Source of the DNA: Megasphaera sp. MJR8396C
GTDB taxonomy: Bacteria; Bacillota; Negativicutes; Veillonellales; Megasphaeraceae
Assembly: GCF_001546855.1 (NCBI RefSeq)
Contig: NZ_KQ958207.1
Span: 1 to 64,000 of the forward strand
Length of the DNA stretch: 64,000 nucleotides
Reading direction: 5' to 3'
The position numbers and the translations under genes are program-made. This document shows positions 1-64,000 of this stretch, one piece after another; position 1 is the stretch's first letter, and every line of letters begins with the position of its first letter. Below the pieces are notes generated by a model. That model was not told where the DNA came from. It made no database searches and saw only the letters and a list, made by a program, of their open reading frames with translations.

Positions 1-97
1 TCTCATGTCTACCTAAAGGGGAGCATATCAAAAACCGATATGGAGGGGAAATCTTTTTTAGGTTACTTTTCAACCGAATCGCTGGAAGGTTGATCGT

Positions 98-520
98 TTA
101 CCATCTCCAAGGCATGTTATAAGCTGCTTCCCAAATCACTTTGGCGACTTCGACAGGCCGTTGGTTAGCGGCAATATTAGAGTTTGGGCGGTCGTATAAG
201 GGGGCACCGCCACCACTGGAGATGGCACCAGTTGATGTATCGTAGCTGTAATGTACAGTTTTGGTTTTGTAGAGCGTGCCTTTATCGATATTATAGGTTA
301 GCACATTGGCAGCCAATCTATAATAGGGTGGATTATAGTATTCGCTTACGACTGAGGTTTTATCGACATAGGTGCCATATCCCATGCGGCCATATACCAG
401 GACGATTTGGCTGTTTCCGTAAAGATGCTGCGGATAATCTTCTGCATAATTGGTGGTAGGAATTAAGAAGAGACTGACTGCGAAAAACAAAATCATCATC
501 ATTTTTGACAAGTGTTTCAT
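98..520 (-). CDS. secreted hypothetical protein, paralog 1
   Basis: I do not recognise a named family. The protein has about 140 residues. It starts with Lys and a hydrophobic core (MKHLSKMMMILFFAVSLFL) followed by polar sequence, a Sec signal peptide that predicts export to the periplasm or surface. The mature part has a block VYGRMGYGTYVDKTSV, then EYYNPPYY, and ends in MPWRW. I chose the ATG at 520 because GAAAGG lies 10 bases upstream; the upstream in-frame start at 550 lacks this and would bury the signal peptide. The neighbour at 709-1134 is a clear paralog with the same layout, so this is a tandem duplication. Function unknown. Confidence 0.75.
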   Translation of the reverse strand: MKHLSKMMMILFFAVSLFLIPTTNYAEDYPQHLYGNSQIVLVYGRMGYGTYVDKTSVVSEYYNPPYYRLAANVLTYNIDKGTLYKTKTVHYSYDTSTGAISSGGGAPLYDRPNSNIAANQRPVEVAKVIWEAAYNMPWRW

Positions 521-632
521 GACAGCACATCCTTTCAAAATAAGTATCATCCGAATAATATATACTCATTGTATCATATTATAAAGGAGTAGTGGGCTTT
601 CTTGCAGTGTCGATATAACTGTATATAAAGAT

Positions 633-661
633 GGTCTTGTGAATCGGATGTCCACAAGACC
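633..661 (-). terminator. hairpin downstream of paralog 2
   Basis: GGTCTTGTG and CACAAGACC form a 9-bp stem just past the stop of the minus-strand gene that ends at 709. The T-run after it on the minus strand is weak (ATCTTTATAT), so termination may be partial. Confidence 0.45.
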
Positions 662-708
662 TAAGTATCTAGGATACATTTTTGAGTCGAGCCGTTTTTA
701 AGAAGAGA

Positions 709-1134
709 TCACCATCTCCAAGGCATGTGATAAGCGGCTTCCCACACGGTTTTGGCTACGTTTACCGGCCGTTGTTCGGCCATGGGATTGCTGGAACGGT
801 CGTATAAGGGGCCATAGTCGCCGCTGTAGATGGCACCGGTTTCGATGTTGTAACTGAAATGCTGAGTCCTTGTGCCGGAGTAGTATCCTTTCATGGCATT
901 ATAGGTCAAAATATTGGCTGCCAACTTATAGTACGGGGGATTGTAGTATTCGACGACGACGGAAGTCTTGTCAACATATACCCCCTGTCCCATATGACCG
1001 TATACGAGAACGATTTGGTCGTTGTCGAAAAGAGTAGGTGGAAAATAGACCGACTGCGCCTGGCTGCCAAGGGGAATGAAAAAGAGGCTGACAGCAAAGA
1101 ACAAGGCCATCATCAGTTTTGACAAGTAGTTCAT
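709..1134 (-). CDS. secreted hypothetical protein, paralog 2
   Basis: A 141-residue protein that shares its plan with the gene at 98-520: signal peptide (MNYLSKLMMALFFAVSLFF, then Ala-Gln after a small-residue stretch), the block VYGHMGQGVYVDKTSV, EYYNPPYY, LAAN, LTYN, a Y-rich segment, and the C-terminus MPWRW. The ATG at 1134 has TTGAAAGGAA about 8 bases upstream. Strong conservation in the mature region and at the C-terminal Trp residues argues that both copies are expressed and constrained. Each seems to have its own leader of about 150 bases. No enzymatic motif is visible; I cannot assign a function. Confidence 0.75.
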   Translation of the reverse strand: MNYLSKLMMALFFAVSLFFIPLGSQAQSVYFPPTLFDNDQIVLVYGHMGQGVYVDKTSVVVEYYNPPYYKLAANILTYNAMKGYYSGTRTQHFSYNIETGAIYSGDYGPLYDRSSNPMAEQRPVNVAKTVWEAAYHMPWRW

Positions 1135-1287
1135 TACATCACGTTCCTTTCAAAATAAATAGATATTTGAATAATGTATGACTATTATATCATAAAATGA
1201 TAACTGTAAGGAATCGCTTCGCTGCAAAATGAATATGGCCTTCGGATGTTGCTGAATAAATCTTCCATGGCGGGTTGCTGGACGGAG

Positions 1288-2031
1288 TCAGGGGCTGACG
1301 ATGGCAATGTATCGCTCTAGTTCTTCTTGTTCATAAGTTGCGATGAGGGACGTCATTTGTTCCGGATTGTTGTGTCCACTATGATAGGCGTCGAAGCAGT
1401 CGTAGTATTTGCGGCGGTCCGTAAACTTAATATCGACGGGCAGGAGGCCTGCTTTTATGAGCTCAAGGTTGAGCAACAGCCGCCCCGTTCGACCGTTTCC
1501 GTCAATAAAAGGATGAATAGACTCGAATTCGAGGTGGAGCAATGCGATGGCTTCCAGTATATGTTTTTCTTCTTTCCAGAGGGCATACTGTTGAAGCAGT
1601 TGATTGATGGCCGGTTCTATTTGATAAGGCTGAAGTGGGGTATGGAGTGCTCCTAAGATGCGGACTGGGACGCTTCGATACTTGCCGCGGTTTTCTCTGT
1701 CGTTCATTAAGACCAAAGAATGAATCGCCTTGATCGTGTCTTCGGTGAGCGGCGTATTTTGGGAGGCAGCTTCGATGATATAGTAAAAGGCATCTTTAAA
1801 ACCAATGATGTCGAGATGTTCGCGCAGTGGCTTTTCGGTGATGGTAATGCCTTCCTGTAAAATTAAGGCCGTTTCGCGGAGTGTCAACGTATTCCCTTCG
1901 ATGGCATTGGAGTTGTACGTCGTTTCGATGATAAATTCTTCTCGCAGCCGCTGCAATTCTGCATTGCTTAAAGGACGCAGTCGGTGAAGTGTATTTTTCA
2001 AGGAATCAATTTTCGTAAAGAGGGGATTCAT
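1288..2031 (-). CDS. Fic family protein (AMPylation-type fold)
   Basis: Fic domain protein of 247 residues. The active-site loop HPFIDGNGRTGR is complete at residues 173-184, including the catalytic His and the ATP-phosphate-binding Gly/Arg residues. Fic enzymes typically transfer AMP from ATP to a target hydroxyl. An N-terminal helix carries SNAIEG at 41-46, which fits the inhibitory [S/T]xxxE[G/N] motif of class II Fic proteins, in which the Glu blocks ATP binding. A stand-alone antitoxin is therefore not needed. C-terminal helices follow with no obvious extra domain. It sits alone between unrelated genes. Its target cannot be read from sequence. Confidence 0.9.
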   Translation of the reverse strand: MNPLFTKIDSLKNTLHRLRPLSNAELQRLREEFIIETTYNSNAIEGNTLTLRETALILQEGITITEKPLREHLDIIGFKDAFYYIIEAASQNTPLTEDTIKAIHSLVLMNDRENRGKYRSVPVRILGALHTPLQPYQIEPAINQLLQQYALWKEEKHILEAIALLHLEFESIHPFIDGNGRTGRLLLNLELIKAGLLPVDIKFTDRRKYYDCFDAYHSGHNNPEQMTSLIATYEQEELERYIAIVSP

Positions 2032-2360
2032 AGCGAACTCCTTTCAAGTTGTTTTGGCCGGCATGGCGTCTTTTTTTTGATGTCCGGGGGATGCAGGGAG
2101 GTCAGATAGATCGCGGAACAGCCTGATAGTCTCATACTCTTATATACAACTTTACTATGATGTTACTTAAAAAGCAACAAATCACGTTGAAACAGGCGAA
2201 GCTGTTGATTAAAATTCACGTCAGTCGATGATTAAAAATTTTTTCAGTGTGTTGTAATAACAACGGATTACCTTGCCCCTCCATGATATACTACGTTCAG
2301 AAGTTGAGATAAGTTTCTCTGACATAGAGATAGGTTGCGATATATTAGGAGGTAATTACT
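2032..2360. other. intergenic region between Fic gene and redox operon
   Basis: No gene seen. The left part is upstream of the Fic gene. The right part carries the promoter and the palindrome listed separately. A short AT-rich stretch (ATTAAAAATTTTTT) lies just before the palindrome. Confidence 0.6.
2251..2292 (+). promoter_or_regulatory. promoter with palindromic operator for the DUF1858-hemerythrin operon
   Basis: An extended -10 element (TGATATACT, TATACT at 2287-2292) has no good -35 box. In its place lies the palindrome GTTGT-AATA-ACAAC at 2251-2264. If transcription starts about 7 bases after the -10 box, the palindrome is centred near -41.5, the usual position of a class II activator site for CRP/FNR-family proteins. 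The half-site spacing is 2 bases shorter than the FNR consensus, so the factor is uncertain. The start site is inferred, not measured. Confidence 0.45.
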
Positions 2361-2564
2361 ATGACAAAGATTACGACAGATATGATTATGGGCGACATCA
2401 TTCGCCAGTACCCGCAGGTTGTTGACACTCTTGTTGCTCAGGGCATGCACTGCTTAGGCTGCCCGTCGTCCCAGCAGGAAAGCCTGGCTAATGCCTGCTT
2501 CGTGCACGGCCTCGATCCGGAAGCCGTTGCCGGTGCTGTTAACGCTGCTTTGGAAGCTGAATAA
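2361..2564 (+). CDS. DUF1858 domain redox disulfide protein
   Basis: A 67-residue protein made of one DUF1858 domain. This is the small helical domain seen alone near hybrid-cluster protein genes and at the N-terminus of ScdA/Ric-type iron-sulfur repair proteins. The opening MTKITTDMIMGDII, the run VVDTLVAQGMHCLGCPS and a C-terminal helix are typical. The two Cys in HCLGC form the presumed redox disulfide. AGGAGG lies 8 bases before the ATG. It is followed after 15 bases by an unknown gene and then a hemerythrin, which suggests a joint role in nitric oxide, oxygen or iron-sulfur stress (inferred from context). Confidence 0.85.
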   Translation: MTKITTDMIMGDIIRQYPQVVDTLVAQGMHCLGCPSSQQESLANACFVHGLDPEAVAGAVNAALEAE

Positions 2565-2579
2565 TAGGAGGGATGGACG

Positions 2580-3167
2580 ATGAGCGCATTCTTAGGACCG
2601 ATTCACTTTTGGTTATATAATAAAATCCAGTTTCAGGAAAATTTGATTGACGAACTCGTCGCCTACGTTACGGCCAAGGGCTGGAGCGATAAGGTTGATC
2701 AGTACGTCAGCACTGACCGCCGCAAGCTCGATGAAGTCATCGATGAAGCCAATATCCACGGCTGGCTCCAGTCGCGCATCCACGATGCCGAAGGCCGTTA
2801 TGCTGCCTTGGTTCTTGATGCAGCCGGTGACGACGCTGAAAAATTCGATGCTTTGAAAGAAGCTGCCCGTGACTTTGGAGCTAAACAGGGCCTTCAGGCC
2901 GCAACGGCACCGGAAGCCTTCCACCGTTTAGACGATCTTCTCCTCGACGGCATGCCCTGCGATCAGGTCAACCGCGTTCGCGAAAGCGACGATGCCCGTA
3001 TTGCCTGGGATCGGACGATGGATCTTCACAGTGAATTTTGGCAGGGCCACGGCGACCGCTATTACGCTCTGCGTCAGGCCTTGGTCGACGGACTCCTGTC
3101 GGCTACGGACTATGCCTTAGAAAGTCCAGCTGAAGGCCAATATGAAATCGTAAAGAAATCTGCTTAA
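2580..3167 (+). CDS. conserved hypothetical protein of the hemerythrin operon
   Basis: A 195-residue soluble, acidic, largely helical protein. I do not recognise a named domain. The N-terminus MSAFLGPIHFWLYNKI is distinctive and I recall similar openings in anaerobic Firmicutes. One Cys is visible (PCDQV), as is a His/Trp-containing segment DLHSEFWQGHGDRYY near residues 148-162 that could bind metal or cofactor (speculative). GGAGGG lies 7 bases before the ATG. It is wedged between the DUF1858 gene and the hemerythrin gene with short spacers, so all three are probably co-transcribed and share a stress-related function. Confidence 0.7.
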   Translation: MSAFLGPIHFWLYNKIQFQENLIDELVAYVTAKGWSDKVDQYVSTDRRKLDEVIDEANIHGWLQSRIHDAEGRYAALVLDAAGDDAEKFDALKEAARDFGAKQGLQAATAPEAFHRLDDLLLDGMPCDQVNRVRESDDARIAWDRTMDLHSEFWQGHGDRYYALRQALVDGLLSATDYALESPAEGQYEIVKKSA

Positions 3168-3189
3168 CACGAAAGAGAGGGAATGCATT

Positions 3190-3756
3190 ATGATGTACTG
3201 CACGGAAGTCATGGTCGAACAGCACGCCAATATTTCCCGTATGCTTAAAATCATTCAGGCCGCTTGCTGCGCTATCTTAGAAGGCGGCGAAGTCGATCAG
3301 AAAGAATTTGCCGATATCATCGACTTTATCCGCAACTATGCCGACAATCACCATCATCGCCGGGAAGAAGAAGTCCTTTTCCCCGAAATGGTCGATAACC
3401 TGGAAGAAGTCGCATCGATCATCATCAAACATGGCATGCTCGTCGAACACGACCTCGTCCGCGCTCACGTGCGTGCCCTCGAAGAAGCCCTGAAGCTTTA
3501 CGCCGAAGAACCGAAAACGGAACACAAACTCCAGATTTTGGCGGAAGCTATGGCTTATGCCAATCGCTTGCAGATGCATGTTGAAAAAGAAAACAACGTC
3601 GTCTATCCCTTGGCTGACCGCAGCCTGCCTGAAAATATCAAAGAAAAAATCGACAAGACGGTCAAAGATTTTGAAAAAGAAGAAGACCCGGCCTTCGTAC
3701 AAGGTTACCTGGCTCTCTTAGACCGCTTAGAAAAGAAATATCATATTGTTGCGTAA
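3190..3756 (+). CDS. hemerythrin-domain protein
   Basis: A 188-residue four-helix-bundle protein of the hemerythrin HHE family. Likely di-iron ligands are visible: His12 in EQHANI, the HHHRREEE cluster at 54-61, HGMLVEHD around 81-88, and MHVEKEN at 129-135. The family binds O2 or NO at a non-haem di-iron centre, or serves in iron-sulfur repair. The tandem Met codons at 3190 and 3193 are both possible starts; GAGAGGG lies upstream. It is the last gene of the operon, followed by a strong hairpin. In an obligate anaerobe an O2/NO-scavenging or sensing role is the simplest reading, but it is an inference. Confidence 0.88.
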   Translation: MMYCTEVMVEQHANISRMLKIIQAACCAILEGGEVDQKEFADIIDFIRNYADNHHHRREEEVLFPEMVDNLEEVASIIIKHGMLVEHDLVRAHVRALEEALKLYAEEPKTEHKLQILAEAMAYANRLQMHVEKENNVVYPLADRSLPENIKEKIDKTVKDFEKEEDPAFVQGYLALLDRLEKKYHIVA

Positions 3757-3774
3757 GTAAAAACGATATGAGAA

Positions 3775-3811
3775 AAGCCGCTCGCCATATAGCATATATG
3801 GCGAGCGGCTT
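3775..3811. terminator. bidirectional terminator between hemerythrin and aldolase genes
   Basis: A perfect 17-bp inverted repeat (AAGCCGCTCGCCATATA and its complement) with a 3-base loop lies between two convergent genes. A-rich sequence precedes it and T-containing sequence follows, so it can serve both strands. Confidence 0.8.
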
Positions 3812-3829
3812 GTTGCTTTCATCCGAGCT

Positions 3830-4873
3830 TTAAAGTTTTTTCAGGCAGGCGATGAGGCTGTCTGTATCTTCTTTTGTTGTGGCCCAGCTGGTTGCCAGGC
3901 GGATGACGGTGTGATCGGCATCGTAGGCTTCCCAAGTGCTGAAGGCGACCTTTTGGCTGAGAGCAGCTAATTTCTGATTGGCCATGATAATGAAAATCTG
4001 GTTGGTTGCCGTTGGGAAATAGAGGTCGAAACCGGCGTCTTTCAGGCCTTTTCGGATGGCGTCTGCGTATTCGATAGCTGTCTTTCCGATTTTTTCATAG
4101 CAGTTGTCACTGAATAAAACGTCGAACTGGGTGCCCAGGAGCCAGCCTTTGGCTAAGAGAGCTCCGTGCTGTTTGATGATGGTGAAGAAATGGGGGATGA
4201 GTCCCTTTTTAGGAAGGACGACGGCTTCGCCGATGAGGGCGCCGCATTTCGTTCCGCCGATATAAAAGGCTGTGCAGTACGTCGCTAAATCGGCTAAGGT
4301 GACGTCGTTTTCCGGTGTTGCCAGCGCGTAGGCAAGACGGGCGCCGTCGGCATAGAGAGCGAGATTATATTTTTTGCAGACTTCAGAAAGTTCTGCTAAT
4401 TCTTTTTTGCTGTATAATGTGCCGTATTCCGTGGGCTGGGAAATATAGACCATGCCGGGCTGTACCAGGTGATCCTTAGAGGCGTCGGCTTCGAAGTTTT
4501 CCATGAAGCGGGTTACGTCGGAAGCGGCAAGCTTCCCTTGATGCTGGGGGAGTTCAATGACCTTGTGCCCCGTGTATTCGATGGCACCGGCTTCGTGAAT
4601 GCTGACGTGGCCTGTGGAGACGGCGATGACGCCTTCATAGCGGCGCAGGATGGCATCGATGACGACGGCGTTGGTCTGAGTACCGCCACTTAAAAAGTGA
4701 ACTTCTCCGTCTGGGCAGTGGCAGGCTTCGAGAATCTTTTGACGGGCTGTTTCACTGATGCCGTCAGTGCCGTAGCCGTCTTGGGGAATCGTATTGATAG
4801 CAGAAAGTCTTTCTAAAATGGCCGGGTAGGCGCCTTCCATATAGTCAGAAGCAAAGGGTAATAAGGTCTTCAT
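3830..4873 (-). CDS. threonine aldolase family PLP enzyme
   Basis: A 347-residue fold-type I PLP enzyme of the beta-eliminating lyase / low-specificity threonine aldolase family. The PLP Lys is K209 in YIGGTKCGAL, and the cofactor Asp is D176 in YADGARLAYAL. SGGTQTN at 62-68 binds the cofactor phosphate. The usual reaction is cleavage of L-threonine or L-allo-threonine to glycine and acetaldehyde. The N-terminus (FASDYMEGAYPAIL) matches a subgroup common in Firmicutes rather than E. coli LtaE, so stereospecificity is uncertain. It is divergent from a LysR regulator 114 bases away, which may control it. Confidence 0.85.
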   Translation of the reverse strand: MKTLLPFASDYMEGAYPAILERLSAINTIPQDGYGTDGISETARQKILEACHCPDGEVHFLSGGTQTNAVVIDAILRRYEGVIAVSTGHVSIHEAGAIEYTGHKVIELPQHQGKLAASDVTRFMENFEADASKDHLVQPGMVYISQPTEYGTLYSKKELAELSEVCKKYNLALYADGARLAYALATPENDVTLADLATYCTAFYIGGTKCGALIGEAVVLPKKGLIPHFFTIIKQHGALLAKGWLLGTQFDVLFSDNCYEKIGKTAIEYADAIRKGLKDAGFDLYFPTATNQIFIIMANQKLAALSQKVAFSTWEAYDADHTVIRLATSWATTKEDTDSLIACLKKL

Positions 4874-4987
4874 AATAATCCTCCTGTGGATAATTGTTCT
4901 TTACGGATGGCCTCATTATACGGTAGAATAAGGTATGACACAAGTTGTAATTTATCATATTCGTCATGACGAAATGGGTGAACAAAC

Positions 4988-5893
4988 ATGGACAGTATCA
5001 AATGCCAGGCTCTGCTCCTGGCCATTCAACACGGCAGCTTAACGGCAGCTGCTAAAGAACTCGGTTATACGCAGTCGGGCATAACCCGCATGATTCGATC
5101 CTTAGAAGAAGAAATCGGTTTTCCCCTCTTAGTGCGGAATAATCAAGGCGTCCAGCCGTCCGCCAACGGCCGCCAGATGATGCCCGTCTTTCAAGAAGTA
5201 GTTCGGGCTTCTCAAAAGGCTGTCGACCTTGGCGCTGCCATTCAAGGCGTCTTGGCCGGTGTCCTCAACGTCGGCTGCTACTACAGCATTGCCGCCGCCT
5301 GGATGCCGAAAATACTCAGTAAGTTTCAGGAACTCTACCCCAACGTATCGGTTCATCTCATGGAGGGGTCCAATAAGGAATTGGCTCAGTGGCTTGATGA
5401 AAAGACCATCGATTGCTGCCTGTCGGCCAAGTTTGGAAGCGAAGTGACCTATGATTGGATTCCCTTATACGAAGACGAACTCGTCGTATGGTTGCCGCCC
5501 GATCATCCTTGGACGACAGAAGATGCCATTACCTTGGCCCACCTCGACGACGCTCCCTTCGTTATTCCACTTCCGAATCGCGATACCGATATCGATCGCT
5601 TTTTGGCAGCCAACTTCCTCGAACCGGATATCCGCTTCACAACAAGCGACCCCTATACGGCTTACTGCATGGTTGAAGAAGGACTGGGCATCAGCCTGAA
5701 TAACCGCCTGACGACTAAGCGCTGGAATGGCCGCGTCGTCCTTCGGCCTTTCGAACCAGCCCAACACATCTCCTTAGGCATCGCCGTTCCCGACATCCAA
5801 GAACTGTCGCCGGCAACGAGCAAATTCATCGCCCAAGTCTGGCAGACTGTACAAGGCGAAACGGCGAAAGATAAGGGGGAGGATGATGTCTGA
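4988..5893 (+). CDS. LysR family transcriptional regulator
   Basis: A 301-residue regulator. The N-terminal winged helix-turn-helix is clear (SLTAAAKELGYTQSGITRMI, residues about 17-36), followed by the linker helix and a periplasmic-binding-protein-like effector domain to the end. Its divergent arrangement with the threonine aldolase family gene, with 114 bases between, is the classic LysR layout, so the aldolase gene is the likely target and an amino acid or aldehyde the possible co-inducer (inference). The gene is followed by two hairpin terminators. Start ATG at 4988; no strong Shine-Dalgarno motif is seen beyond GGGTGAAC. Confidence 0.9.
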   Translation: MDSIKCQALLLAIQHGSLTAAAKELGYTQSGITRMIRSLEEEIGFPLLVRNNQGVQPSANGRQMMPVFQEVVRASQKAVDLGAAIQGVLAGVLNVGCYYSIAAAWMPKILSKFQELYPNVSVHLMEGSNKELAQWLDEKTIDCCLSAKFGSEVTYDWIPLYEDELVVWLPPDHPWTTEDAITLAHLDDAPFVIPLPNRDTDIDRFLAANFLEPDIRFTTSDPYTAYCMVEEGLGISLNNRLTTKRWNGRVVLRPFEPAQHISLGIAVPDIQELSPATSKFIAQVWQTVQGETAKDKGEDDV

Positions 5894-5900
5894 AAACCGG

Positions 5901-5923
5901 CCAATCGTTTAGGATTGGTTTTT
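5901..5923 (+). terminator. terminator of the LysR gene
   Basis: CCAATC - GTTTAG - GATTGG followed by TTTTT, 8 bases after the stop codon. A short but canonical intrinsic terminator. Confidence 0.7.
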
Positions 5924-5958
5924 CCTGATTCCAACTACATACGCTGTATCGTAAAGGT

Positions 5959-5997
5959 CATGAATCTTAGCTTATATAAGATTCATGATTTTTTTAT
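5959..5997 (+). repeat. hairpin/terminator repeat, left copy
   Basis: CATGAATCTTA and TAAGATTCATG form an 11-bp stem followed by ATTTTTTTATT. The hairpin and about 40 bases before it (from CCTGATT at 5924) recur at 10202-10276. The two copies lie on either side of the three-gene cassette. Confidence 0.75.
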
Positions 5998-6180
5998 TGA
6001 ATCGGTTGTGATATCGACTGCATCTCGGATTGTTTATCGATGACTAAGATACTGAGTGAAAAACGGGGCTGTCCGATTTAAAATAAGGTCTATGGGGCGG
6101 ACCTCGAACAGAGTCTAAAATAATCAAAGCTGCAAGTTAGGAAAGTTTCGTCAAAAAACGTTAAAATGAATACATTTTAC

Positions 6181-6199
6181 GTAGACAATTTTTGTCTAC
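6181..6199. promoter_or_regulatory. palindromic operator candidate
   Basis: GTAGACAA-TTT-TTGTCTAC: two perfect 8-base arms around a 3-base centre, upstream of the cassette promoter. The symmetry suits a dimeric DNA-binding protein. Which protein binds it is unknown; the WYL regulators encoded 4-6 kb downstream are candidates. Confidence 0.45.
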
Positions 6200-6214
6200 T
6201 CTTATTTGTATAAT

Positions 6215-6290
6215 ATGATTAATAATTTATAAAATATACACAATAAAATGTGTTTGTTTTATAATACATGGTATAATACATACTGTAAAA
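6215..6290 (+). promoter_or_regulatory. promoter block of the three-gene cassette (shared motif, copy 1)
   Basis: An extended -10 box TGGTATAAT (TATAAT at 6272-6277) lies at the end of a block that begins ATTAATAATTTATAAAAT at about 6219. Nearly the same block occurs at 11623-11695. The -35 region is poor, which suits an activator-dependent or extended -10 promoter. The leader to the first gene would be about 220 bases long. Confidence 0.5.
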
Positions 6291-6509
6291 TCTCGATTTA
6301 TGGTAATGAAACAGGTAATGAGCAGTGAAGTTGTCAAATATAAAAATATATCAGCATATAGAAGAACTATCTTACTTTATTTAATATGACAATAAAAATA
6401 TAAATATTGTAAATTCTGCTCAATATTTTGTGTAAATGAAATGTTTTGAACGAGAGAAACTTTGAACTCAACAAGGAAGCAATAAGAATCATAAAGGTGA
6501 GGTTGGTTG

Positions 6510-8006
6510 TTGATCGATATACCAATGGAGATGAAAACAATTATGGGACTATGGAATCGCATTTTTCAAAAAAGAAATTTGGAACGGCAAGAGGGAACAT
6601 CTGGTAAGGACTCTCAGGATGAGCAGAAGCGTCAGAATGAGGATTCCCAGATAGGAAGTACGATCGCCGGTGTGGAAACGGCCCGGCAGGTTCAAGCCAC
6701 TGTAGCCCAGAAATTTGCGGTTCCGGATACGTATACGGGCAATCGAAATCTGTATGATGATCCTAATGCAAAAATTGCTGCCAAAAAGGCTCTTTTTAAA
6801 GAGGGTACAGTGGTAAAAGATCCATACACCGGTGAACGGCTCGTATTGACGAAGAAAGAAGCAAAACTCCTCTATGGCAAAGATTGGACCAAGCATTTAG
6901 CAGAAAGTGACCATATAAAGGCTTTGGAAGAGATTTATCGTGAAACGAAGGACAATCCTTGGCTGACCAATGAAGACCGAAGGAATATTGCCAATTCGGA
7001 AAACAATATTCGCGTCACTTCCCGGCAATATAATAATGCCAAGCGGAGTCGCACAAATAAGGAGTTTGTTGACGATAAAGCGTACCGAAAGAAGACAGGC
7101 GTTAAATTAACTAGGGGTGGGGGCCAGCGAGCCATTCGCGATGAAGAAAATGCTGCAGCCATCATTAATAGTCAACTCCGTCAAAAATCAATGGAAAATA
7201 TCATTTCCACGGGGCACCAGGCGGGTACGCAGACCGGCACTTCTGCCGGTGTTACGGCCGTTTCCGTCGCAACGATACAAAACATTGTACAGGTTATTAA
7301 AGGTGAGAAAAAGCCGGGAGATGCTATAAAAGATATTGCTGTCACAGGTGGACAAGCCGCCGTTACCGGCTATGTGACCGGTGGAGGATTAACTATTTTA
7401 TCCCACACGTTGTCTCGATCCTCTTCCGGCTTTATTCAAGGGTTGATGAAATCAAATGTTCCCGGTCTCGTTATCAACTCGTGCATGGCTTTTGGGAATA
7501 CACTAGATCGTTATGCAGATGGGAAAATTTCTACACAAGTATGTTTGACCGAATTAGGCGCCGACGGCCTTCGGATGGGAAGCGTTGGCTATTCGATGGG
7601 GGTGGGGCAGGCTCTTATCCCCGTTCCTATTGTGGGTGCCGCTATCGGAGCTGCCGTAGGGGCTGTCATGACCGGCTCCCTTTACAATATGCTTCTTGGG
7701 AGTTTGGGTGATACGGAAGACATCCGCTACCGAGAAAAACTCATATGCCAATGCCAGGAAGCGGCAGAACAAGCTCGCCAATATCGAAGGGAATTGCAGG
7801 CTCATATGGATGCTTATTTTGCCGATTACGGCCAGTGTTTTGATGAAGCCTTGGCAGGCATTCGTTTTTCCTTTGCAGTTGGTGATGCTGATGGTGTCAT
7901 TCGAGGCGCTAATCAAATTACTCGCAAGGTAGGTGGTACGGTTAAATATGAATCAGTAGAAGAATTTAAAACATTCATCGATGATGAGGAAGAAGACTTG
8001 TTTTAA
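6510..8006 (+). CDS. HNH-like / glycine-zipper protein of unknown function
   Basis: A protein of about 498 residues. Numbered from the open frame at 6507, residues 1-70 are polar and probably disordered. Residues 100-200 hold DPYTGERL, a DHI at 135-137, NSENN at 163-167 and NNAKRS, which together resemble an HNH-type nuclease core with Lys in the last position (DH...N...NxxK); this is tentative. Residues about 235-400 are rich in Gly/Ala helices (GHQAGTQTGTSAG, VTGGQAAVTGYVTGGG, GAAIGAAVGAV), a glycine-zipper, membrane-active look. The end is acidic (DDEEEDLF). AAAGGTGAGG fits a TTG at 6510, but ATG at 6531 or 6543 is possible. First gene of a three-gene operon. Confidence 0.7.
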   Translation: MIDIPMEMKTIMGLWNRIFQKRNLERQEGTSGKDSQDEQKRQNEDSQIGSTIAGVETARQVQATVAQKFAVPDTYTGNRNLYDDPNAKIAAKKALFKEGTVVKDPYTGERLVLTKKEAKLLYGKDWTKHLAESDHIKALEEIYRETKDNPWLTNEDRRNIANSENNIRVTSRQYNNAKRSRTNKEFVDDKAYRKKTGVKLTRGGGQRAIRDEENAAAIINSQLRQKSMENIISTGHQAGTQTGTSAGVTAVSVATIQNIVQVIKGEKKPGDAIKDIAVTGGQAAVTGYVTGGGLTILSHTLSRSSSGFIQGLMKSNVPGLVINSCMAFGNTLDRYADGKISTQVCLTELGADGLRMGSVGYSMGVGQALIPVPIVGAAIGAAVGAVMTGSLYNMLLGSLGDTEDIRYREKLICQCQEAAEQARQYRRELQAHMDAYFADYGQCFDEALAGIRFSFAVGDADGVIRGANQITRKVGGTVKYESVEEFKTFIDDEEEDLF

Positions 8007-8024
8007 AGTGAGGAGTTGATTTTT

Positions 8025-9581
8025 ATGCCAATCCCTTTGTTGATTGCCGGAGCAGTTATTGTTGCCGGCGTTGCGGCACATAGTAAAGCCAGTGATGTCA
8101 ATGAAGAAGCGAAGAATATTGCAAGTCATGCAGATTCTATTTATAGTAGCCAAAAGTGGAGAACCGAAAAAGCTAAAAAGAATGTCCTGCATGAGCTTGA
8201 GAAAGTCGGCCGGCAAAAACAAATGATTTTACTGTACCCCATGAAGTCGTTTTTGGAAACCTATGGCAGACTTAAAAAGGTAGGACTTATCAAGTCTCAG
8301 GGCATTGAAGAGTTGGAGAATTTGCCTCAGTTTAATTTTGGGGATCAAGATGCACTGCAGCTTGAAAAACTGACCGATATCTACCAATCGGTTAAATCGA
8401 GTGCAGCAGAAGGAGCGGCTGCAGGAGCACTGGCGGGATTAGCCGCTACCGGTACTGGAGGACTTCTCACGGCAGCGGGAACGGCCGGAACTTTTAGTGC
8501 CGTCGGAGTTGCCGGTGCCGCTGTAGATATAGCCGGAACGGCCATCGGAGCCGTGGCAGCAGCTCCCCTGGCACTGTTTGTTGCACCGGTCGCTGTTTTT
8601 ACGGGCTTATCAGCCTTGTCGAATGCCAATGAGAACTTAAGTAAGGCAAAATCTAGCTTAGCTCAGGCTGAACGTGCTTGCGAAGAAATGGAGAATATAG
8701 CTGTCCTCTGCGAAGGGATTGTAAAAAAAGCGGATATGTTTGAGAAGCTTATGCTGAACTTGACGGAATTATTTTCTCAATGTCTTGTACTGCAAAATGC
8801 TATTATACGGAAAAAGGATAAAAAGAAACAGAGGCTCAGTCGGGATGCTTTTACTGATGAAGAATTGAAGGTATTTGCCGTGTCACGCTCATTGGCAGGG
8901 GCTCTGAAGGCCTTAATCGATGTGCCCATACTGGATGACGGAGAGATTTCCCAAGAAGCAGAGCAAAAATATCAGACCGTGCTGAATAGCCTTCCTTCTT
9001 ATGAGAATAATGTCAAAGAAATCCAGACTGTTGCTAAAGGTTTGAAAGTCAATGTTAAGAAAGAGAAACAACTTTTGTTGGAACCAGTGGCTGATGCCAT
9101 TATGGAAGAAAATCCGAAATGCGCGGGAAGAGAAAGACCGACTGGCCCATTTGCCGATGGATGGCGTAATAAGGCCTTTGTTTTTTCTATTAGACTTTTG
9201 GCTACCGTTTTGATGTGTATTTCTTTGTATTTTGGGACGTACTCGATTTTATTGCAGGGGGGATTGTTGGCCATTCTTTGTTACTTATCTTCAATTGATG
9301 AAAAATATTCCTTTTGGCATAAGAAAAAGGTACATCTCATAGGGAGAATTTTTCTGGGATTAGCCGGCCTTTATCTCATGGGTCGCGGAGTTGCCGTATT
9401 TTGGACTCAAAGCCGATATCTGGCTAGTTTAGGATGGTTCCTGTTTGGGCTTTTTTTGGGAGTCTGTGGCTTGATTTCAGATAAAGATGATAATGAGACG
9501 TATACAAAGACAGTCATGTTTATTCCTTTTATAATTTTGGTTGCACAAATTGCAGGAAAAATTTTGGGCTGGATTTTTTAA
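8025..9581 (+). CDS. multi-TM glycine-zipper protein of unknown function
   Basis: A 518-residue membrane protein, start ATG at 8025 with AGGAG 9 bases upstream; the frame is open further upstream but lacks a better start. Order of parts: N-terminal hydrophobic helix (PLLIAGAVIVAGVAA), a charged helical segment to about residue 120, a long Gly/Ala-rich hydrophobic stretch (about 126-205, ending VAPVAVFTGLSAL), a coiled-coil-like middle with KKDKKK, and about five hydrophobic helices in the last 150 residues. It follows the HNH-like gene by 18 bases. I do not recognise a named family. The layout suggests a membrane effector or channel-like partner (inference). Confidence 0.7.
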   Translation: MPIPLLIAGAVIVAGVAAHSKASDVNEEAKNIASHADSIYSSQKWRTEKAKKNVLHELEKVGRQKQMILLYPMKSFLETYGRLKKVGLIKSQGIEELENLPQFNFGDQDALQLEKLTDIYQSVKSSAAEGAAAGALAGLAATGTGGLLTAAGTAGTFSAVGVAGAAVDIAGTAIGAVAAAPLALFVAPVAVFTGLSALSNANENLSKAKSSLAQAERACEEMENIAVLCEGIVKKADMFEKLMLNLTELFSQCLVLQNAIIRKKDKKKQRLSRDAFTDEELKVFAVSRSLAGALKALIDVPILDDGEISQEAEQKYQTVLNSLPSYENNVKEIQTVAKGLKVNVKKEKQLLLEPVADAIMEENPKCAGRERPTGPFADGWRNKAFVFSIRLLATVLMCISLYFGTYSILLQGGLLAILCYLSSIDEKYSFWHKKKVHLIGRIFLGLAGLYLMGRGVAVFWTQSRYLASLGWFLFGLFLGVCGLISDKDDNETYTKTVMFIPFIILVAQIAGKILGWIF

Positions 9582-9641
9582 TGGAATAAAGGGCTTTTAA
9601 AAATTCAATAGGTTTTATCTGAAGCATATAAGGAGGTACAC

Positions 9642-10046
9642 ATGTATTTATCCATATTGACGGAAAAAGAAAAACAACTGTTTCTAAACCTGGCTTATAC
9701 CTTGGCCTATAGCGATGGTGAATTTGGCGACGAAGAAAAATTGCTTTTGGACGCTTACTGCAATGAAATGGGGACGACCTTTGATCGTCCTGAGACTGCA
9801 GTCAGTTTGAACGAATTACTGGAATCTTTAAAAAGGGATATTTTTGAAAATAATAGAAAAGTCGTCTATTTTGAATTGTTAGGCTTAGCCGTGGTTGACG
9901 GTAAATACAGCGAAGAAGAAAAAAAGGTAATGGATACGATCCGCGAAATTTTTGGACTATCCCGCGAATTTGCCGATCAGTGTTATGATTTCCTAACACA
10001 GTATCTTCAGTTACAGGAAAGGCTTACAGCCTTATTACTGGGGTGA
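9642..10046 (+). CDS. TerB-like acidic helical protein
   Basis: A 134-residue acidic all-helical protein. The segments LAYTLAYSDGEFGDEEKLLLDAY and LLGLAVVDGKYSEEEKKVMD are two copies of the TerB / DUF533 helical pattern, with an acidic D-G-x-x-x-x-E-E turn that may bind metal. TerB-like domains occur in tellurite-resistance loci and, more widely, in membrane-linked stress and phage-response systems. AGGAGG sits 7 bases before the ATG. It closes the three-gene cassette, 60 bases after the membrane protein, and a strong terminator follows. Family assignment is moderately sure; its role here is unknown. Confidence 0.75.
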   Translation: MYLSILTEKEKQLFLNLAYTLAYSDGEFGDEEKLLLDAYCNEMGTTFDRPETAVSLNELLESLKRDIFENNRKVVYFELLGLAVVDGKYSEEEKKVMDTIREIFGLSREFADQCYDFLTQYLQLQERLTALLLG

Positions 10047-10099
10047 TCGTAAGGAAAGTATTCTTGTTGAAAAAGACGAATAAGCGCGTCATCTTATTT

Positions 10100-10127
10100 C
10101 TGCCACCGGTTTCCGGTGGCAGTTTTT
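10100..10127 (+). terminator. terminator of the three-gene cassette
   Basis: CTGCCACCGG - TTT - CCGGTGGCAG followed by TTTTT: a perfect 10-bp GC-rich stem with a 3-base loop. Confidence 0.85.
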
Positions 10128-10235
10128 GACTTTTCTACCTGTTTCATAAGATAAAAAGGATCTCCCTCCTTGTCGATGCGATAGCGAGGGCGATGTTTTT
10201 GCCTGATTATAATTACATTGTTTCGCATAGAAAAA

Positions 10236-10276
10236 GTCATGAATCTTAGGAAATATAAGATTCATGACTTTTTTTT
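10236..10276 (+). repeat. hairpin/terminator repeat, right copy
   Basis: GTCATGAATCTTA and TAAGATTCATGAC form a 13-bp stem followed by eight T. Together with the upstream sequence from CCTGATT (10202) it is a diverged copy of 5924-5997 and closes the cassette on the right. It can itself terminate transcription. Confidence 0.75.
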
Positions 10277-10597
10277 GTCGATTATTTTTTCATCATGACA
10301 GGACCTGTCCTTGTCAAATGATAAGATAAAGACAAGTAAAAATATAGAAGGGTAAGGAGTCGTCATGTATGAAAATTCAACTCATGTTTCTTTGGAGTGA
10401 AATTCAGCGGTTCAGTCCTCAGGAGGTGCCGTTTTTGACTGGCAGGCTGTCTTTTGTGGATCCTGACCGGATGCGTAATCTCTATTAGCTCATCGTTTCC
10501 GATGAGGAGGTTATCTGTCTGAGAGACTGAATGATATTAAGGTGGAAAATATCTTATCTGATGATATAACGAGCTATTTTCTGTCATAACGAAAGAG
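10277..10597. other. leader region of the first WYL regulator
   Basis: It contains a palindrome GACAGG-A-CCTGTC at 10297-10309, TTGTCA at 10311-10316, a 39-codon open frame (listed separately) and a non-coding stretch just before the regulator. No clear -10 box was found. Confidence 0.5.
10369..10488 (+). CDS. possible 39-residue small protein or gene remnant
   Basis: A short frame starting MKIQLMFLWSEIQRF with AAGGAG 9 bases upstream, so translation initiation is credible. It ends at TAG and has no recognisable domain. It may be a leader peptide for the WYL regulator, or the surviving start of a truncated gene. Confidence 0.3.
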   Translation: MKIQLMFLWSEIQRFSPQEVPFLTGRLSFVDPDRMRNLY

Positions 10598-11566
10598 ATG
10601 AGAGGTATGAAGGAAGATAAAGTTTCACGAGTATTATCACTGTATTCGCAATTAATGGAGGGCCGGATCATTAAGAAATCCGTAGCGGCCCAGAAATATG
10701 GCGTTAATGAGCGCAGCATTCAACGGGATATTGAAGATATCCGGGCTTTTTGCCGCAACTGCATCGCACTTGGCGACAGCATGCCCGGTGACTTGATATA
10801 CGATTATACCGAAAAAGGTTATCGTTTGGAACGGCGGCAGGCGCCGAAGTTATCCAATAGCGAGGTCCTGGCTTTGTGCAAGATTCTGCTCGACAGTCGG
10901 GCCTTTGTCAAGACTGAGATGGCGGACATGCTACACAAGGTTATTGCTTGTTGCGTGCCTGAATCGAATCAAGCTTTGATTACAAAACTGGTTAATAATG
11001 AGACCTTTCATTACGTTGAACCGCGGCACCGGACGAGTTTTCTCGACACGATGTGGCAGCTTGGCGAAGCTATCCAACAGCACCGCTACGTCAATATTAC
11101 CTATGGCCGGATGAAGGATCGAAAAGTTGTCGAACGACGACTGAAGCCCTTAGCACTGCTCTTTTCGGAGTACTATTTCTATCTCATCGCTTTCATAGAC
11201 GACAGCAATATCCAAAGAATTTATGAAAGCGCTCGTGATATGACACCGACCATTTACCGCCTGGATCGTATTAAGTCCCTGGCAGTAGAAAAGAACTTAT
11301 TCCGCATTCCTTATAACCGACGCTTTCAGGAAGGGGAATTTCGTAAACGCGTCCAGTTCATGTACGGTGGTCCCTTGCAGCGCGTGACTTTCACCTATAC
11401 CGGATACGATATCGATGCCGTCTTGGATCGGCTGCCGACGGCCAAAATTCTGAGTGAAGAAAACGGAACGTATCAAATCGAAGCTGAAGTTTATGGGACC
11501 GGGGTCGAGATGTGGCTGGACAGTCAGGGAAAATACGTCAGCGAGGTTCAGATAAAAGAAATATAA
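10598..11566 (+). CDS. WYL-domain transcriptional regulator, copy 1
   Basis: A 322-residue regulator. An N-terminal helix-turn-helix (KKSVAAQKYGVNERSIQRDIEDI, about residues 27-49) is followed by a WYL domain (LALLFSEYYFYLIAFI, YRLDRIKSL) and a C-terminal WCX-like extension. WYL proteins sense ligands, often nucleic-acid species, and frequently regulate defence or DNA-damage genes. From KLSNSEVLALC onward it is nearly identical to the gene at 12002-12961; the N-terminal 90 residues differ more. ATG at 10598 or 10607 are both possible. Likely targets are the nearby cassette and/or itself (inference). Confidence 0.85.
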   Translation: MRGMKEDKVSRVLSLYSQLMEGRIIKKSVAAQKYGVNERSIQRDIEDIRAFCRNCIALGDSMPGDLIYDYTEKGYRLERRQAPKLSNSEVLALCKILLDSRAFVKTEMADMLHKVIACCVPESNQALITKLVNNETFHYVEPRHRTSFLDTMWQLGEAIQQHRYVNITYGRMKDRKVVERRLKPLALLFSEYYFYLIAFIDDSNIQRIYESARDMTPTIYRLDRIKSLAVEKNLFRIPYNRRFQEGEFRKRVQFMYGGPLQRVTFTYTGYDIDAVLDRLPTAKILSEENGTYQIEAEVYGTGVEMWLDSQGKYVSEVQIKEI

Positions 11567-12001
11567 CATCGGAGCTTTCATAGTAGCAAGAGCGGATATC
11601 TTCGCGTTGAAATACACCATGGAATTAATAATTTATAAAATGAAATACAATAAATCGCGCTTTTTTTGTAACATATGGTATAATATATGATATAAATTAG
11701 CCTTCCTAAAATCGCCGATATGCATGACGAGATCTGCTTTTATAGCGATGCAGGATCCGTATGTAGGTCATCATAATGGAATGGATGACGATATGGTGCG
11801 GGTTCCTGCAGTCGGAGTACTCCCGTTGGTATCATGGTTACCGCATCTGAAGCTGCCCATTACTTGAGAACTTCAGAAGATGAAGGCTGACAAACGGAAT
11901 TTGACAGGTGATCTTGAAGAAATGTACCTGTTAGGAAGCGATTGTGAACCGTTACAGTGTGATGTTGTGGGGAATGAACAGATCGGATTGGGCGTGATGC
12001 A
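11567..12001. other. spacer between the two WYL genes
   Basis: It holds a copy of the cassette promoter block (11623-11695) and about 300 bases of degenerate sequence without a supported gene. A 39-codon frame at 11748-11867 lacks a ribosome binding site. Confidence 0.5.
11623..11695 (+). promoter_or_regulatory. promoter block before the second WYL gene (shared motif, copy 2)
   Basis: It begins ATTAATAATTTATAAAAT and ends with the extended -10 TGGTATAAT (TATAAT at 11679-11684). It aligns almost end to end with 6215-6290. The sharing suggests that one factor controls both transcription units. Confidence 0.5.
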
Positions 12002-12961
12002 TTGAAAAAAGATAAGGTTTCACGTGTATTAGCGTTATATTCGCAGTTATTGGCCGGTCGGACGGTGCAGAAGGCAGAAACGGCACAGTACTATGGTGTC
12101 AATGAGCGCAGCATTCAGAGGGATATTGAGGATATCCGCTCGTTTTTCCAGGATGATGCGGCGGTTCGTGACGGCGGCATTTGTGATGTGGTCTATGACA
12201 CTAGGGAGAAAGGCTATCGACTGGAAGGCGGGCAGGTGGCGAAGTTATCAAATAGCGAGGTCCTGGCCTTATGTAAAATCTTGCTCGACAGTCGAGCTTT
12301 CGTTAAGAGCGAAATGGTTGAAATGATAAACAAGGTCATCGCTTGTTGTGTGCCCGAATCGAATCAGGCCTTGATTACCAAGCTGGTGAATAATGAGACC
12401 TTTCATTACGTTGAACCGCGGCACCGGACGAGTTTTCTCGACACGATGTGGCAGCTTGGAAAGGCTATCCAACAGCATCGCTACGTCCATATTACTTATG
12501 GCCGACTGAAGGATCGAAAAGTCGTTGAACGGCGGCTGAAACCCTTAGCACTCCTTTTTTCGGAGTATTATTTTTATCTCATCGCCTTCATAGACGACAG
12601 CAATATCCAAAAAATCTATGAAAGCGCTCGCGATATCACGCCGACCATTTATCGCCTGGACCGGATTAAGACCTTGTCGGTGGAATCAGAAAGTTTCCGC
12701 ATTCCTTATAATCAACGTTTTCAGGAAGGCGAATTCCGAAAGCGCGTCCAGTTCATGTACGGCGGGCACCTGAATCGCGTGAACTTTACCTACATTGGCG
12801 GCGATATCGATGCCATCTTGGACCGCCTGCCGACGGCTAAAATTCTGAGTGAAGAAAATGGAAGGTATCAGATCGAGGCCGAAGTCTACGGCAAGGGCGT
12901 CGAGATGTGGCTGCGAAGCCAGGGGAAATATGTCTGTAATGTTCAGCTGAAAGAGATATGA
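12002..12961 (+). CDS. WYL-domain transcriptional regulator, copy 2
   Basis: A 319-residue paralog of the gene at 10598. It has the same helix-turn-helix (NERSIQRDIEDI) and the same WYL core (LLFSEYYFYLIAFI). The C-terminal two thirds are close to identical to copy 1, while residues about 50-80 (between HTH and WYL domain) have diverged, so ligand sensing may be shared but DNA targets may differ. The apparent start is TTG at 12002, directly after a GTGATGCA stretch; no strong ribosome binding site is seen, so translation may be weak or the start may lie a little downstream. Followed by a long perfect hairpin. Confidence 0.8.
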   Translation: MKKDKVSRVLALYSQLLAGRTVQKAETAQYYGVNERSIQRDIEDIRSFFQDDAAVRDGGICDVVYDTREKGYRLEGGQVAKLSNSEVLALCKILLDSRAFVKSEMVEMINKVIACCVPESNQALITKLVNNETFHYVEPRHRTSFLDTMWQLGKAIQQHRYVHITYGRLKDRKVVERRLKPLALLFSEYYFYLIAFIDDSNIQKIYESARDITPTIYRLDRIKTLSVESESFRIPYNQRFQEGEFRKRVQFMYGGHLNRVNFTYIGGDIDAILDRLPTAKILSEENGRYQIEAEVYGKGVEMWLRSQGKYVCNVQLKEI

Positions 12962-12998
12962 CATCGGTGACGGTGGCTGAAAATTATTTTTTGATAAG

Positions 12999-13038
12999 AA
13001 GAGATTGTCCATGGCGATGCCGTTGTGGACAATCTCTT
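12999..13038 (+). terminator. terminator after the WYL pair
   Basis: AAGAGATTGTCCA and TGGACAATCTCTT form a perfect 13-bp stem around a 14-base loop, followed by TTGGTTTTGG. Confidence 0.65.
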
Positions 13039-13161
13039 TTGGTTTTGGCAGAACCTTGTTATAATAAAATAAAGTTCTTGTTTCTGCCGGTGGCAGCAGA
13101 GACGATTTCCGATTCGTTATAGGTTAGATTCGCCATTTTTTTCTTGAAAGCAGGTGTGTTC

Positions 13162-14649
13162 GTGCTCTTATTTTCGACCATTTTACCAATCAATGAAAAG
13201 ATGACCAAGGAAAAGTTTATTCGACTGGTTATCGAGTGGAATCAAAAAAGTAACTATCCAGAAAACATTATTCCCAATCTGGTGTGGGATGGTAAGTATA
13301 CTACTTCCTATGAAACGGACCATCTGCTTCTTGATATAGAGGAATATCAGAAGGAAGACATCGTTGCTGTTCGCTATGAAAAGCGTGACGCTGAAGGTGT
13401 TATTTGGGATTCGGACTATATCATGAATTTTAAAGACATGAAGATGTCTATCCGTTTAGACCGCAGTTATCTGGAAGAAGCGCTGAAGGTAGATCCGGAA
13501 TTTTCGACGCCTCACTTTATTTCCATGCTTATCGATGGCGGGTATTTAAGGGCCGATAATGGTCTCGACGTACGACGGACACCGCTCATTATCGATGAGG
13601 ACAATATAGATATTGCCGTCGAGATCATGACCGGGAAGCGTCGCCCTCGTCTGCCTGTCGTCTTCGTGTCTAAGACGTCGGATAACGAAGATCCCATTGA
13701 TGTAAATAAGTTGGCCGGCCGACTAAAAGGGGCAGCCCACGTCCTAGTCCAGGGAGATTATGAAATGGAAGCAACTCTTCAGGAGGATAGTGGCAATGAA
13801 AAATTAGGTAATGGCAGTATTGACATTTATTTCCCCAATCCTGCCGTCGGGCACAAACGATACATGTATCGCCGCAATCCGGGCTATGATATTCAGTTGA
13901 CGGAAAATATAATTGAAAGGGTCATTCAGTACGGGAATGCCAAGCGCGTGTCACCCCTCTATGTCTGGGCCGGTGTCACCAGTGCCCTTTATGAGGATCA
14001 ATATCGCCAATCCCAGGAGGCCTATGCATCTGCCGACAAGGCTCGACATGAGGCCCTGTATAAATTGCTTGACTTACAAGGGCGGTATGACGAAGATGTT
14101 TCTCAGTCTAAACAGGAAGCCGACCAGCTTTTAGAGAGTTTTGACGAGGAGAATCGAAAGCTACGGGAGGACAATGAACGCCTGCGCTGTCAGAACGTAC
14201 AACTGGCATATGAAAACCAGGGACTGCGTTCAAAACTTGATTCTCAGACAGGTGTCCCCGTCCTGTTCATGGGCAATGAAGACGACTTCTATGCCGGCGA
14301 GATAAAGGATTTGCTTTTGGCAACACTGGAATCCGGCTTAAAAGGCTATTTAGCTTCCGGTACACGACGATACGATGTGGTGAAGGATATCCTTGAAGCT
14401 AATGACTATCGGCATATCAGTGAGAAAAAGTCTGCTGAGGTAAAGCAGTTGTTCAATAACTATAAAGGCATGACTTCAAAAGTGAGGCGGGGACTTGAAG
14501 AGTTAGGCTTTGAAATTCAGCATGACGGCGGTCACTACAAGGCGATTTACTACGGTGATGAGCGGTATATCCTCGTTTTTGCAGCTACCCCCAGCGATAA
14601 CCGGGCTGGGAAAAATAACGCTTTGGAGACTATCAAAAAAGTGTTTTGA
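13162..14649 (+). CDS. orphan protein with coiled coil and HicA-like C-terminus
   Basis: A 495-residue cytosolic protein of a family I do not recognise by name. Residues about 1-280 are globular (LFSTILPINEKMTKEKF at the start; GKRRPRLPVVFVSKT and LAGRLKGAAHVLVQGD in the middle). Residues about 285-350 are a coiled coil (NRKLREDNERLRCQN). The C-terminus, about 360-495, ends with LGFEIQHDGGHYKAI and TPSDNRAGKN, which resembles the GxH...TP layout of HicA-type double-stranded-RNA-binding folds (tentative). I chose GTG at 13162 because CAGGTG precedes it; TTG at 13144 and ATG at 13201 are alternatives. It follows two WYL regulators in an AT-richer accessory block, a defence-like setting. Confidence 0.65.
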   Translation: MLLFSTILPINEKMTKEKFIRLVIEWNQKSNYPENIIPNLVWDGKYTTSYETDHLLLDIEEYQKEDIVAVRYEKRDAEGVIWDSDYIMNFKDMKMSIRLDRSYLEEALKVDPEFSTPHFISMLIDGGYLRADNGLDVRRTPLIIDEDNIDIAVEIMTGKRRPRLPVVFVSKTSDNEDPIDVNKLAGRLKGAAHVLVQGDYEMEATLQEDSGNEKLGNGSIDIYFPNPAVGHKRYMYRRNPGYDIQLTENIIERVIQYGNAKRVSPLYVWAGVTSALYEDQYRQSQEAYASADKARHEALYKLLDLQGRYDEDVSQSKQEADQLLESFDEENRKLREDNERLRCQNVQLAYENQGLRSKLDSQTGVPVLFMGNEDDFYAGEIKDLLLATLESGLKGYLASGTRRYDVVKDILEANDYRHISEKKSAEVKQLFNNYKGMTSKVRRGLEELGFEIQHDGGHYKAIYYGDERYILVFAATPSDNRAGKNNALETIKKVF

Positions 14650-14703
14650 TTCCATGTTTTGGATAAGAAATGGCCAATTTTGGCCGCTTGAAAGGGGGAG
14701 GAT

Positions 14704-14733
14704 TTGTAATAATCGGTTATTCCATGGTATAAT
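14704..14733 (+). promoter_or_regulatory. promoter of the mmd operon
   Basis: TTGTAA at 14704-14709, 18 bases, TATAAT at 14728-14733 within an extended TGGTATAAT. It precedes mmdA by about 35 bases. Confidence 0.6.
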
Positions 14734-14768
14734 TAAATGCTATGAATTTATGTACGGGAGGTATATGA

Positions 14769-16298
14769 ATGGCTACAGGTCAGGAAAAGATTGATCAGCT
14801 CCGGGAAAAGCTCGCAAAAGTCGAGCTCGGCGGCGGTCAGAAGCGAATTGATTCGCAGCATAAAAAAGGAAAGTTGACAGCCCGCGAACGGCTGGCCAAG
14901 TTGTTTGATGAAGGCAGCTTTACGGAAATGGGGCAGTTTATCCATCATCGCGGTACTCATTTCGGTTTGCAGGAAAAAGAAATCCCCGGCGACGGCGTCG
15001 TTACCGGCTACGGTACGGTACGGGGCCGACTGGTCTTTGCCTATGCCGAAGATTTTACCGTTGAAGGCGGATCCCTTGGTGAAATGCACGCCCATAAGAT
15101 TGCCCAGATGCAGGAAATGGCCCTCAAGATGGGAGCCCCTGTCATTGGCATCAACGATTCCGGCGGCGCCCGCATTCAGGAAGGCATCGATGCCTTGTCC
15201 GGTTTCGGCCGCATCTTTATGAACAATACGTCGGCTTCCGGCGTCATTCCTCAGTTGGCCGTCATCATGGGGCCCTGTGCCGGTGGTGCCGTTTATAGCC
15301 CGGCCTTGATGGACTTTGTATTCATGGTTAAAAATACGTCTAACATGTTCCTCACCGGCCCGGCGGTCATCAAATCGGTCACGGCGGAAGAAGTCACGGC
15401 AGAAGAACTCGGCGGCGCCATGACTCATAACTCGATTTCCGGCGTCGCTCACTTTGCCTGCGAAAGCGAAGACGACTGCTTTGAAAAAATCAAGGCGCTC
15501 CTCGATTTCCTGCCTAGCAACAACATGGAAGAAGCACCGGTCGTCGACTCGAATGATGATCCGAACCGCGAAGACGAAAGCCTCAATTCGATCATCCCCG
15601 ACGACAACAACGTGCCCTATGATATGCTCGATATCATCCGCTCCTGCGTCGACGACGGCAATGTATTCCAGGTCCTTGAAAACTACGCCTTGAATATCAT
15701 TACCTGCTTTGCCCGCTTCGACGGCCAGACGGTCGGCATCATTGCCAACCAGCCGAAATTCCTGGCAGGCTGCCTTGATATCAACGCTTCGGACAAGGCT
15801 GCCCGCTTCATTCGCTTCTGCGACAGCTTCAATATTCCCGTCGTCACCTTCGTCGACGTACCGGGATTCCTGCCGGGGACCAATCAGGAATACGGCGGCA
15901 TTATCCGCCACGGCGCTAAAATGCTCTATGCCTACTGCGAAGCTACGGTGCCTAAGATTACCGTCGTTACCCGTAAGGCTTATGGCGGTGCCTATATTGC
16001 CATGTGCTGCCGTCAGCTCGGTGCCGACATGGTCATGGCCTGGCCGTCGGCTGAAATCGCCGTCATGGGTCCTGATGGCGCCGTCAACATTATCTTTAAA
16101 AACGATCCGGATAAAGAAAAGAGAAAACAGGAATATATCGACGAATTCTTGTCGCCTTATAAAGCTGCTGAACACGGCCAGATCGACTGCATTATTGAAC
16201 CGAAAGAAACGCGGCCGCGCATCATCAGCGCCCTGGCGATGCTTTACAGCAAACGTGAAGAACGGCCGGCCAAGAAACACGGCAATATGCCGTTGTAA
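14769..16298 (+). CDS. mmdA: methylmalonyl-CoA decarboxylase alpha subunit (carboxyltransferase)
   Basis: A 509-residue biotin-dependent carboxyltransferase, full length for MmdA. It moves the carboxyl group of (S)-methylmalonyl-CoA onto protein-bound biotin, giving propionyl-CoA. Both crotonase-fold halves are present: the acyl-CoA-binding GINDSGGARIQEG near residue 132 and GPCAGGAVYSP, then the C-terminal half with PGFLPGTNQEYGG and RKAYGGAYIAM. It closely follows Veillonella MmdA from memory, including the KKHGNMPL end. GGGAGG precedes the ATG. The gene starts an operon with the delta and gamma subunits. A propionyl-CoA carboxylase role cannot be fully excluded from this subunit alone. Confidence 0.9.
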   Translation: MATGQEKIDQLREKLAKVELGGGQKRIDSQHKKGKLTARERLAKLFDEGSFTEMGQFIHHRGTHFGLQEKEIPGDGVVTGYGTVRGRLVFAYAEDFTVEGGSLGEMHAHKIAQMQEMALKMGAPVIGINDSGGARIQEGIDALSGFGRIFMNNTSASGVIPQLAVIMGPCAGGAVYSPALMDFVFMVKNTSNMFLTGPAVIKSVTAEEVTAEELGGAMTHNSISGVAHFACESEDDCFEKIKALLDFLPSNNMEEAPVVDSNDDPNREDESLNSIIPDDNNVPYDMLDIIRSCVDDGNVFQVLENYALNIITCFARFDGQTVGIIANQPKFLAGCLDINASDKAARFIRFCDSFNIPVVTFVDVPGFLPGTNQEYGGIIRHGAKMLYAYCEATVPKITVVTRKAYGGAYIAMCCRQLGADMVMAWPSAEIAVMGPDGAVNIIFKNDPDKEKRKQEYIDEFLSPYKAAEHGQIDCIIEPKETRPRIISALAMLYSKREERPAKKHGNMPL

Positions 16299-16310
16299 GG
16301 AGGTGGCCGT

Positions 16311-16787
16311 ATGTTAGAAATACTGTTTGCGGCAATCGGCGTCTTAATCATCATTATTTTGGTTTTGAGCCGATACTACGATACCCGCTTCCGCGCCTTA
16401 GAACGAAAGATGGAAGACATGACTGCTTTTCAGCAGAGTGTAAAAGACCTTTCGGAAGCGGTCTATGATTTAAAGACCGCTGAAAAGAAGGAAACAAAGA
16501 CACAGCCTGCCCCGGAAACCAAAGACACGGCCAATCCGATCGTTCCCGTTGGTCAGCGTCAGCCGGCTGTTGTCGAAGCCCGTCCGTTGGCGACGGTGCC
16601 TGAAAGCCGTGAGGCTTCTGATTCCGACGAACTCCCCGACGACGTCGTGGCTGTCATCATGGCAGCCGTAGCCGCTTACGGGTATTCGCCGGCAGCGATT
16701 CGCTCGATCCGGCTTTCGCATCGCGGATATAAACGCCATCGGGAAAATTGGGCTATGGCAGCCCGCCTGGGTGGTATGAAACGTTAA
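16311..16787 (+). CDS. mmdD: methylmalonyl-CoA decarboxylase delta subunit (OadG-like)
   Basis: A 158-residue small membrane subunit. One N-terminal transmembrane helix (about residues 4-20, FAAIGVLIIIILVLS) is followed by a charged linker and a C-terminal domain VAVIMAAVAAYGYSP...SHRGYKRHRENWAMAARLGGM typical of OadG/MmdD C-termini. In Na+-pumping decarboxylases this subunit anchors the carboxyltransferase and biotin carrier to the membrane beta subunit. AAGGAGGT lies before the ATG, 12 bases after mmdA. It is longer than the roughly 115-residue Veillonella MmdD because of the linker. Its presence argues for a membrane decarboxylase rather than a soluble carboxylase. Confidence 0.85.
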   Translation: MLEILFAAIGVLIIIILVLSRYYDTRFRALERKMEDMTAFQQSVKDLSEAVYDLKTAEKKETKTQPAPETKDTANPIVPVGQRQPAVVEARPLATVPESREASDSDELPDDVVAVIMAAVAAYGYSPAAIRSIRLSHRGYKRHRENWAMAARLGGMKR

Positions 16788-16820
16788 GGAAAAAGTCTTT
16801 GAATCCAGGAGGATACGGAT

Positions 16821-17237
16821 ATGAAAAAGTTTAAGATTACAGTCAATGGCAAGTCATACGAAGTTGAAGTAGAAGAAGTAGGCGGCGCGACTCCGGCAGC
16901 TCCGGTTGCACCGGCACCGGCAGCACCCGCACCAGCAGCTCCGGCACCGACACCGGCTCCGACTCCGGCAGCACCGGTACAATCTCCGGCTCCGGCCGTA
17001 GGCGGCCCGATCCCGGACGGTGCCATCACCGTCAAGGCTCCGATGCCGGGCAAGATTTCGGCACTCAAAGTGGAAGCCGAAACCGCTGTCAAACGAGGCG
17101 ACGTCCTCCTCGTATTGGAAGCCATGAAGATGCAGAACGACATCACGGCAACGGCTGACGGCAAACTCCACGAAATGCGCGTCAAAGTCGGGGACAATGT
17201 CAAAACCGGTGACGTCTTGGCTGTCATCATGCCCTAA
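16821..17237 (+). CDS. mmdC: biotin carboxyl carrier subunit (gamma)
   Basis: A 138-residue biotin carrier. The N-terminal 20 residues (MKKFKITVNGKSYEVEVEE) are the usual lead segment. Residues about 24-60 are a Pro/Ala-rich flexible linker, encoded by GC-rich repetitive sequence. The biotinyl domain follows, with the EAMKMQN motif; Lys103 is the biotinylated residue. It shuttles CO2 from the alpha subunit to the beta decarboxylase. CCAGGAGG lies before the ATG. It is the last gene of the operon: no beta subunit (mmdB) follows, so that subunit must be encoded elsewhere if the complex pumps Na+. Confidence 0.9.
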   Translation: MKKFKITVNGKSYEVEVEEVGGATPAAPVAPAPAAPAPAAPAPTPAPTPAAPVQSPAPAVGGPIPDGAITVKAPMPGKISALKVEAETAVKRGDVLLVLEAMKMQNDITATADGKLHEMRVKVGDNVKTGDVLAVIMP

Positions 17238-17274
17238 GTAACATAGGCTCGATAAAAGAAATATGCATACAAAA

Positions 17275-17312
17275 AAGAGGTTCGCTGACTTGTAACTGTC
17301 GGCGAACCTCTT
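17275..17312. terminator. bidirectional terminator mmdC / thioesterase
   Basis: AAGAGGTTCGC and GCGAACCTCTT form a perfect 11-bp stem, extended by TGAC/GTCG, between convergent genes. A-rich on the left, CTTTAT on the right. Confidence 0.75.
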
Positions 17313-17332
17313 CTTTATAGTTAGAAATAGAT

Positions 17333-17737
17333 TTATTTAGCAGCAGCTTTTTTGGCTTCTGCCTTGGCTAAGAACGGGGCCGATTCGATGATGAAGCGTT
17401 CGTGGGTAGCTTCACCGACGAGGCCGGCGTCGTCATGGGCTTCGATCTTAAAGGTCAATTTTTTGCGGTCCTGTTCGACGAGGGTCGCTTTGGCCGTGAT
17501 GGTAAGGCCAATCGGCGTGGCAGCGACGTGTTTGACGTTCATGGCGATGCCGACGGTGTTATAGCCTTCCGGGAGCTGAGGATCGCAGGCGTTGATGGCT
17601 GCGTTTTCCATGAGGGCAACCAAGGCCGGCGTAGCGTAGACTGGCGATTTGCCGCTGCCCAATTTAATGGCCGTATTATCTTCCGTGCATTTTTCAGAAA
17701 CTTCAGCGGCTGAGTTTTTTTTGATATCAAATTCCAT
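17333..17737 (-). CDS. FlK-like hotdog thioesterase
   Basis: A 134-residue single hotdog domain of the fluoroacetyl-CoA thioesterase-like (FlK) group. Recognisable parts are SPVYATPALVALMENAAI near residues 31-48, the catalytic-region Thr/Glu, GYNTVGIAMNVKHVAATPIG, and the closing strand ATHERFIIE. The family hydrolyses short acyl-CoA thioesters; some members have no catalytic activity proven. Ala/Lys-rich tail. It converges with the mmd operon and may act on propionyl- or other short acyl-CoA (inference from context only). The ATG at 17737 is preceded by AAGGAGG. Confidence 0.8.
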   Translation of the reverse strand: MEFDIKKNSAAEVSEKCTEDNTAIKLGSGKSPVYATPALVALMENAAINACDPQLPEGYNTVGIAMNVKHVAATPIGLTITAKATLVEQDRKKLTFKIEAHDDAGLVGEATHERFIIESAPFLAKAEAKKAAAK

Positions 17738-17963
17738 GGTGTATAACCTCCTTGATGTAGGTGAGAATATGCCTGAACTGTATCGATAAAGGCATTTTAC
17801 ATAACCATATCATATCACATTTTGGTTCTTTTTGACAGCAAACTGTTTGCTTATCGGGGGTCGGGATAAGGATTGTCATCGATAAAGACGGGCCTTTTTG
17901 ACAGAAAAAGCGCCATAGGATACAATAAAACTATATTTTTCAGAGAAAATGAGGAGTGATATC

Positions 17964-18641
17964 ATGAAACTGAAAGGAATATGTCTGATTGCAGCGGCAG
18001 TCCTCTCCATCGGGACGGCATCGCTGGCCAAAGACAAGGGCACCTTGACCAAGTTTCCCAATTGGGGTGTCATCACCGTGCCGAACGATATATACATGCA
18101 GAAGGGGACGCAGCCCATGCTGACGGCGGCGGATACCCAAAATGATGTGACGGCCTTGTTTGAAAAGATTTTTCCCCTCCAGCCGGAAACGTACCAGGTC
18201 GTAAAGAAGGATGATGCCGATTTTCAGTATGCCTATTTGATGCATTATACGGCCAGCCTCTGGGACGTCAGAGCTGCCGTTTACGGTGAAAACCGGGAAA
18301 ATGCGTACTTGCGCGACATCGGCGGTCGTCCCGATCCGAAAACGTTAATGGATCGACTCAATCAAAATATGGCCAACCGTCTGCCCGATGGTTTTCGCTT
18401 GACTGAACCGGTTACGGCCAAAAAGTATAAAGGACGGGTCTTTTATGAATGGACTGTTGAAAAATCGCTGGTCATTAACAGCAACGCCTTTACGGAAACG
18501 ATTCATGGCCTTGCCTGGCAGCATGGTGATACGATGGAAATTGCCGTCATCTTAGGCAATGTCGCAAAATCCGGTGACGACGACATCATCAGCACGATGA
18601 CCGATATGTTGAAAGATGCCAATAAGATGCCGAAAAAATAA
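17964..18641 (+). CDS. secreted hypothetical protein
   Basis: A 225-residue exported protein with signal peptide MKLKGICLIAAAVLSIG then ASLAKDKG. The mature part is soluble, mixed charge, without Cys, and I recognise no domain. I chose the ATG at 17964 because AGGAGTG lies 5 bases upstream; the in-frame ATG at 17949 overlaps that ribosome binding site. It stands alone between convergent or divergent neighbours and ends at a bidirectional terminator. The segment TVPNDIYMQKGTQPML and a repeated Asp-rich C-terminal helix are the only distinctive features. Confidence 0.7.
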   Translation: MKLKGICLIAAAVLSIGTASLAKDKGTLTKFPNWGVITVPNDIYMQKGTQPMLTAADTQNDVTALFEKIFPLQPETYQVVKKDDADFQYAYLMHYTASLWDVRAAVYGENRENAYLRDIGGRPDPKTLMDRLNQNMANRLPDGFRLTEPVTAKKYKGRVFYEWTVEKSLVINSNAFTETIHGLAWQHGDTMEIAVILGNVAKSGDDDIISTMTDMLKDANKMPKK

Positions 18642-18663
18642 GGGTAGCTTAAGGAATAAAAAA

Positions 18664-18701
18664 AGCCTTGCATGAGTGAAAAAACTGCATCATGCAAGGC
18701 T
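18664..18701. terminator. bidirectional terminator
   Basis: AGCCTTGCATGA and TCATGCAAGGCT form a perfect 12-bp stem between convergent genes, with A-run before and CTTTT after. Confidence 0.8.
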
Positions 18702-18710
18702 CTTTTGGAT

Positions 18711-20366
18711 TTATAAGGTTTTCATCAGTTGTTCGAGGTGGGCCGTGAGCTTCATGTTTTCTTCGTAGTCGATGGGGCAGTCGATGATGACCGGTTTATC
18801 CTGCTGGAAGGCCTTTTTCAAGGTCGGCAGGAGATCTTCCGTCTTTTCGATGCGGTAGCCGATGGCGTGGAAGCTTTCGGCGAGTTTTACGAAGTCCGGA
18901 TTGGTGAAGTCGACGCATTCGTGATGGCCGTACTGCATATCCTGTTTCCATTTGATGAGGCCGTAGCTGCTGTCGTTGAAGATGAGGGTGACGAAGTTCG
19001 TGCCCAGGCGGTAGGCCGTTTCAAATTCTTGGACGTTCATCAAGAAGCCGGCATCACCAGTGATAGCCAGGACCTTTTTATCGGGGTGGACGAGTTTGGC
19101 TGAAATGGCGCCGGGAACGGCGATGCCCATGGTGGCAAAACCGTTGGAAATGAGGCAGGTGTTTGGTTCGTAGCAGTTGTAATGGCGGGCGATCCAAACC
19201 TTGTTGGCGCCGACGTCGGAGATGACGATATCGTCTTTATCCATGATTTTCCGGCAGTCGATGAGGGCTTTCTGCGGCTTGACCGGGAAGGACAGGTCTT
19301 CGGCATAGCTTTCATGTTCAGCGACCATTTTCTGACGGATGTTGAGGAAGGCGCGCGGTTCCGGCAGGCGGGCGGCCTTTTCCATGATGCGTTCCAAGGA
19401 ATCGGGGATGTTGCCGACGACTTCGACCTGGGGCTGGTATTTTTTATTGATATCAGCCGGCATGGTGTCGATGTGGATGATGTCGGCGTTGGTCAGATGC
19501 CATTTGGCCGGGGCGTATTCGATGATGTCGTAGCCGACGGCGATGACCAGGCTGGCCTTTTCGAGAATTTTCGTTTGATAGTCGTCCATGGGAATGCCGA
19601 CGGTCCACATGGAATACTTGTTGTCGAAGGGGATGGCCCCTTTCGCCATCATGGTATTGACGACAGGCAGTTTGAGTTTTTCCGCAAAGGCCGTCAGCTG
19701 TTTGGCAGCTTGGCTGCGAATGACGCCGCTGCCGGCCAGGATAACCGGATTCTTGGCGTAAGAAATCATGGAGGCTGCCATTTTGATCTGTGATTCTAAG
19801 GCCGTTTCCGGCTGAATCGTCTTGTGCTGCAGCGGCTTTTCATCATCGCCGACGGGCATTTCGCTGATGTTGACCGGAAGGTCGATGAAGGTAGCACCCG
19901 GTTTTTCACGTTCGGCGTACTTAAAGGCCAAGCGGGTGATTTCAGCCATCGTATCGGGACGGACGACGGTGTAGGACCGACGGGTGATGGGTTCGAACAT
20001 GGCTCTGAGATCGAGGTACTGGTGGGCCGTGATGTGCATCTTATCGGTTCCGACCTGACCGGAGATGGCGACGACGGGGGCGCCGTCACAGTCGGCATCG
20101 GCGACGCCGGTGATGAGGTTCGTCGCACCGGGCCCGAGGGTAGCCATGCAGACGCCAGCCTTGCCTGTCAGTCTGCCGTAGACATCGGCCATGAAGGCAG
20201 CACCCTGTTCATGACGGACGGTGATAAATTCAATCTTTGAATGCTCCAAGGCATTGATGATGGCTAAGTTTTCTTCACCGGGGATACCGAAAATATAATG
20301 GACGCCTTCTTCTTCAAGGCATTCGATGAGAAACTCTGCCGTGTTGCGCATCTTTTTTTGTACCAT
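18711..20366 (-). CDS. acetolactate synthase large subunit (TPP enzyme)
   Basis: A 551-residue thiamine-diphosphate enzyme, normal length for acetolactate synthase catalytic subunits. It condenses two pyruvate to 2-acetolactate and CO2. Visible parts are the N-terminal Pyr domain with FGIPGEEN and the activating Glu in RHEQGAAFMADVYGRLTG, the central domain, and the C-terminal PP domain with the TPP motif starting GDAGF. It belongs to a GEEN-type subgroup that lacks a neighbouring small regulatory subunit gene here, so a catabolic (AlsS-like, acetoin-forming) role is possible. The open frame includes MVQKKMRN; either Met is possible. Substrate should be treated as likely rather than proven. 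Confidence 0.85.
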   Translation of the reverse strand: MVQKKMRNTAEFLIECLEEEGVHYIFGIPGEENLAIINALEHSKIEFITVRHEQGAAFMADVYGRLTGKAGVCMATLGPGATNLITGVADADCDGAPVVAISGQVGTDKMHITAHQYLDLRAMFEPITRRSYTVVRPDTMAEITRLAFKYAEREKPGATFIDLPVNISEMPVGDDEKPLQHKTIQPETALESQIKMAASMISYAKNPVILAGSGVIRSQAAKQLTAFAEKLKLPVVNTMMAKGAIPFDNKYSMWTVGIPMDDYQTKILEKASLVIAVGYDIIEYAPAKWHLTNADIIHIDTMPADINKKYQPQVEVVGNIPDSLERIMEKAARLPEPRAFLNIRQKMVAEHESYAEDLSFPVKPQKALIDCRKIMDKDDIVISDVGANKVWIARHYNCYEPNTCLISNGFATMGIAVPGAISAKLVHPDKKVLAITGDAGFLMNVQEFETAYRLGTNFVTLIFNDSSYGLIKWKQDMQYGHHECVDFTNPDFVKLAESFHAIGYRIEKTEDLLPTLKKAFQQDKPVIIDCPIDYEENMKLTAHLEQLMKTL

Positions 20367-20423
20367 TCCGAGAACACTCCTTTAAAGGTAATGGATAAAT
20401 TAAAAATTGCTGTTGTAACCTGT

Positions 20424-20452
20424 ATTATAATATGGGACAGGACCTTTTTCAA
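20424..20452 (-). promoter_or_regulatory. promoter of acetolactate synthase gene
   Basis: On the minus strand TTGAAA, 17 bases, TATAAT: a near-consensus sigma-70 promoter. The -10 box reads as ATTATA at 20424-20429 on the plus strand, 58 bases before the start codon. Confidence 0.75.
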
Positions 20453-20592
20453 TGACTTACTTGTATTATCAGGATGTACAATCTAATTTGACCTGAATCG
20501 ACAAGGCCAAAAGGGGTATGCAAAAGGGCATCATAAAGCCTTTATGAGCACTGTTTGCTGAGGATTAGATCGGAAGAGAATAGGAGAATATA

Positions 20593-21033
20593 ATGAATAT
20601 ATTGATTAGCAGCTGTCTCTTGGGACAGTATTGCCGCTATGACGGGAAGACCAAGACTTATGAAGCGATTGAACCTTTATTGAATCGTCATGACATTCAT
20701 TTCATACCCATCTGCCCGGAGCAGGCCGGTGGTCTTCCGACGCCGCGACCGGCAGCTGAGCGCTGCGGGGAAAAGGTACTGACCAAAGAAGGCTGCGATG
20801 TGACGGCTCAATATGAACGAGGGGCAGAGGCGGCGCTTTACGTAGTCCGTCTCTTTCACTGCACGAAGGCCATCTTAAAGGCCAAGAGTCCGTCCTGCGG
20901 CTCGGGCCTCATTTACGACGGGACCTTTTCCCGGACCCTTACTGAGGGCGACGGCGTGACGGCAGCCCTCTTAAAAGCGGAAGGCATTGAGGTTTTCAGC
21001 GAAGGGGACCCTTTAGAATACTTGCTTTTATAA
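20593..21033 (+). CDS. DUF523 family protein
   Basis: A 146-residue DUF523 protein. The hallmark opening is ISSCLLGQYCRYDG, then PICPEQAGGLPTPRPAAE, then AKSPSCGSGLIYDG. Conserved Cys residues in these three blocks suggest a metal or redox site. The function of the family is not established. It ends 47 bases before the signal peptidase gene and carries that gene's likely promoter at its 3' end. The ATG at 20593 is preceded by AGGAGA. Confidence 0.85.
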   Translation: MNILISSCLLGQYCRYDGKTKTYEAIEPLLNRHDIHFIPICPEQAGGLPTPRPAAERCGEKVLTKEGCDVTAQYERGAEAALYVVRLFHCTKAILKAKSPSCGSGLIYDGTFSRTLTEGDGVTAALLKAEGIEVFSEGDPLEYLLL

Positions 21034-21050
21034 CGGCGGTTTGCTACAAT
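21022..21050 (+). promoter_or_regulatory. promoter of lepB
   Basis: TTGCTT, 17 bases, TACAAT, starting inside the 3' end of the DUF523 gene and 31 bases before the GTG start of lepB. Confidence 0.5.
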
Positions 21051-21080
21051 ATACGAGTACGCAAGTGAGGAGGTTTCAGG

Positions 21081-21641
21081 GTGAATACTTTTTTGCATGA
21101 AGTTTGTGAATGGCTTTATTCTATTGTCATCGCCTTGGCCATTGCCATGGTCATCCATATTTTCTTCTTCCAGCCGACCCGCGTTTCCGGCGAGTCCATG
21201 ATGCCGACCCTTAAAAATGGGGAATACCTCATCGTTTCGAAATGGAGTCACGTCATGGGAGAAGTTCCTAATTATGGAGACATCGTCATCATCGACAGCC
21301 GCGTCCAGTATCCGCGCACGTGGAAAGATGATGTCGCTGAACCGATGAACAACTACTTGGCGTTCTTTGACCACGACTTACAGACGAAAAACGTTTGGGT
21401 CAAACGAGTTATCGGCCGCCCCGGTGATACGCTGGCTTTCCACGACGGAAAGGTTTGGCGCAATGGGGAACCGTTGGATGAACCCTATATCAACGGTCCG
21501 ATGGAATACAGCAGTCGGGAAGAAGTTAAAGTCCCGGAAGGCTACGTATTCTGCATGGGTGATAACCGCAACCACAGCAGTGACAGCCGCTTTATCGGTC
21601 CGGTTCCTATCGACCACGTGTTGGGCCGCGTCATTTGGTAA
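21081..21641 (+). CDS. lepB: signal peptidase I
   Basis: A 186-residue type I signal peptidase, the short Gram-positive-like form. One N-terminal membrane anchor (about residues 10-30) precedes the catalytic Ser39 in SGESMMP and the general base Lys108 in VKRVIGRPGD. The box GDNRNHSSDSR is also present. It cleaves Sec and Tat signal peptides at the outer face of the cytoplasmic membrane. The start is GTG at 21081, with GAGGAGG upstream. It is monocistronic: a preQ1 riboswitch with its own terminator follows. Confidence 0.92.
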   Translation: MNTFLHEVCEWLYSIVIALAIAMVIHIFFFQPTRVSGESMMPTLKNGEYLIVSKWSHVMGEVPNYGDIVIIDSRVQYPRTWKDDVAEPMNNYLAFFDHDLQTKNVWVKRVIGRPGDTLAFHDGKVWRNGEPLDEPYINGPMEYSSREEVKVPEGYVFCMGDNRNHSSDSRFIGPVPIDHVLGRVIW

Positions 21642-21664
21642 GCGGTCTTTACGACAACTGCATA

Positions 21665-21705
21665 CGACAGTTCGCAATCCATCCTGTCGCTAAACAAAAC
21701 TAGGA
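21665..21705 (+). promoter_or_regulatory. preQ1-I riboswitch aptamer
   Basis: The stem CGACAG/CTGTCG (21665-21670, 21684-21689) encloses TTCGCAATCCATC and is followed by the A-rich tail CTAAACAAAACTAGGA. This is the H-type pseudoknot layout of class I preQ1 riboswitches (compare the Thermoanaerobacter aptamer, which has TCGCAGT and AACAAAACAAGG). It precedes queT and queF. Binding of preQ1 would favour the downstream terminator and switch the pair off. Confidence 0.85.
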
Positions 21706-21730
21706 CGCATAACCAAAATGGGTGCAGTGT

Positions 21731-21763
21731 AGACGGGATTGCTTCGGCAGCCCCGTCTTTTTT
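21731..21763 (+). terminator. riboswitch-controlled terminator before queT
   Basis: AGACGGG and CCCGTCT, with an inner TTGC-TTCG-GCAG helix, followed by TTTTTT. It lies 26 bases after the preQ1 aptamer and is its likely expression platform. Confidence 0.8.
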
Positions 21764-21788
21764 ATTTGTTAGAAAGGCGCAATATACG

Positions 21789-22280
21789 ATGTACAACTTT
21801 ATTCTGAATACCCGGCGCATGACCTTTTCTGCCCTGGTCATCGCCATTTATATCGCTGTCCTGTATGTCACTCAGGGCATTTCTTTCGGACCCTACCAGA
21901 TCCGTATCGCAACGGCTCTCTACGGGCTGGCGTTTCTCTATCCGTTCTTAGTCGTTCCCTTGGGGATCGCTAATTTTATCGCCAACTTTCTCTTTGGCGG
22001 GCTGGGCCTCATCGACATGGTCGGCGGCTGTGCCGTCGGCATGATGACGACTTGGCTCATCGTCCAGATCCGGCAGCATCAGGGAAGCCCCTGGCTGGCA
22101 GCTCTTCCCATTTGGTGGGTGCCGGCCCTAGTGGTCAGTCTTTGGCTGTCCTATTTATTGAATCTGCCTTACCTGGTACTGGTCAGCAGCCTGGCTGTCG
22201 GTCAGCTGCCGCCGGCTATTTGCGGCGTCCTGCTCATTCAGGCGCTTCGTCAGCACTACGTCTTAGAAAAGGAGTTATGA
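21789..22280 (+). CDS. queT: QueT family queuosine-precursor transporter
   Basis: A 163-residue integral membrane protein with about five to six hydrophobic helices, of the QueT family (ECF-type substrate-binding component for queuosine precursors such as preQ1 or queuine). The opening [18 protein letters not shown] and the [12 protein letters not shown] block are typical. The preQ1-I riboswitch directly upstream and queF directly downstream (next ATG after one base) support the assignment. It depends on a shared ECF energising module, which is not encoded in this window. Confidence 0.88.
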
Positions 22281-22281
22281 T

Positions 22282-22776
22282 ATGAGTCGAAAACAAGAGG
22301 ACCTTCAAGGCATTACCTTTCTTGGCAATCAGCACACGGCCTATCCGACGGACTACAATCCCGACCTTTTGGAAACCTTCATCAACAAGCATCCCGACCG
22401 GGACTATTTCGTCAAGTTCAACTGCCCGGAATTTACCAGTCTCTGCCCGATGACGGGCCAGCCGGACTATGCGACGATTTATATTTCGTACGTACCCGAT
22501 GAACGGATGGTCGAAAGCAAGGCCTTGAAGCTCTATCTGTTCAGCTTCCGCAACCACGGTGACTTCCACGAAGACTGCGTCAACATCATCATGGACGACC
22601 TCATCGAGGCCATGGATCCCAAGTATATCGAAGTCTGGGGAAAATTCCTGCCCCGCGGCGGCATCAGCATCGATCCCTACTGCAATTACGGCCGTCCCGG
22701 CACGCCTTGGGCCGACGTTGCCTGGCAGCGCCTGTCACAACATGACTTATATCCCGAAAAAGTAGATAATCGGTGA
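22282..22776 (+). CDS. queF: NADPH-dependent 7-cyano-7-deazaguanine reductase
   Basis: A 164-residue unimodular QueF. It reduces the nitrile preQ0 to the amine preQ1 in queuosine synthesis. The catalytic Cys55 sits in [14 protein letters not shown]. The [20 protein letters not shown] block, which binds NADPH and substrate, follows around residue 79. It is translationally coupled to queT. Together the pair combines de novo preQ1 formation and import under one riboswitch. AAAGGAG lies at the end of queT. Confidence 0.95.
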
Positions 22777-22782
22777 AACTTC

Positions 22783-22812
22783 TTACCTTTTCCAGATAAT
22801 CCATGGTATAAT
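22783..22812 (+). promoter_or_regulatory. extended -10 promoter of the secreted protein gene
   Basis: TGGTATAAT with TATAAT at 22807-22812; the -35 region (TTACCT) is weak. The same CCATGGTATAAT sequence occurs in the mmd promoter. Confidence 0.5.
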
Positions 22813-22846
22813 AAAGTATCAATCATAGGAGTGAGGAGTGTTATCT

Positions 22847-23236
22847 GTGAAATTGAAAAAAGTGCTTTTGGCCCTCGGTTTTTCCCTGGCCTTGTCGGCC
22901 TCTGTTTTTGCGGCCGACAATATGTGGCAGTATAACCAATATACATCGATTGACATGAATTCGGCGAAACTCTATTATGATATGGGCCGCCAGATCCTGT
23001 CCTTCGAAACAGTGGAAAAATCCGGCGATTCGACGGATTACTGTACCTATGTGTACAACATCGATGACCAGACGATTCAGCTGAAAAAAATGATTACTCA
23101 GACTAAGAAGCATAAGTATAAGAGCAGCTTCTATCCCGAATCGATTAAAGACGGCAATGCTGTCATCAAAGCCAGAGCCCGCATGGCCACCGACGTATTA
23201 GAAAAGGTCATGGAAAAGCAAAATTCGAAGAAATAA
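22847..23236 (+). CDS. secreted hypothetical protein
   Basis: A 129-residue exported protein. The start is the GTG at 22847 with GTGAGGAG 8 bases upstream; an in-frame GTG at 22838 overlaps that site. Signal peptide: KLKKVLLALGFSLALSASVFA, then AADN. The mature part has a Tyr-rich N-terminal half, one Cys, and a Lys-rich C-terminus. It resembles in style (small, secreted, Tyr-rich) the two paralogs at 98-1134, but I see no convincing alignment. An extended -10 TGGTATAAT lies at 22804-22812. Confidence 0.65.
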   Translation: MKLKKVLLALGFSLALSASVFAADNMWQYNQYTSIDMNSAKLYYDMGRQILSFETVEKSGDSTDYCTYVYNIDDQTIQLKKMITQTKKHKYKSSFYPESIKDGNAVIKARARMATDVLEKVMEKQNSKK

Positions 23237-23338
23237 GTCCTTAGTGCAATGTGACTGCTAAGGTCGTCGTCTTCCGTTTGCTTTCCTGATACTTTCCGAA
23301 ACAGGCCTTGCCGGTACAGGCTACGGATTCAAACGAAA

Positions 23339-23389
23339 AGGGACTGCTGCATGGAGCGGTTTTCTTCATGCAAGCAGTCCCTCTTTTGT
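23339..23389. terminator. bidirectional terminator
   Basis: AGGGACTGCT and AGCAGTCCCT pair around a loop that contains a second GCATG/CATGC contact, between convergent genes, followed by CTCTTTTGTT. The right end touches the stop of the acyltransferase gene. Confidence 0.7.
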
Positions 23390-24495
23390 TATTTTCCTTT
23401 GACGCAGATGCTAAGCCACTTGGGAAGTCGGTGTTCGACGACGACCCAGGAGTAGGCTGACGAGCAGGCGACGACGATGATATAAATGGCGATGATGTGA
23501 ATGGCCCGTAGGTAAATGTGCAGGTGAGCCGCAAGGCCCGTGCAGAGGCTGAGAAAGACAGGATGTACCAGGTAGATGGGATAGGAATAATCGCCTAACC
23601 TAGAGAAGACTTGATGGACGGCATGGGGCACAGGCCGGCATTCCCACCAGTAGAGGAGAAAGAGCATCGTCGACAAGGTATAGACCATGCCAATCGGGCT
23701 GAGCTGGTGAATGGTAAAGACGGCCGATAAAGGGTCGTAGCCGAGGTAATGCATGACGCCGTAGTACGATGCCAGCATACCTGCCGTCGACACGATTTGA
23801 AGGCCGTTGATCACCGTGCCGTGCCGCTTGAGCCAGGCTGTGACCGATGAGAAGTGTTCTGCTGTAAAGGCGCCGAACATGAAGATGAACAGATAGTGCA
23901 GGACCATGTAGTTCAGGCGCAGATTCGAGGCATCTTCGAGGAAGGGATTGTCCGAATGGAGATTCCAACTGTAGCTCGAGTAAAAATTGAAGATCATGTT
24001 GACGATAAAAAGGGCCGTAAAGGAAAGAATCGGCTTGCGGTCCATGAGGCGCAGTAAAGGCCGCCATAAGGGCATGAGCAGGTAGAACCACAAGAGGATG
24101 ACCAGAAAGTAGATGTGGTACATGGCCAGGCCGTACCATAAGGTGCGAAAGATGGCATAGGGATGAAAGAGTTTGAGATTATGGCTGAGAACCGATACGT
24201 AGGCCATGTAGAAAAAAGACCAGGCCAGGTAGGGGACGAAAACCGTCCGCAGTCGACGCTGCAGATAGTCTTTATAGTCAAAGGGCTCGTGGAGTCCTTG
24301 GCTGTAAAACATGCCGAAGGCCGACAGGAAAAAGAAGGCCGGGACCGAAAAGCGGGATAAGATTTCTAAGACGGCGACCAGCGCCAAATTCGGAGACGGA
24401 TTGACGATGGCCACGGATCCGACATGGATGGCAATGACGCCGAGCATGCAAAGTCCGCGCATATAATTGATAGAATGAATAAATCGTTTTGACAT
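23389..24495 (-). CDS. membrane acyltransferase (acyltransferase 3 family)
   Basis: A 368-residue integral membrane protein with about ten hydrophobic helices. The N-terminus has INYMRGLCMLGVIAIHVGS, matching the R-G-x-x-x-x-x-V-x-x-H signature of the acyltransferase 3 / OafA family, which O-acylates surface polysaccharide or lipids. I chose ATG at 24495 because CCGAGGTG precedes it; the upstream TTG is less likely. It stands alone, divergent from the next gene. The acceptor could be LPS, given the LPS genes in this genome, but nothing here shows it directly. Confidence 0.85.
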   Translation of the reverse strand: MSKRFIHSINYMRGLCMLGVIAIHVGSVAIVNPSPNLALVAVLEILSRFSVPAFFFLSAFGMFYSQGLHEPFDYKDYLQRRLRTVFVPYLAWSFFYMAYVSVLSHNLKLFHPYAIFRTLWYGLAMYHIYFLVILLWFYLLMPLWRPLLRLMDRKPILSFTALFIVNMIFNFYSSYSWNLHSDNPFLEDASNLRLNYMVLHYLFIFMFGAFTAEHFSSVTAWLKRHGTVINGLQIVSTAGMLASYYGVMHYLGYDPLSAVFTIHQLSPIGMVYTLSTMLFLLYWWECRPVPHAVHQVFSRLGDYSYPIYLVHPVFLSLCTGLAAHLHIYLRAIHIIAIYIIVVACSSAYSWVVVEHRLPKWLSICVKGK

Positions 24496-24577
24496 CTGAC
24501 ACCTCGGAAGATACAATATAGATACTAAAGATATATCCTATTATAACAAATTTTTGCAAAATGGACAGGGAGGCTGT

Positions 24578-25090
24578 ATGACCGACGACACACAAAAGGT
24601 AACCCGAACGGGACTGATACTGGCAGCGACCTTGATTTTACAAGGCCTCAGGCTGGTCATTCCCATACCGCCTCAGATCAGTCTGTTCCTCATCGGGTCT
24701 CTGGTCAACGCCTGCCTGATCACGGCCGTCCTTGCCGTCGACCGCAGAGCCGGCTTTGTCGTCGCCGCCTGCACGCCCATCTTTGCCTGGCTCGAAGGGA
24801 TGCTGCCTTTCGTTCTCTTCGTCTTTCCCGTCGCCATCGGAAACGGGGTGTACGTCTATTGTGCTTGGCGTTGGCAGAAACACGGCCTTCCGGCACTTTT
24901 AGTCGGCGCCCTGGCCAAGGCCGCTACCCTTTACGCCTTATTTTATCTGCTCTTTGCCGGCATCGAATTTCCGCCGGCTATGCGCCACCTGCTGTTGACG
25001 GCCATGAGCTGGCCCCAGATCATCACCGGTGTCATCGGAGCGCTGCTGGGCTTGGAACTCAGTCGCTATCTGAGCCACCGCCATGAATAG
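24578..25090 (+). CDS. small membrane protein, ECF S-component-like
   Basis: A 170-residue protein with about five hydrophobic helices. The start ATG at 24578 has GGGAGG upstream. Segments such as LIGSLVNACL, FVVAACTPIFAWLEG and FPVAIGNGVYVY recall S-components of ECF vitamin transporters and related ECF-like membrane proteins, but I cannot name a substrate. It is followed after 14 bases by a DUF3592 gene and then the folate operon, which makes a pterin or vitamin link conceivable but unproven. Confidence 0.6.
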   Translation: MTDDTQKVTRTGLILAATLILQGLRLVIPIPPQISLFLIGSLVNACLITAVLAVDRRAGFVVAACTPIFAWLEGMLPFVLFVFPVAIGNGVYVYCAWRWQKHGLPALLVGALAKAATLYALFYLLFAGIEFPPAMRHLLLTAMSWPQIITGVIGALLGLELSRYLSHRHE

Positions 25091-25104
25091 AAAGGATTTT
25101 TGAT

Positions 25105-25512
25105 ATGCTGCTGCAAATCTTTTATTTTATCCCGGCCATTCTCGGTACCTTGTTTATTGCCGTCGGCCTGTATCACGGTTCCAAATTTTACAGCCTCACC
25201 CGGCGCTGCACGCAGGAAGGAATGGGGACCTTGCTGGGATTTGAAGAAAAGAAGATGAAAAGTGGGACCCTCTATTATCCTGTCGTCCGCTTTACGTCCC
25301 AAGACGGAAAGACTCATCGGGCACGCTACGCCTTTGGCAATGCTGAATGGAATTATGTAGCTGGTGACGAACTGCCCCTGCGCTATAATCCGGAAAACCC
25401 GGAAGAGATTTATCTTCATCAGGTCCAAAGCCTGTGGCAGCAGTACGCCAGCCCGGTATTCATCATCCTGGGGGGCATCATCTTTATGACGTCCTATTAC
25501 TTCATCTTATAA
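25105..25512 (+). CDS. DUF3592 family membrane protein
   Basis: A 135-residue protein with one N-terminal and one C-terminal hydrophobic helix (IFYFIPAILGTLFIAVGLY; SPVFIILGGIIFMTSYYFIL) flanking a small beta-rich domain with YYPVVRFTSQDGKTH and LRYNPENPEEIYL, typical of DUF3592. No function is established for the family. It sits 27 bases before folE in the same direction and may be in the same transcript. Confidence 0.75.
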   Translation: MLLQIFYFIPAILGTLFIAVGLYHGSKFYSLTRRCTQEGMGTLLGFEEKKMKSGTLYYPVVRFTSQDGKTHRARYAFGNAEWNYVAGDELPLRYNPENPEEIYLHQVQSLWQQYASPVFIILGGIIFMTSYYFIL

Positions 25513-25539
25513 TCATACGGAAAAGGAGGAGTCGCCACA

Positions 25540-26115
25540 TTGGTAGAAAATGAAAAAGCTGTCGCCGCTATGCGGCAATTTTTAGAAGCCCTGGGGCTCG
25601 ACTTGACGGCGCTGGGAATGGAAAAGACGCCGCACCGCGTGGCTGAGACCTTTGCCCGATTTTTTTCAGGTCTTCAGGAAAACCCCGATGACGAATGGAA
25701 TAACCCCATCGTGACCCAGTCCAAGGGACTGGTCAGTGTTCGCAACATTCGCTTTCACTCGCTCTGTGAACATCACTTACTGCCTTTTTTTGGCACCGTT
25801 CACATCGTATACTACCCGAAAGCTAACCGCATCGCCGGCTTCGGTCATTTCGTTCGGGCTGTCGATATCCTGGCCCGCCGCCCGCAGCTTCAGGAACGGA
25901 TGACGGAAGAATTGTGCCAGTCCATCGTTCGCGGCCTCGATCCGGAAGGCGTCCTGATCGTCGTCAAAGCGACTCACTTATGCCTTACCATGCGCGATCA
26001 GCTGGCCATCGATTCGAATATTATGACGACGGCGACGGCCGGGTGCCTGACAGCAGGAACCGATGCCTATAAAGAAGCCTGGAAGCTGGTCATGGAGGAA
26101 AAACAAGATGGATAA
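25540..26115 (+). CDS. folE: GTP cyclohydrolase I
   Basis: A 191-residue GTP cyclohydrolase IA. It converts GTP to 7,8-dihydroneopterin triphosphate, the first step of folate and also of queuosine (preQ0) synthesis. Zn ligands are visible in SLCEHHLLPF and in the late Cys of THLCLTMRDQ. RRPQLQERMTEELC is the substrate-binding block. The start is TTG at 25540 with AAAGGAGGAG upstream. It overlaps folB by 8 bases, so the fol genes are coupled. Confidence 0.93.
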   Translation: MVENEKAVAAMRQFLEALGLDLTALGMEKTPHRVAETFARFFSGLQENPDDEWNNPIVTQSKGLVSVRNIRFHSLCEHHLLPFFGTVHIVYYPKANRIAGFGHFVRAVDILARRPQLQERMTEELCQSIVRGLDPEGVLIVVKATHLCLTMRDQLAIDSNIMTTATAGCLTAGTDAYKEAWKLVMEEKQDG

Positions 26116-26473
26116 AATCATGCTCAAAGGACTTCACTTTTGGGGGCACCACGGCTGCCTGGCATCTGAAGCAGAGCTTGGCCAGCCGTTTCACATCGAT
26201 ATATGCTTGGAAACTGACTTGTCGCAGGCCGGGGCATCCGATGACCTTCACCAGACCGTCGACTACAGTGTCGTCTATTCCCGAATCAAAGACATCGTCG
26301 AAAACCGCCGCTATCAACTCATCGAGCGGCTGGGGACGGTCATTGCCGAAGACATTCTCAGCGCCTTTCCTCCCGTCGAAGCCGTGACGGTAACCGTTCA
26401 CAAGCCCCAGGCACCGATTGGCGGTCTCTTTGACGACGCGGCGGTCGTCCTCGAAAGGCGACGGCATGGCTAG
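26108..26473 (+). CDS. folB: dihydroneopterin aldolase
   Basis: A 121-residue FolB. It converts 7,8-dihydroneopterin to 6-hydroxymethyl-7,8-dihydropterin. Visible motifs are MLKGLHFWGHHGCLASE at the start, with the conserved Gly-His and Glu, the VDYSVVYS block, and the C-terminal KPQAPI with the catalytic Lys. ATG at 26108 overlaps the folE stop (ATGGATAA) with GGAGG upstream. Confidence 0.92.
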   Translation: MDKIMLKGLHFWGHHGCLASEAELGQPFHIDICLETDLSQAGASDDLHQTVDYSVVYSRIKDIVENRRYQLIERLGTVIAEDILSAFPPVEAVTVTVHKPQAPIGGLFDDAAVVLERRRHG

Positions 26474-26945
26474 ATTTTACCTTAGCATCGGCGCCAATCT
26501 GGGGGATCGGGAAGGGACGCTGAAACGAGCCGTGGCTCTCCTCGATGCGAATCCGGACGTGACGGTTACAGCTGTGTCGCCTTTTTACGAAACGCCGCCG
26601 TGGGGCAAGGAAGATCAACCTCCTTTTATCAACGGCGCTGTCGCTGTGGAGACAAGTCTTGCCGGTCCGGATCTTCTCGAACGCTGTCTTGCCATTGAGC
26701 GGCAGCTGGGGCGGGTACGCCATGAAAAATGGGGTGCCAGGACCATCGATATCGACCTCGTTTACAGCCCGGACGAGGCCTGCCAGACTCAGACCCTGAC
26801 CTTGCCCCATCCTTATCTAACACAACGGGCTTTCGTATTGGTCCCCCTGCGGGATCTGGTGCCGGACCTCATCCTCTTTGGCCGGCCGATTGATGACTGG
26901 CTCGCTCAGCTGCCAGATACAGACGCTATCAGAAGGAAGGATTAA
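26466..26945 (+). CDS. folK: HPPK (2-amino-4-hydroxy-6-hydroxymethyldihydropteridine diphosphokinase)
   Basis: A 159-residue HPPK. It pyrophosphorylates hydroxymethyldihydropterin from ATP. Motifs: YLSIGANLGDREG at the N-terminus, YETPPWG, and RTIDIDLVY with the Mg-binding Asp pair, then HPYLTQRAFVL. ATG at 26466 overlaps the folB stop (ATGGCTAG). No folP or folC follows; the operon continues instead into a two-component system with a 2-base gap. Confidence 0.93.
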   Translation: MARFYLSIGANLGDREGTLKRAVALLDANPDVTVTAVSPFYETPPWGKEDQPPFINGAVAVETSLAGPDLLERCLAIERQLGRVRHEKWGARTIDIDLVYSPDEACQTQTLTLPHPYLTQRAFVLVPLRDLVPDLILFGRPIDDWLAQLPDTDAIRRKD

Positions 26946-26947
26946 CT

Positions 26948-27613
26948 ATGGAAAAGATACTTATTGCAGATGACGAACAACTTATGCGCCAATTGGTCAT
27001 TGATTTTTTAAAGCCTGAAGGCTACGAAATTTTAGAAGCTGTTGACGGCAAAGAAGCCCTGGATATCTACGACAAGGAACATCTGGATTTGGTCCTTCTC
27101 GACGTCATGATGCCCGGTTACGACGGCTGGACCGTATGCCGCGAAATCCGCCGGGAATCGACGGTCCCCATCATGATGCTGACCGCGAAAGGTGAAGAAA
27201 TAGACCAGCTCTTTGCCTATGATCTCGGTGCGGATGAATACATCACTAAACCCTTCAGCCCGAAGATCCTGGTAGCCAAAATAAAGGCTCTCCTGCGCCG
27301 TTCTCAGAACGATTCGGAAACGCAGGAAACCGAAGCTGGCGTGGCCATCGACCGCGATGCTCGCCAGGTCGTCCTCGACGGGAAGAATGTCGACCTCAGC
27401 CCGACGGAATATAAGCTCCTGAACTACCTGATGAGCAATACCGGCAAGGCCTTGAGCCGCCGTCAGATCCTGAATCAGATATGGAATTACGATTATTACG
27501 GTGATCTGCGCACCGTCGATACCCACATCAACCGCCTGCGCATTAAACTGGGCGACAAAGGCCGCTATATCCGGACTGTCCGCGGCTATGGATACCGTTA
27601 CGATTCCAAATGA
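26948..27613 (+). CDS. OmpR/PhoB family response regulator
   Basis: A 221-residue response regulator. The receiver domain has the acidic pair DDE at 8-10, the phosphorylation site D52 in LLDVMMPG, and the conserved Lys in TKPFSP. The C-terminal winged helix has EYKLLNYL and the tail TVRGYGYRY. It sits directly after folK and overlaps the histidine kinase start by 4 bases, forming a classic pair. The signal is unknown. Confidence 0.93.
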   Translation: MEKILIADDEQLMRQLVIDFLKPEGYEILEAVDGKEALDIYDKEHLDLVLLDVMMPGYDGWTVCREIRRESTVPIMMLTAKGEEIDQLFAYDLGADEYITKPFSPKILVAKIKALLRRSQNDSETQETEAGVAIDRDARQVVLDGKNVDLSPTEYKLLNYLMSNTGKALSRRQILNQIWNYDYYGDLRTVDTHINRLRIKLGDKGRYIRTVRGYGYRYDSK

Positions 27614-29190
27614 GACGGAAAGGCCTATTATCCTTAAAGGTTAAGACCGGCGTCTATGTCGGCTGCTTTTCCATCTTTTTCATTATCGGCCTGATGCTGG
27701 CTGTCGGCTTTGGTTTTGACCGCTACTACTATTCCATGAAAAAGGATGCCATGGTCGAAGCCAGCCAGAAAATCAGTGCTACGTACCAGAAGAAGAATGG
27801 ACCTGACGAACATTCGCTGGATTCTTTGAGCCAGCGTTACGGCGTCGACATCCTCATCGTCGACCACAGTAAGCTGGTCTACTCGTCGCGGCCCGGGCGA
27901 CGGGTGTATATACCACCGGAAAAACTTCCCAATGAACACGAAATCGTAGCCGTCGGCAAAGAAGATGAACCGCCAGAAGGCGGGCCTGACGGCAAGCCGC
28001 CGGTACACATCAAGGAACTCCTGGACCTCCTCGAGGGCAAGGAGCCCGCTGAAGGTTTGTTGGGAACGGTACACCTTTATAAGGACATGCCTGATTTTGA
28101 ATATTTTAACCTCGTCGACCGTATCCAGGACGATACGTATATCATCATCAATCAGTCCGTCGCACCGATGCAGGAAAACATCTACATCGTCCAGCATTTC
28201 ATCATCGTCTGCGGTATCGTTTGGCTCATTGTGGCCTGTGTCAGTACGCTCTACCTGACCCAGCGTATGACAAAACCGCTCATCGAATTGAAGAACCTTG
28301 CCGGCGCCATGGCCCACCTCGATTTTTCCAGTAAGTGGAAAGGCAACCTCAGCGATGAAATCGGCGAACTCGGTGAGAGCCTGAATATCTTGTCTAATCA
28401 GCTCAATGTCGCCTTGACAGCCCTTCGCCAGTCCAATGAAGAGCTGAAAAAGCAGCTCGACGTAGCCAAAGAAGTCGAACATATGCGAAAAGCCTTCCTG
28501 TCGGCCGTGTCCCATGAACTGAAGACGCCCTTGGCCATTATCCAGGGGTACGCCGAAGGCCTCGATACCCTCGATATCGATGAAGAAACGCAGCGACGCT
28601 ACTGCTCGGTCATCCACAGTGAGACCCAGAAGATGGATAAACTGGTTCGCGATCTATTGAACTTGTCCCGTTTGGAAACGGGTTCCTTCCATTTAGAGCA
28701 GACGGTCTTCGACTTTAGCGCCTTGGCAGAAGAAAGCCGGGAACGGTTCTCCAAGGTCATGGAAGACAAGGGCATCATTGCCGAATTTAATCTGCCCGAG
28801 ACTATGACCGTCTACGGCGATCCGGAACGAATCGATACGATTTTGACTAATTTCTTAAGCAATGCCATCGACTATACCGATGCCGATCAGCATATCCGCC
28901 TGTGGGCTGAAGATCTTGGCGAACGGTACCGCATCTCGATTTATAATGAAGGCAGCCATATTGCTGAAAAACATCAGCAGCGCATTTGGGAACCCTTCTA
29001 TAAGATTGATTCGTCGCGGGCCCGCAGTCCGAAGCGCATCTTCGGCGGCCACGGCTTAGGCCTGGGAACGGTGGCAGCCCTCGTGAAACTCCACGGAGAA
29101 TCTTATGGCGTGAAGAATGAAAACGGCGGCGTCACCTTCTGGTTTACCCTACGAAAAGAAGGGGACTCAACGCCCGATGAGGCATCCTAA
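27610..29190 (+). CDS. sensor histidine kinase
   Basis: A 526-residue membrane histidine kinase. TM1 at about 15-36, an external sensor domain of about 155 residues (which includes an acidic Pro/Gly stretch DEPPEGGPDGKPP at 118-130), TM2 at about 193-216, HAMP, then HisKA with His302 in SAVSHELKTPLAI and an HATPase domain with DTILTNFLSNAIDYT (N box) and GGHGLGLG (G box). It overlaps the response regulator gene by ATGA. The external domain is not a family I recognise, so the stimulus is unknown. Confidence 0.93.
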   Translation: MRRKGLLSLKVKTGVYVGCFSIFFIIGLMLAVGFGFDRYYYSMKKDAMVEASQKISATYQKKNGPDEHSLDSLSQRYGVDILIVDHSKLVYSSRPGRRVYIPPEKLPNEHEIVAVGKEDEPPEGGPDGKPPVHIKELLDLLEGKEPAEGLLGTVHLYKDMPDFEYFNLVDRIQDDTYIIINQSVAPMQENIYIVQHFIIVCGIVWLIVACVSTLYLTQRMTKPLIELKNLAGAMAHLDFSSKWKGNLSDEIGELGESLNILSNQLNVALTALRQSNEELKKQLDVAKEVEHMRKAFLSAVSHELKTPLAIIQGYAEGLDTLDIDEETQRRYCSVIHSETQKMDKLVRDLLNLSRLETGSFHLEQTVFDFSALAEESRERFSKVMEDKGIIAEFNLPETMTVYGDPERIDTILTNFLSNAIDYTDADQHIRLWAEDLGERYRISIYNEGSHIAEKHQQRIWEPFYKIDSSRARSPKRIFGGHGLGLGTVAALVKLHGESYGVKNENGGVTFWFTLRKEGDSTPDEAS

Positions 29191-29270
29191 AAGAACCTCC
29201 CTGACCCTGACCGGTCCCTTCGTTAGCATGATGTAACGAAGGGGCTGTCAGGAGGCCAGAGAGGTTCTTT
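29190..29270. terminator. compound terminator after the kinase gene
   Basis: Outer arms AAAGAACCTC and GAGGTTCTTT (29190-29199, 29261-29270) enclose an inner 10-bp hairpin CCCTTCGTTA / TAACGAAGGG at 29216-29243. It lies between convergent genes and can serve both. Confidence 0.65.
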
Positions 29271-29277
29271 GCTGTCT

Positions 29278-29805
29278 TTATGGTTGTACTTCTAAGTCTT
29301 TTCGCATCAGAAGATCGGTCTGTTGGTCATCACCGACGACGAAGGAATGAGCCCCAATCTGGTAAAAGCCGTGCTGCTTGTAAAAGTGGAGGGCTTTGGC
29401 GTTTTTCTCCCAGACACCGAGCCATATATATTTCTTTTTCTGCTGAAGGGCAGCGTCGATGGCCTGATCTATCAGATAATGTCCCAAGCCTTGGCCCTGG
29501 AACGCTTTCGTAACATAGATACGCTCAATTTCAAGAGAGTCTCCGTCGTGAATATCGGTCTGTGCCGACGACTCGTTCAGCTTCAGGTAGCCGGCCAGCT
29601 TATCGCCCCAGTACAGAAAGTAAATGGCGGCATGGGCGTCGGATAATTCGGCTCGGAGTTTTTCCGGGGCATACGCTTTGTCGAGGTAAGCTTCCATATT
29701 TTCCGGCGTGTTCATGGCGGCAAAGGTTTCAAAAAAGCACTGCCGGGAAAAGGCCTGAAGGGTGTCTAAATCATCTAGGGTGCATTGTCTAAACTGTGGG
29801 ATCAA
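29278..29805 (-). CDS. GNAT N-acetyltransferase
   Basis: A 175-residue single GNAT domain. The acetyl-CoA pyrophosphate loop is VTKAFQGQGLGHYLID near residues 98-113, followed by the C-terminal NAKALHFYKQHGFYQIG. The N-terminal FRQCTLDDLDTL and CFFETFAAMNTPENM resemble PaiA-type polyamine acetyltransferases, so spermidine/spermine or another small amine may be the substrate (tentative). AGGAGG precedes the ATG by about 10 bases. Confidence 0.8.
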   Translation of the reverse strand: MIPQFRQCTLDDLDTLQAFSRQCFFETFAAMNTPENMEAYLDKAYAPEKLRAELSDAHAAIYFLYWGDKLAGYLKLNESSAQTDIHDGDSLEIERIYVTKAFQGQGLGHYLIDQAIDAALQQKKKYIWLGVWEKNAKALHFYKQHGFYQIGAHSFVVGDDQQTDLLMRKDLEVQP

Positions 29806-29842
29806 GGTTTTTTCCTCCTGGAATATTGGTGATAGCGATGAA

Positions 29843-29885
29843 TAACCCCCTAACGCAGAACTTAAAAATCGAACGCTAGGGGGTA
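29843..29885 (-). terminator. hairpin after the small-protein gene
   Basis: ATAACCCCCTA and TAGGGGGTAT pair around a 20-base loop, downstream of the minus-strand pair ending at 29939. The T-run is short. Confidence 0.5.
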
Positions 29886-29938
29886 TGATGTATCGTACTA
29901 AACTTTGGGCTAACGGCTGTCTTTTGGGATGCAGTTCG

Positions 29939-30169
29939 TTAAAAGGAACGGTTCCCGAGGGTGGGGTGGCTGCATTTTTTCAGCGTCAGGTGGTCGACGA
30001 GGTAGCCCGCCTGTTCGAGGTCGATGTCCTCTTTTTGACCGTCGTGTTCAAAGACGCAGAGCGGCCGGTCGGTACCGACTTCGCCGCCGGGAAGGTAGAT
30101 GTATTCGCCGGTTTCGGCATCGCCGAAAATGATGCCGGCTAAGAGATGTTTTTGGGCTATTTGACTCAT
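29939..30169 (-). CDS. small hypothetical protein coupled to phosphoesterase
   Basis: A 76-residue soluble protein. It is real by context: its ATG overlaps the stop of the upstream phosphoesterase gene by 4 bases and GAGGAGG lies 8 bases before it. Segments GIIFGDAETGEYIYLPGGEVG and CVFEHDGQKEDIDL suggest a small beta-rich fold. I recognise no family. Translational coupling suggests that it works with or modulates the phosphoesterase. Confidence 0.6.
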   Translation of the reverse strand: MSQIAQKHLLAGIIFGDAETGEYIYLPGGEVGTDRPLCVFEHDGQKEDIDLEQAGYLVDHLTLKKCSHPTLGNRSF

Positions 30170-30891
30170 GGCAGGGCCTCCTCGCCGTCGAATTTAATTT
30201 CAAGGAGCTTGCAGTCCCGATAGTCTGCCGAAACGAGGTGGAGCAGAGTCCCGTTATAGCGGCGGGGGAACATCGTCCCAGGCTGCATGCCGTGGAGATG
30301 GCCGAAGATGCAGAGTGGCACCTTGTATTTTTCTAAGAGTTCTGTAAAGCCGCTGGGCTTGGTAAGGTCGCAGACTGGTGGATAGTGGAGCATGAGAATC
30401 GTAGGACCGCCGCCCAGTTTTTCCGCCTCCTGCAGCGTTCGTTCGACGCGCAGCAGTTCGCGGCGGTACGGCTTGGCATCCCGTTCTTCTTGGTAATGGA
30501 TGTCGCCCGGGCAGATCCAGCCGTGAGTGCCGCAGATGATCGTGCCGTCGTCGAGAACGGCCGTTGAACCGTAGAGATAGTGCATGTTATTTTCGGCATC
30601 CATGCGGTTCAGTTTTCCAGCACTGGCCCACCAGTAATCGTGATTGCCGCGGATGATGAGCTTTTTGCCCGGCAAGGCGCGGATTTGATCGAGGTCCTCC
30701 TGGGCTTCGTCGAGGCGCATGGCCCACGACGTATCGCCGGCAATGAGGACGGTATCGTCATCGGTGACTCTGTTTTTCCAGTCTTCGGCAATGCGCTGCC
30801 AATGATTTTTCCAGCGGGGGCCGAAGACTTCCATCGGCTTTTTTGGCGGATTGCCCGATAAATGTAAGTCACCTATTGCAAATAAACGCAT
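30166..30891 (-). CDS. calcineurin-like metallophosphoesterase
   Basis: A 241-residue calcineurin-type phosphoesterase. Metal-binding motifs are complete: GDLHLSG (7-13), GDTSWA, GNHDYWW, and the late GHLHG. It hydrolyses phosphomonoesters or diesters; the substrate is unknown. Its length and the SWAMRLDEA insert fit a stand-alone Firmicutes subgroup. First gene of a two-gene unit with the small protein downstream. Confidence 0.88.
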   Translation of the reverse strand: MRLFAIGDLHLSGNPPKKPMEVFGPRWKNHWQRIAEDWKNRVTDDDTVLIAGDTSWAMRLDEAQEDLDQIRALPGKKLIIRGNHDYWWASAGKLNRMDAENNMHYLYGSTAVLDDGTIICGTHGWICPGDIHYQEERDAKPYRRELLRVERTLQEAEKLGGGPTILMLHYPPVCDLTKPSGFTELLEKYKVPLCIFGHLHGMQPGTMFPRRYNGTLLHLVSADYRDCKLLEIKFDGEEALP

Positions 30892-30914
30892 AAATGGATA
30901 AGGACCGTCCTTTC

Positions 30915-31703
30915 TTATAGTTCATGAAGCCGCGTCTGCAGTTCATGGATGAAATGCGCTGAATGGCCTCCGTTTGCAATCTGGGGAATCATGTAGCCGA
31001 CAAAGAGCGGGTTGGTCAGAAAGCGCGGGATGATTTTGACATATAAGGCATCATCATCGGGAAAGTCATAGAAAAAGATGTTGTAACTGTCGTTAAAGCG
31101 GATAAAGGAGTGCATGAAATAATGGGCCGTCGTCTGCATGCAGCGGACGAATTTGCCGAGCTTTTTCCGGTCCTTCAAGATGAGGTTGACTTCGTAAAAG
31201 CCGATGATGGGCCGTTTCGACAGGTTGACCGTAAGGCCCTCTTCTTCGAAAATGGTGGGACCGACGAAGTGGAAGGGCTTTATCTCTTCATGGTAGTCAT
31301 AGTCTTTAAAGCCGACGATCTGCGAATGGGGATGGTGAATCGTTCCACCGGACATGTAGCCGTGGTTCCGATAGAAGACAACCGATTTAAATTTGCCCAT
31401 ATCCTTGACTTGCTGCCATTTTTCGAGGCCGAATTCGATGAGTTTTTGGGCGTATTCCGGTGTATAGTCGGAGAACTCGCCGTCACAGTCATCGGTCTCG
31501 ATGATGAGGGTCTGCCACGAGTCCTTGAGGACCGGAAAGGCATTTTCAAGCCAAATCATATGGCCCCGTTTTTCCATGACGTTCTTCAAATGGGCGACGT
31601 CACAGAAGGGGCAATACCTTTCGTCGCGATGGACCGTATCGGGCTTCGTCTTGCCCAGGTCCAGATTATATTCTAAAATGTGGGATAAGGGATTTTCGTA
31701 CAT
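30915..31703 (-). CDS. DUF4931 / GalT-like protein
   Basis: A 262-residue protein of the DUF4931 family, related to galactose-1-phosphate uridylyltransferase and the HIT superfamily. CPFC near the N-terminus suggests Zn binding. The HIT-type motif GTIHHPHSQIVG carries the candidate nucleophile His. The reaction is likely nucleotidyl transfer or hydrolysis, with unknown substrate. I chose ATG at 31703 because AAAGGAG lies 7 bases upstream; the open frame extends 54 codons further but without a start signal. Confidence 0.8.
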   Translation of the reverse strand: MYENPLSHILEYNLDLGKTKPDTVHRDERYCPFCDVAHLKNVMEKRGHMIWLENAFPVLKDSWQTLIIETDDCDGEFSDYTPEYAQKLIEFGLEKWQQVKDMGKFKSVVFYRNHGYMSGGTIHHPHSQIVGFKDYDYHEEIKPFHFVGPTIFEEEGLTVNLSKRPIIGFYEVNLILKDRKKLGKFVRCMQTTAHYFMHSFIRFNDSYNIFFYDFPDDDALYVKIIPRFLTNPLFVGYMIPQIANGGHSAHFIHELQTRLHEL

Positions 31704-32057
31704 ACGACCGCTCCTTTTGATGCTTCTTATACATTGTAGCATAGAGAGAGGCAATTTCAAACTGCAATACGACAAAAGGATGTCCGCCAGGCACCGCAGA
31801 AGGGCAGTCAAAGTGGGGGCATCCTTAATTTCATTAATTATAGGCAATTCTAGGGGCCTTGTCAAATCGGTCTCGTCTGAAAAAAATATGAAAAATCGCG
31901 AAAACGGTGTGACTAAAACTAGAGTAATGTGGTATGATATTGAGTTGAGGATTGATTAAAATCAAGCATGGACTTCCATGATTTTCATTCCATAACTGCC
32001 CTTTCATGTACGTTGTGAAGGTTTTTCGATAGATGATGTGTAAAGGAGGAACTATAC
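31704..32057. promoter_or_regulatory. deoD leader region
   Basis: An extended -10 TGGTATGAT (31931-31938) lies about 110 bases before deoD, with a poor -35. The predicted leader contains a hairpin CATGGA-CT-TCCATG at 31967-31980 flanked by AAAATCA and ATTTT, which could attenuate transcription. No gene is seen in the remaining sequence. Confidence 0.4.
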
Positions 32058-32765
32058 ATGAGTATTCATATTGCTGCCCGCGACGGCGAAATCGCCGATC
32101 GCATCCTACTTCCCGGAGATCCGCTGCGTGCGAAATATATTGCTGAAAATTTTTTGGATGACACCTTCTGCTATACCCGGATCCGCAATATCCTCGGCTA
32201 TACCGGAACCTATAAAGGCGTCCGCCTGTCCGTTCAAGGGACGGGTATGGGGATTCCTTCCATTTCTATTTACGCGACGGAATTGATGCGCGACTACGGC
32301 GTCAAAAAGCTGATTCGCGTCGGTACCTGCGGTGCCATGCGCCAGGATATCAAACTCCGCGACGTCATCATGGCCCAGGGGGCGACGACCGATTCGTCGA
32401 TTATCCGCAATATTTTCGGCGGCTCGATCAACTATGCGCCCTTAGCGGACTTTACCCTCTTGTGCCAGGCTTATGGTCAGGCAGCGGCCCTCGGCGTCCC
32501 GGCAAGGGTCGGCAACGTCGTCTCTGTCGACCGCTTTTACGATGAAGAAATCGACAACGAAAAACTGACCCAGTACGGCATCATGGCCGTCGAAATGGAA
32601 ACGGCCGGCCTCTATACGGCAGCGGCTAAATTCGGAGCCAAGGCCTTGGGACTGTTTACGGTCAGCGACCACTTATTGACCGGAGAAGCCTGCACGCCGG
32701 AAGAACGGCAGACGTCCTTTGATGATATGATTCAGATTGCCTTAGAAACGGCTATCTTGGAGTGA
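32058..32765 (+). CDS. deoD: purine-nucleoside phosphorylase
   Basis: A 235-residue hexameric-type (DeoD) purine nucleoside phosphorylase. It splits purine (deoxy)nucleosides with phosphate into base and (deoxy)ribose-1-phosphate. Motifs: [17 protein letters not shown] at the start, RVGTCGAM, the VEMETAGLY block, and the catalytic Asp in [18 protein letters not shown] precedes the ATG. An amidohydrolase gene follows after 7 bases, so the two are probably co-transcribed. Confidence 0.93.
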
Positions 32766-32772
32766 GGTTTTT

Positions 32773-33597
32773 ATGAAAGTAAAAGAATTACAAGTTATTG
32801 ACAGCCACTTTCACTTTTGTGACTTTCCCGGCTTCGACCAGGTAGCCCTGGCAGCCGGCTATACCAATACGGAAGAATCACTGCACCAGGCCTTTATCGA
32901 AAACAACGTCGTCCACGGCGTCGTCATGAGCAATAAGACCTTGGATGCCAAAAAACATAACTATCCGGAGTATATGAGCTACTGCATCGGTATCGACAGC
33001 CTGACCGGCAACGACGACATGGACAGTATCGCTGCCAATGTCGAAGAAAACTTAAAGAAAAGTCAGTGCTGCGGCATCAAGCTCTATCCGGGGTACAGCC
33101 ATATCTACGTCTACGACGAGTGGTACGATCCGATTTATGAATTGGCCGAAAAGTATGATAAACCCGTCGCCATCCACACCGGGCTGACGGCGACGGCCAA
33201 TGCCCTTTTGAAATACAGCCATCCCCTGACCCTCGACGAAGCGGCTGTGCGCCATCCTAACGTCCAGTTGGTCATGTGCCACATCGGCAATCCCTTTCTG
33301 CAGGATGCCATTGCCGTCTTAGAAAAGAATCACAACGTTGCCGTCGATCTGTCCGGACTCCTTGAAGGCAAGGTGCCCGATATGGTTGCCTTCCTTCGCA
33401 ATAAACGGGGCTACATTTCCATGCTCCGGGATTGGCTCAAGTATCTCGGCGCCTATGACCGGGTCATGTTCGGGACGGACTGGCCCTTGGCTAATATTGC
33501 CGACTACATTTCATTTGTAAAAGGTTTCATCCCCGAAGCTTACTGGGATGACGTATTCTTTAATAATGCCAACCGCATCTACAAACTCGGCTTATAA
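32773..33597 (+). CDS. amidohydrolase family protein
   Basis: A 274-residue TIM-barrel metal-dependent hydrolase of the amidohydrolase 2 type. The HxH motif is in DSHFHFCDF near residue 12; AIHTG around 136 and CHIGNPF supply further metal His residues; the late Asp is in FGTDWPLANI. Substrates for this group include carboxylates that are decarboxylated and small cyclic compounds; it cannot be named here. It follows deoD by 7 bases, and queD lies 33 bases downstream. Confidence 0.8.
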   Translation: MKVKELQVIDSHFHFCDFPGFDQVALAAGYTNTEESLHQAFIENNVVHGVVMSNKTLDAKKHNYPEYMSYCIGIDSLTGNDDMDSIAANVEENLKKSQCCGIKLYPGYSHIYVYDEWYDPIYELAEKYDKPVAIHTGLTATANALLKYSHPLTLDEAAVRHPNVQLVMCHIGNPFLQDAIAVLEKNHNVAVDLSGLLEGKVPDMVAFLRNKRGYISMLRDWLKYLGAYDRVMFGTDWPLANIADYISFVKGFIPEAYWDDVFFNNANRIYKLGL

Positions 33598-33630
33598 GCC
33601 GGTGTGATGCACGGTAAGGGAGGAAATTGT

Positions 33631-33960
33631 TTGTACACTGTAACCAAGCGGCTGGAAGTATCCGCATCTCACCACTTAGTCCTCGACTACGCCAGCAAAT
33701 GTCAAAATCTCCATGGCCACAACTGGATCATTCACGTGACCTGTCAGGCTGAAGCGCTCGATCACAACGGCATGGTCGTCGACTTCAAAAAGATTAAAGA
33801 ACTGGTCCATTCCAAGATGGATCATCAGAATTTAAACGACGTCTTTGATTTCAATCCGACGGCAGAAAACATTGCCAAGTGGATTTGTGACACCGTGCCG
33901 AACTGCGTCCGGGCCGAGGTCCAGGAAAGCGAAGGGAACGTGGCTATTTATGAAGTATAG
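33631..33960 (+). CDS. queD: 6-carboxy-5,6,7,8-tetrahydropterin synthase
   Basis: A 109-residue QueD of the 6-pyruvoyl-tetrahydropterin synthase family. It forms 6-carboxytetrahydropterin from dihydroneopterin triphosphate, the FolE product, in queuosine synthesis. Zn ligands are SASHHLV and NLHGHNW; the catalytic Cys is in SKCQNLHGH; the late Glu is in QESEGN. The start is TTG at 33631 with GGGAGG 7 bases upstream. It overlaps queE by 11 bases. Confidence 0.88.
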   Translation: MYTVTKRLEVSASHHLVLDYASKCQNLHGHNWIIHVTCQAEALDHNGMVVDFKKIKELVHSKMDHQNLNDVFDFNPTAENIAKWICDTVPNCVRAEVQESEGNVAIYEV

Positions 33961-34582
33961 TCTCTGTGTCAATGAGATCTTCGACAGCATCGACGGCGAA
34001 GGGAAGACGGCCGGCCAGCTGGCTTCCTTCATCCGCCTGTGCGGCTGTAACCTGCGTTGTTCTTACTGTGACACGACCTATGCCTTTACGGAAGGGAAGG
34101 ACATGGACGTCGACGACATCGTAAAACAGGTGTCGTACCCCCACGTTACCCTGACCGGCGGCGAACCCCTCTGTCAGGACGTGCATGCCCTGCTGGCGGC
34201 CCTAAAAGGCCATAGCGTCAATATTGAAACCAACGGCAGCGTCGACATCGAACCCTATTTTAAGTACGATCACGTCTGGTTCACCGTCGACTACAAGAGC
34301 CTGTCGTCGGATATGGCCGGCCGGATGCTGGAGAGTAATTTTGAAAAACTCCGGCCTCAGGATGTCCTGAAGTTCGTCGTCGGCGACGAAGCCGACCTCA
34401 AGCAGGCCTTAGCCGTCTACCGGCGCTATCAGCCGAAGTGCGCTGTCTACGTCGGGGCGATCTTTGGACAGATTGAGCCGGCGCAGATCGTCGACTTTAT
34501 GAAAGAACATGAACTGATGGACTGGCACCTTCAGGTCCAGCTCCATAAAATCATCTGGGATCCTCAATTGCGAGGAGTATAA
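33950..34582 (+). CDS. queE: 7-carboxy-7-deazaguanine synthase (radical SAM)
   Basis: A 210-residue QueE. It is a radical SAM enzyme that contracts 6-carboxytetrahydropterin to 7-carboxy-7-deazaguanine. The iron-sulfur Cys triad is C33, C37, C40 in CNLRCSYCDT. SIDGEGKTAGQ precedes it and TGGEPL binds SAM. The start ATG at 33950 lies inside the end of queD; the open frame upstream of it is only the overlap. queC is not next to it. Confidence 0.92.
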   Translation: MKYSLCVNEIFDSIDGEGKTAGQLASFIRLCGCNLRCSYCDTTYAFTEGKDMDVDDIVKQVSYPHVTLTGGEPLCQDVHALLAALKGHSVNIETNGSVDIEPYFKYDHVWFTVDYKSLSSDMAGRMLESNFEKLRPQDVLKFVVGDEADLKQALAVYRRYQPKCAVYVGAIFGQIEPAQIVDFMKEHELMDWHLQVQLHKIIWDPQLRGV

Positions 34583-34593
34583 CCAAAAACGAC

Positions 34594-34633
34594 AAAACGC
34601 CGTTATCCGCAGAGCTGCGGGTAACGGCGTTTT
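34594..34633. terminator. bidirectional terminator queE / exonuclease
   Basis: AAAACGCCGTTA and TAACGGCGTTTT, continued by CCGCAG-AG-CTGCGG, form a stem of about 19 bp followed by TTTTTT. It overlaps the 3' end of the convergent exonuclease gene. Confidence 0.85.
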
Positions 34634-35238
34634 TTAAAGATGGCCCGGTCATCTTCTAACATGTGGTGGAAACAGAATAACGTAGCGTCCGTATCGGTCA
34701 GGCTGTCATGCCAACTGCGGTGGTTGTCATAGCCATAATAGGCGGCGCAGTTTCGCAGTTTGGCATAGGTGATGGTCTTCGTTTCCTTATAGTGGATGAG
34801 AGAAAAAGCCTCGGCCAGGTCCAGGTAGATATCGCGGTCGGGCAGGACGACGCCCGATTCATAGAGGCGTTCGATATCGTTGAAGGTACCGTAGCCGACG
34901 ATGAGGTCTGCGTCCATGAAAAGACGGCTGACTTCATCGGCCCAGAGGATGAAGGGATCTTCATGGGCGACTTGTTCCGGCGTGATATGATTGACTTCCA
35001 TCGCTTCGTCCCATCGTTCCGTGTGGATGGGTTTGAAATAGCGGTTCAAGAGAACCTGGCCAAAACCATTCATGATGGAAAGCTGAATGATTTCGGCATC
35101 TGCCGTAAGTCCCGTCGTCTCTAAGTCGAGGGTCAGGATGCGGGCCGGATCGAGTCCGCGGATCGCTTCTTTGATAGCCGGCGACAGGCGGATGCTTTGG
35201 CGACGGGCCTTTTCCTTTTTGGACAGCATCTTTTTCAT
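34603..35238 (-). CDS. DnaQ-like 3'-5' exonuclease
   Basis: A 211-residue DEDD-type exonuclease. Motif I: LTLDLETTGL. Motif II region: GYGTFNDIERL. Motif III: WHDSLTDTDATL (DEDDh type, His before the last Asp). The basic N-terminus (MKKMLSKKEKARRQ) may contact nucleic acid. Substrate could be DNA or RNA. ATG at 35238 has AAAGGAGG 7 bases upstream; the frame is open 7 codons further. Its promoter carries an unusual inverted repeat (listed). Confidence 0.82.
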   Translation of the reverse strand: MKKMLSKKEKARRQSIRLSPAIKEAIRGLDPARILTLDLETTGLTADAEIIQLSIMNGFGQVLLNRYFKPIHTERWDEAMEVNHITPEQVAHEDPFILWADEVSRLFMDADLIVGYGTFNDIERLYESGVVLPDRDIYLDLAEAFSLIHYKETKTITYAKLRNCAAYYGYDNHRSWHDSLTDTDATLFCFHHMLEDDRAIFKKRRYPQLCG

Positions 35239-35240
35239 GG

Positions 35241-35300
35241 AAAAACCTCCTTTCTTCACAATAACGGTATTATTATAGGAAGAAAGGAGGTTTTTGTCAA
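35241..35300 (-). promoter_or_regulatory. promoter with an inverted repeat spanning spacer and Shine-Dalgarno
   Basis: On the minus strand, TTGACA (35300-35295), 17 bases, TATAAT (35277-35272): a perfect consensus promoter. The 17-base spacer (35279-35295) is the exact reverse complement of the Shine-Dalgarno region at 35241-35257. Because the spacer is not transcribed from this promoter, the repeat would not form an mRNA hairpin. Confidence 0.75.
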
Positions 35301-35330
35301 TTTATAGCAGGAAATAGGCGGGCGAAGTGA

Positions 35331-36809
35331 TTATTCGTAATAGCCATTCGGTTTTTCCGAGAAGTTGATAAGGATGTTCTTGGTCTGCATGTAGTGGTAC
35401 ATGGTCGACTTATCCGTTTCACGGCCGATACCGGAGAGTTTATAGCCGCCGAAAGGAGCGCCGGCCGGCAGGGCATTGTAGGTGTTGACCCACATACGAC
35501 CCGTCTGCACGCCTTTGGCTACGCGCAGAGCACGGTTGATGTCGCGGGTCCATACGGCGCCGCCGAGACCGTAAATGCTGTCGTTCGCCATATCGATGAC
35601 TTCTTCTTCCGTATCGAAGGGGATGATGACGACGACCGGCCCGAAGATTTCTTCCTGGGCGATGCGCATGTCATTCTTGACGTCGGCGAAGATGGTCGGA
35701 CGGATGAAGTTACCTTTTTCGAGGCCGTCGGTGGTGATCTTTTCACCGCCGCATACCAGGCGGGCACCTTCTTTTTTGCCGAGTTCGATGTAGCTCAAAA
35801 TCTTTTCGAGCTGCCGTTCGTCGACCTGAGCACCCATCTGCGTTTCTTTCAGCCAAGGCAGGCCGACTTTGACGCGGTTGAAGCGTTCAGCCAATTCGTT
35901 TACGAATTTGTCGTAAATGCTGCGCTGTACGAAGATACGGGAACCGGCGCTGCAGACCTGGCCCTGGTTGAAGAGGATGCCGAATTCGGCGCCTTCCATA
36001 GCCATGTCCCATTTGCAGTCTTCAAAGAAGATGTTAGCCGATTTGCCGCCGAGTTCAAGGGTAGCCGGAATGAGTTTTTCCTGAGCTGCTTTGTAGACGT
36101 CGCGGCCGATTTCCGTCGAACCCGTGAAGGCCAATTTCTGGATATCCGGATGGTCGAGGAGATACTGACCGGAACGGGAGCCCTTACCGGTAATGATATT
36201 GACGACACCGGCAGGCAGGACGCCTTCTAAGAGGTGCATCAATTCGAGGAGGCTGAGGGACGTCGAGCTCGACGGTTTGAGGACGATCGTGCAGCCGGCA
36301 GCCAAGGCCGGAGCCAGTTTCCAAGCACCCATGAGGAAGGGGAAGTTCCAGGGGATGACCTGGCCGACGACACCGATCGGTTCATGGATGACGATACTCA
36401 TCATGTTTTCATCGAGGCTCGAGACGCGGCCTTCTTCGTCGCGAAGGACGGCGGCAAAGTAACGGAAGTGGTCGGCACTGTACGGGATGTCGATGTTTCT
36501 CGTTTCACGAATCGGCTTGCCGTTGTCGAGGGATTCGATGAGGGCTAGTTTATCGGCGTTCTGGTCGATAACATCAGCGATTTTTAAGAGGATGTTCTGA
36601 CGGTCGATGGGGGATACCTTTTTCCAAGCCGGGAAAGCAGCTTCGGCGGCACGGACGGCAGCGTCGACGTCTTCTTTCGTCGCTTCGGCGCAGACCGATA
36701 ACTGTTCACCGTTAGAAGGATTGAAGGCTTTGAAGGTTGAGCCGTCGCTGGCGGGAACCCATTTGCCGTTAATATAGAGGTCGTAAGATGAGCGAATAGC
36801 ATTTTCCAT
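35331..36809 (-). CDS. NAD(P)-dependent aldehyde dehydrogenase
   Basis: A 492-residue aldehyde dehydrogenase, full length for the family. The cofactor fold has PWNFPFLMGAWKLAPALAAG and FTGSTEIG; the catalytic Glu is in ELGGKSANI; the nucleophile Cys is in NQGQVCSAGSR. It oxidises an aldehyde to the carboxylate. The sequence resembles betaine/aromatic/short-chain aldehyde dehydrogenases and the substrate cannot be fixed. It stands alone with its own promoter. Confidence 0.92.
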   Translation of the reverse strand: MENAIRSSYDLYINGKWVPASDGSTFKAFNPSNGEQLSVCAEATKEDVDAAVRAAEAAFPAWKKVSPIDRQNILLKIADVIDQNADKLALIESLDNGKPIRETRNIDIPYSADHFRYFAAVLRDEEGRVSSLDENMMSIVIHEPIGVVGQVIPWNFPFLMGAWKLAPALAAGCTIVLKPSSSTSLSLLELMHLLEGVLPAGVVNIITGKGSRSGQYLLDHPDIQKLAFTGSTEIGRDVYKAAQEKLIPATLELGGKSANIFFEDCKWDMAMEGAEFGILFNQGQVCSAGSRIFVQRSIYDKFVNELAERFNRVKVGLPWLKETQMGAQVDERQLEKILSYIELGKKEGARLVCGGEKITTDGLEKGNFIRPTIFADVKNDMRIAQEEIFGPVVVIIPFDTEEEVIDMANDSIYGLGGAVWTRDINRALRVAKGVQTGRMWVNTYNALPAGAPFGGYKLSGIGRETDKSTMYHYMQTKNILINFSEKPNGYYE

Positions 36810-36878
36810 GAATTAACACTCCCTTTTTGTATGATTTTAAAATTTAAGTAAAAATTGTTCTTTGTTATTGCTAAATGC

Positions 36879-36908
36879 ATTATAGCATAAGTGTACGAAA
36901 ATGGTCAA
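36879..36908 (-). promoter_or_regulatory. promoter of aldehyde dehydrogenase gene
   Basis: On the minus strand TTGACC, 18 bases, TATAAT within an extended TGCTATAAT. It lies about 70 bases before the start codon. Confidence 0.7.
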
Positions 36909-37374
36909 TATTGTACTAAAAAGAACGTAATACAAAATGGTTTATGAAAAAAAGTGAGATATATGGCGCCTTTTGCCATGCTTACAAATAGAAGAAAACC
37001 ATGTGATTCCCTTATTATAGTACGCAAATAGAAAGTACTTCTCCTATTTTTTTACGAGGAAACATCAGGTAACGTCACTCGCTCATGCTGCAAAATCCTT
37101 GACAAACGAAGGGGGATTCGGATTCGTATATATTATTTTGAAGATAAAGAGATTTTTCTGGGTCTTATAAATCCATACTGCAAAGGGCGCGGTACAGGTC
37201 AACCATCTTAGGGGCTTGTAAGGCGGAATGGACAGACTTAACGTTCTGAAAGGTTGCTTACCGCAACGGTGGGGCCTTGCGATCGGTTACGAAAGGTGCC
37301 GGTTTGCAAATATCAGGAAAGCACGCTAAAATAGATAGCGTACACAACAAGTATAGATTTCAGGAGTATAGCCA
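36909..37374 (+). other. intergenic region with a structured-RNA candidate
   Basis: No open frame of note. From about 37140 to 37360 the sequence is GC-richer than its AT-rich flank and contains local hairpins: GTTGC-TTACC-GCAAC, CAGA-CTTAACGT-TCTG, CGCTA-AAATAGA-TAGCG. TTGACA at 37099 lies upstream, but a -10 box at normal spacing is lacking. It may be an ncRNA or a long leader for the HAD gene. I match it to no class I know. Confidence 0.4.
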
Positions 37375-38022
37375 ATGTATAAATACGTCTTATTTGACCT
37401 CGATGGAACTTTAACTGATTCTAAAGAGGGTATTATTAATTCCGTGGCCTATGCCTTAGAAAAGATGGGCATTTCTTCAGAAGGCCGCCTCGATCCGCAC
37501 GTCATCGTCGGACCGCCGCTCTTAGATACCTTTGAAGGCTATTATGGCTTTTCCCCGGAAAAAGCCCGTCAAGCCTATTCCTTTTTCCAGGAACGGTACA
37601 GTACGATTGGAAAGTTTGAAAACCGTGCTTTTGAAGGCATCGTTCCTTTATTAAAGAATTTAAAAGAAAAGGGCATTCGCTCTTTTGTGGCCACTTCGAA
37701 GCCTCAGGTCCATGCCGAAGCGATTTGTGAAAAATTCGGTCTAGCACCGTATTTAGAAGCCATTGCCGGTCCTGCCATTGGTGGCACCGATTCTAAGGCT
37801 GACGTCATGGCTCGTATCTTAAAAGGCATCGGATCCATTCAAAAAGGGGAAGCAGTCATGGTCGGCGACCGTAAATTCGATATCATCGGCGCTCACGAAC
37901 TGGGCCTTCCCGTCATTTACGCTGGCTACGGCTACGGCAATGGAGCGGAACGAAAAGAGTATCGTCCCGATTATATCGCCGAGACCGTTGAAGACCTCGG
38001 CCGGATGCTGCTTTCTGACTGA
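37375..38022 (+). CDS. HAD-superfamily phosphatase
   Basis: A 215-residue HAD subfamily IA hydrolase. Motif I FDLDGTLTDS (7-16) has the nucleophile and acid Asp; motif II ATSKPQ; motif III/IV VMVGDRKFDIIGA. The alpha cap lies between. Closest in style to phosphoglycolate phosphatase and 5'-nucleotidase-like GPH enzymes, so a small phosphomonoester is the likely substrate. CAGGAG lies 10 bases before the ATG. Confidence 0.87.
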   Translation: MYKYVLFDLDGTLTDSKEGIINSVAYALEKMGISSEGRLDPHVIVGPPLLDTFEGYYGFSPEKARQAYSFFQERYSTIGKFENRAFEGIVPLLKNLKEKGIRSFVATSKPQVHAEAICEKFGLAPYLEAIAGPAIGGTDSKADVMARILKGIGSIQKGEAVMVGDRKFDIIGAHELGLPVIYAGYGYGNGAERKEYRPDYIAETVEDLGRMLLSD

Positions 38023-38121
38023 CTCATTCACTGCGATGGCCGTAAGGCACAGTGACCTATAAATATATACTGATTTTATGTAAGCTATATTATACGACAT
38101 ATCATGATAAGGAGTGTTTTT

Positions 38122-41043
38122 ATGAAGTTACAAGAAAAACAAAAGATTCACGGCTTTACTGTTGAGCGTTCGCAGTACGTTCCGGAACTCCACAGCCAGG
38201 CTTATGAACTGCATCACGACCAGTCCGGTGCCCGTCTGCTTTATATTGAAAATGACGACGACAATAAGGTCTTTTCCATCTCCTTCCGGACGACGCCGTC
38301 GGACAGCACCGGTGTGCCTCATATCTGCGAGCATTCGACCCTTTGCGGTTCCCGGAAATTCCCGTTAAAAGAACCCTTCGTCGAATTGGTCAAAGGTTCG
38401 CTCAATACCTTCCTCAACGCCATGACCTTCCCCGATAAGACGATGTATCCCGTGGCCAGCCGTAATGCCGCCGACTTCAAGAATTTGATGGACGTTTACA
38501 TGGACGCCGTCTTCTTCCCGAATATGTTAAAGGATAAACAGGTCTTGATGCAGGAAGGCTGGCATTACCATCTCGATTCGGCCGACAGCGACCTCATTTA
38601 CCGCGGCGTCGTCTATAATGAAATGAAAGGCGTCTTTTCGTCGCCCGATTCCCAGCTTGAACGGCACGTCATGGAAAATCTCTTCCCCGATACGACCTAT
38701 GGCGTCGAATCTGGCGGGGATCCCGACGACATTCCAAATCTGACCCAGGAAGACTTCGTCAAATTCCACGGCACGTACTATCATCCGGCCAACAGCTATA
38801 TCTTCCTCTACGGCGATATGGACATCGACCAGACCTTGGCCTTCATCGATGGCGAATACCTTAGTAAGTTCCAGCTCCAGTCCGTCGATTCGGCCATCGG
38901 CCGCCAGGCTTTCCCAGGCAGCACCGTAAAGACCTATCCTTACGGCATCGCCTCTGGGGAAAAAACGGAACACAAGACCCTCCACAGCCTGACCTACGTC
39001 ATCGATCAGGCCCTCGATCCGACGGTCGCCTTGGCCTTTAAAGTCCTGACCTACGTCCTTCTCCAGTCGCCGGCAGCGCCCCTTAAGAAGGCTCTCGTCG
39101 ATGCCGGTCTTGGCAAAGATATTTCCGGTGACTTCCAGGACGGCATCCTGCAGCCTTTGTGGGGCATCTCCGTCAACGGCTCCGATCCGGATAAGCAGGA
39201 CAAGATCATGCCCATCGTCACCGATGTGTTGCGCCGCATGGTCAAAGACGGCCTCGACAAGACGCTGCTTACCGGCGCTTTGAACCGGACGGAATTTACC
39301 CTGCGTGAAGCCGACTTTGCCGGTCGTCCTAAGGGCCTCATCTATGCCATTCGCTGCATGGATACTTGGCTCTATGACCTCGATCCCTTAGAAGCCTTGT
39401 CTTATGAAAAATCCCTCGACGTCCTGCGTAAGGGCATCGACAGCGGTTATTTTGAAGACTTGATTCAGCGCTATATCCTCGACAATTCCTACTACGCCCT
39501 GGTATCCTTGGTACCGGAACCGGGCCTTACGGAAAAACGCGATAAAGCCTTAGCCGATAAGTTGGCAGCTTATAAAGCGTCGCTTACGAAGGAAGAAATC
39601 GATGCCATCGTCGCCGAATCGGCAGCCCTGAAACAGCGCCAGGCTACACCGGACACGCCGGAAGCCTTGGAATCGATTCCGACCTTATCCCGGGACGACC
39701 TCGAAAAGAAAATCGATACGGTAGTCATGCATAAAGAACAGCTCGGCGATGTGACCTTGTGCCACGTGCCGGACGAAACGAATGGCATTACCTACATCAA
39801 TGCCTACTTCGACCTTCACGGCCTGACGCGGGAAGAAATTTCCTATGCCTATCTCTTGAGCGATATCCTCGGCGATATTGACACCAAGTCCCATACGTAT
39901 GGCGAATTGGCGTCCCTCATCGACCTCTACACCGGCGGCATCGGCTACAGTGTTTCGGCCTATTCCAACCGCGTGGACAATACCGATTACATGCCGGTCT
40001 TCCGGATCAAGGCCAAGGGATTAGCCCTCAATTTCGACAAATTGATCGACCTTTTGCGGGAAATCTCCTTGGAAACGGTCTTTACCAATAAGGAACGACT
40101 GATCGAACTCGTCGACGAAATCAAGGCTGGCTGGGATATGGACACCTTCCGCCGGGGTCATACGATCGTCATGCACCGCGTCTTATCGTACGTCTCGCCT
40201 GTAGAAGCTTTCTGCGATGCCGGAGAATTCTCGTACTATGAATTCATCACCGACATTGCCAAACGCATCAAGACCGATGCCGATGACATCGGCGAAAAAC
40301 TGGCAACCCTCATGGAAAAAATCTTCAGTCGTTCGGCCCTGACCTTAGAAATGACGGCCAGTGACAGCGATTGGGAAGGGGCCAAAGCCAGTGCTTCCAG
40401 CTGGACAAAAGCCCTGCCGCAGGGAGAAAAACGGACCGGTCTCTGCGACTTTGGCCTCAGCGCCAAGAACGAAGGCATCATGACCAGCGGTACCGTCCAG
40501 TATGTCGCTAAAGGCGGCAATTTCCGCGGTCACGGCTACGACTATACCGGTGCCCTGATGGTCCTCGACACGATCCTCCAGTACGGTTACTTGTGGACCA
40601 AGGTCCGCGTCCAAGGCGGGGCCTACGGCGCCTTTACCCGCTTCTATGACAACGGCGACATGGTATTTTGCTCCTACCGCGACCCGAACCTGCGCTCCAG
40701 CGTCGAAGCCTATGACGGCTTGGCGGAATACTTAAAGACCTTTGACGTATCGGATCGGGAAATGACGAAATACGTCATCGGTACCCTGAGCCGCATCGAC
40801 GTGCCCTTAACGCCGTCCCTGCGCGGTGAAAAAGCTATGACCCGCTACTTTACGGGAACGACGGATGAAGTCGCCCAGGCTCGCCGCGATCAGCTCCTGG
40901 CGACGACGGTCGCCGATATCAAGGCGTTGGCCCCTCTCATCGGATCGGTCATGGAAGACAACAATCTCTGCGTCATGGGTAGTGAAGCGACGATTCGCCA
41001 GGAAAAAGACCTGTTTACGAACCTCGTTTCCCTTCCCGACTAA
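38122..41043 (+). CDS. M16C metallopeptidase (insulinase family)
   Basis: A 973-residue M16 peptidase of the presequence-protease (PreP/CYM1) subgroup, full length. The inverted Zn motif HxxEH is HICEH at 67-71, with a downstream Glu in VVYNEMKG. Four M16 half-domains and the M16C-associated region are expected at this length. It degrades oligopeptides of limited size; no signal peptide is seen, so it acts in the cytoplasm. ATG at 38122 has AAGGAG 9 bases upstream; the earlier ATG at 38104 overlaps it. gluQ follows after 3 bases. Confidence 0.92.
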   Translation: MKLQEKQKIHGFTVERSQYVPELHSQAYELHHDQSGARLLYIENDDDNKVFSISFRTTPSDSTGVPHICEHSTLCGSRKFPLKEPFVELVKGSLNTFLNAMTFPDKTMYPVASRNAADFKNLMDVYMDAVFFPNMLKDKQVLMQEGWHYHLDSADSDLIYRGVVYNEMKGVFSSPDSQLERHVMENLFPDTTYGVESGGDPDDIPNLTQEDFVKFHGTYYHPANSYIFLYGDMDIDQTLAFIDGEYLSKFQLQSVDSAIGRQAFPGSTVKTYPYGIASGEKTEHKTLHSLTYVIDQALDPTVALAFKVLTYVLLQSPAAPLKKALVDAGLGKDISGDFQDGILQPLWGISVNGSDPDKQDKIMPIVTDVLRRMVKDGLDKTLLTGALNRTEFTLREADFAGRPKGLIYAIRCMDTWLYDLDPLEALSYEKSLDVLRKGIDSGYFEDLIQRYILDNSYYALVSLVPEPGLTEKRDKALADKLAAYKASLTKEEIDAIVAESAALKQRQATPDTPEALESIPTLSRDDLEKKIDTVVMHKEQLGDVTLCHVPDETNGITYINAYFDLHGLTREEISYAYLLSDILGDIDTKSHTYGELASLIDLYTGGIGYSVSAYSNRVDNTDYMPVFRIKAKGLALNFDKLIDLLREISLETVFTNKERLIELVDEIKAGWDMDTFRRGHTIVMHRVLSYVSPVEAFCDAGEFSYYEFITDIAKRIKTDADDIGEKLATLMEKIFSRSALTLEMTASDSDWEGAKASASSWTKALPQGEKRTGLCDFGLSAKNEGIMTSGTVQYVAKGGNFRGHGYDYTGALMVLDTILQYGYLWTKVRVQGGAYGAFTRFYDNGDMVFCSYRDPNLRSSVEAYDGLAEYLKTFDVSDREMTKYVIGTLSRIDVPLTPSLRGEKAMTRYFTGTTDEVAQARRDQLLATTVADIKALAPLIGSVMEDNNLCVMGSEATIRQEKDLFTNLVSLPD

Positions 41044-41046
41044 GGC

Positions 41047-41985
41047 GTGGCTTCCATGCGAGGCCGATTTGCTCCGAGCCCGACGGGCTATATTCATCTC
41101 GGCAACGTCTGGTCGGCCTTCTTGGCCTGGCTCCAAGTGCGCCAGGCCGGAGGCACCTTGGTCCTTCGGATTGAAGATATCGATGAACAGCGTTCGAAGG
41201 CCGTTTACACCAAGGCCCTTATGGAAGACCTTTCCTGGCTGGGCCTTACCTGGGACGAAGGTCCCGATGTGGGAGGCCCTTACGGGCCCTATATCCAGCA
41301 AGAACGCTACGATCGTTATGATGAGGCCTTGGCGGTGCTGCGGGAAAAGGGACTGCTCTATCCCTGTTACTGCAGTCGGACGCGGCTTCAGGCCATCGGT
41401 GCGCCCCATGCCGGCGAGCATACCGTCTACGACGGCCATTGTTATGGCCTCAGTGAAGATGAGCGCCGCCGTATGACCAAGAAACCATCGTGGCGCATCC
41501 ACGTATCGAAGGAGACGGTTTCCTTTACCGACTCCGTTTACGGCCGGCAGCAGGACGATCTGCCGAGCTCCTGCGGTGACTTCGTCGTTCGCCGGGCCGA
41601 TGATATGTATGCCTATCAACTGGCCGTTTCCGTCGATGACGGGAGCATGGCTATTACCCACGTCCTGCGCGGCGAAGATTTGCTGTCGTCAACGGCGCAG
41701 CAGATCTGGCTCATGAAGATCCTCGGCTATGAGGCCCCTTGCTATACCCACGTGCCGATGCTCATCGACGGCGATGGGAACCGCCTGTCAAAACGGCAGC
41801 AAGGCATTACCGTCCGCGCCCTCAGGCAGGACGGCGTCGATGCCGAGACGATATTGTCCCACCTGGCTTACGCCGGCGGCTTGGTCCCTGAACGGCGCCG
41901 CTACAGCCGGGCCGATTTGGTCAACATCTGTGACTTCAAAAAACTGCGAACAGAACCGATTGTGATTGCCGGAACGATGAAGTAA
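41047..41985 (+). CDS. gluQ: glutamyl-Q tRNA(Asp) synthetase
   Basis: A 312-residue GluQ-RS. It transfers glutamate onto the queuosine base of tRNA(Asp) and resembles the catalytic half of GluRS without the anticodon-binding domain. HIGH-like: APSPTGYIHLGN. Zn site: CYCSRT with later CYG. KMSKS-like: RLSKRQQG. The start is GTG at 41047; an in-frame ATG at 41056 is an equal alternative. Its presence agrees with the queuosine genes elsewhere in the window. Confidence 0.9.
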   Translation: MASMRGRFAPSPTGYIHLGNVWSAFLAWLQVRQAGGTLVLRIEDIDEQRSKAVYTKALMEDLSWLGLTWDEGPDVGGPYGPYIQQERYDRYDEALAVLREKGLLYPCYCSRTRLQAIGAPHAGEHTVYDGHCYGLSEDERRRMTKKPSWRIHVSKETVSFTDSVYGRQQDDLPSSCGDFVVRRADDMYAYQLAVSVDDGSMAITHVLRGEDLLSSTAQQIWLMKILGYEAPCYTHVPMLIDGDGNRLSKRQQGITVRALRQDGVDAETILSHLAYAGGLVPERRRYSRADLVNICDFKKLRTEPIVIAGTMK

Positions 41986-42017
41986 ATCGGTTTACTAAAC
42001 GATATATTAAAAAAAGT

Positions 42018-42050
42018 AGGCTGTCGCCAGAGCGACAGCTTATTTTTTTT
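42018..42050 (+). terminator. terminator of gluQ
   Basis: GGCTGTCGC - CAGA - GCGACAGCT followed by TATTTTTTTT, with an A-run before it. Confidence 0.85.
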
Positions 42051-42070
42051 ACCATTTCTTGTCAACATTA

Positions 42071-42100
42071 TTGTCACAAGGTGTGTAAATGTGGTAGAAT
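42071..42100 (+). promoter_or_regulatory. promoter of the dcw cluster
   Basis: TTGTCA (42071-42076), 18 bases, TAGAAT (42095-42100), preceded by TGG, 31 bases before mraZ. Tandem GTG-rich sequence downstream (GTGTG, GTGGTAG, GTGGTGG, GTG) fits MraZ self-binding boxes, which are direct GTG-containing repeats in known cases. Confidence 0.55.
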
Positions 42101-42131
42101 GTGGTGGAGAGTGAAAGGAGTGACGCGCCTA

Positions 42132-42572
42132 ATGTTTATGGGAGAATACGAACATACAATCGACGCTAAAGGTCGCGTCATTTTGCCTGTCAAATTTCGG
42201 GATGAACTCGGGCCAACCTTCATCGTTACCCGAGGTTTGGAAGGCTGCCTTTCCGTTTACACGATGGAAGCATGGATGAGGTTTGCCGGAAGTTTAAAAC
42301 AGTTGAAGGCATCCAAGGAAAACGTCCGTGCTTTCCAGCGATTCGTCTTTGGCAGTGCTGCTGAAGTCGAATTCGATAAGCAAGGCCGTATCCTTATTCC
42401 GGCTACTTTGCGGGCCTATGCGAAGCTGGTTAAGGATGTGACCGTTCTGGGGACAGGAGACAAGGTCGAAATTTGGAGTAAAGACGCATATGAAGCCTAT
42501 GTTGCCAAGACTGTTCCGGCCATGGAAGAAATCGCCGAAAGCCTCGACGATTTCCTGAACCTGGACTTTTAG
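42132..42572 (+). CDS. mraZ: transcriptional regulator MraZ
   Basis: A 146-residue MraZ with two AbrB-like DNA-binding repeats: GEYEHTIDAKGRVILPVKFRD and EVEFDKQGRILIPATLR. It sits at the head of the division and cell wall cluster and usually represses it by binding repeats at its own promoter. ATG at 42132 with AAAGGAGTG upstream; ATG at 42138 (MGEYEH) is an alternative. Confidence 0.93.
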   Translation: MFMGEYEHTIDAKGRVILPVKFRDELGPTFIVTRGLEGCLSVYTMEAWMRFAGSLKQLKASKENVRAFQRFVFGSAAEVEFDKQGRILIPATLRAYAKLVKDVTVLGTGDKVEIWSKDAYEAYVAKTVPAMEEIAESLDDFLNLDF

Positions 42573-42580
42573 GAGGAATT

Positions 42581-43513
42581 ATGGATTTTCACCACGTCAG
42601 TGTTCTTCGTAAGGAAACCATAGCCAATTTAATAACTGATACCAGCGGCGTTTACGTCGACTGTACCCTCGGCGGCGGCGGTCATTCCAGAGCTTTGGCT
42701 GATCAGCTGACAGGACAGGCGACGATCATTGGTCTTGACCAGGACCGCGATGCCATTGCAGCGGCAACGGAACGCCTGGCTGATACCTCGTGCCGACATA
42801 TTTTCGTGCAGCGAAATTTCAGGTATATATCGGAAGTCCTCGACGAATTGGGAATCGATACCGTCGACGGCATCATGTTTGATCTCGGCGTATCGAGTTA
42901 CCAACTGGATACACCGGACCGGGGATTTTCTTATATGCAGGACGGGCCGCTCGACATGCGCATGGATCGCAGCCAAGGCCGCAGCGCTTACGATATCGTC
43001 AATGGCTACAGTGAGGCCGACTTGTACCGTATCATCAAGGATTACGGGGAAGAGCGGTGGGCTAAGCGCATTGCCGAATTCATCGTGAAAGAGCGTCAGG
43101 AAAAGCCCTTGGAACGGACGGAAGAGCTGGTTCAGGTCATTAAAAAGGCTATCCCGGCCGGCGCTCGCAAAGACGGGCCGCACCCGGCAAAGCGAACGTT
43201 TCAGGCCATCCGAATCGAAGTCAATGACGAATTGGGAATCTTAAAGGATTCCCTGGAACATGCCGCTCAGCGTTTAAAGCGAGGAGGACGTTTGTGTGTC
43301 ATTACCTTCCATTCATTGGAGGATCGTATTGCAAAACAGACGCTGCGTCTTTTGGCGACTGATTGTATCTGTCCGCCGGATATGCCGGTTTGCACCTGCC
43401 ATCATCAGGCCATCCTAAAAGTAAAGCGACAACCCATTTTACCGTCGCCGGAGGAACTGGATTTGAATCCGCGGGCCCGCAGTGCAAAACTTCGCGTCGG
43501 TATCCGTAAATGA
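42581..43513 (+). CDS. rsmH: 16S rRNA (cytosine(1402)-N4)-methyltransferase
   Basis: A 310-residue RsmH (MraW). It methylates N4 of C1402 in the ribosomal P site. The SAM motif is DCTLGGGGHSRAL near residue 28; HHVSVLRKE at the start and the C-terminal NPRARSAKLRVGIRK are hallmark. Eight bases after mraZ, AGGAGG before the ATG. Confidence 0.95.
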   Translation: MDFHHVSVLRKETIANLITDTSGVYVDCTLGGGGHSRALADQLTGQATIIGLDQDRDAIAAATERLADTSCRHIFVQRNFRYISEVLDELGIDTVDGIMFDLGVSSYQLDTPDRGFSYMQDGPLDMRMDRSQGRSAYDIVNGYSEADLYRIIKDYGEERWAKRIAEFIVKERQEKPLERTEELVQVIKKAIPAGARKDGPHPAKRTFQAIRIEVNDELGILKDSLEHAAQRLKRGGRLCVITFHSLEDRIAKQTLRLLATDCICPPDMPVCTCHHQAILKVKRQPILPSPEELDLNPRARSAKLRVGIRK

Positions 43514-43526
43514 AGGAGCCTAGCTA

Positions 43527-43922
43527 ATGATTATTGAAATGGATGTGTTGCGTATGCTGGCAAGGAAAGTCGGAAATTTACATGAAGAAAGAAGCGTTCC
43601 CCTGTGGCAGTCGGCTGCAGTACAGGTTATTCAGCAGGGAGCCGTATATATTCTGATTCCCATTGGAATGATCGCAGCGATTGCCATCGCCACTATTCTC
43701 ATTACGTCTTGGACGTATCAGAAAAGCGGCGAACTCATGGAATTAAAACTTCAAGCACAGCAGTTACAGCGGGAAAATGAACAGTTGCGAGTCCAAATTT
43801 CCAAATTGGAAACGCCGGAACGGATTTATACGACGGCGACGAAACAATTGGGAATGGTGGCACCATCACGTATTCTCTACGGGAATCAAAGCGATCAGGC
43901 CGCAAAGGGGAACCGTCGATAA
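43527..43922 (+). CDS. ftsL: cell division protein FtsL (bitopic, coiled coil)
   Basis: A 131-residue bitopic protein: cytoplasmic N-terminus, one TM at about 42-63 (ILIPIGMIAAIAIATILI), then a periplasmic leucine-zipper-like coiled coil (LKLQAQQLQRENEQLRVQ) and the ERIYTTATKQLGM end typical of FtsL/DivIC. Identification rests on topology and position after rsmH. The next expected gene, ftsI, is missing; a hairpin and murE follow instead. Confidence 0.8.
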   Translation: MIIEMDVLRMLARKVGNLHEERSVPLWQSAAVQVIQQGAVYILIPIGMIAAIAIATILITSWTYQKSGELMELKLQAQQLQRENEQLRVQISKLETPERIYTTATKQLGMVAPSRILYGNQSDQAAKGNRR

Positions 43923-43934
43923 TTGCTTTAATGA

Positions 43935-43964
43935 GAGGTCGACGCACTTTTGTGCGACGACCTC
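43935..43964 (+). terminator. hairpin between ftsL and murE
   Basis: GAGGTCG and CGACCTC enclose CGCAC-TTTT-GTGCG, a stem with two single A bulges. The tail ATTGTTATTT is a weak T-run, so this may attenuate rather than stop transcription. Confidence 0.45.
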
Positions 43965-44039
43965 ATTGTTATTTATCCAATAAAGCTGTACAATGTAGAA
44001 CAGTACAATGAAATGAACCGTCAAGGAGGTTCTATAATA

Positions 44040-45545
44040 ATGACAAAAACAATAGGTGAACTTTGTAAGCAACTTAAAGGTATTTATAATCTCAGCGGTA
44101 GCGCGGATACGGTGGTTACCGGCATTTCGTCGGACTCCCGGGAAATCGAAGCGGGCTACTTATTCGTCTGCATTTCCGGCGCTCACGTCGACGGGGCTGC
44201 TTTTGCAGCTCAGGCGGTCGAAAAGGGTGCCGTCGCCGTTTTGACGACGAAACATCTCGACCTGCCGTCGAGCACGGTCCAGATCCAGGTCCCCGACATT
44301 CACCATGCCTTAGAAGACATGGTCCCGTTCTTTTATGACTATCCCGGCAAAAAGATGCGCATGATCGGCGTCACCGGCACCAACGGCAAGACGACGACGA
44401 CTCACATCATCGCCCATATCCTCCGTTCTGCCGGCCATCACGTCGGCGTCATCGGCACGATTCACGCCCTCATCGACGATGAAGAACTGCCCATTCACAA
44501 TACGACGCCGGACGTCGTCGAACTCCAGCGCTTTTTGGCCCTGATGTATGAAAAGGGCATGACCCATGTCGTCATGGAAGTGTCCAGCCACGCCTTGGCC
44601 TTAGACCGCGTCGCCGGCATCGAATATGATACGGCGGTCTTTACCAACCTCACGCAGGACCATCTCGATTTCCATAAGACCATGGAAAATTACGTCGCTG
44701 CCAAAGCCAAGCTCTTCCAGAGCCTGACCGCTGCCGACCATGTCAAGGAAAATAAAACGGCCATCGTAAACGTCGATGATCCGTGGTCCAAACAGATTCT
44801 CCAGGCCTGCCACTGCCAGGTCTTGACCTATGGTGTTGAAAAAGATGCCGACCTCAAAGGCTCGAATTTAAATGTCGAATTGAAACGCTCGTCCTTCGAC
44901 GTCGTCGGCCCCTTTGTCAATGTCCATCTCAATATGAATATTACCGGCCTGTTCAACGTTTACAATACCCTGGCTGCTATCGGTGCTGCTCATGCCGAAG
45001 GCATCGACGAAGCGACCATCGACAAGGCCATTCAGACCTTCCACTCCGTAGCCGGCCGTTTTGAACTCGTCGAAGCCGGTCAGCCCTTTGCGATCGTCGT
45101 CGACTATTCCCATACGCCGGACAGCCTCGAAAAGGCTTTGGAAACGGCGCGGGCCATGAACCCCAATCACGTCATTGCCGTCTTTGGCTGCGGTGGTGAC
45201 CGCGACCGGACCAAACGCCCCATCATGGGCCGCATCGGCGCAGAACTTGCCGATATTCCTATCGTCACCTCGGATAATCCGCGGTCGGAAAATCCTGACG
45301 CCATCGTCGCCGAAGTCGAAGAAGGCGTAAAACAGGGACTCAAGGCCGGACAGCACCATGAAGTCATCGTCAATCGCCGTGAAGCCATTTATCGCGCCGT
45401 CGAACTGGCACAAGAAAACGATATCATCGTCATTGCCGGCAAAGGTCATGAAACGTATCAGATCTTAAATGACGGCACGATTCACTTTGACGATCGCGAA
45501 GAAGCGCGCAATGCCGTTCGCGATCTGCATCGAGGAGATAAATAA
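44040..45545 (+). CDS. murE: UDP-MurNAc-L-Ala-D-Glu:meso-diaminopimelate ligase
   Basis: A 501-residue Mur ligase. It adds the third stem-peptide residue. ATP loop: GVTGTNGKTTTTH. The substrate-specificity motif is DNPRSENP, the signature of meso-diaminopimelate rather than lysine enzymes. ATG at 44040 with AAGGAGG upstream; the open frame extends 30 codons earlier without support. murF starts at the last base of its stop (TAATG). Confidence 0.94.
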   Translation: MTKTIGELCKQLKGIYNLSGSADTVVTGISSDSREIEAGYLFVCISGAHVDGAAFAAQAVEKGAVAVLTTKHLDLPSSTVQIQVPDIHHALEDMVPFFYDYPGKKMRMIGVTGTNGKTTTTHIIAHILRSAGHHVGVIGTIHALIDDEELPIHNTTPDVVELQRFLALMYEKGMTHVVMEVSSHALALDRVAGIEYDTAVFTNLTQDHLDFHKTMENYVAAKAKLFQSLTAADHVKENKTAIVNVDDPWSKQILQACHCQVLTYGVEKDADLKGSNLNVELKRSSFDVVGPFVNVHLNMNITGLFNVYNTLAAIGAAHAEGIDEATIDKAIQTFHSVAGRFELVEAGQPFAIVVDYSHTPDSLEKALETARAMNPNHVIAVFGCGGDRDRTKRPIMGRIGAELADIPIVTSDNPRSENPDAIVAEVEEGVKQGLKAGQHHEVIVNRREAIYRAVELAQENDIIVIAGKGHETYQILNDGTIHFDDREEARNAVRDLHRGDK

Positions 45546-46915
45546 TGGCTGATTTTACCAGTGAAGAAGTACAGAAAGCGACGGGAGCCCGTCTGCTCTC
45601 TTCCGTAGGGAGCGTGCTTTTTCATGACGTTTGCACCGATACCCGGGCGGTTGAAAAGGGCTCCCTTTTCGTCGCCTTCAAGGGGACCTCTTTTGACGGC
45701 CATGATTTCGTCTTAAAGGCCCTCTCGTCGGGCGCAGCCGGCGCCGTCGTTTCGGAACTGCGGCCGGAATATAAGGGAGCTGCCGTACCGATTTTCGTCG
45801 TTCCCGATACGCTCAAAGCTTATCAGGATTTGGCTCGCTTTCACCGCCGCCGTTTTTCCATTCCCGTCATCGCCGTAACCGGCTCGGTAGGGAAGACGTC
45901 GACGCGCAATATGATTGCCGCCGTCTTGAGTAAAAAATATAAGGTACTGCAGACAGAAAAGAATTATAATAATGAAATCGGCCTGCCCAAGACCTTGTTC
46001 CAGCTGACCGCAGACCACGAAGCCTGCGTCGTCGAAATGGGCATGCGCGGCCTCGGACAGATTGCCGAATTGGTCGATATCGGCGAGCCGACCATCGGCG
46101 TCGTTACCAATGTCGGCAAGAGCCATATCGAGCTCTTAGGTTCTCAGGAAAATATTGCCAAGGCCAAGTCCGAATTGGTCCAGGGCCTCGATGCCAATGG
46201 AACGGCTATCTTAAACGGGGACGATCCTTTCGTGGCCCCGATGCAGGATCTCTGCCAAGGCCGGTCCATCCTCTACGGAACGGGAGAATCGGCTCATATC
46301 CGGGCCGAGAACATCGTCTGTGATGAAAAAGGCGTTCGCTTTACTTGCCACTGCTTTGACCGCACCTTTGACGTTTCCGTTCCAGTCATCGGCCGCCACA
46401 ACGTCTATAACGCTTTAGCGGCGATTGCCGCCGGCTATGTGACTGGTCTCAGCGACTCGGAACTGCAAGCAGGCCTTTCCGCTTACCGAGGCATGGCCAT
46501 GCGCCAGGAACTCCTGCACCTCGGGCCTTATACTTTCATCAATGACACCTATAATGCCAATCCAGCTTCGATGGCTGAAGCCATCCGCACCTTGGACCTC
46601 TTGACCAAGGGCCGTAAGATTGCCGTTCTCGGCGGTATGGGTGAACTCGGCGACTGGGCCAAAGACGAGCACCGGGCCATCGGCCGCTTAGTGGCCGATA
46701 TGAAGCTCGACGCCCTCATTACCATGGGTGATCTGGCCGACGATATTGCTCTGGCAGCCCGGGAAGCCGGCATGGAAGCCGTCTATACGACGACGACCCA
46801 TGAAGAAGCGGCACGACAACTGAAAACTTTGATCCGCCATGGCGATACCGTCCTGTTAAAAGGTTCGCGCAGCTTTGCTATGGAAAAAATACTGCCCTAT
46901 TTTGAAAGGAAGTAA
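45545..46915 (+). CDS. murF: UDP-MurNAc-tripeptide:D-Ala-D-Ala ligase
   Basis: A 456-residue Mur ligase that adds the D-Ala-D-Ala dipeptide. ATP loop: VTGSVGKTSTRNMI; central AVVEMGMRGLGQI; C-terminal domain with NDTYNANPASM. It overlaps murE by one base (TAATG), a typical reinitiation coupling. Confidence 0.94.
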   Translation: MADFTSEEVQKATGARLLSSVGSVLFHDVCTDTRAVEKGSLFVAFKGTSFDGHDFVLKALSSGAAGAVVSELRPEYKGAAVPIFVVPDTLKAYQDLARFHRRRFSIPVIAVTGSVGKTSTRNMIAAVLSKKYKVLQTEKNYNNEIGLPKTLFQLTADHEACVVEMGMRGLGQIAELVDIGEPTIGVVTNVGKSHIELLGSQENIAKAKSELVQGLDANGTAILNGDDPFVAPMQDLCQGRSILYGTGESAHIRAENIVCDEKGVRFTCHCFDRTFDVSVPVIGRHNVYNALAAIAAGYVTGLSDSELQAGLSAYRGMAMRQELLHLGPYTFINDTYNANPASMAEAIRTLDLLTKGRKIAVLGGMGELGDWAKDEHRAIGRLVADMKLDALITMGDLADDIALAAREAGMEAVYTTTTHEEAARQLKTLIRHGDTVLLKGSRSFAMEKILPYFERK

Positions 46916-46920
46916 TGTGA

Positions 46921-47886
46921 ATGTTTAAAATGCTGATTTTCAGCTTCATCGTCAGCCTGGTCATCGGCCTTGTCCTGGGACCTTTCGTCATCAAAAAACT
47001 GAAACAGTTCCACGCCCGCCAGTCTGAACGGGAGGAAGGGCCGGAAAGCCATAAGTATAAAGCCGGCACACCGACGATGGGGGGCATCCTCATCCTGACG
47101 GCGCTGACCGTGGCCTGCCTGCTCTTTGATCCGATGGAAATCAGAAAGGCCCTGGCCTTATTCCTGACCCTCGGTCACGGCGTCATCGGCTTTTTAGATG
47201 ACTCCATCAAGGCCGTCAAACACCGCAACCTGGGCCTTACGGCAAAACAGAAACTCGCCGGCCAGTTCGTCATGGCTGCCGTTTTCTGCTACATCCTCCA
47301 AGCCTTCCTTCATTTTCCCACGACCTTGTGGATTCCTTTCACGTCGATTACCGTTGACTTAGGCTGGTTCTACTACCTCTTCGTCTTCGTCATGATCGTC
47401 GGTGCCAGCAATGCCGTCAACCTGACCGACGGACTCGATGGCTTGGCAGCCGGTTCGTGCTCGATTACGGCCGTTGCCTACGTCGTCATCGCCGTTGCCC
47501 TGGGCTATACGCATTTTGCCATTTTCAGCACGGCCCTGACCGGTGCCTGCCTGGGCTTCTTGTTCTATAACCAGCATCCGGCTAAAATGTTCATGGGCGA
47601 TACGGGGTCCCTGGCTCTCGGCGGCGCCTTAGCAGCCATGGCTATTCTGACCAAGACCGAACTCTTACTCATCTTGGCCGGCGGCCTCTACGTTCTCGAA
47701 GCCTTGTCGGTTATCATCCAGGTCATTTCCTTTAAGACGCGGGGCGTCCGGGTCTTTAAGATGAGCCCGATTCATCACCATTTTGAACTGTCCGGTTGGA
47801 GCGAAGTAAAAGTCGTTACTGTCTTTTGGAGTTTTTCGGCGTTGATGGCTATCTTGGCGATTATCGTCGTCATGGCAGGCAAGTAA
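46921..47886 (+). CDS. mraY: phospho-MurNAc-pentapeptide transferase
   Basis: A 321-residue polytopic membrane enzyme with about ten helices. It transfers phospho-MurNAc-pentapeptide to undecaprenyl phosphate, giving lipid I. Motifs: GTPTMGG, the aspartate box FLDDSIK, NLTDGLDGLA, and the late MSPIHHHFEL. It follows murF by 5 bases. Confidence 0.96.
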   Translation: MFKMLIFSFIVSLVIGLVLGPFVIKKLKQFHARQSEREEGPESHKYKAGTPTMGGILILTALTVACLLFDPMEIRKALALFLTLGHGVIGFLDDSIKAVKHRNLGLTAKQKLAGQFVMAAVFCYILQAFLHFPTTLWIPFTSITVDLGWFYYLFVFVMIVGASNAVNLTDGLDGLAAGSCSITAVAYVVIAVALGYTHFAIFSTALTGACLGFLFYNQHPAKMFMGDTGSLALGGALAAMAILTKTELLLILAGGLYVLEALSVIIQVISFKTRGVRVFKMSPIHHHFELSGWSEVKVVTVFWSFSALMAILAIIVVMAGK

Positions 47887-47940
47887 CGATCGCCTTTTCC
47901 CATTGTTAAGACCATATTTTACATAAAGCAGGTGTAGGTA

Positions 47941-49308
47941 ATGAGCATCATGGATTTTTCTGGAAAAAAATTTTTAGTCATCGGCGCGGGCATTAGCGGC
48001 CGTGCCGCTTCACTGGCCTTGGCAGATCACGGGGGGACCGTCGTCCTCAATGACATGAAGGCCATCGATGTGAACGAACAGCCCTGGCCGGAATTGGCGT
48101 CTCATGGCGTGAAATTCGTCTTTGGAAGTCAGGAAACGAGCCTCCTCGACGGCATGGACGTCGTCGTTCCGTCGCCGGTCATTTCTCCGGAAATTCCCAT
48201 TATGAAAGCAGCTGCTGCCAAAGGGCTTCCCATTTGGAGCGAAGTCGAAGTCGCCTGCCGCGTTACCGATGCCGACATCATCGGCATTACCGGTACTAAC
48301 GGCAAGACGACGACGACGACCCTGGTGGGGGAAATCATGAAAGCTACGGGTCGTCAGACCGTCGTCGGCGGCAACATCGGCTACGGCCTTTCGGAACAGG
48401 CAGAAGATCTTCCGAAAGACGCCGTTGTCGTAGCCGAACTTTCCAGTTTCCAGCTCGAATTTACGCGTACGATGAAGGCCAAAGCGGCGGTTATCCTCAA
48501 TATCACGCCGGATCATTTGGACCGTCATCATACGATGGAAGCCTATAGTGCAGCGAAAGAACGAATTTTCCTCAATCAAGACAAGGGCGATTATGCCATC
48601 CTCAATTACGATGATGACCGCGTCCGGGCCATGGCCGATGCCATGACCGGCACCGTCCGCTACTTCTCGACAAACGGCGAAGTCCCTGAAGGAGCCTTTT
48701 ATCGGGACGGCGACCTTATTCTGCGCCATGATGGGCAGGATACCGTCGTCTGTGCTGAATCGGAGCTCCATCTCTTTGGCAAGCATAATATACAGAATTG
48801 CTTAGCGGCCATTCTCTTGACCTATGCTGCCGGGGCTTCCCTGGACGTCATTAGACAGGTCCTGCGATCCTTCAAAGGTGTGGAACACCGACTTGAAAAA
48901 GTCCGGACCATCCACGATGTGACTTATTATAATGACTCCAAGGGTACCAATGTCGACGCCTCGATGAAGGCTTTGGATGCCTTTCCCCAAGGCCACCTCA
49001 TCCTCATCGCCGGTGGTTACGATAAAAAGACGGCTCTCGATGACTTCATGGCCTTAGCGGCTAAACGCGTCGATACCCTGATTCTCATCGGCGATGCCGC
49101 CGACCGCTTTGAAGCTGCCGCTAAAAAAGCGGGTATTGCAGATATCCGTCGTACCGGTTATAGTATGGAAGGTGCGATTATGTTAGCTCGCAGTATTGCA
49201 AAAGCTCCGCAATCCGTCCTTCTTTCACCGGCTTGCTCGAGCTTTGATATGTATGATAATTTTGAACAGCGTGGCCGTGTCTTTAAAGGCATTGTCAACG
49301 CGATCTGA
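47941..49308 (+). CDS. murD: UDP-MurNAc-L-alanine:D-glutamate ligase
   Basis: A 455-residue Mur ligase. It adds D-Glu. N-terminal Rossmann fold FLVIGAGISGRAAS; ATP loop GITGTNGKTTTTTLVG; C-terminal YYNDSKGTNVDA. It is 54 bases after mraY. murG follows directly after 35 bases; the ftsW/spoVE gene commonly found between the two is absent. Confidence 0.95.
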   Translation: MSIMDFSGKKFLVIGAGISGRAASLALADHGGTVVLNDMKAIDVNEQPWPELASHGVKFVFGSQETSLLDGMDVVVPSPVISPEIPIMKAAAAKGLPIWSEVEVACRVTDADIIGITGTNGKTTTTTLVGEIMKATGRQTVVGGNIGYGLSEQAEDLPKDAVVVAELSSFQLEFTRTMKAKAAVILNITPDHLDRHHTMEAYSAAKERIFLNQDKGDYAILNYDDDRVRAMADAMTGTVRYFSTNGEVPEGAFYRDGDLILRHDGQDTVVCAESELHLFGKHNIQNCLAAILLTYAAGASLDVIRQVLRSFKGVEHRLEKVRTIHDVTYYNDSKGTNVDASMKALDAFPQGHLILIAGGYDKKTALDDFMALAAKRVDTLILIGDAADRFEAAAKKAGIADIRRTGYSMEGAIMLARSIAKAPQSVLLSPACSSFDMYDNFEQRGRVFKGIVNAI

Positions 49309-49343
49309 TACTTATAGTAAAACAGACGACAGGAGGCAGGAAC

Positions 49344-50465
49344 ATGCGTCGAGTTATTATTTCCGGAGGCGGCACAGGCGGCCACATCTACCCGGCTATT
49401 ACCATTGCCCGGGCGATTGCCGACATTGAGCCCACCGAATTTCTCTACGTCGGCTCCAAAATCGGCCTGGAAAATACCTTGATTCCAAAAGAAGGGTTGC
49501 CCTTCGTTACCCTCGACGTGCGGGGCCTCGAACGGAAGATTTCCGTCCGCAACCTGGTCACACTCGGGAAGACAGCAGCCAGTCTGATTAAGGCAGAAGG
49601 CATTATCCATAAATTTAAACCGGACGTCGTCATCGGTACAGGTGGTTTCGTCTGCGGCCCGGTCCTGTTGGCCGCAAGTCTCAGCGGTGTACCGTCACTG
49701 ATCCAGGAACAAAACGTCATCCCCGGCGTTACCAATACGATTTTGAGCCGCTTTGTCAATCGCGTTGCTCTCGGTTATGAAGAAGCTGCCGAGCGTTTTC
49801 GCAGAAAAAGCATTCTCGTTTATACAGGCAATCCCGTCCGCAAGGATATTTTGACGGTTACCCGCGAAGAGGGCCGGAAAAAACTGGGATTGGATCCCCA
49901 TAAATTCACCCTCCTCGTCGCCGGCGGCAGCCGCGGTGCCCGCAGCATCAACACGGCGATGATCGAGGTTCATAAACATTTTCGCAACGACGATACAATA
50001 CAGATCCTCCACGTTACCGGCGATCACGAATACGACCGCGTCGTAAAGCAGCTGTCAGGCATCGAATGCCGCGGCCGCTACGGTAAGGGGAGCCGCATCA
50101 TCCCGTATCTTCACCACATGCCGGAAGCCCTGGCTGCCTGCGACCTGGCCGTATACCGGGCCGGTGCCGTCGGCCTTGCTGAGCTGACCGTCCGCGGCGT
50201 ACCGTCGATTCTCATTCCCTATCCCTATGCAGCCGAAGATCATCAGCGCTACAATGCACAGGCCCTGGTCATGTGCGGAGCCGCCAAGATGATCCTCGAT
50301 AAGATGCTGACCGGGCGGGAACTATTGGAAGAAATCATTCACTTAAAAGACGATCCGTCGGCCCTGGCTGCCATGGGCAAAGCCAGCCGTTCGATGGGCA
50401 AGCCTCAGGCCGCTCAGGATATTGCTGAACTGGCCTTGTCGATTGCCCGAAACCGTCGTCCGTAA
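49344..50465 (+). CDS. murG: UDP-GlcNAc:lipid I N-acetylglucosaminyltransferase
   Basis: A 373-residue GT-B glycosyltransferase that makes lipid II at the inner membrane face. N-terminal GGGTGGHIYPA binds lipid I phosphate; GTGGFVCGP; QEQNVIPGVTN; the UDP-GlcNAc site is in YRAGAVGLAEL; PYPYAAEDHQ near the end. GGAGG precedes the ATG. Confidence 0.95.
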   Translation: MRRVIISGGGTGGHIYPAITIARAIADIEPTEFLYVGSKIGLENTLIPKEGLPFVTLDVRGLERKISVRNLVTLGKTAASLIKAEGIIHKFKPDVVIGTGGFVCGPVLLAASLSGVPSLIQEQNVIPGVTNTILSRFVNRVALGYEEAAERFRRKSILVYTGNPVRKDILTVTREEGRKKLGLDPHKFTLLVAGGSRGARSINTAMIEVHKHFRNDDTIQILHVTGDHEYDRVVKQLSGIECRGRYGKGSRIIPYLHHMPEALAACDLAVYRAGAVGLAELTVRGVPSILIPYPYAAEDHQRYNAQALVMCGAAKMILDKMLTGRELLEEIIHLKDDPSALAAMGKASRSMGKPQAAQDIAELALSIARNRRP

Positions 50466-50480
50466 CAGGAGAGAAGAAGG

Positions 50481-51884
50481 GTGTGGAATAAACCTATGGT
50501 TAATCTGAACGATGTGACAAACGTTCATTTTATTGGAATTGCCGGAGCCGGAATGCGGGCAATTGCCAATGTTTTTATTGAAAAAGGATATCGCGTATCC
50601 GGCTCAGACCTCAAAGCCTCGCCTGTAACGGAGCAGTTTGCCAAGCGCGGAGCCCGTATCTGCATTGGCCAAAGCCCTGACAATTTGCAGGATGCCCAGG
50701 TCGTCGTCATTTCGTCGGCCATTCGCGACAACAACGTCGAACTCGTTGAAGCACGGCGCCGGCAGATTCCGGTCATCCACCGTTCCGATGCGCTGGTTCA
50801 CATCATGAGCTGGGGCAAAGGCATCTCGGTGGCCGGTGCTCACGGCAAGACGACGACGTCGTCCATGCTGGGCCAGGTCTTTGAAGAATGCCGGCAGGAC
50901 CCGACCATCGTCATTGGCGGGGAAGTCGACTACCTGCACAGCAACTCGATTTTAGGGAAGGGGCAGTACGTCATTGCCGAAGCCGATGAAAGCGACGGCA
51001 CCTTTCTCAAACAGCATCCGTATATCGCCGTCGTCACTAATATTGACGCCGACCACATGGATCATTACAACTCTCTTGATAATGTCATCGCCGCCTTTAA
51101 GGAATTTATCCAGAAACTCGATCCCGAAGAAGGCTTGGCCGTCTTGTGTTTTGAAAATGACAAGATCCGCGCCATGGCGCCTGCCATCGGACGGCGCTAC
51201 GTTTCCTACGGCCTCGAACAGCCGGCGGATTACCAGGCAAGAGATCTTCACTACCTGAAAGGAAAACTCCACTTTGGCGTCTATAAGGGCGGCCAAAAGA
51301 TGGGCGATATGGTCTTAAATGTACCGGGCCGGCATAACGTCTTGAACGCTTTGGCGACGACGGCCGTTGCCGATGCCTGCGACCTGCCTTTTGAAGAGGT
51401 AGCCGCTGCCATGAGCCATTTCCATGGGGCTAAGCGCCGGTTCCAGACCAAGGGCTTTGTCGGCGACGTTTGGGTCGTCGATGACTATGCCCACCATCCG
51501 ACGGAAATCAACGCTACCCTGACGGCGGCCCGCGACATGGGAACACACCGCGTCGTCTGTCTCTTCCAGCCGCACCGCTATACGCGGACCCAGCTCCTTC
51601 TCGAACAGTACGGCAGTGCCTTTGCCAAGGCCGATAAACTGATCGTGACCGATGTATACAGTGCCGGTGAAGATCCCATTCCCGGCGTATCGGGCGAACT
51701 CATTGCCAAAAAGGTCAAGGAGACGACGGGACAAGACGTCACCTACATTCCTCATAAAGAGGATTTGGTTGCTTATTTGAAAGAAACCTCGAAGCCCCTC
51801 GATTTAGTCATCACCATGGGTGCCGGAGATATTTATAAAGTCGGCGAACAGTATATTGCCGAAGCGAAAGAAATGGAGAAATAA
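50481..51884 (+). CDS. murC: UDP-MurNAc:L-alanine ligase
   Basis: A 467-residue Mur ligase that adds the first L-Ala. HFIGIAGAGM at the start; ATP loop SVAGAHGKTTTSSML; YAHHPTEI in the C-terminal half. The start is GTG at 50481 with AGGAG 9 bases upstream; ATG at 50496 is an alternative but lacks a well-placed ribosome binding site. Next comes ddl rather than murB. Confidence 0.95.
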   Translation: MWNKPMVNLNDVTNVHFIGIAGAGMRAIANVFIEKGYRVSGSDLKASPVTEQFAKRGARICIGQSPDNLQDAQVVVISSAIRDNNVELVEARRRQIPVIHRSDALVHIMSWGKGISVAGAHGKTTTSSMLGQVFEECRQDPTIVIGGEVDYLHSNSILGKGQYVIAEADESDGTFLKQHPYIAVVTNIDADHMDHYNSLDNVIAAFKEFIQKLDPEEGLAVLCFENDKIRAMAPAIGRRYVSYGLEQPADYQARDLHYLKGKLHFGVYKGGQKMGDMVLNVPGRHNVLNALATTAVADACDLPFEEVAAAMSHFHGAKRRFQTKGFVGDVWVVDDYAHHPTEINATLTAARDMGTHRVVCLFQPHRYTRTQLLLEQYGSAFAKADKLIVTDVYSAGEDPIPGVSGELIAKKVKETTGQDVTYIPHKEDLVAYLKETSKPLDLVITMGAGDIYKVGEQYIAEAKEMEK

Positions 51885-51887
51885 CGC

Positions 51888-52826
51888 ATGGAAGACATGA
51901 AAGGTAAACATATTGCCGTCGTCGTCGGCGGCCCTTCGACAGAAGCGGAAGTATCGCGCCGCACGGGAGCTGCCATTGCCGAAGCACTGAAGAAAAAAGG
52001 CTATGCCATCGAAACGATTGAACTCGTGCCGCATACCTTAGCAGCCACCTTGAAAGAAAAGAAGATCGACGTCGTATTCAACGCCCTTCACGGCCGTTAC
52101 GGCGAAGACGGCGTCCTCCAGGGCCTGTGCGAAATGATGGGCATTCCCTATACCGGCCCGGGCGTCATGGCCAGTGCCGTCGGCATGAATAAGGTCATGA
52201 GCAAGGCCGCCTTCAAGGGCGCCGGCATTGCTACCGCTCCCTTTTCCTATTACTTTGCCAATCAAGATCGCAAGGCTATCATCGCCGATATTGAAAAGCA
52301 GTTTTCCCTGCCCGTCGTCATCAAGTCGTCCGGCCAGGGTTCGAGCATCGGGACGGTCATCGTAACGGCTCGGGAAGAACTGGAAGCAGCCCTTGAAGAA
52401 GCTTTTAAGTACAGCACCTCTATCGTAGCCGAAGCTTTCATCGACGGCGATGAATTTACCGTTGCCGTCATGGACGGACTGGCCTTTCCGGTCATTCAGA
52501 TCGTATCCAGCACGGGGAAATACGACTTTTATTCGAAATACGAACCGGGGATTGCCAAGCACATCTGCCCGGCTCCGATTTCACCAGCTTTGACTAAGGA
52601 AATGCAGGATCTGGCTTTAAACGTATTCCGCCTGTGCCATTGTAGCGGCGTATCCCGCGTCGATATGATGACCGATAAAGAAGGTCATCCCTTCGTCCTT
52701 GAAATCAATACTGTACCGGGGATGACGGCGACCAGCCTGGTTCCTGACGCAGCTCGGGCTATGGGCCTTTCTTTTGAAGATTTGTGCGAAAAGATTTTGC
52801 TCGAAGCATCGGTAGGTAAATTCTAA
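51888..52826 (+). CDS. ddl: D-alanine:D-alanine ligase
   Basis: A 312-residue ATP-grasp enzyme of DdlB type. It joins two D-Ala for use by MurF. VVVGGPSTEAEVS at the N-terminus; HGRYGEDGVLQG; KSSGQGSSIG; VLEINTVPGMTATS. It follows murC by 3 bases and couples to ftsQ by TAATG. Confidence 0.94.
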   Translation: MEDMKGKHIAVVVGGPSTEAEVSRRTGAAIAEALKKKGYAIETIELVPHTLAATLKEKKIDVVFNALHGRYGEDGVLQGLCEMMGIPYTGPGVMASAVGMNKVMSKAAFKGAGIATAPFSYYFANQDRKAIIADIEKQFSLPVVIKSSGQGSSIGTVIVTAREELEAALEEAFKYSTSIVAEAFIDGDEFTVAVMDGLAFPVIQIVSSTGKYDFYSKYEPGIAKHICPAPISPALTKEMQDLALNVFRLCHCSGVSRVDMMTDKEGHPFVLEINTVPGMTATSLVPDAARAMGLSFEDLCEKILLEASVGKF

Positions 52827-53722
52827 TGAAACAGCATCCATATCCGGGAAGGCGGCCGCGAACGGTAGTGCCGAACGATCCTCATGATGTCTTTGTGCCT
52901 CCTCATCTTGACAGGGATCCCTTGCGCAGCGATGAGGATATGAGACAAGCTGAAGAAGAGGAACGTCGCCGTCAGCAGCTGCGGCAGGCTGCCCGACTGA
53001 AGAAAAAAAGAAAGCAGCAGAAAAAAGCGCGTGCCCGCCGGCGCAGATGCACCATCATCCTGGGCGTCATCGGTGTCTTTGCCTTGTGGCTGTTCCTGCG
53101 GTTGGCACCGGTTCCCTTTGGCACGATCATCGTTGACGGCAATGAAAATATGTCCTTTGACGATGTGTACCGCGCTGCCGGAGCCTATTCCTACGTCAAC
53201 GTCGTCCAGTTGTCGACAGACGGCATCGAAGAACGGCTGAAAAAAGACCTGCGCATTGCCGATGCCACCGTAACCCGGGAATTTCCGGCGACGATTCACA
53301 TCGAGTTGACCGAACGCAAGCCGGCAGCCATCATTACGACGCTCTACGGCTTTGCCTACGTCGATAAGACAGGAAGGGTCATCGACTTAGAACCGCAGAT
53401 TAAAGGTGTTTCCCTGCCGATCATGACCGGGAAGAAGGTAGACAACCTGCTCCTGGGCGATCCGACCCTTCAGGCAGCCATGGCATATCTCCAGAGCCTG
53501 CCGCCGGATCTGCTTAAAACGATTGCCGAAGTAAACGTCGGGAATCCCGAAAGCATCGTCGCCTATACGACCGATTCCATTCCTATCCGCCTTGGTAAGG
53601 GCGATGACCCGGCCGAACGGGCCAAGATGACGGAAACGTTGCTTACGGAAGCCAAAAGCAACGGAATCAACGTCCAGTATATCGATACCGATCTGAGGGC
53701 GCCGGCCATTAAGGCAAAATAA
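52826..53722 (+). CDS. ftsQ: cell division protein FtsQ/DivIB
   Basis: A 298-residue bitopic protein. A long basic cytoplasmic tail (KKKRKQQKKARARRRR) leads to one TM at about 76-93, then a POTRA domain starting FGTIIVDGNENMSFDDV and the FtsQ beta domain with TERKPAAIITTLYGFAYVDKTGRVID. It scaffolds the divisome. ftsA, often next, is absent; ftsZ follows after 119 bases. Confidence 0.88.
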   Translation: MKQHPYPGRRPRTVVPNDPHDVFVPPHLDRDPLRSDEDMRQAEEEERRRQQLRQAARLKKKRKQQKKARARRRRCTIILGVIGVFALWLFLRLAPVPFGTIIVDGNENMSFDDVYRAAGAYSYVNVVQLSTDGIEERLKKDLRIADATVTREFPATIHIELTERKPAAIITTLYGFAYVDKTGRVIDLEPQIKGVSLPIMTGKKVDNLLLGDPTLQAAMAYLQSLPPDLLKTIAEVNVGNPESIVAYTTDSIPIRLGKGDDPAERAKMTETLLTEAKSNGINVQYIDTDLRAPAIKAK

Positions 53723-53841
53723 AGGCGCTTGTGGCCTTGATTTTTAAAAACAGCTAGATAATTTTTCTAAGATAGTGTAAAATAATAAAGAATCCTACTG
53801 CACAAGGTGTGCGTATAGAGTCCGAAGGAGGAAAATGCGAT

Positions 53842-54879
53842 ATGGCAGAGTTTGCGAATATAAAAGTAATTGGTGTCGGCGGCGGCGGTAACAACGCTGT
53901 CAACCGTATGATAGAAAGCGGTTTACAGGGTGTCCAGTTCATCTCGGTCAACACGGAAGACCAGGTACTGGAAGTATCCCAAGCCGATGTCAAAATTCAA
54001 ATCGGTGAAAAATTGACACGCGGCCTCGGCGCCGGTGCCAATCCTCAGGTTGGTGAACAGGCTGCCCTTGAAAGCAAAGAAGAAATCATCAAGGCTCTCC
54101 AAGGTGCCGATATGGTATTCGTTACGGCCGGCATGGGCGGCGGTACCGGTACCGGTGCAGCACCTATCGTAGCTGAATGTGCTAAGGAAATGGGCGCCCT
54201 CACGGTCGCTGTCGTTACCAAACCGTTCTTATTCGAAGGTAAGCGCCGCAGAGAAGTTGCCGAAAAAGGTGCCGACTACTTGAAAGAAAAAGTCGATACC
54301 ATCATTACCATTCCTAATGATAAACTGCTCCAGATCATCGACAAGAAGACGCCCCTTAAAGACGCTTTCCTCGTCGCTGATGACGTACTCCGCCAGGGCG
54401 TCCAGGGCATTTCCGACTTGATCACGACGACCGGTCTGATCAACCTCGACTTTGCCGACGTCAAGACGATCATGTCCGACCAGGGCGAAGCCATTATGGG
54501 TATCGGCATCGGCTCCGGTGAAAACCGTGCTGTCGAAGCTGTCGACGGTGCTATCCACAGCGCCCTCTTAGAAATGAGCATCGACGGCGCTCAGAGCATC
54601 CTGCTCAACGTCACCGGCGGTCCGGACGTCAGCTTGTACGAAATCAACGAAGCTGCTGAAAAAGTGGCTGAAGCCGTTGATCCGGAAGCCAACATCATCT
54701 TCGGTTCGGTCATCGATCCGGACATGGAAGATTCGATCCGCATTACGGTCGTCGCTACGGGTTTCGGTAAAGAACCGTCTTCGATTCCTTCTTTCGGACA
54801 GGGAACGGGCGGAACGACAAAATCCGGCGATAAAAAAGATAGTGCCGGCGGCGTAGAAATTCCTGCGTGGATGAGATAA
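53842..54879 (+). CDS. ftsZ: cell division protein FtsZ
   Basis: A 345-residue tubulin homolog. [16 protein letters not shown] at the start, the GTP signature [12 protein letters not shown] at 97-108, the T7 loop region [10 protein letters not shown], and the C-terminal peptide EIPAWMR that binds membrane tethers. ATG at 53842 with GGAGG 10 bases upstream; the frame is open 11 codons earlier without a good start. Own AT-rich leader and own terminator, so at least partly independent of the mur genes. Confidence 0.96.
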
Positions 54880-54887
54880 TCAGCATG

Positions 54888-54921
54888 AAAAAAAGCGGAT
54901 CCCGGCGGACCCGCTTTTTTT
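54888..54921 (+). terminator. terminator of ftsZ
   Basis: AAAAAAAGCGG and CCGCTTTTTTT with TCC/GGA inside form a strong intrinsic terminator directly after the stop codon. Confidence 0.88.
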
Positions 54922-54955
54922 AAAAATATCGTCGGAAAGAAGGTAGGGAAGAAGG

Positions 54956-55420
54956 ATGAGATGCCCATTTTGTCAATGTGCAGATACAAAAGTAACCGAT
55001 TCACGGGCAACCGATGATGGCAAGGCCATCCGCCGCCGGCGCGAATGCCAGGACTGCGGCCGTCGGTTTACGACGTATGAGATGGTCGAAGAAGTGCCCC
55101 TCATCGTCGTCAAGAAAGACGGACGCCATGAACTGTTCGACCGCAATAAATTGATCAACGGCCTGCTTCGGGCCTGCAACAAGCGGGAAGTCACGCGCCG
55201 ACAGCTGGAAGAAATTGTCACCAAGGTTGAACGCAATATCCGCAATACACTGGCTCAAGAAGTATCCAGTGAAAAAATAGGGGAAATGGTTCTGCGCGAA
55301 CTGCGCTCTGTCGATGCCGTTGCCTATATCCGCTTTGCTTCCGTATACCGCGAGTTTGCCGACTTAGAAAGTTTTATGGCTGAATTACAGTATCTCATGG
55401 GTACGAAAGAGAAAAAATAA
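54956..55420 (+). CDS. nrdR: transcriptional repressor NrdR
   Basis: A 154-residue NrdR. Zn ribbon Cys C3, C6, C31, C34 (RCPFC; CQDCGRRF), then the ATP-cone domain VVKKDGRHELFDRNKLINGL. It represses ribonucleotide reductase genes through NrdR boxes, sensing dATP/ATP. Placement after ftsZ is common in Firmicutes. The heptose operon begins 21 bases downstream. Confidence 0.95.
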   Translation: MRCPFCQCADTKVTDSRATDDGKAIRRRRECQDCGRRFTTYEMVEEVPLIVVKKDGRHELFDRNKLINGLLRACNKREVTRRQLEEIVTKVERNIRNTLAQEVSSEKIGEMVLRELRSVDAVAYIRFASVYREFADLESFMAELQYLMGTKEKK

Positions 55421-55441
55421 GAGATTGAATCGAGGAACGCT

Positions 55442-56923
55442 ATGACAGAAAATTACATCGACCACTTTTTTTATCATGTCTTGCCGAACCTGAAAATTGC
55501 CGTCATCGGAGATATCATGGTCGACCGCTACATCTTTGGCAAGGTCGAACGCATTTCACCGGAAGCACCGGTGCCGGTCAATAAAGTCGATCACATGACG
55601 TCGGTCTTAGGCGGGGCAGCCAATGTCGCCTCCAACCTGGCCAATTTGGACTGCCATGTCTTATTAGGCGGTCTCATTGGCGACGATGAAAACGCCGATT
55701 TGCTCCACGATTTATTGACCGAGTCTCATATCGACGGCTCTGGTCTGGTCGTGCGAAAAGACCATGCGACGACGACTAAGATGCGCATCCTTGGCTCCCG
55801 GCAGCAGATGGTCCGCCTCGATTTTGAAGAAGTGACGCCTTTAGCCGAAAAGGAAGAAGAAATCCTTCTCAACTGGCTGCATCAGCAGCTTGCGACGGGC
55901 CTCGATGGCATTATTCTGTCGGACTACCAAAAAGGCGTTCTCACCGATTCCTTGTCTAAAAAAGTCATCGAAGCCGCTAATAACGCGCATATCCCAATCC
56001 TGGTCGATCCCAAGGGCAGCGATTGGAGCAAATATAACGGTGCCGACTTCGTGACGCCGAATATGAAAGAATTAGGTGACTGCCTGGGACGCTCCGTTGC
56101 CAACGAAGGCCAGGCCGTCGTCGAAGCAGCAAGTTCGCTGTATAAACAGTATTCCTTTGCCCACCTCATGGTGACCCGCTCTGAAAAAGGCATCACCGTC
56201 GTCGGAAAAGATGGCAAAGTCTGGAACAATCCGGCCACGGCCCAGGAAGTCTTTGACGTATCCGGCGCCGGCGATACCGTTGCCGCAGCCTTTTTAGCAG
56301 CCGTTGCCGGAAAATTGTCGATTCGCACCAGTCTGCAGATTGCCAATGCCGCAGCCGGGATCGTCGTCACCAAGGTCGGGACCTATCCCATTCATCGCCA
56401 CGAGCTCCTGAAATTATGGGAAGATTGGCATCCCGTTCGTTGGCAGCCTTATCAGTCCCTTACCTGGGAGGAAATGGCCCAAAAGATACGGGATTGGCAG
56501 CAGAAAGGGGAAACCGTCGTCTTTACGAACGGCTGTTTCGACATTCTGCACCGCGGTCACGTCCTCTACCTGCAGCAGGCAGCCATGCTGGGCCAGCATC
56601 TCGTCGTCGGCCTCAACTCCGACGACTCTGTACGGCGCCTCAAAGGGGAAACGCGGCCCCTCGTAGCCCAGGAAGACCGGGCCGTTCTGCTCGGAGCCCT
56701 GGGATGCATCGATGACGTCGTCATCTTTGAGGAGGATACGCCGAAGGAACTCTTAGAAGTCCTCCGTCCCGATATCCTGGTCAAAGGCGGCGATTACAAG
56801 GCCGATGAAGTCATTGGCCGCGAGTCCGTAAAGCGCGTAGAAATCATTTCCTTTGAAGAGGGGTATTCGACGACGGGACTCGTTCAGAAAATAGCTGATT
56901 TGGTAAAGAAGGGGAAAATATGA
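55442..56923 (+). CDS. hldE: bifunctional heptose-7-phosphate kinase / heptose-1-phosphate adenylyltransferase
   Basis: A 493-residue HldE fusion. Residues 1 to about 330 are a ribokinase-type kinase (PVPVNKVDHMTSVLGGAANVA; DVSGAGDTVAAAF). Residues about 355-493 are the nucleotidyltransferase (FTNGCFDILHRGHVLYL; the late GYSTTGLV). It makes ADP-D-glycero-beta-D-manno-heptose in two steps for LPS inner core. It marks this Firmicute as having an outer membrane with heptose-containing LPS. Confidence 0.94.
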   Translation: MTENYIDHFFYHVLPNLKIAVIGDIMVDRYIFGKVERISPEAPVPVNKVDHMTSVLGGAANVASNLANLDCHVLLGGLIGDDENADLLHDLLTESHIDGSGLVVRKDHATTTKMRILGSRQQMVRLDFEEVTPLAEKEEEILLNWLHQQLATGLDGIILSDYQKGVLTDSLSKKVIEAANNAHIPILVDPKGSDWSKYNGADFVTPNMKELGDCLGRSVANEGQAVVEAASSLYKQYSFAHLMVTRSEKGITVVGKDGKVWNNPATAQEVFDVSGAGDTVAAAFLAAVAGKLSIRTSLQIANAAAGIVVTKVGTYPIHRHELLKLWEDWHPVRWQPYQSLTWEEMAQKIRDWQQKGETVVFTNGCFDILHRGHVLYLQQAAMLGQHLVVGLNSDDSVRRLKGETRPLVAQEDRAVLLGALGCIDDVVIFEEDTPKELLEVLRPDILVKGGDYKADEVIGRESVKRVEIISFEEGYSTTGLVQKIADLVKKGKI

Positions 56924-57885
56924 AAATAGTAACAGGCGGTGCCGGTTTTATCGGCAGCAATATCGTAAAGCAATTGAATAATCGGGGCATCGACGACATC
57001 ATCATCGTCGACGACCTGACCGACGGCCGCAAGTGCCGCAACCTTCAGGGCCTCGATTTCTTTGACTATATGGATTACGCCGACTTCGATGAACAGATGG
57101 CCGATGATACCTTTGACTGCGGCTACATCGACGTCGTATTCCACGAAGGGGCCTGCTCGGATACAATGAATTACGACGGCCGCTACATGATGAAGAATAA
57201 CTACGAAGGCAGCAAGAACCTCCTGCGCTACTGCATGAGCCGGAAGATTCCCTTCCTCTATGCGTCGTCGGCATCGACTTACGGCAGCGGCAAGAATGGC
57301 TTCCGTGAAGACCCGTCGTGCGAAGAAGCCCTCAATCCCTATGCCTATTCCAAGCTTCAGTTCGACCGTTTCGTCCGCCGTGTTCAGCCTATCGCCAAGA
57401 GCCAGATTGTCGGCTTCCGTTATTTCAACGTCTTCGGACCGCAGGAAAACCACAAGGATAAGATGGCTTCTCTGGTTTACCAGAAATACCATGAACTCCA
57501 GGAAAAAGGGAAGATCACCCTCTTTAAAGGGACGGCAGGCTATGAAGACGGCGGTCAGATCCGCGACTTCATCTATGTAAACGACGTCGTCAACGTCATC
57601 TTCTATTTCTGGGAACATCCGGAACTGTCAGGCATCTATAACTGCGGTACCGGCGTCGGCCATACCTTCAATGAATTTGTCCAGGGTGTCATCGACTACT
57701 GCGGCAAAGGCCATATCGAATACGTGCCTTTCCCGGATATCCTCAAGGGCAAATATCAGAGCTATACCCAGGCCGATACGGAAAATCTCATGAAAGCCGG
57801 CTATGACAAGGGCTTTACCATCTTGTCGGAAGCCGTCAAGGAATACTGCAGCATCCTCGATAAGAACGGCGGCTATTTCGCATGA
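56920..57885 (+). CDS. hldD: ADP-L-glycero-D-manno-heptose 6-epimerase
   Basis: A 321-residue SDR-type epimerase. NAD fold VTGGAGFIGSNIV at the N-terminus; catalytic Tyr in NPYAYSKLQFD with Ser/Ala ASSASTYG upstream. It converts the D,D- to the L,D-heptose nucleotide. It overlaps hldE by 4 bases (ATGA) and gmhB by 4 bases. Confidence 0.94.
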   Translation: MKIVTGGAGFIGSNIVKQLNNRGIDDIIIVDDLTDGRKCRNLQGLDFFDYMDYADFDEQMADDTFDCGYIDVVFHEGACSDTMNYDGRYMMKNNYEGSKNLLRYCMSRKIPFLYASSASTYGSGKNGFREDPSCEEALNPYAYSKLQFDRFVRRVQPIAKSQIVGFRYFNVFGPQENHKDKMASLVYQKYHELQEKGKITLFKGTAGYEDGGQIRDFIYVNDVVNVIFYFWEHPELSGIYNCGTGVGHTFNEFVQGVIDYCGKGHIEYVPFPDILKGKYQSYTQADTENLMKAGYDKGFTILSEAVKEYCSILDKNGGYFA

Positions 57886-58403
57886 GAAAGGCTGTCTTTT
57901 TCGACCGCGACGGCGTCTTGAACGTCGATAAGTCGTACCTTGGCTTTATCAAGGATTTTGAATGGATGGACGGGGCCAAAGAGGCCCTGGCCTATTTGAC
58001 GGCCGAAGGCTATGCCATCATTGTCGTCACCAATCAAAGCGGCGTGGCCCGCGGCTATTATACCGAAGACGATGTAAAGACCCTTCATGACTGGATGTGC
58101 CGTGAAGCCGCCGCTGCCGGCGGGACGATTACGGCCGTTTACTACTGCCCCTATCTTGAAGGAGCGCCGATAAAAGCTTATGATAAAAAGAGCGACTGGC
58201 GCAAACCGGAACCGGGGATGGTCCTGGCCGCGGCCCGCGACTATGATATCGACCTGTCCCAATCCTTTATGATCGGCGATATGACCCGCGACGTCGAATG
58301 CGGCCGCCGGGCCGGCATGGACGGCTATTTGTTTACCGGCGGAAGGCTCGATGATTTTGTGCGGACCATTGTCACAGAAAGGAACGACCGTGAAAGGGTA
58401 TAA
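57882..58403 (+). CDS. gmhB: D-glycero-beta-D-manno-heptose 1,7-bisphosphate 7-phosphatase
   Basis: A 173-residue HAD phosphatase of the GmhB/HisB-N type. FFDRDGVLNVD motif I; VVTNQSGVARGY; YYCPYLEGAP (Zn loop region); FMIGDMTRDVECG motif. It removes the 7-phosphate between the two HldE steps. The C-terminus overlaps the next gene by 14 bases. Confidence 0.9.
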   Translation: MRKAVFFDRDGVLNVDKSYLGFIKDFEWMDGAKEALAYLTAEGYAIIVVTNQSGVARGYYTEDDVKTLHDWMCREAAAAGGTITAVYYCPYLEGAPIKAYDKKSDWRKPEPGMVLAAARDYDIDLSQSFMIGDMTRDVECGRRAGMDGYLFTGGRLDDFVRTIVTERNDRERV

Positions 58404-59421
58404 CAACATATTGGTCATCAAGATGAGTTCCCTGGGTGACGTCCTTCATTCGCTGCCGACGCTCTATGCCCTGCGACAAAATTGTCCCGATGCCCGCATC
58501 GTTTGGGCCGTTCATAAACAGTTTGCCTCGGTTTTGCCGGGAAAGCCCTACATTGACGACGTCATCTATGTCGACAAAAAGCGGCTGAAATCGCTGTCCT
58601 ACTGGATGGAACTGCGAAAAAAACTCCATCCATACCATTTCGACCTCTGTCTCGATTTGCAGGGCCTGGCCAAGAGTGCCATCGTCGCCTTCCTCAGCGG
58701 AGCCAAAGAGAAATACGGCTACTGGGAAATGCGCGAAGGGAGCTTTTTAGTCAGTAAAGGCCTGGTCGGGGCGCATAAATACGACCACGTCATCGAGCGC
58801 TATCTCGATACGGTCCGGGCCTTAGGCGGTCATGTCGACGACTTGGTTTTTCCGCTGCCCGATATTACGATTGAAAAAAGCGACTGGCGCCGGAGATTGG
58901 CTTCTGACGGCCTTAAAGGGCCTTACGTTGCTGTCGTTCCCGGTGCCCGCTGGGACGTCAAAGAATGGCCTCTGGACCACTGGAGCCGCTTTTTAGCGCG
59001 CCTGACCGATAAGGGCCTGTCAGCCGTCATCTTAGGCGGCAGGGACGATCAGGAGAAGGGGCGCAGGCTGAAAGAACAGGATACGTCGGGCCAGGTCTTT
59101 GACTATACGGGCCAGACGGATCTGCGCCAGCTCATGGCGGCCATCGATGAAAGTCGGGTCTATATCAGTGCCGATACGGGACCCCTTCACATCGCCAATG
59201 CCCTCAAAAAGGAACTCATCGCCCTTTTTGGAGCCACGTCTCCGGAACGGACCGGACCTTACGGGGGAAGGGACCGTTCTTATATCCATCTCGTCATTTC
59301 GCCGACGTCGAAAGCCACGCCGGAAGAACCTCTCGTCGACGATCCGGACTGCATGGCCCAGATCACCGTCGATACGGTGTGGAACCTTTTTGAAGAGGTA
59401 CTGAAGAAGGTGGAACCATGA
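58390..59421 (+). CDS. glycosyltransferase family 9, heptosyltransferase-like (1)
   Basis: A 343-residue GT9 enzyme like WaaC/WaaF. N-terminal ILVIKMSSLGDVLHSLPTL; VPGARWDVKEWPLDHW, which matches the heptosyltransferase PGARWxxKxWP block; SADTGPLHIANAL. It likely adds L,D-heptose to the Kdo or first heptose of LPS core. Start GTG at 58390 with AAAGGA 6 bases upstream. Whether it is heptosyltransferase I or II cannot be told from this alone. Confidence 0.85.
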   Translation: MKGYNNILVIKMSSLGDVLHSLPTLYALRQNCPDARIVWAVHKQFASVLPGKPYIDDVIYVDKKRLKSLSYWMELRKKLHPYHFDLCLDLQGLAKSAIVAFLSGAKEKYGYWEMREGSFLVSKGLVGAHKYDHVIERYLDTVRALGGHVDDLVFPLPDITIEKSDWRRRLASDGLKGPYVAVVPGARWDVKEWPLDHWSRFLARLTDKGLSAVILGGRDDQEKGRRLKEQDTSGQVFDYTGQTDLRQLMAAIDESRVYISADTGPLHIANALKKELIALFGATSPERTGPYGGRDRSYIHLVISPTSKATPEEPLVDDPDCMAQITVDTVWNLFEEVLKKVEP

Positions 59422-60467
59422 TTAATTTACGCAAGAAAAAAATAATTGTCACCTTTCTCATGCATCTTGGCGATCTCATTCTCATCACGCCGTTCCTGCA
59501 AGTCCTGCGCCGCCATGCCCAGGGTTCTGATATCACCCTCGTCGTCGACGAAAAAGTGGCCGACGTCGTCCGCTACAACCCCGATATCGATCACTTGATC
59601 ACCATCGATAAGAAGGGGAAGGACAACTCGATCAGCGCCTTATGGCACATCGGCCGCCGCCTGCATCAACAGCACTATGATATTTTGATTAATCTGCATC
59701 CTAATGAACGGACGTCCTTTTTGGCGGCGTCCATTCAAGCCAAGAAATTCGTCGGCATGAGCCATTTCCTGGCCCGCCCGCTGATGAACCGCTATACGCG
59801 GCTGGACCGTATCCATCTCCACGCCGCCGATATGTACATCAACGTCCTGGCCCAGCTCGGCATCGACGACTATCGAAGCGACGGACTACAGTTTCCGACT
59901 TCAAAGGCCTGGGATGATAAGGCAGCTGCCTTTTACGAATCCCACGGCGTCTCTCCGGCCGACAGCCTGATTGGCTTCAACATCGGCAGTGCCGTCCCAC
60001 AGAAACGGTGGCCGGCCAAACGCTTTGCCGCCGTTGCCGACTACTTTGGCCGGCGGGGCTTCAAATGCGTCTTCTTCGGCGGCGACATGGATCTCGATAT
60101 GGTAAAGGAAGCGACGGGCGAGATGGCCTCAAAACCGATTGTCGCTACCGGGGCGTTTACCATTGGCGAACTGGCATCGGCTATCCGACGCTGTGCCTTG
60201 TTCATCACTAATGACAGCGGCCCCATGCATATCGCCGTCAGTCAGAGAGTGCCCTTGGTCGCCCTCTATGGGCCGAGTAATCCCAAGCTCTACGGTCCCT
60301 ATACCGACCGGGCCATCGTCCTCGAATCGACGGACCACTATGAAGTCGGCAAGAGCATGAAGAAAATTATCCGCGAAGGTAACTATAAAGGTATTTCGGT
60401 GATTCCCATGAGCCAGGTCATCGCCGCAGGCGAAGAACTCCTGAGCCGCTATTATGGAAGAACATAA
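59418..60467 (+). CDS. glycosyltransferase family 9, heptosyltransferase-like (2)
   Basis: A 349-residue second GT9 enzyme. IIVTFLMHLGDLILITPFLQVL at the start; NIGSAVPQKRWPAKRFA in place of the PGARW block; NDSGPMHIAVSQRVPLVALYG. It overlaps the first GT9 gene by 4 bases (ATGA). It may add the second heptose or another inner-core sugar. An outer-membrane protein gene follows. Confidence 0.85.
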   Translation: MINLRKKKIIVTFLMHLGDLILITPFLQVLRRHAQGSDITLVVDEKVADVVRYNPDIDHLITIDKKGKDNSISALWHIGRRLHQQHYDILINLHPNERTSFLAASIQAKKFVGMSHFLARPLMNRYTRLDRIHLHAADMYINVLAQLGIDDYRSDGLQFPTSKAWDDKAAAFYESHGVSPADSLIGFNIGSAVPQKRWPAKRFAAVADYFGRRGFKCVFFGGDMDLDMVKEATGEMASKPIVATGAFTIGELASAIRRCALFITNDSGPMHIAVSQRVPLVALYGPSNPKLYGPYTDRAIVLESTDHYEVGKSMKKIIREGNYKGISVIPMSQVIAAGEELLSRYYGRT

Positions 60468-60496
60468 ACTTGTATTCTATTTGGAGGTGTCATGTC

Positions 60497-61075
60497 ATGA
60501 AAAAACTTATTTTAACGGCGACATTGGCAGCATTTGCCATTACGACCGCAGCGTGGGCAGCCCCTATCAAAAACGAGCAGCCCGGTGATTTGAAAGCCAA
60601 CATCAACTATGGATTTGACCAAAAAGAAGGTCACGGCGACGCTAAGAGCCGCTTTACCGGCGGCGACGTCACTTACGTCATCAACGATCGTTGGAACCTC
60701 GAGTACATCAACAATTATACGAAAGGCAATGATTCCCACAAGATCAACGAAAACTATCTCGTCGGCAACTATCGCCTGACGGAATACCTTTCGGCCTATG
60801 CCGGTGCTTCTTACATCAAGACCGACACGTATGATTCGAAAAAATCCTACGGCTACCAGGTCGGCGTCCGCGGTCAGGTCCCCATTACTGAACGCTGGCA
60901 GGGCTTTGCGTCCATCGGTGTCGGTGATGACGCCAATACCTACGAAATCGGCGTCGGCTACGACATTACGCCGCAGTGGGACGCTCATCTCAAATATCGC
61001 CGCAGCAGCATCGATGTCGACAACTACGATGACGACGTCCGCGGCTGGCAGGTCGGTATGGGCTATAAGTTCTAA
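60497..61075 (+). CDS. outer-membrane beta-barrel protein
   Basis: A 192-residue exported protein. Signal peptide KKLILTATLAAFAITTAAWA then APIKNEQ. The mature part alternates polar and aromatic residues in about eight beta-strand-like segments (YVINDRWNLEYINNY; QVGVRGQVPI; HLKYRRSS) and ends VGMGYKF with the terminal Phe that BAM recognises. No family assigned. ATG at 60497 has GGAGGTG upstream. Position at the end of the LPS operon fits an envelope role. Confidence 0.8.
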   Translation: MKKLILTATLAAFAITTAAWAAPIKNEQPGDLKANINYGFDQKEGHGDAKSRFTGGDVTYVINDRWNLEYINNYTKGNDSHKINENYLVGNYRLTEYLSAYAGASYIKTDTYDSKKSYGYQVGVRGQVPITERWQGFASIGVGDDANTYEIGVGYDITPQWDAHLKYRRSSIDVDNYDDDVRGWQVGMGYKF

Positions 61076-61077
61076 CG

Positions 61078-61107
61078 TTGACAATTTGTCAGCCTGTCCC
61101 GTATAAT
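61078..61107 (+). promoter_or_regulatory. promoter of the ncRNA at 61112-61375
   Basis: TTGACA (61078-61083), 18 bases, TATAAT (61102-61107). It starts 2 bases after the stop of the outer-membrane gene. The predicted start is about 61114. Confidence 0.85.
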
Positions 61108-61111
61108 GTAT

Positions 61112-61375
61112 CAATGACATGTGCTGTGGTTGAAAGTCGATGTCAGTCGCAGACGAAGCGATCCACGTAAGGTGCCCAAAGCGGTACTGATCATAGTGCG
61201 GCCTAGAAGTAAGCCCTGCCGCGTCATAAAACGCGAGAGGATTATTAGTGGGGGACAACAGTCTATGAGCAAGGGTCCCAGCAGGCGAGTGTGGGGGTAA
61301 AGACCAGGTCAGGCATGTCACAATGATAAGGTCTCGCATAAAGGCTCGTGCCGCTATGCGGGGCCTTATTTTTTC
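61112..61375 (+). ncRNA. structured non-coding RNA, class not identified
   Basis: About 260 bases with a consensus promoter and a strong terminator and no credible open frame. GACATG at about 61117 pairs with CATGTC at about 61315-61320 to close the structure, helped by TGG/CCA next to it. Internal features include GGTGCCC, CCGCG-TCATAAAA-CGCG and runs such as GTGGGGGAC and GTGTGGGGGTAAAGACC. It is neither tmRNA, SRP, RNase P nor 6S by the motifs I checked. The raiA RNA class, which occurs in Firmicutes at similar size, is one possibility I cannot confirm. Confidence 0.7.
61328..61374 (+). terminator. terminator of the ncRNA
   Basis: AAGGTCTCGCATA and TATGCGGGGCCTT (two G-T pairs) form a 13-bp stem followed by ATTTTTT. 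Confidence 0.85.
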
Positions 61376-61489
61376 CCTATATTAAATTACGCTTTAAGCG
61401 GCATAAATAGTCGTTTTTTGTTTGACGGATGATTATTCGTATAGTAAAATATAAGGGATTTATGTATTAGCCTAAGGAGTGGAGTCATA

Positions 61490-61924
61490 ATGGATCGCGA
61501 GTGGTTAGAGCATGAGATCAACAGAAATCCCTTTGACACCTTTATGCAGTTCCATGTTGCCAAGGCTGAACAGGAGTGTACTGTTCTCACCTTTGAGAAT
61601 AAGGGCTCAAAATGGGACAATCCCAATGGTACGATGTACGGTGGCGTGCTGTATTCTATGGCTGATTCGGCGATGGAAGCTGCCTGTGCCGTTCACGGCA
61701 AGGCGGTCCTGACCCTGGATTTGGGCATGAATTATTTGCGCCCGGCCTTTGCCGACACGATCATCCGTGCCGAAGCAAAAATCATTCACAACGGCCGTAC
61801 GACGATGGTCGCTCTTTGTGATTTTTACGATGATGACAATCGCTATTTGGCGCACGGCAAGGGAACCTTCTTCGTAACCGGGCCTTACAGCGGTGATGAA
61901 CAAGGAGGTGCGGCCAATGGATGA
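61490..61924 (+). CDS. PaaI-type hotdog thioesterase (1)
   Basis: A 144-residue hotdog protein. FENKGSKWDNPNGTMYGGVLYSMADSAM carries the conserved N-x-x-G-x-x-x-G-G-x-x-x-x-x-x-D catalytic pattern near residues 42-59; TLDLGMNYLRPA follows. It likely cleaves acyl-CoA thioesters. It overlaps the second thioesterase gene by 8 bases and precedes an acyl-CoA dehydrogenase, so the three form a fatty-acid or aromatic acyl-CoA unit. Confidence 0.82.
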   Translation: MDREWLEHEINRNPFDTFMQFHVAKAEQECTVLTFENKGSKWDNPNGTMYGGVLYSMADSAMEAACAVHGKAVLTLDLGMNYLRPAFADTIIRAEAKIIHNGRTTMVALCDFYDDDNRYLAHGKGTFFVTGPYSGDEQGGAANG

Positions 61925-62360
61925 ACCTCATAGTGGCAGCAGTTTGTCTAACTCTGCCAGGATGCATGCCATCATCGAAGGCATTTATGCCAAAACGCCG
62001 TATTTCAAGAGCATGCCCTGCACGATCGAAACGGTAGCTGTCGGCCGCGTCCGCGTCGGCTTTGACATTAGCCGCCATATTTGTAATTATCGCAATATTG
62101 CTTCAGGCGGTGTCCTGGCAGCCTTCTGTGATACCCTCATGGGTATGGCCTGCCGGACGATGGGTTTTCGGGTAACGACCCTGGAAATCAATATGAATTA
62201 CGTCCGCAGTGTCAACAGCGGCGAGCACGTTACTGGTATCGGACAGGTTCTCCATCAAGGCAGGAATACGATTGTCGTCGAATGCGAATGCCGCGATACC
62301 GACGGTAATGTTGTCGTGAAAGGGCGGTCGTCCTTTTACATTTTAAAAAAAATCGATTAA
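61917..62360 (+). CDS. PaaI-type hotdog thioesterase (2)
   Basis: A 147-residue hotdog protein with CNYRNIASGGVLAAFCDTLMGMA (the N...GG...D pattern) and TLEINMNYVRSV. Start ATG at 61917 with AAGGAGG upstream, inside the end of the first thioesterase (ATGGATGA). Two different hotdog subunits side by side may form a heteromer or have different acyl preferences (inference). Confidence 0.82.
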   Translation: MDEPHSGSSLSNSARMHAIIEGIYAKTPYFKSMPCTIETVAVGRVRVGFDISRHICNYRNIASGGVLAAFCDTLMGMACRTMGFRVTTLEINMNYVRSVNSGEHVTGIGQVLHQGRNTIVVECECRDTDGNVVVKGRSSFYILKKID

Positions 62361-62401
62361 TATGATATTCACGTATTACAGGGAAGGTTGGTTAGTACAA
62401 G

Positions 62402-63541
62402 ATGGATTTTGCTTATAACGACGAACAGAAAGATATCATCAAAGTCGTCCGCGACTTGGTGCAAAAAGAAATCGTCCCCTACGCTGCAGAAATGGATGAA
62501 ACGGGAAAACTCCATGAAGGGCTGTTGGACAAATTGGCAGCACAGGGGCTATTGGGCGTCGCTATTCCGGAAGAATTTGGCGGAGCCGGACTGGATGCGA
62601 TTACCATTGCTGGTGTTTATGAAGAATTAGCTAAAGGCTGCGGCGGCGTCGCTACGACGGTAGCTGCCAATGCGCTGGCTTCGTACCCGGTTATCTTGGC
62701 CGGTAACGACGACCAGAAGAAACGCTATTTTGACGTCATCAATGAAGATAACCTGGCTGCGTTTGCCCTGACCGAACCGGGAACCGGTTCCGATGCAGGT
62801 TCCGTATCGACACGGGCTACCAAGACGGAAGACGGCAAAGGCTATCTCTTGAACGGTACTAAGTGCTTCATTACCAACGGCGGCCTGGCCGAAATCTTTG
62901 TCGTCTTTGCCAATACCCGCAAAACCGGTGGTATCCGCGGCCTTACGCCGTTCATCGTCCGCAAGGGCACGCCGGGCTTTACAATCGGCAAAGAAGAAAA
63001 TAAAATGGGCATCCGTGCATCCAACACGACGGAACTCATTTTTGACAACTGCTTCGTTCCTGTTGAAGACCGCTTAGGCCGTGAAGGCAGCGGTTTCCGC
63101 ATCGCCATGGCAACCCTTGACGCAGCTCGTCCCTTCGTCGGTGCCGTTTCCGTCGGTATCGCTGAAGCAGCCTTCCGGGCTTGCTGTGAATACGCGAAAG
63201 TCCGCGTACAGTTCGGCAAACCGATTGCGTCCTTCCAGATGGTCCAGGCTATGATCGCCGATATGGCCATGAAGGTCGAAGGCGCTCGTCTCCTCGTCCA
63301 CCGCGCTTGCTGGATGAAGGATCAGGGCATGGACTTCAGCCGCGAAGCTGCGATTGCTAAGTGCAACGCTTCCGACGTCGCTATGCAGGTTACGACCGAT
63401 GCTGTTCAGGTCATGGGCGGCTACGGCTACATCAAGGAATACCCCGTTGAAAAATACATGCGCGATGCCAAGATCATGCAGATCTATGAAGGCACCAACC
63501 AGATTCAGCGGTTAGTTATTGCCAATAAGACACTTTACTGA
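62402..63541 (+). CDS. acyl-CoA dehydrogenase
   Basis: A 379-residue flavin acyl-CoA dehydrogenase, full length. FALTEPGTGSDAG and CFITNGG contact FAD; the catalytic base Glu is in QIYEGTNQIQRL near the end. It introduces the alpha-beta double bond in acyl-CoA, or runs in reverse with an electron-transfer flavoprotein. From memory it is clearly different in sequence from the well-known Megasphaera elsdenii butyryl-CoA dehydrogenase, so it is probably another paralog with its own chain-length or branched substrate. No etfAB is adjacent. Confidence 0.92.
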   Translation: MDFAYNDEQKDIIKVVRDLVQKEIVPYAAEMDETGKLHEGLLDKLAAQGLLGVAIPEEFGGAGLDAITIAGVYEELAKGCGGVATTVAANALASYPVILAGNDDQKKRYFDVINEDNLAAFALTEPGTGSDAGSVSTRATKTEDGKGYLLNGTKCFITNGGLAEIFVVFANTRKTGGIRGLTPFIVRKGTPGFTIGKEENKMGIRASNTTELIFDNCFVPVEDRLGREGSGFRIAMATLDAARPFVGAVSVGIAEAAFRACCEYAKVRVQFGKPIASFQMVQAMIADMAMKVEGARLLVHRACWMKDQGMDFSREAAIAKCNASDVAMQVTTDAVQVMGGYGYIKEYPVEKYMRDAKIMQIYEGTNQIQRLVIANKTLY

Positions 63542-63579
63542 TACAATGTATCGTGAATTGAATAGCGGTTTATTATGAC

Positions 63580-63791
63580 GATGATAAAGAGGGCATGAAG
63601 GCACTTCCGTTTACAGGAAATCCGGGTCATGGATTGAGAACCCGGTAACGGAAGCTTCATGCGTTCACTTTAGAGTCTCCTGCTGAACGGAGTAGGCAGG
63701 ACGGGTGTTCCCGTTACAGGATATGAGAGAATCAAGTAGGGTGGTACCGCGGATAAGACTTTCGCCCCTTAGGGGGCGGGAGTCTATTTTT
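63580..63791 (+). promoter_or_regulatory. T-box leader of pheS
   Basis: Stem I is closed by GCATGAAG (63593-63600) and CTTCATGC (63655-63662). The T-box sequence AGGGTGGTACCGCGG lies at 63738-63752. The terminator AGACTTTCGCCCC / GGGGCGGGAGTCT with TTTTTT follows at 63756-63791. Uncharged tRNA, here expected to be tRNA(Phe), pairs with the leader and prevents termination. I could not fix the specifier triplet with certainty. Confidence 0.9.
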
Positions 63792-63819
63792 TATGTACCT
63801 TGCCAGTAGGAGGAAAACC

Positions 63820-64000
63820 ATGATCAATGAGAAGATTGAGGCTATTAAAACGGCCGTAATGGAAGAACTCGCCAAGAGCGAACATTTGCAGGATATCCAA
63901 GATATCCGCGTCAAGTTCCTGGGGAAAAAAGGGGAACTGACGGCAATCATGAAGGAAATGAAAAACTTTTCCAAGGAAGATCGGCCAAAAATCGGCCAGT
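63820..64000 (+). CDS. pheS: phenylalanyl-tRNA synthetase alpha subunit (partial, 5' end)
   Basis: The first 60 codons of pheS; the gene runs out of the window. The N-terminal coiled-coil domain is visible (KIEAIKTAVMEELAKSEHL, then VKFLGKKGELT, the conserved F-L-G-K-K-G element). GTAGGAGG precedes the ATG at 63820. The T-box leader directly upstream supports the assignment. Confidence 0.92.
   Translation, partial: MINEKIEAIKTAVMEELAKSEHLQDIQDIRVKFLGKKGELTAIMKEMKNFSKEDRPKIGQ

Follow-up and report, generated by a model that had tools for sequence, protein, structure and literature searches.

The window analysed here, a stretch of 64,000 nucleotides from Megasphaera sp. MJR8396C, contains the gene of an already known noncoding RNA, the raiA-motif RNA or ModT, which is present in one copy in the genome. 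On its upstream side lies an outer-membrane beta-barrel gene (60497-61075); downstream come two 4HBT thioesterase genes and then a gene for an acyl-CoA dehydrogenase, an order that is kept in most of the family of the window (f1 in the numbering used below). The features of the locus are as follows.

61078-61107, + strand: promoter, -35 box TTGACA, 18-base spacer, -10 box TATAAT (12/12 consensus match)
61114-61321, + strand: raiA motif / ModT RNA core (208 nt), full-length match to RF03072
61115-61122, + strand: P1 outer helix, 5' arm, with GACATG at 61116-61121; pairs with 61313-61320, covariation
61145-61151, + strand: P3 loop AGUCGCA, 5' half of pk-1; six of seven pairs with 61197-61203, covariation
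61194-61195, + strand: 5' half of pk-2 (U, A); pairs with 61298-61299, covariation
61197-61203, + strand: 3' half of pk-1, UGCGGCC; pairs with 61145-61151, covariation
61298-61299, + strand: 3' half of pk-2 (U, A); pairs with 61194-61195, covariation
61313-61320, + strand: P1 outer helix, 3' arm, with CATGTC at 61314-61319; pairs with 61115-61122, covariation
61326-61374, + strand: intrinsic terminator, hairpin 61326-61369 and five T (-30.2 kcal/mol)

Results

Identity of the RNA

Scanning of the window with Rfam 15 assigned positions 61114-61321 (+) to RF03072, scoring 183.6 bits where the gathering threshold is 101.3, with a match spanning positions 1 to 209 of the 209 of the model (E 8.5e-47). 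Membership of the family is defined by a score above the curated gathering threshold over the full model, and the locus exceeds it along its whole length. No other family rose above threshold in the window; a weak match to NPPA-AS1_3 (61436-61555, 14.8 bits) was dismissed as chance. An earlier note, made from the sequence alone, had described a free-standing structured RNA that could be raiA RNA or an undescribed class, and had named an Rfam scan and covariation among relatives as checks. The scan gave a clear match, the full-length alignment to the model and the covariation settle the question in favour of raiA RNA, and an undescribed class is ruled out; the free-standing and structured character is likewise upheld by the RF03072 match, the covariation and the RNA's own promoter and terminator within the genus. 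The RNA is also, as that note held, not a tmRNA, SRP, RNase P or 6S RNA, none of which had an Rfam match in the window, and neither tmRNA nor tRNA was found at the locus. An exact 26-base piece of the RNA is common to Megasphaera massiliensis, M. cerevisiae, Megasphaera sp. NM10 and others.

Secondary structure and covariation

The structure was taken from the cryo-EM description (PMC11751092), giving 52 pairs, and was counted on an alignment of 54 distinct relatives belonging to the class. Both sides had changed in 29 of the 52 pairs, and 97.1% of cells were paired in the relatives against 84.8% in shuffles. The covariation score reached 0.425, compared with 0.184 in shuffled alignments and at most 0.083 when the structure was slid; the structure was partly set from the same sequences, which makes the slid control a favourable one and leaves the number of two-sided changes unexplained by it. 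Not one of 500 shuffles attained any of the covariation measures. Helices P1, P3 and P5-P8 are supported by covariation, including the closing helix already noticed as GACATG/CATGTC, in which 61116-61121 pairs with 61314-61319.

Both pseudoknots seen in the cryo-EM structure of raiA RNA, pk-1 and pk-2 (PMC11751092), are supported as well. In pk-1, 97.4% of cells are paired, with C-G/U-A and A-U/G-C changes among the relatives; in pk-2, which is only two pairs long, 97.2% are paired, again with two-sided changes. The window forms six of the seven pairs of the former and both of the latter. A U-A/C-G change in pk-2 occurs in each of the 12 sequences from family f5 and in one of f2, probably as two events, and a G-C/A-U change occurs in all 11 sequences of f1. 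The P4 region, for which three published models disagree (PMC11706538), contains several pairs that are non-standard in the window when drawn as in Rfam.

Comparative evidence for the structure is far stronger than that from single-sequence folding. The whole transcript folds with a z of -3.0, and the native fold is not the predicted one: the minimum-energy fold misses native helices and was set aside in favour of the comparative pairs.

Variants of the RNA were also observed. At L071:4025-4309 (G023, minus strand), the pk-1 3' strand and the P6 5' strand of modT are duplicated internally (GCAGCTTAG..GTAAGTCCTGCCGCAG occurring twice), and in spore-former loci such as L055, L059, L062 and L067, insertions in the P7 region lengthen the RNA to ~265 nt.

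Promoter, terminator and overlapping reading frame

The TTGACA-N18-TATAAT promoter reported in the earlier note was recovered with 12 of 12 consensus positions (TTGACA at 61078-61083, TATAAT at 61102-61107), ending 6 bases upstream of the RNA. Counting 6-8 bases past the -10 box puts the predicted start right where the closing helix begins. Three promoter-like sites of at least 9/12 were counted in the region, against 0.9 +/- 1.1 in shuffles, and across the class such a site directly precedes the RNA at 68 of 70 loci, compared with 26% of shuffles. The strong terminator is equally real: its hairpin (-30.2 kcal/mol, z -6.3, followed by five T) was matched in stability by none of 200 shuffles. 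Terminators follow the RNA at 11/11 loci of f1 and 9/10 of f4, and are scarce in the other families. From promoter, 208-nt core and terminator, a modT transcript of ~260 nt is predicted.

That no open frame overlaps the RNA proved literally incorrect, as a mechanically called 59-aa GTG ORF lies at 61121-61300; the substance of the claim, the absence of a protein-coding gene, stands. In the relatives within f1 this frame stops after 16-48 aa in 8 of 10 cases, and the ORF was therefore rejected as a gene.

Gene neighbourhood

The genes comFC and raiA/HPF, the usual neighbours of raiA/ModT RNAs, are not beside the RNA in the family of the window. In the genome of the window the raiA/HPF gene is on another contig (G000:C3), and in the relative G211 it lies on the same contig as the RNA, ~262 kb away. 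This adjacency is not a defining feature of raiA RNA, since the literature reports it for 74% (comFC) and 66% (raiA/HPF) of loci (PMC11706538), not for all. In many spore-forming relatives the RNA is followed by zf_Tbcl, an amino-acid ABC transporter, a cold-shock gene and raiA/HPF; in part of f2, cysS lies downstream; and in f3, f4 and f5 an HD-GYP-type gene adjoins the RNA on the opposite strand (HD_5, upstream of the RNA at L019, L020, L022, L046, L047 and other f3-f5 loci). Judging by these varied neighbours and the near-universal promoters, the RNA behaves as a movable unit which carries its own promoter.

Distribution across the class

In a survey of 253 genomes of the class, at least 90% complete and with one genome per species, the RNA was present in 144 (142 above cut-off). 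The 109 genomes without it comprise all 107 of family f21 and two drafts, G060 and G025. In G060 the contig with HPF ends within the transporter operon, short of the expected site of the RNA, and the absence may be an assembly gap; in G025 it is uncertain because the assembly is in 330 contigs. A more sensitive search of 37 f21 genomes returned nothing above chance, the best match scoring 16.7 bits and unrelated control genomes also giving matches below the cut-off. Two f21 genomes retain the block of zf_Tbcl, transporter, cold-shock gene and HPF, within which the RNA was searched for and not found. At L093:5786-5960 (G107, f21, minus strand), the promoter region, ~20 bases of the 5' end of the RNA and the zf_Tbcl leader are left without the RNA body. 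This locus aligns with a score of 173.7 against a shuffle maximum of 74.1, to which the flanks contribute a part, as a scar would lead one to expect, and it is what remains of a lost modT gene. The retained block without the RNA, together with this scar, indicates that f21 has lost the RNA.

A truncated modT was observed at L050:4007-4111 (G047, minus strand; 54.7 bits, below cut-off), where an internal deletion of ~110 bases takes out P3, pk-1, P5, the P6 5' strand and P7; the gene is either decaying or misassembled.

Co-occurrence with sporulation and c-di-GMP genes was assessed with Pfam profiles, from which an unusual cyclase could escape, and each count gives a number of genomes and not of separate loss events. 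Spo0A_C was found in 45/253 genomes and GGDEF in 184/253. Among the 144 genomes bearing the RNA, these profiles did not detect Spo0A in 100 and, by comparison of the two lists, GGDEF in 66, the genome of the window being in both sets, while GGDEF is present in 105 of the 107 f21 genomes, all of which are without the RNA. The EAL domain was not found in the genome of the window and, in the order, is present in only 8 of the 54 genomes; the HD-GYP-type match in the genome of the window is weak and partial. HPF is present in 251/253 genomes and, being near-universal, does not track the RNA. Families f3 and f4, which have almost no GGDEF proteins, keep the HD-GYP-type gene beside modT, and the substrate of HD_5 there may be something other than c-di-GMP.

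Discussion

The reading that we hold to be very probable is that the locus is the single modT gene of this Megasphaera genome and that its RNA would act in trans in timing the passage from growth to stationary phase, without Spo0A and most likely without c-di-GMP. For expression, abundance and function in Megasphaera we infer by analogy, the trans-acting role at the growth transition being carried over from clostridia: the RNAs of C. difficile and C. acetobutylicum are abundant and trans-acting, and affect growth transition and sporulation (PMC11706538). By this analogy, modT RNA would be made at a high level in growing cells, fold into the compact raiA structure, act in trans, probably within a ribonucleoprotein, and time the switch from growth to stationary phase. 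As neither Spo0A nor GGDEF nor EAL is detectable in the genome, a route through Spo0A-driven sporulation would be impossible in this organism, and one through c-di-GMP most likely is not used.

Control in cis of the downstream thioesterase genes, as a riboswitch or leader, is suggested by the Rfam type label of RF03072 ("Cis-reg; riboswitch") and by many spore-forming relatives, in which the RNA ends ~35-60 bases before zf_Tbcl with no intervening terminator, as a leader would. Such a role is nonetheless very unlikely, because the RNA is not beside raiA/HPF and looks transcriptionally separate. No expression platform tied to a conserved downstream gene was found: the RNA has its own terminator, directly after it at every f1 locus, and the genes beyond it vary by family, from thioesterases to zf_Tbcl, the amino-acid ABC transporter and cysS. 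A promoter-like TTGACG-N17-TAAAAT at 61422-61450, directly before the thioesterase gene, supports separate transcription of the latter, and trans-complementation has been obtained in two clostridia (PMC11706538). A base-pairing small RNA, with which the free-standing gene with its own promoter and terminator would agree, is very unlikely too, as conservation in many families of the class covers the RNA from end to end rather than being confined to a short seed, and C. difficile ModT is not bound by Hfq or KhpB (PMC11706538).

The proposal of a trans-acting ribozyme, which might for instance process tRNA or 5S RNA, draws on the compact and highly conserved structure with its many invariant unpaired bases, and on the increase of tRNA and 5S in the C. 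difficile mutant, for which a ribozyme has been suggested (PMC11706538; also PMC11751092); as catalysis by raiA RNA is not reported in either paper, we regard it as improbable, though deserving some weight. Action mainly through c-di-GMP, the level of which rises in the C. difficile mutant (PMC11706538), could also be read from the HD-GYP-type neighbours in f3, f4 and f5, and their presence in several related families makes a link of the RNA to a cyclic nucleotide possible. There is little chance, however, that c-di-GMP is the main route, given the RNA-bearing genomes without detectable GGDEF, that of the window among them and also without EAL, and the near-complete retention of GGDEF in f21, from which the RNA has disappeared.

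The presence of the RNA in a bacterium with no detectable Spo0A or c-di-GMP-making enzyme suggests that neither sporulation nor c-di-GMP is its function everywhere. The 100 RNA-bearing genomes without detectable Spo0A, the 66 without GGDEF and the loss in f21 despite GGDEF indicate that the sporulation and c-di-GMP links of C. difficile probably arise downstream of a more basic role, exercised in trans as growth gives way to stationary phase, so that the clostridial spore and c-di-GMP effects would stem from a function that is more general. Non-spore-forming hosts had already been taken to argue for such a function (PMC11706538); what the present survey adds is that c-di-GMP is unlikely as a general route.

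On a broader scale, we lean towards a core function of ModT that is independent of both processes, that is kept under selection in non-sporulating, GGDEF-less Negativicutes and that was lost in f21. If this is true, f21 must either have found a substitute for that function or do without it, offering a natural experiment for its identification. The survey narrows the function of an abundant, widespread RNA, which is kept without detectable Spo0A or c-di-GMP synthase; its absence from a whole related family having GGDEF proteins provides a contrast clade for the discovery of partner genes, and Megasphaera and its GGDEF-less relatives are cleaner systems than clostridia for studying its basic role.

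Comparison with known systems

Like 6S, SRP, RNase P RNA and tmRNA, to which it has no Rfam match, the RNA of the window is free-standing, structured, likely abundant and of similar size. With raiA/ModT RNAs it shares the conserved core, pk-1, pk-2 and a sigma-70-type promoter. The isoforms of C. difficile ModT measure 215 and 260 nt (PMC11706538), and the predicted length of the Megasphaera transcript is similar to that of the longer one; in both, the terminator comes shortly after P1. The differences lie in details: relatives mostly have G-C in pk-2 whereas f1 uses A-U, an A-C mismatch at the outermost pk-1 pair is specific to the genus of the window, and the U that is constant near the base of P1 in raiA/ModT relatives is missing from 9 of the 11 sequences of f1.
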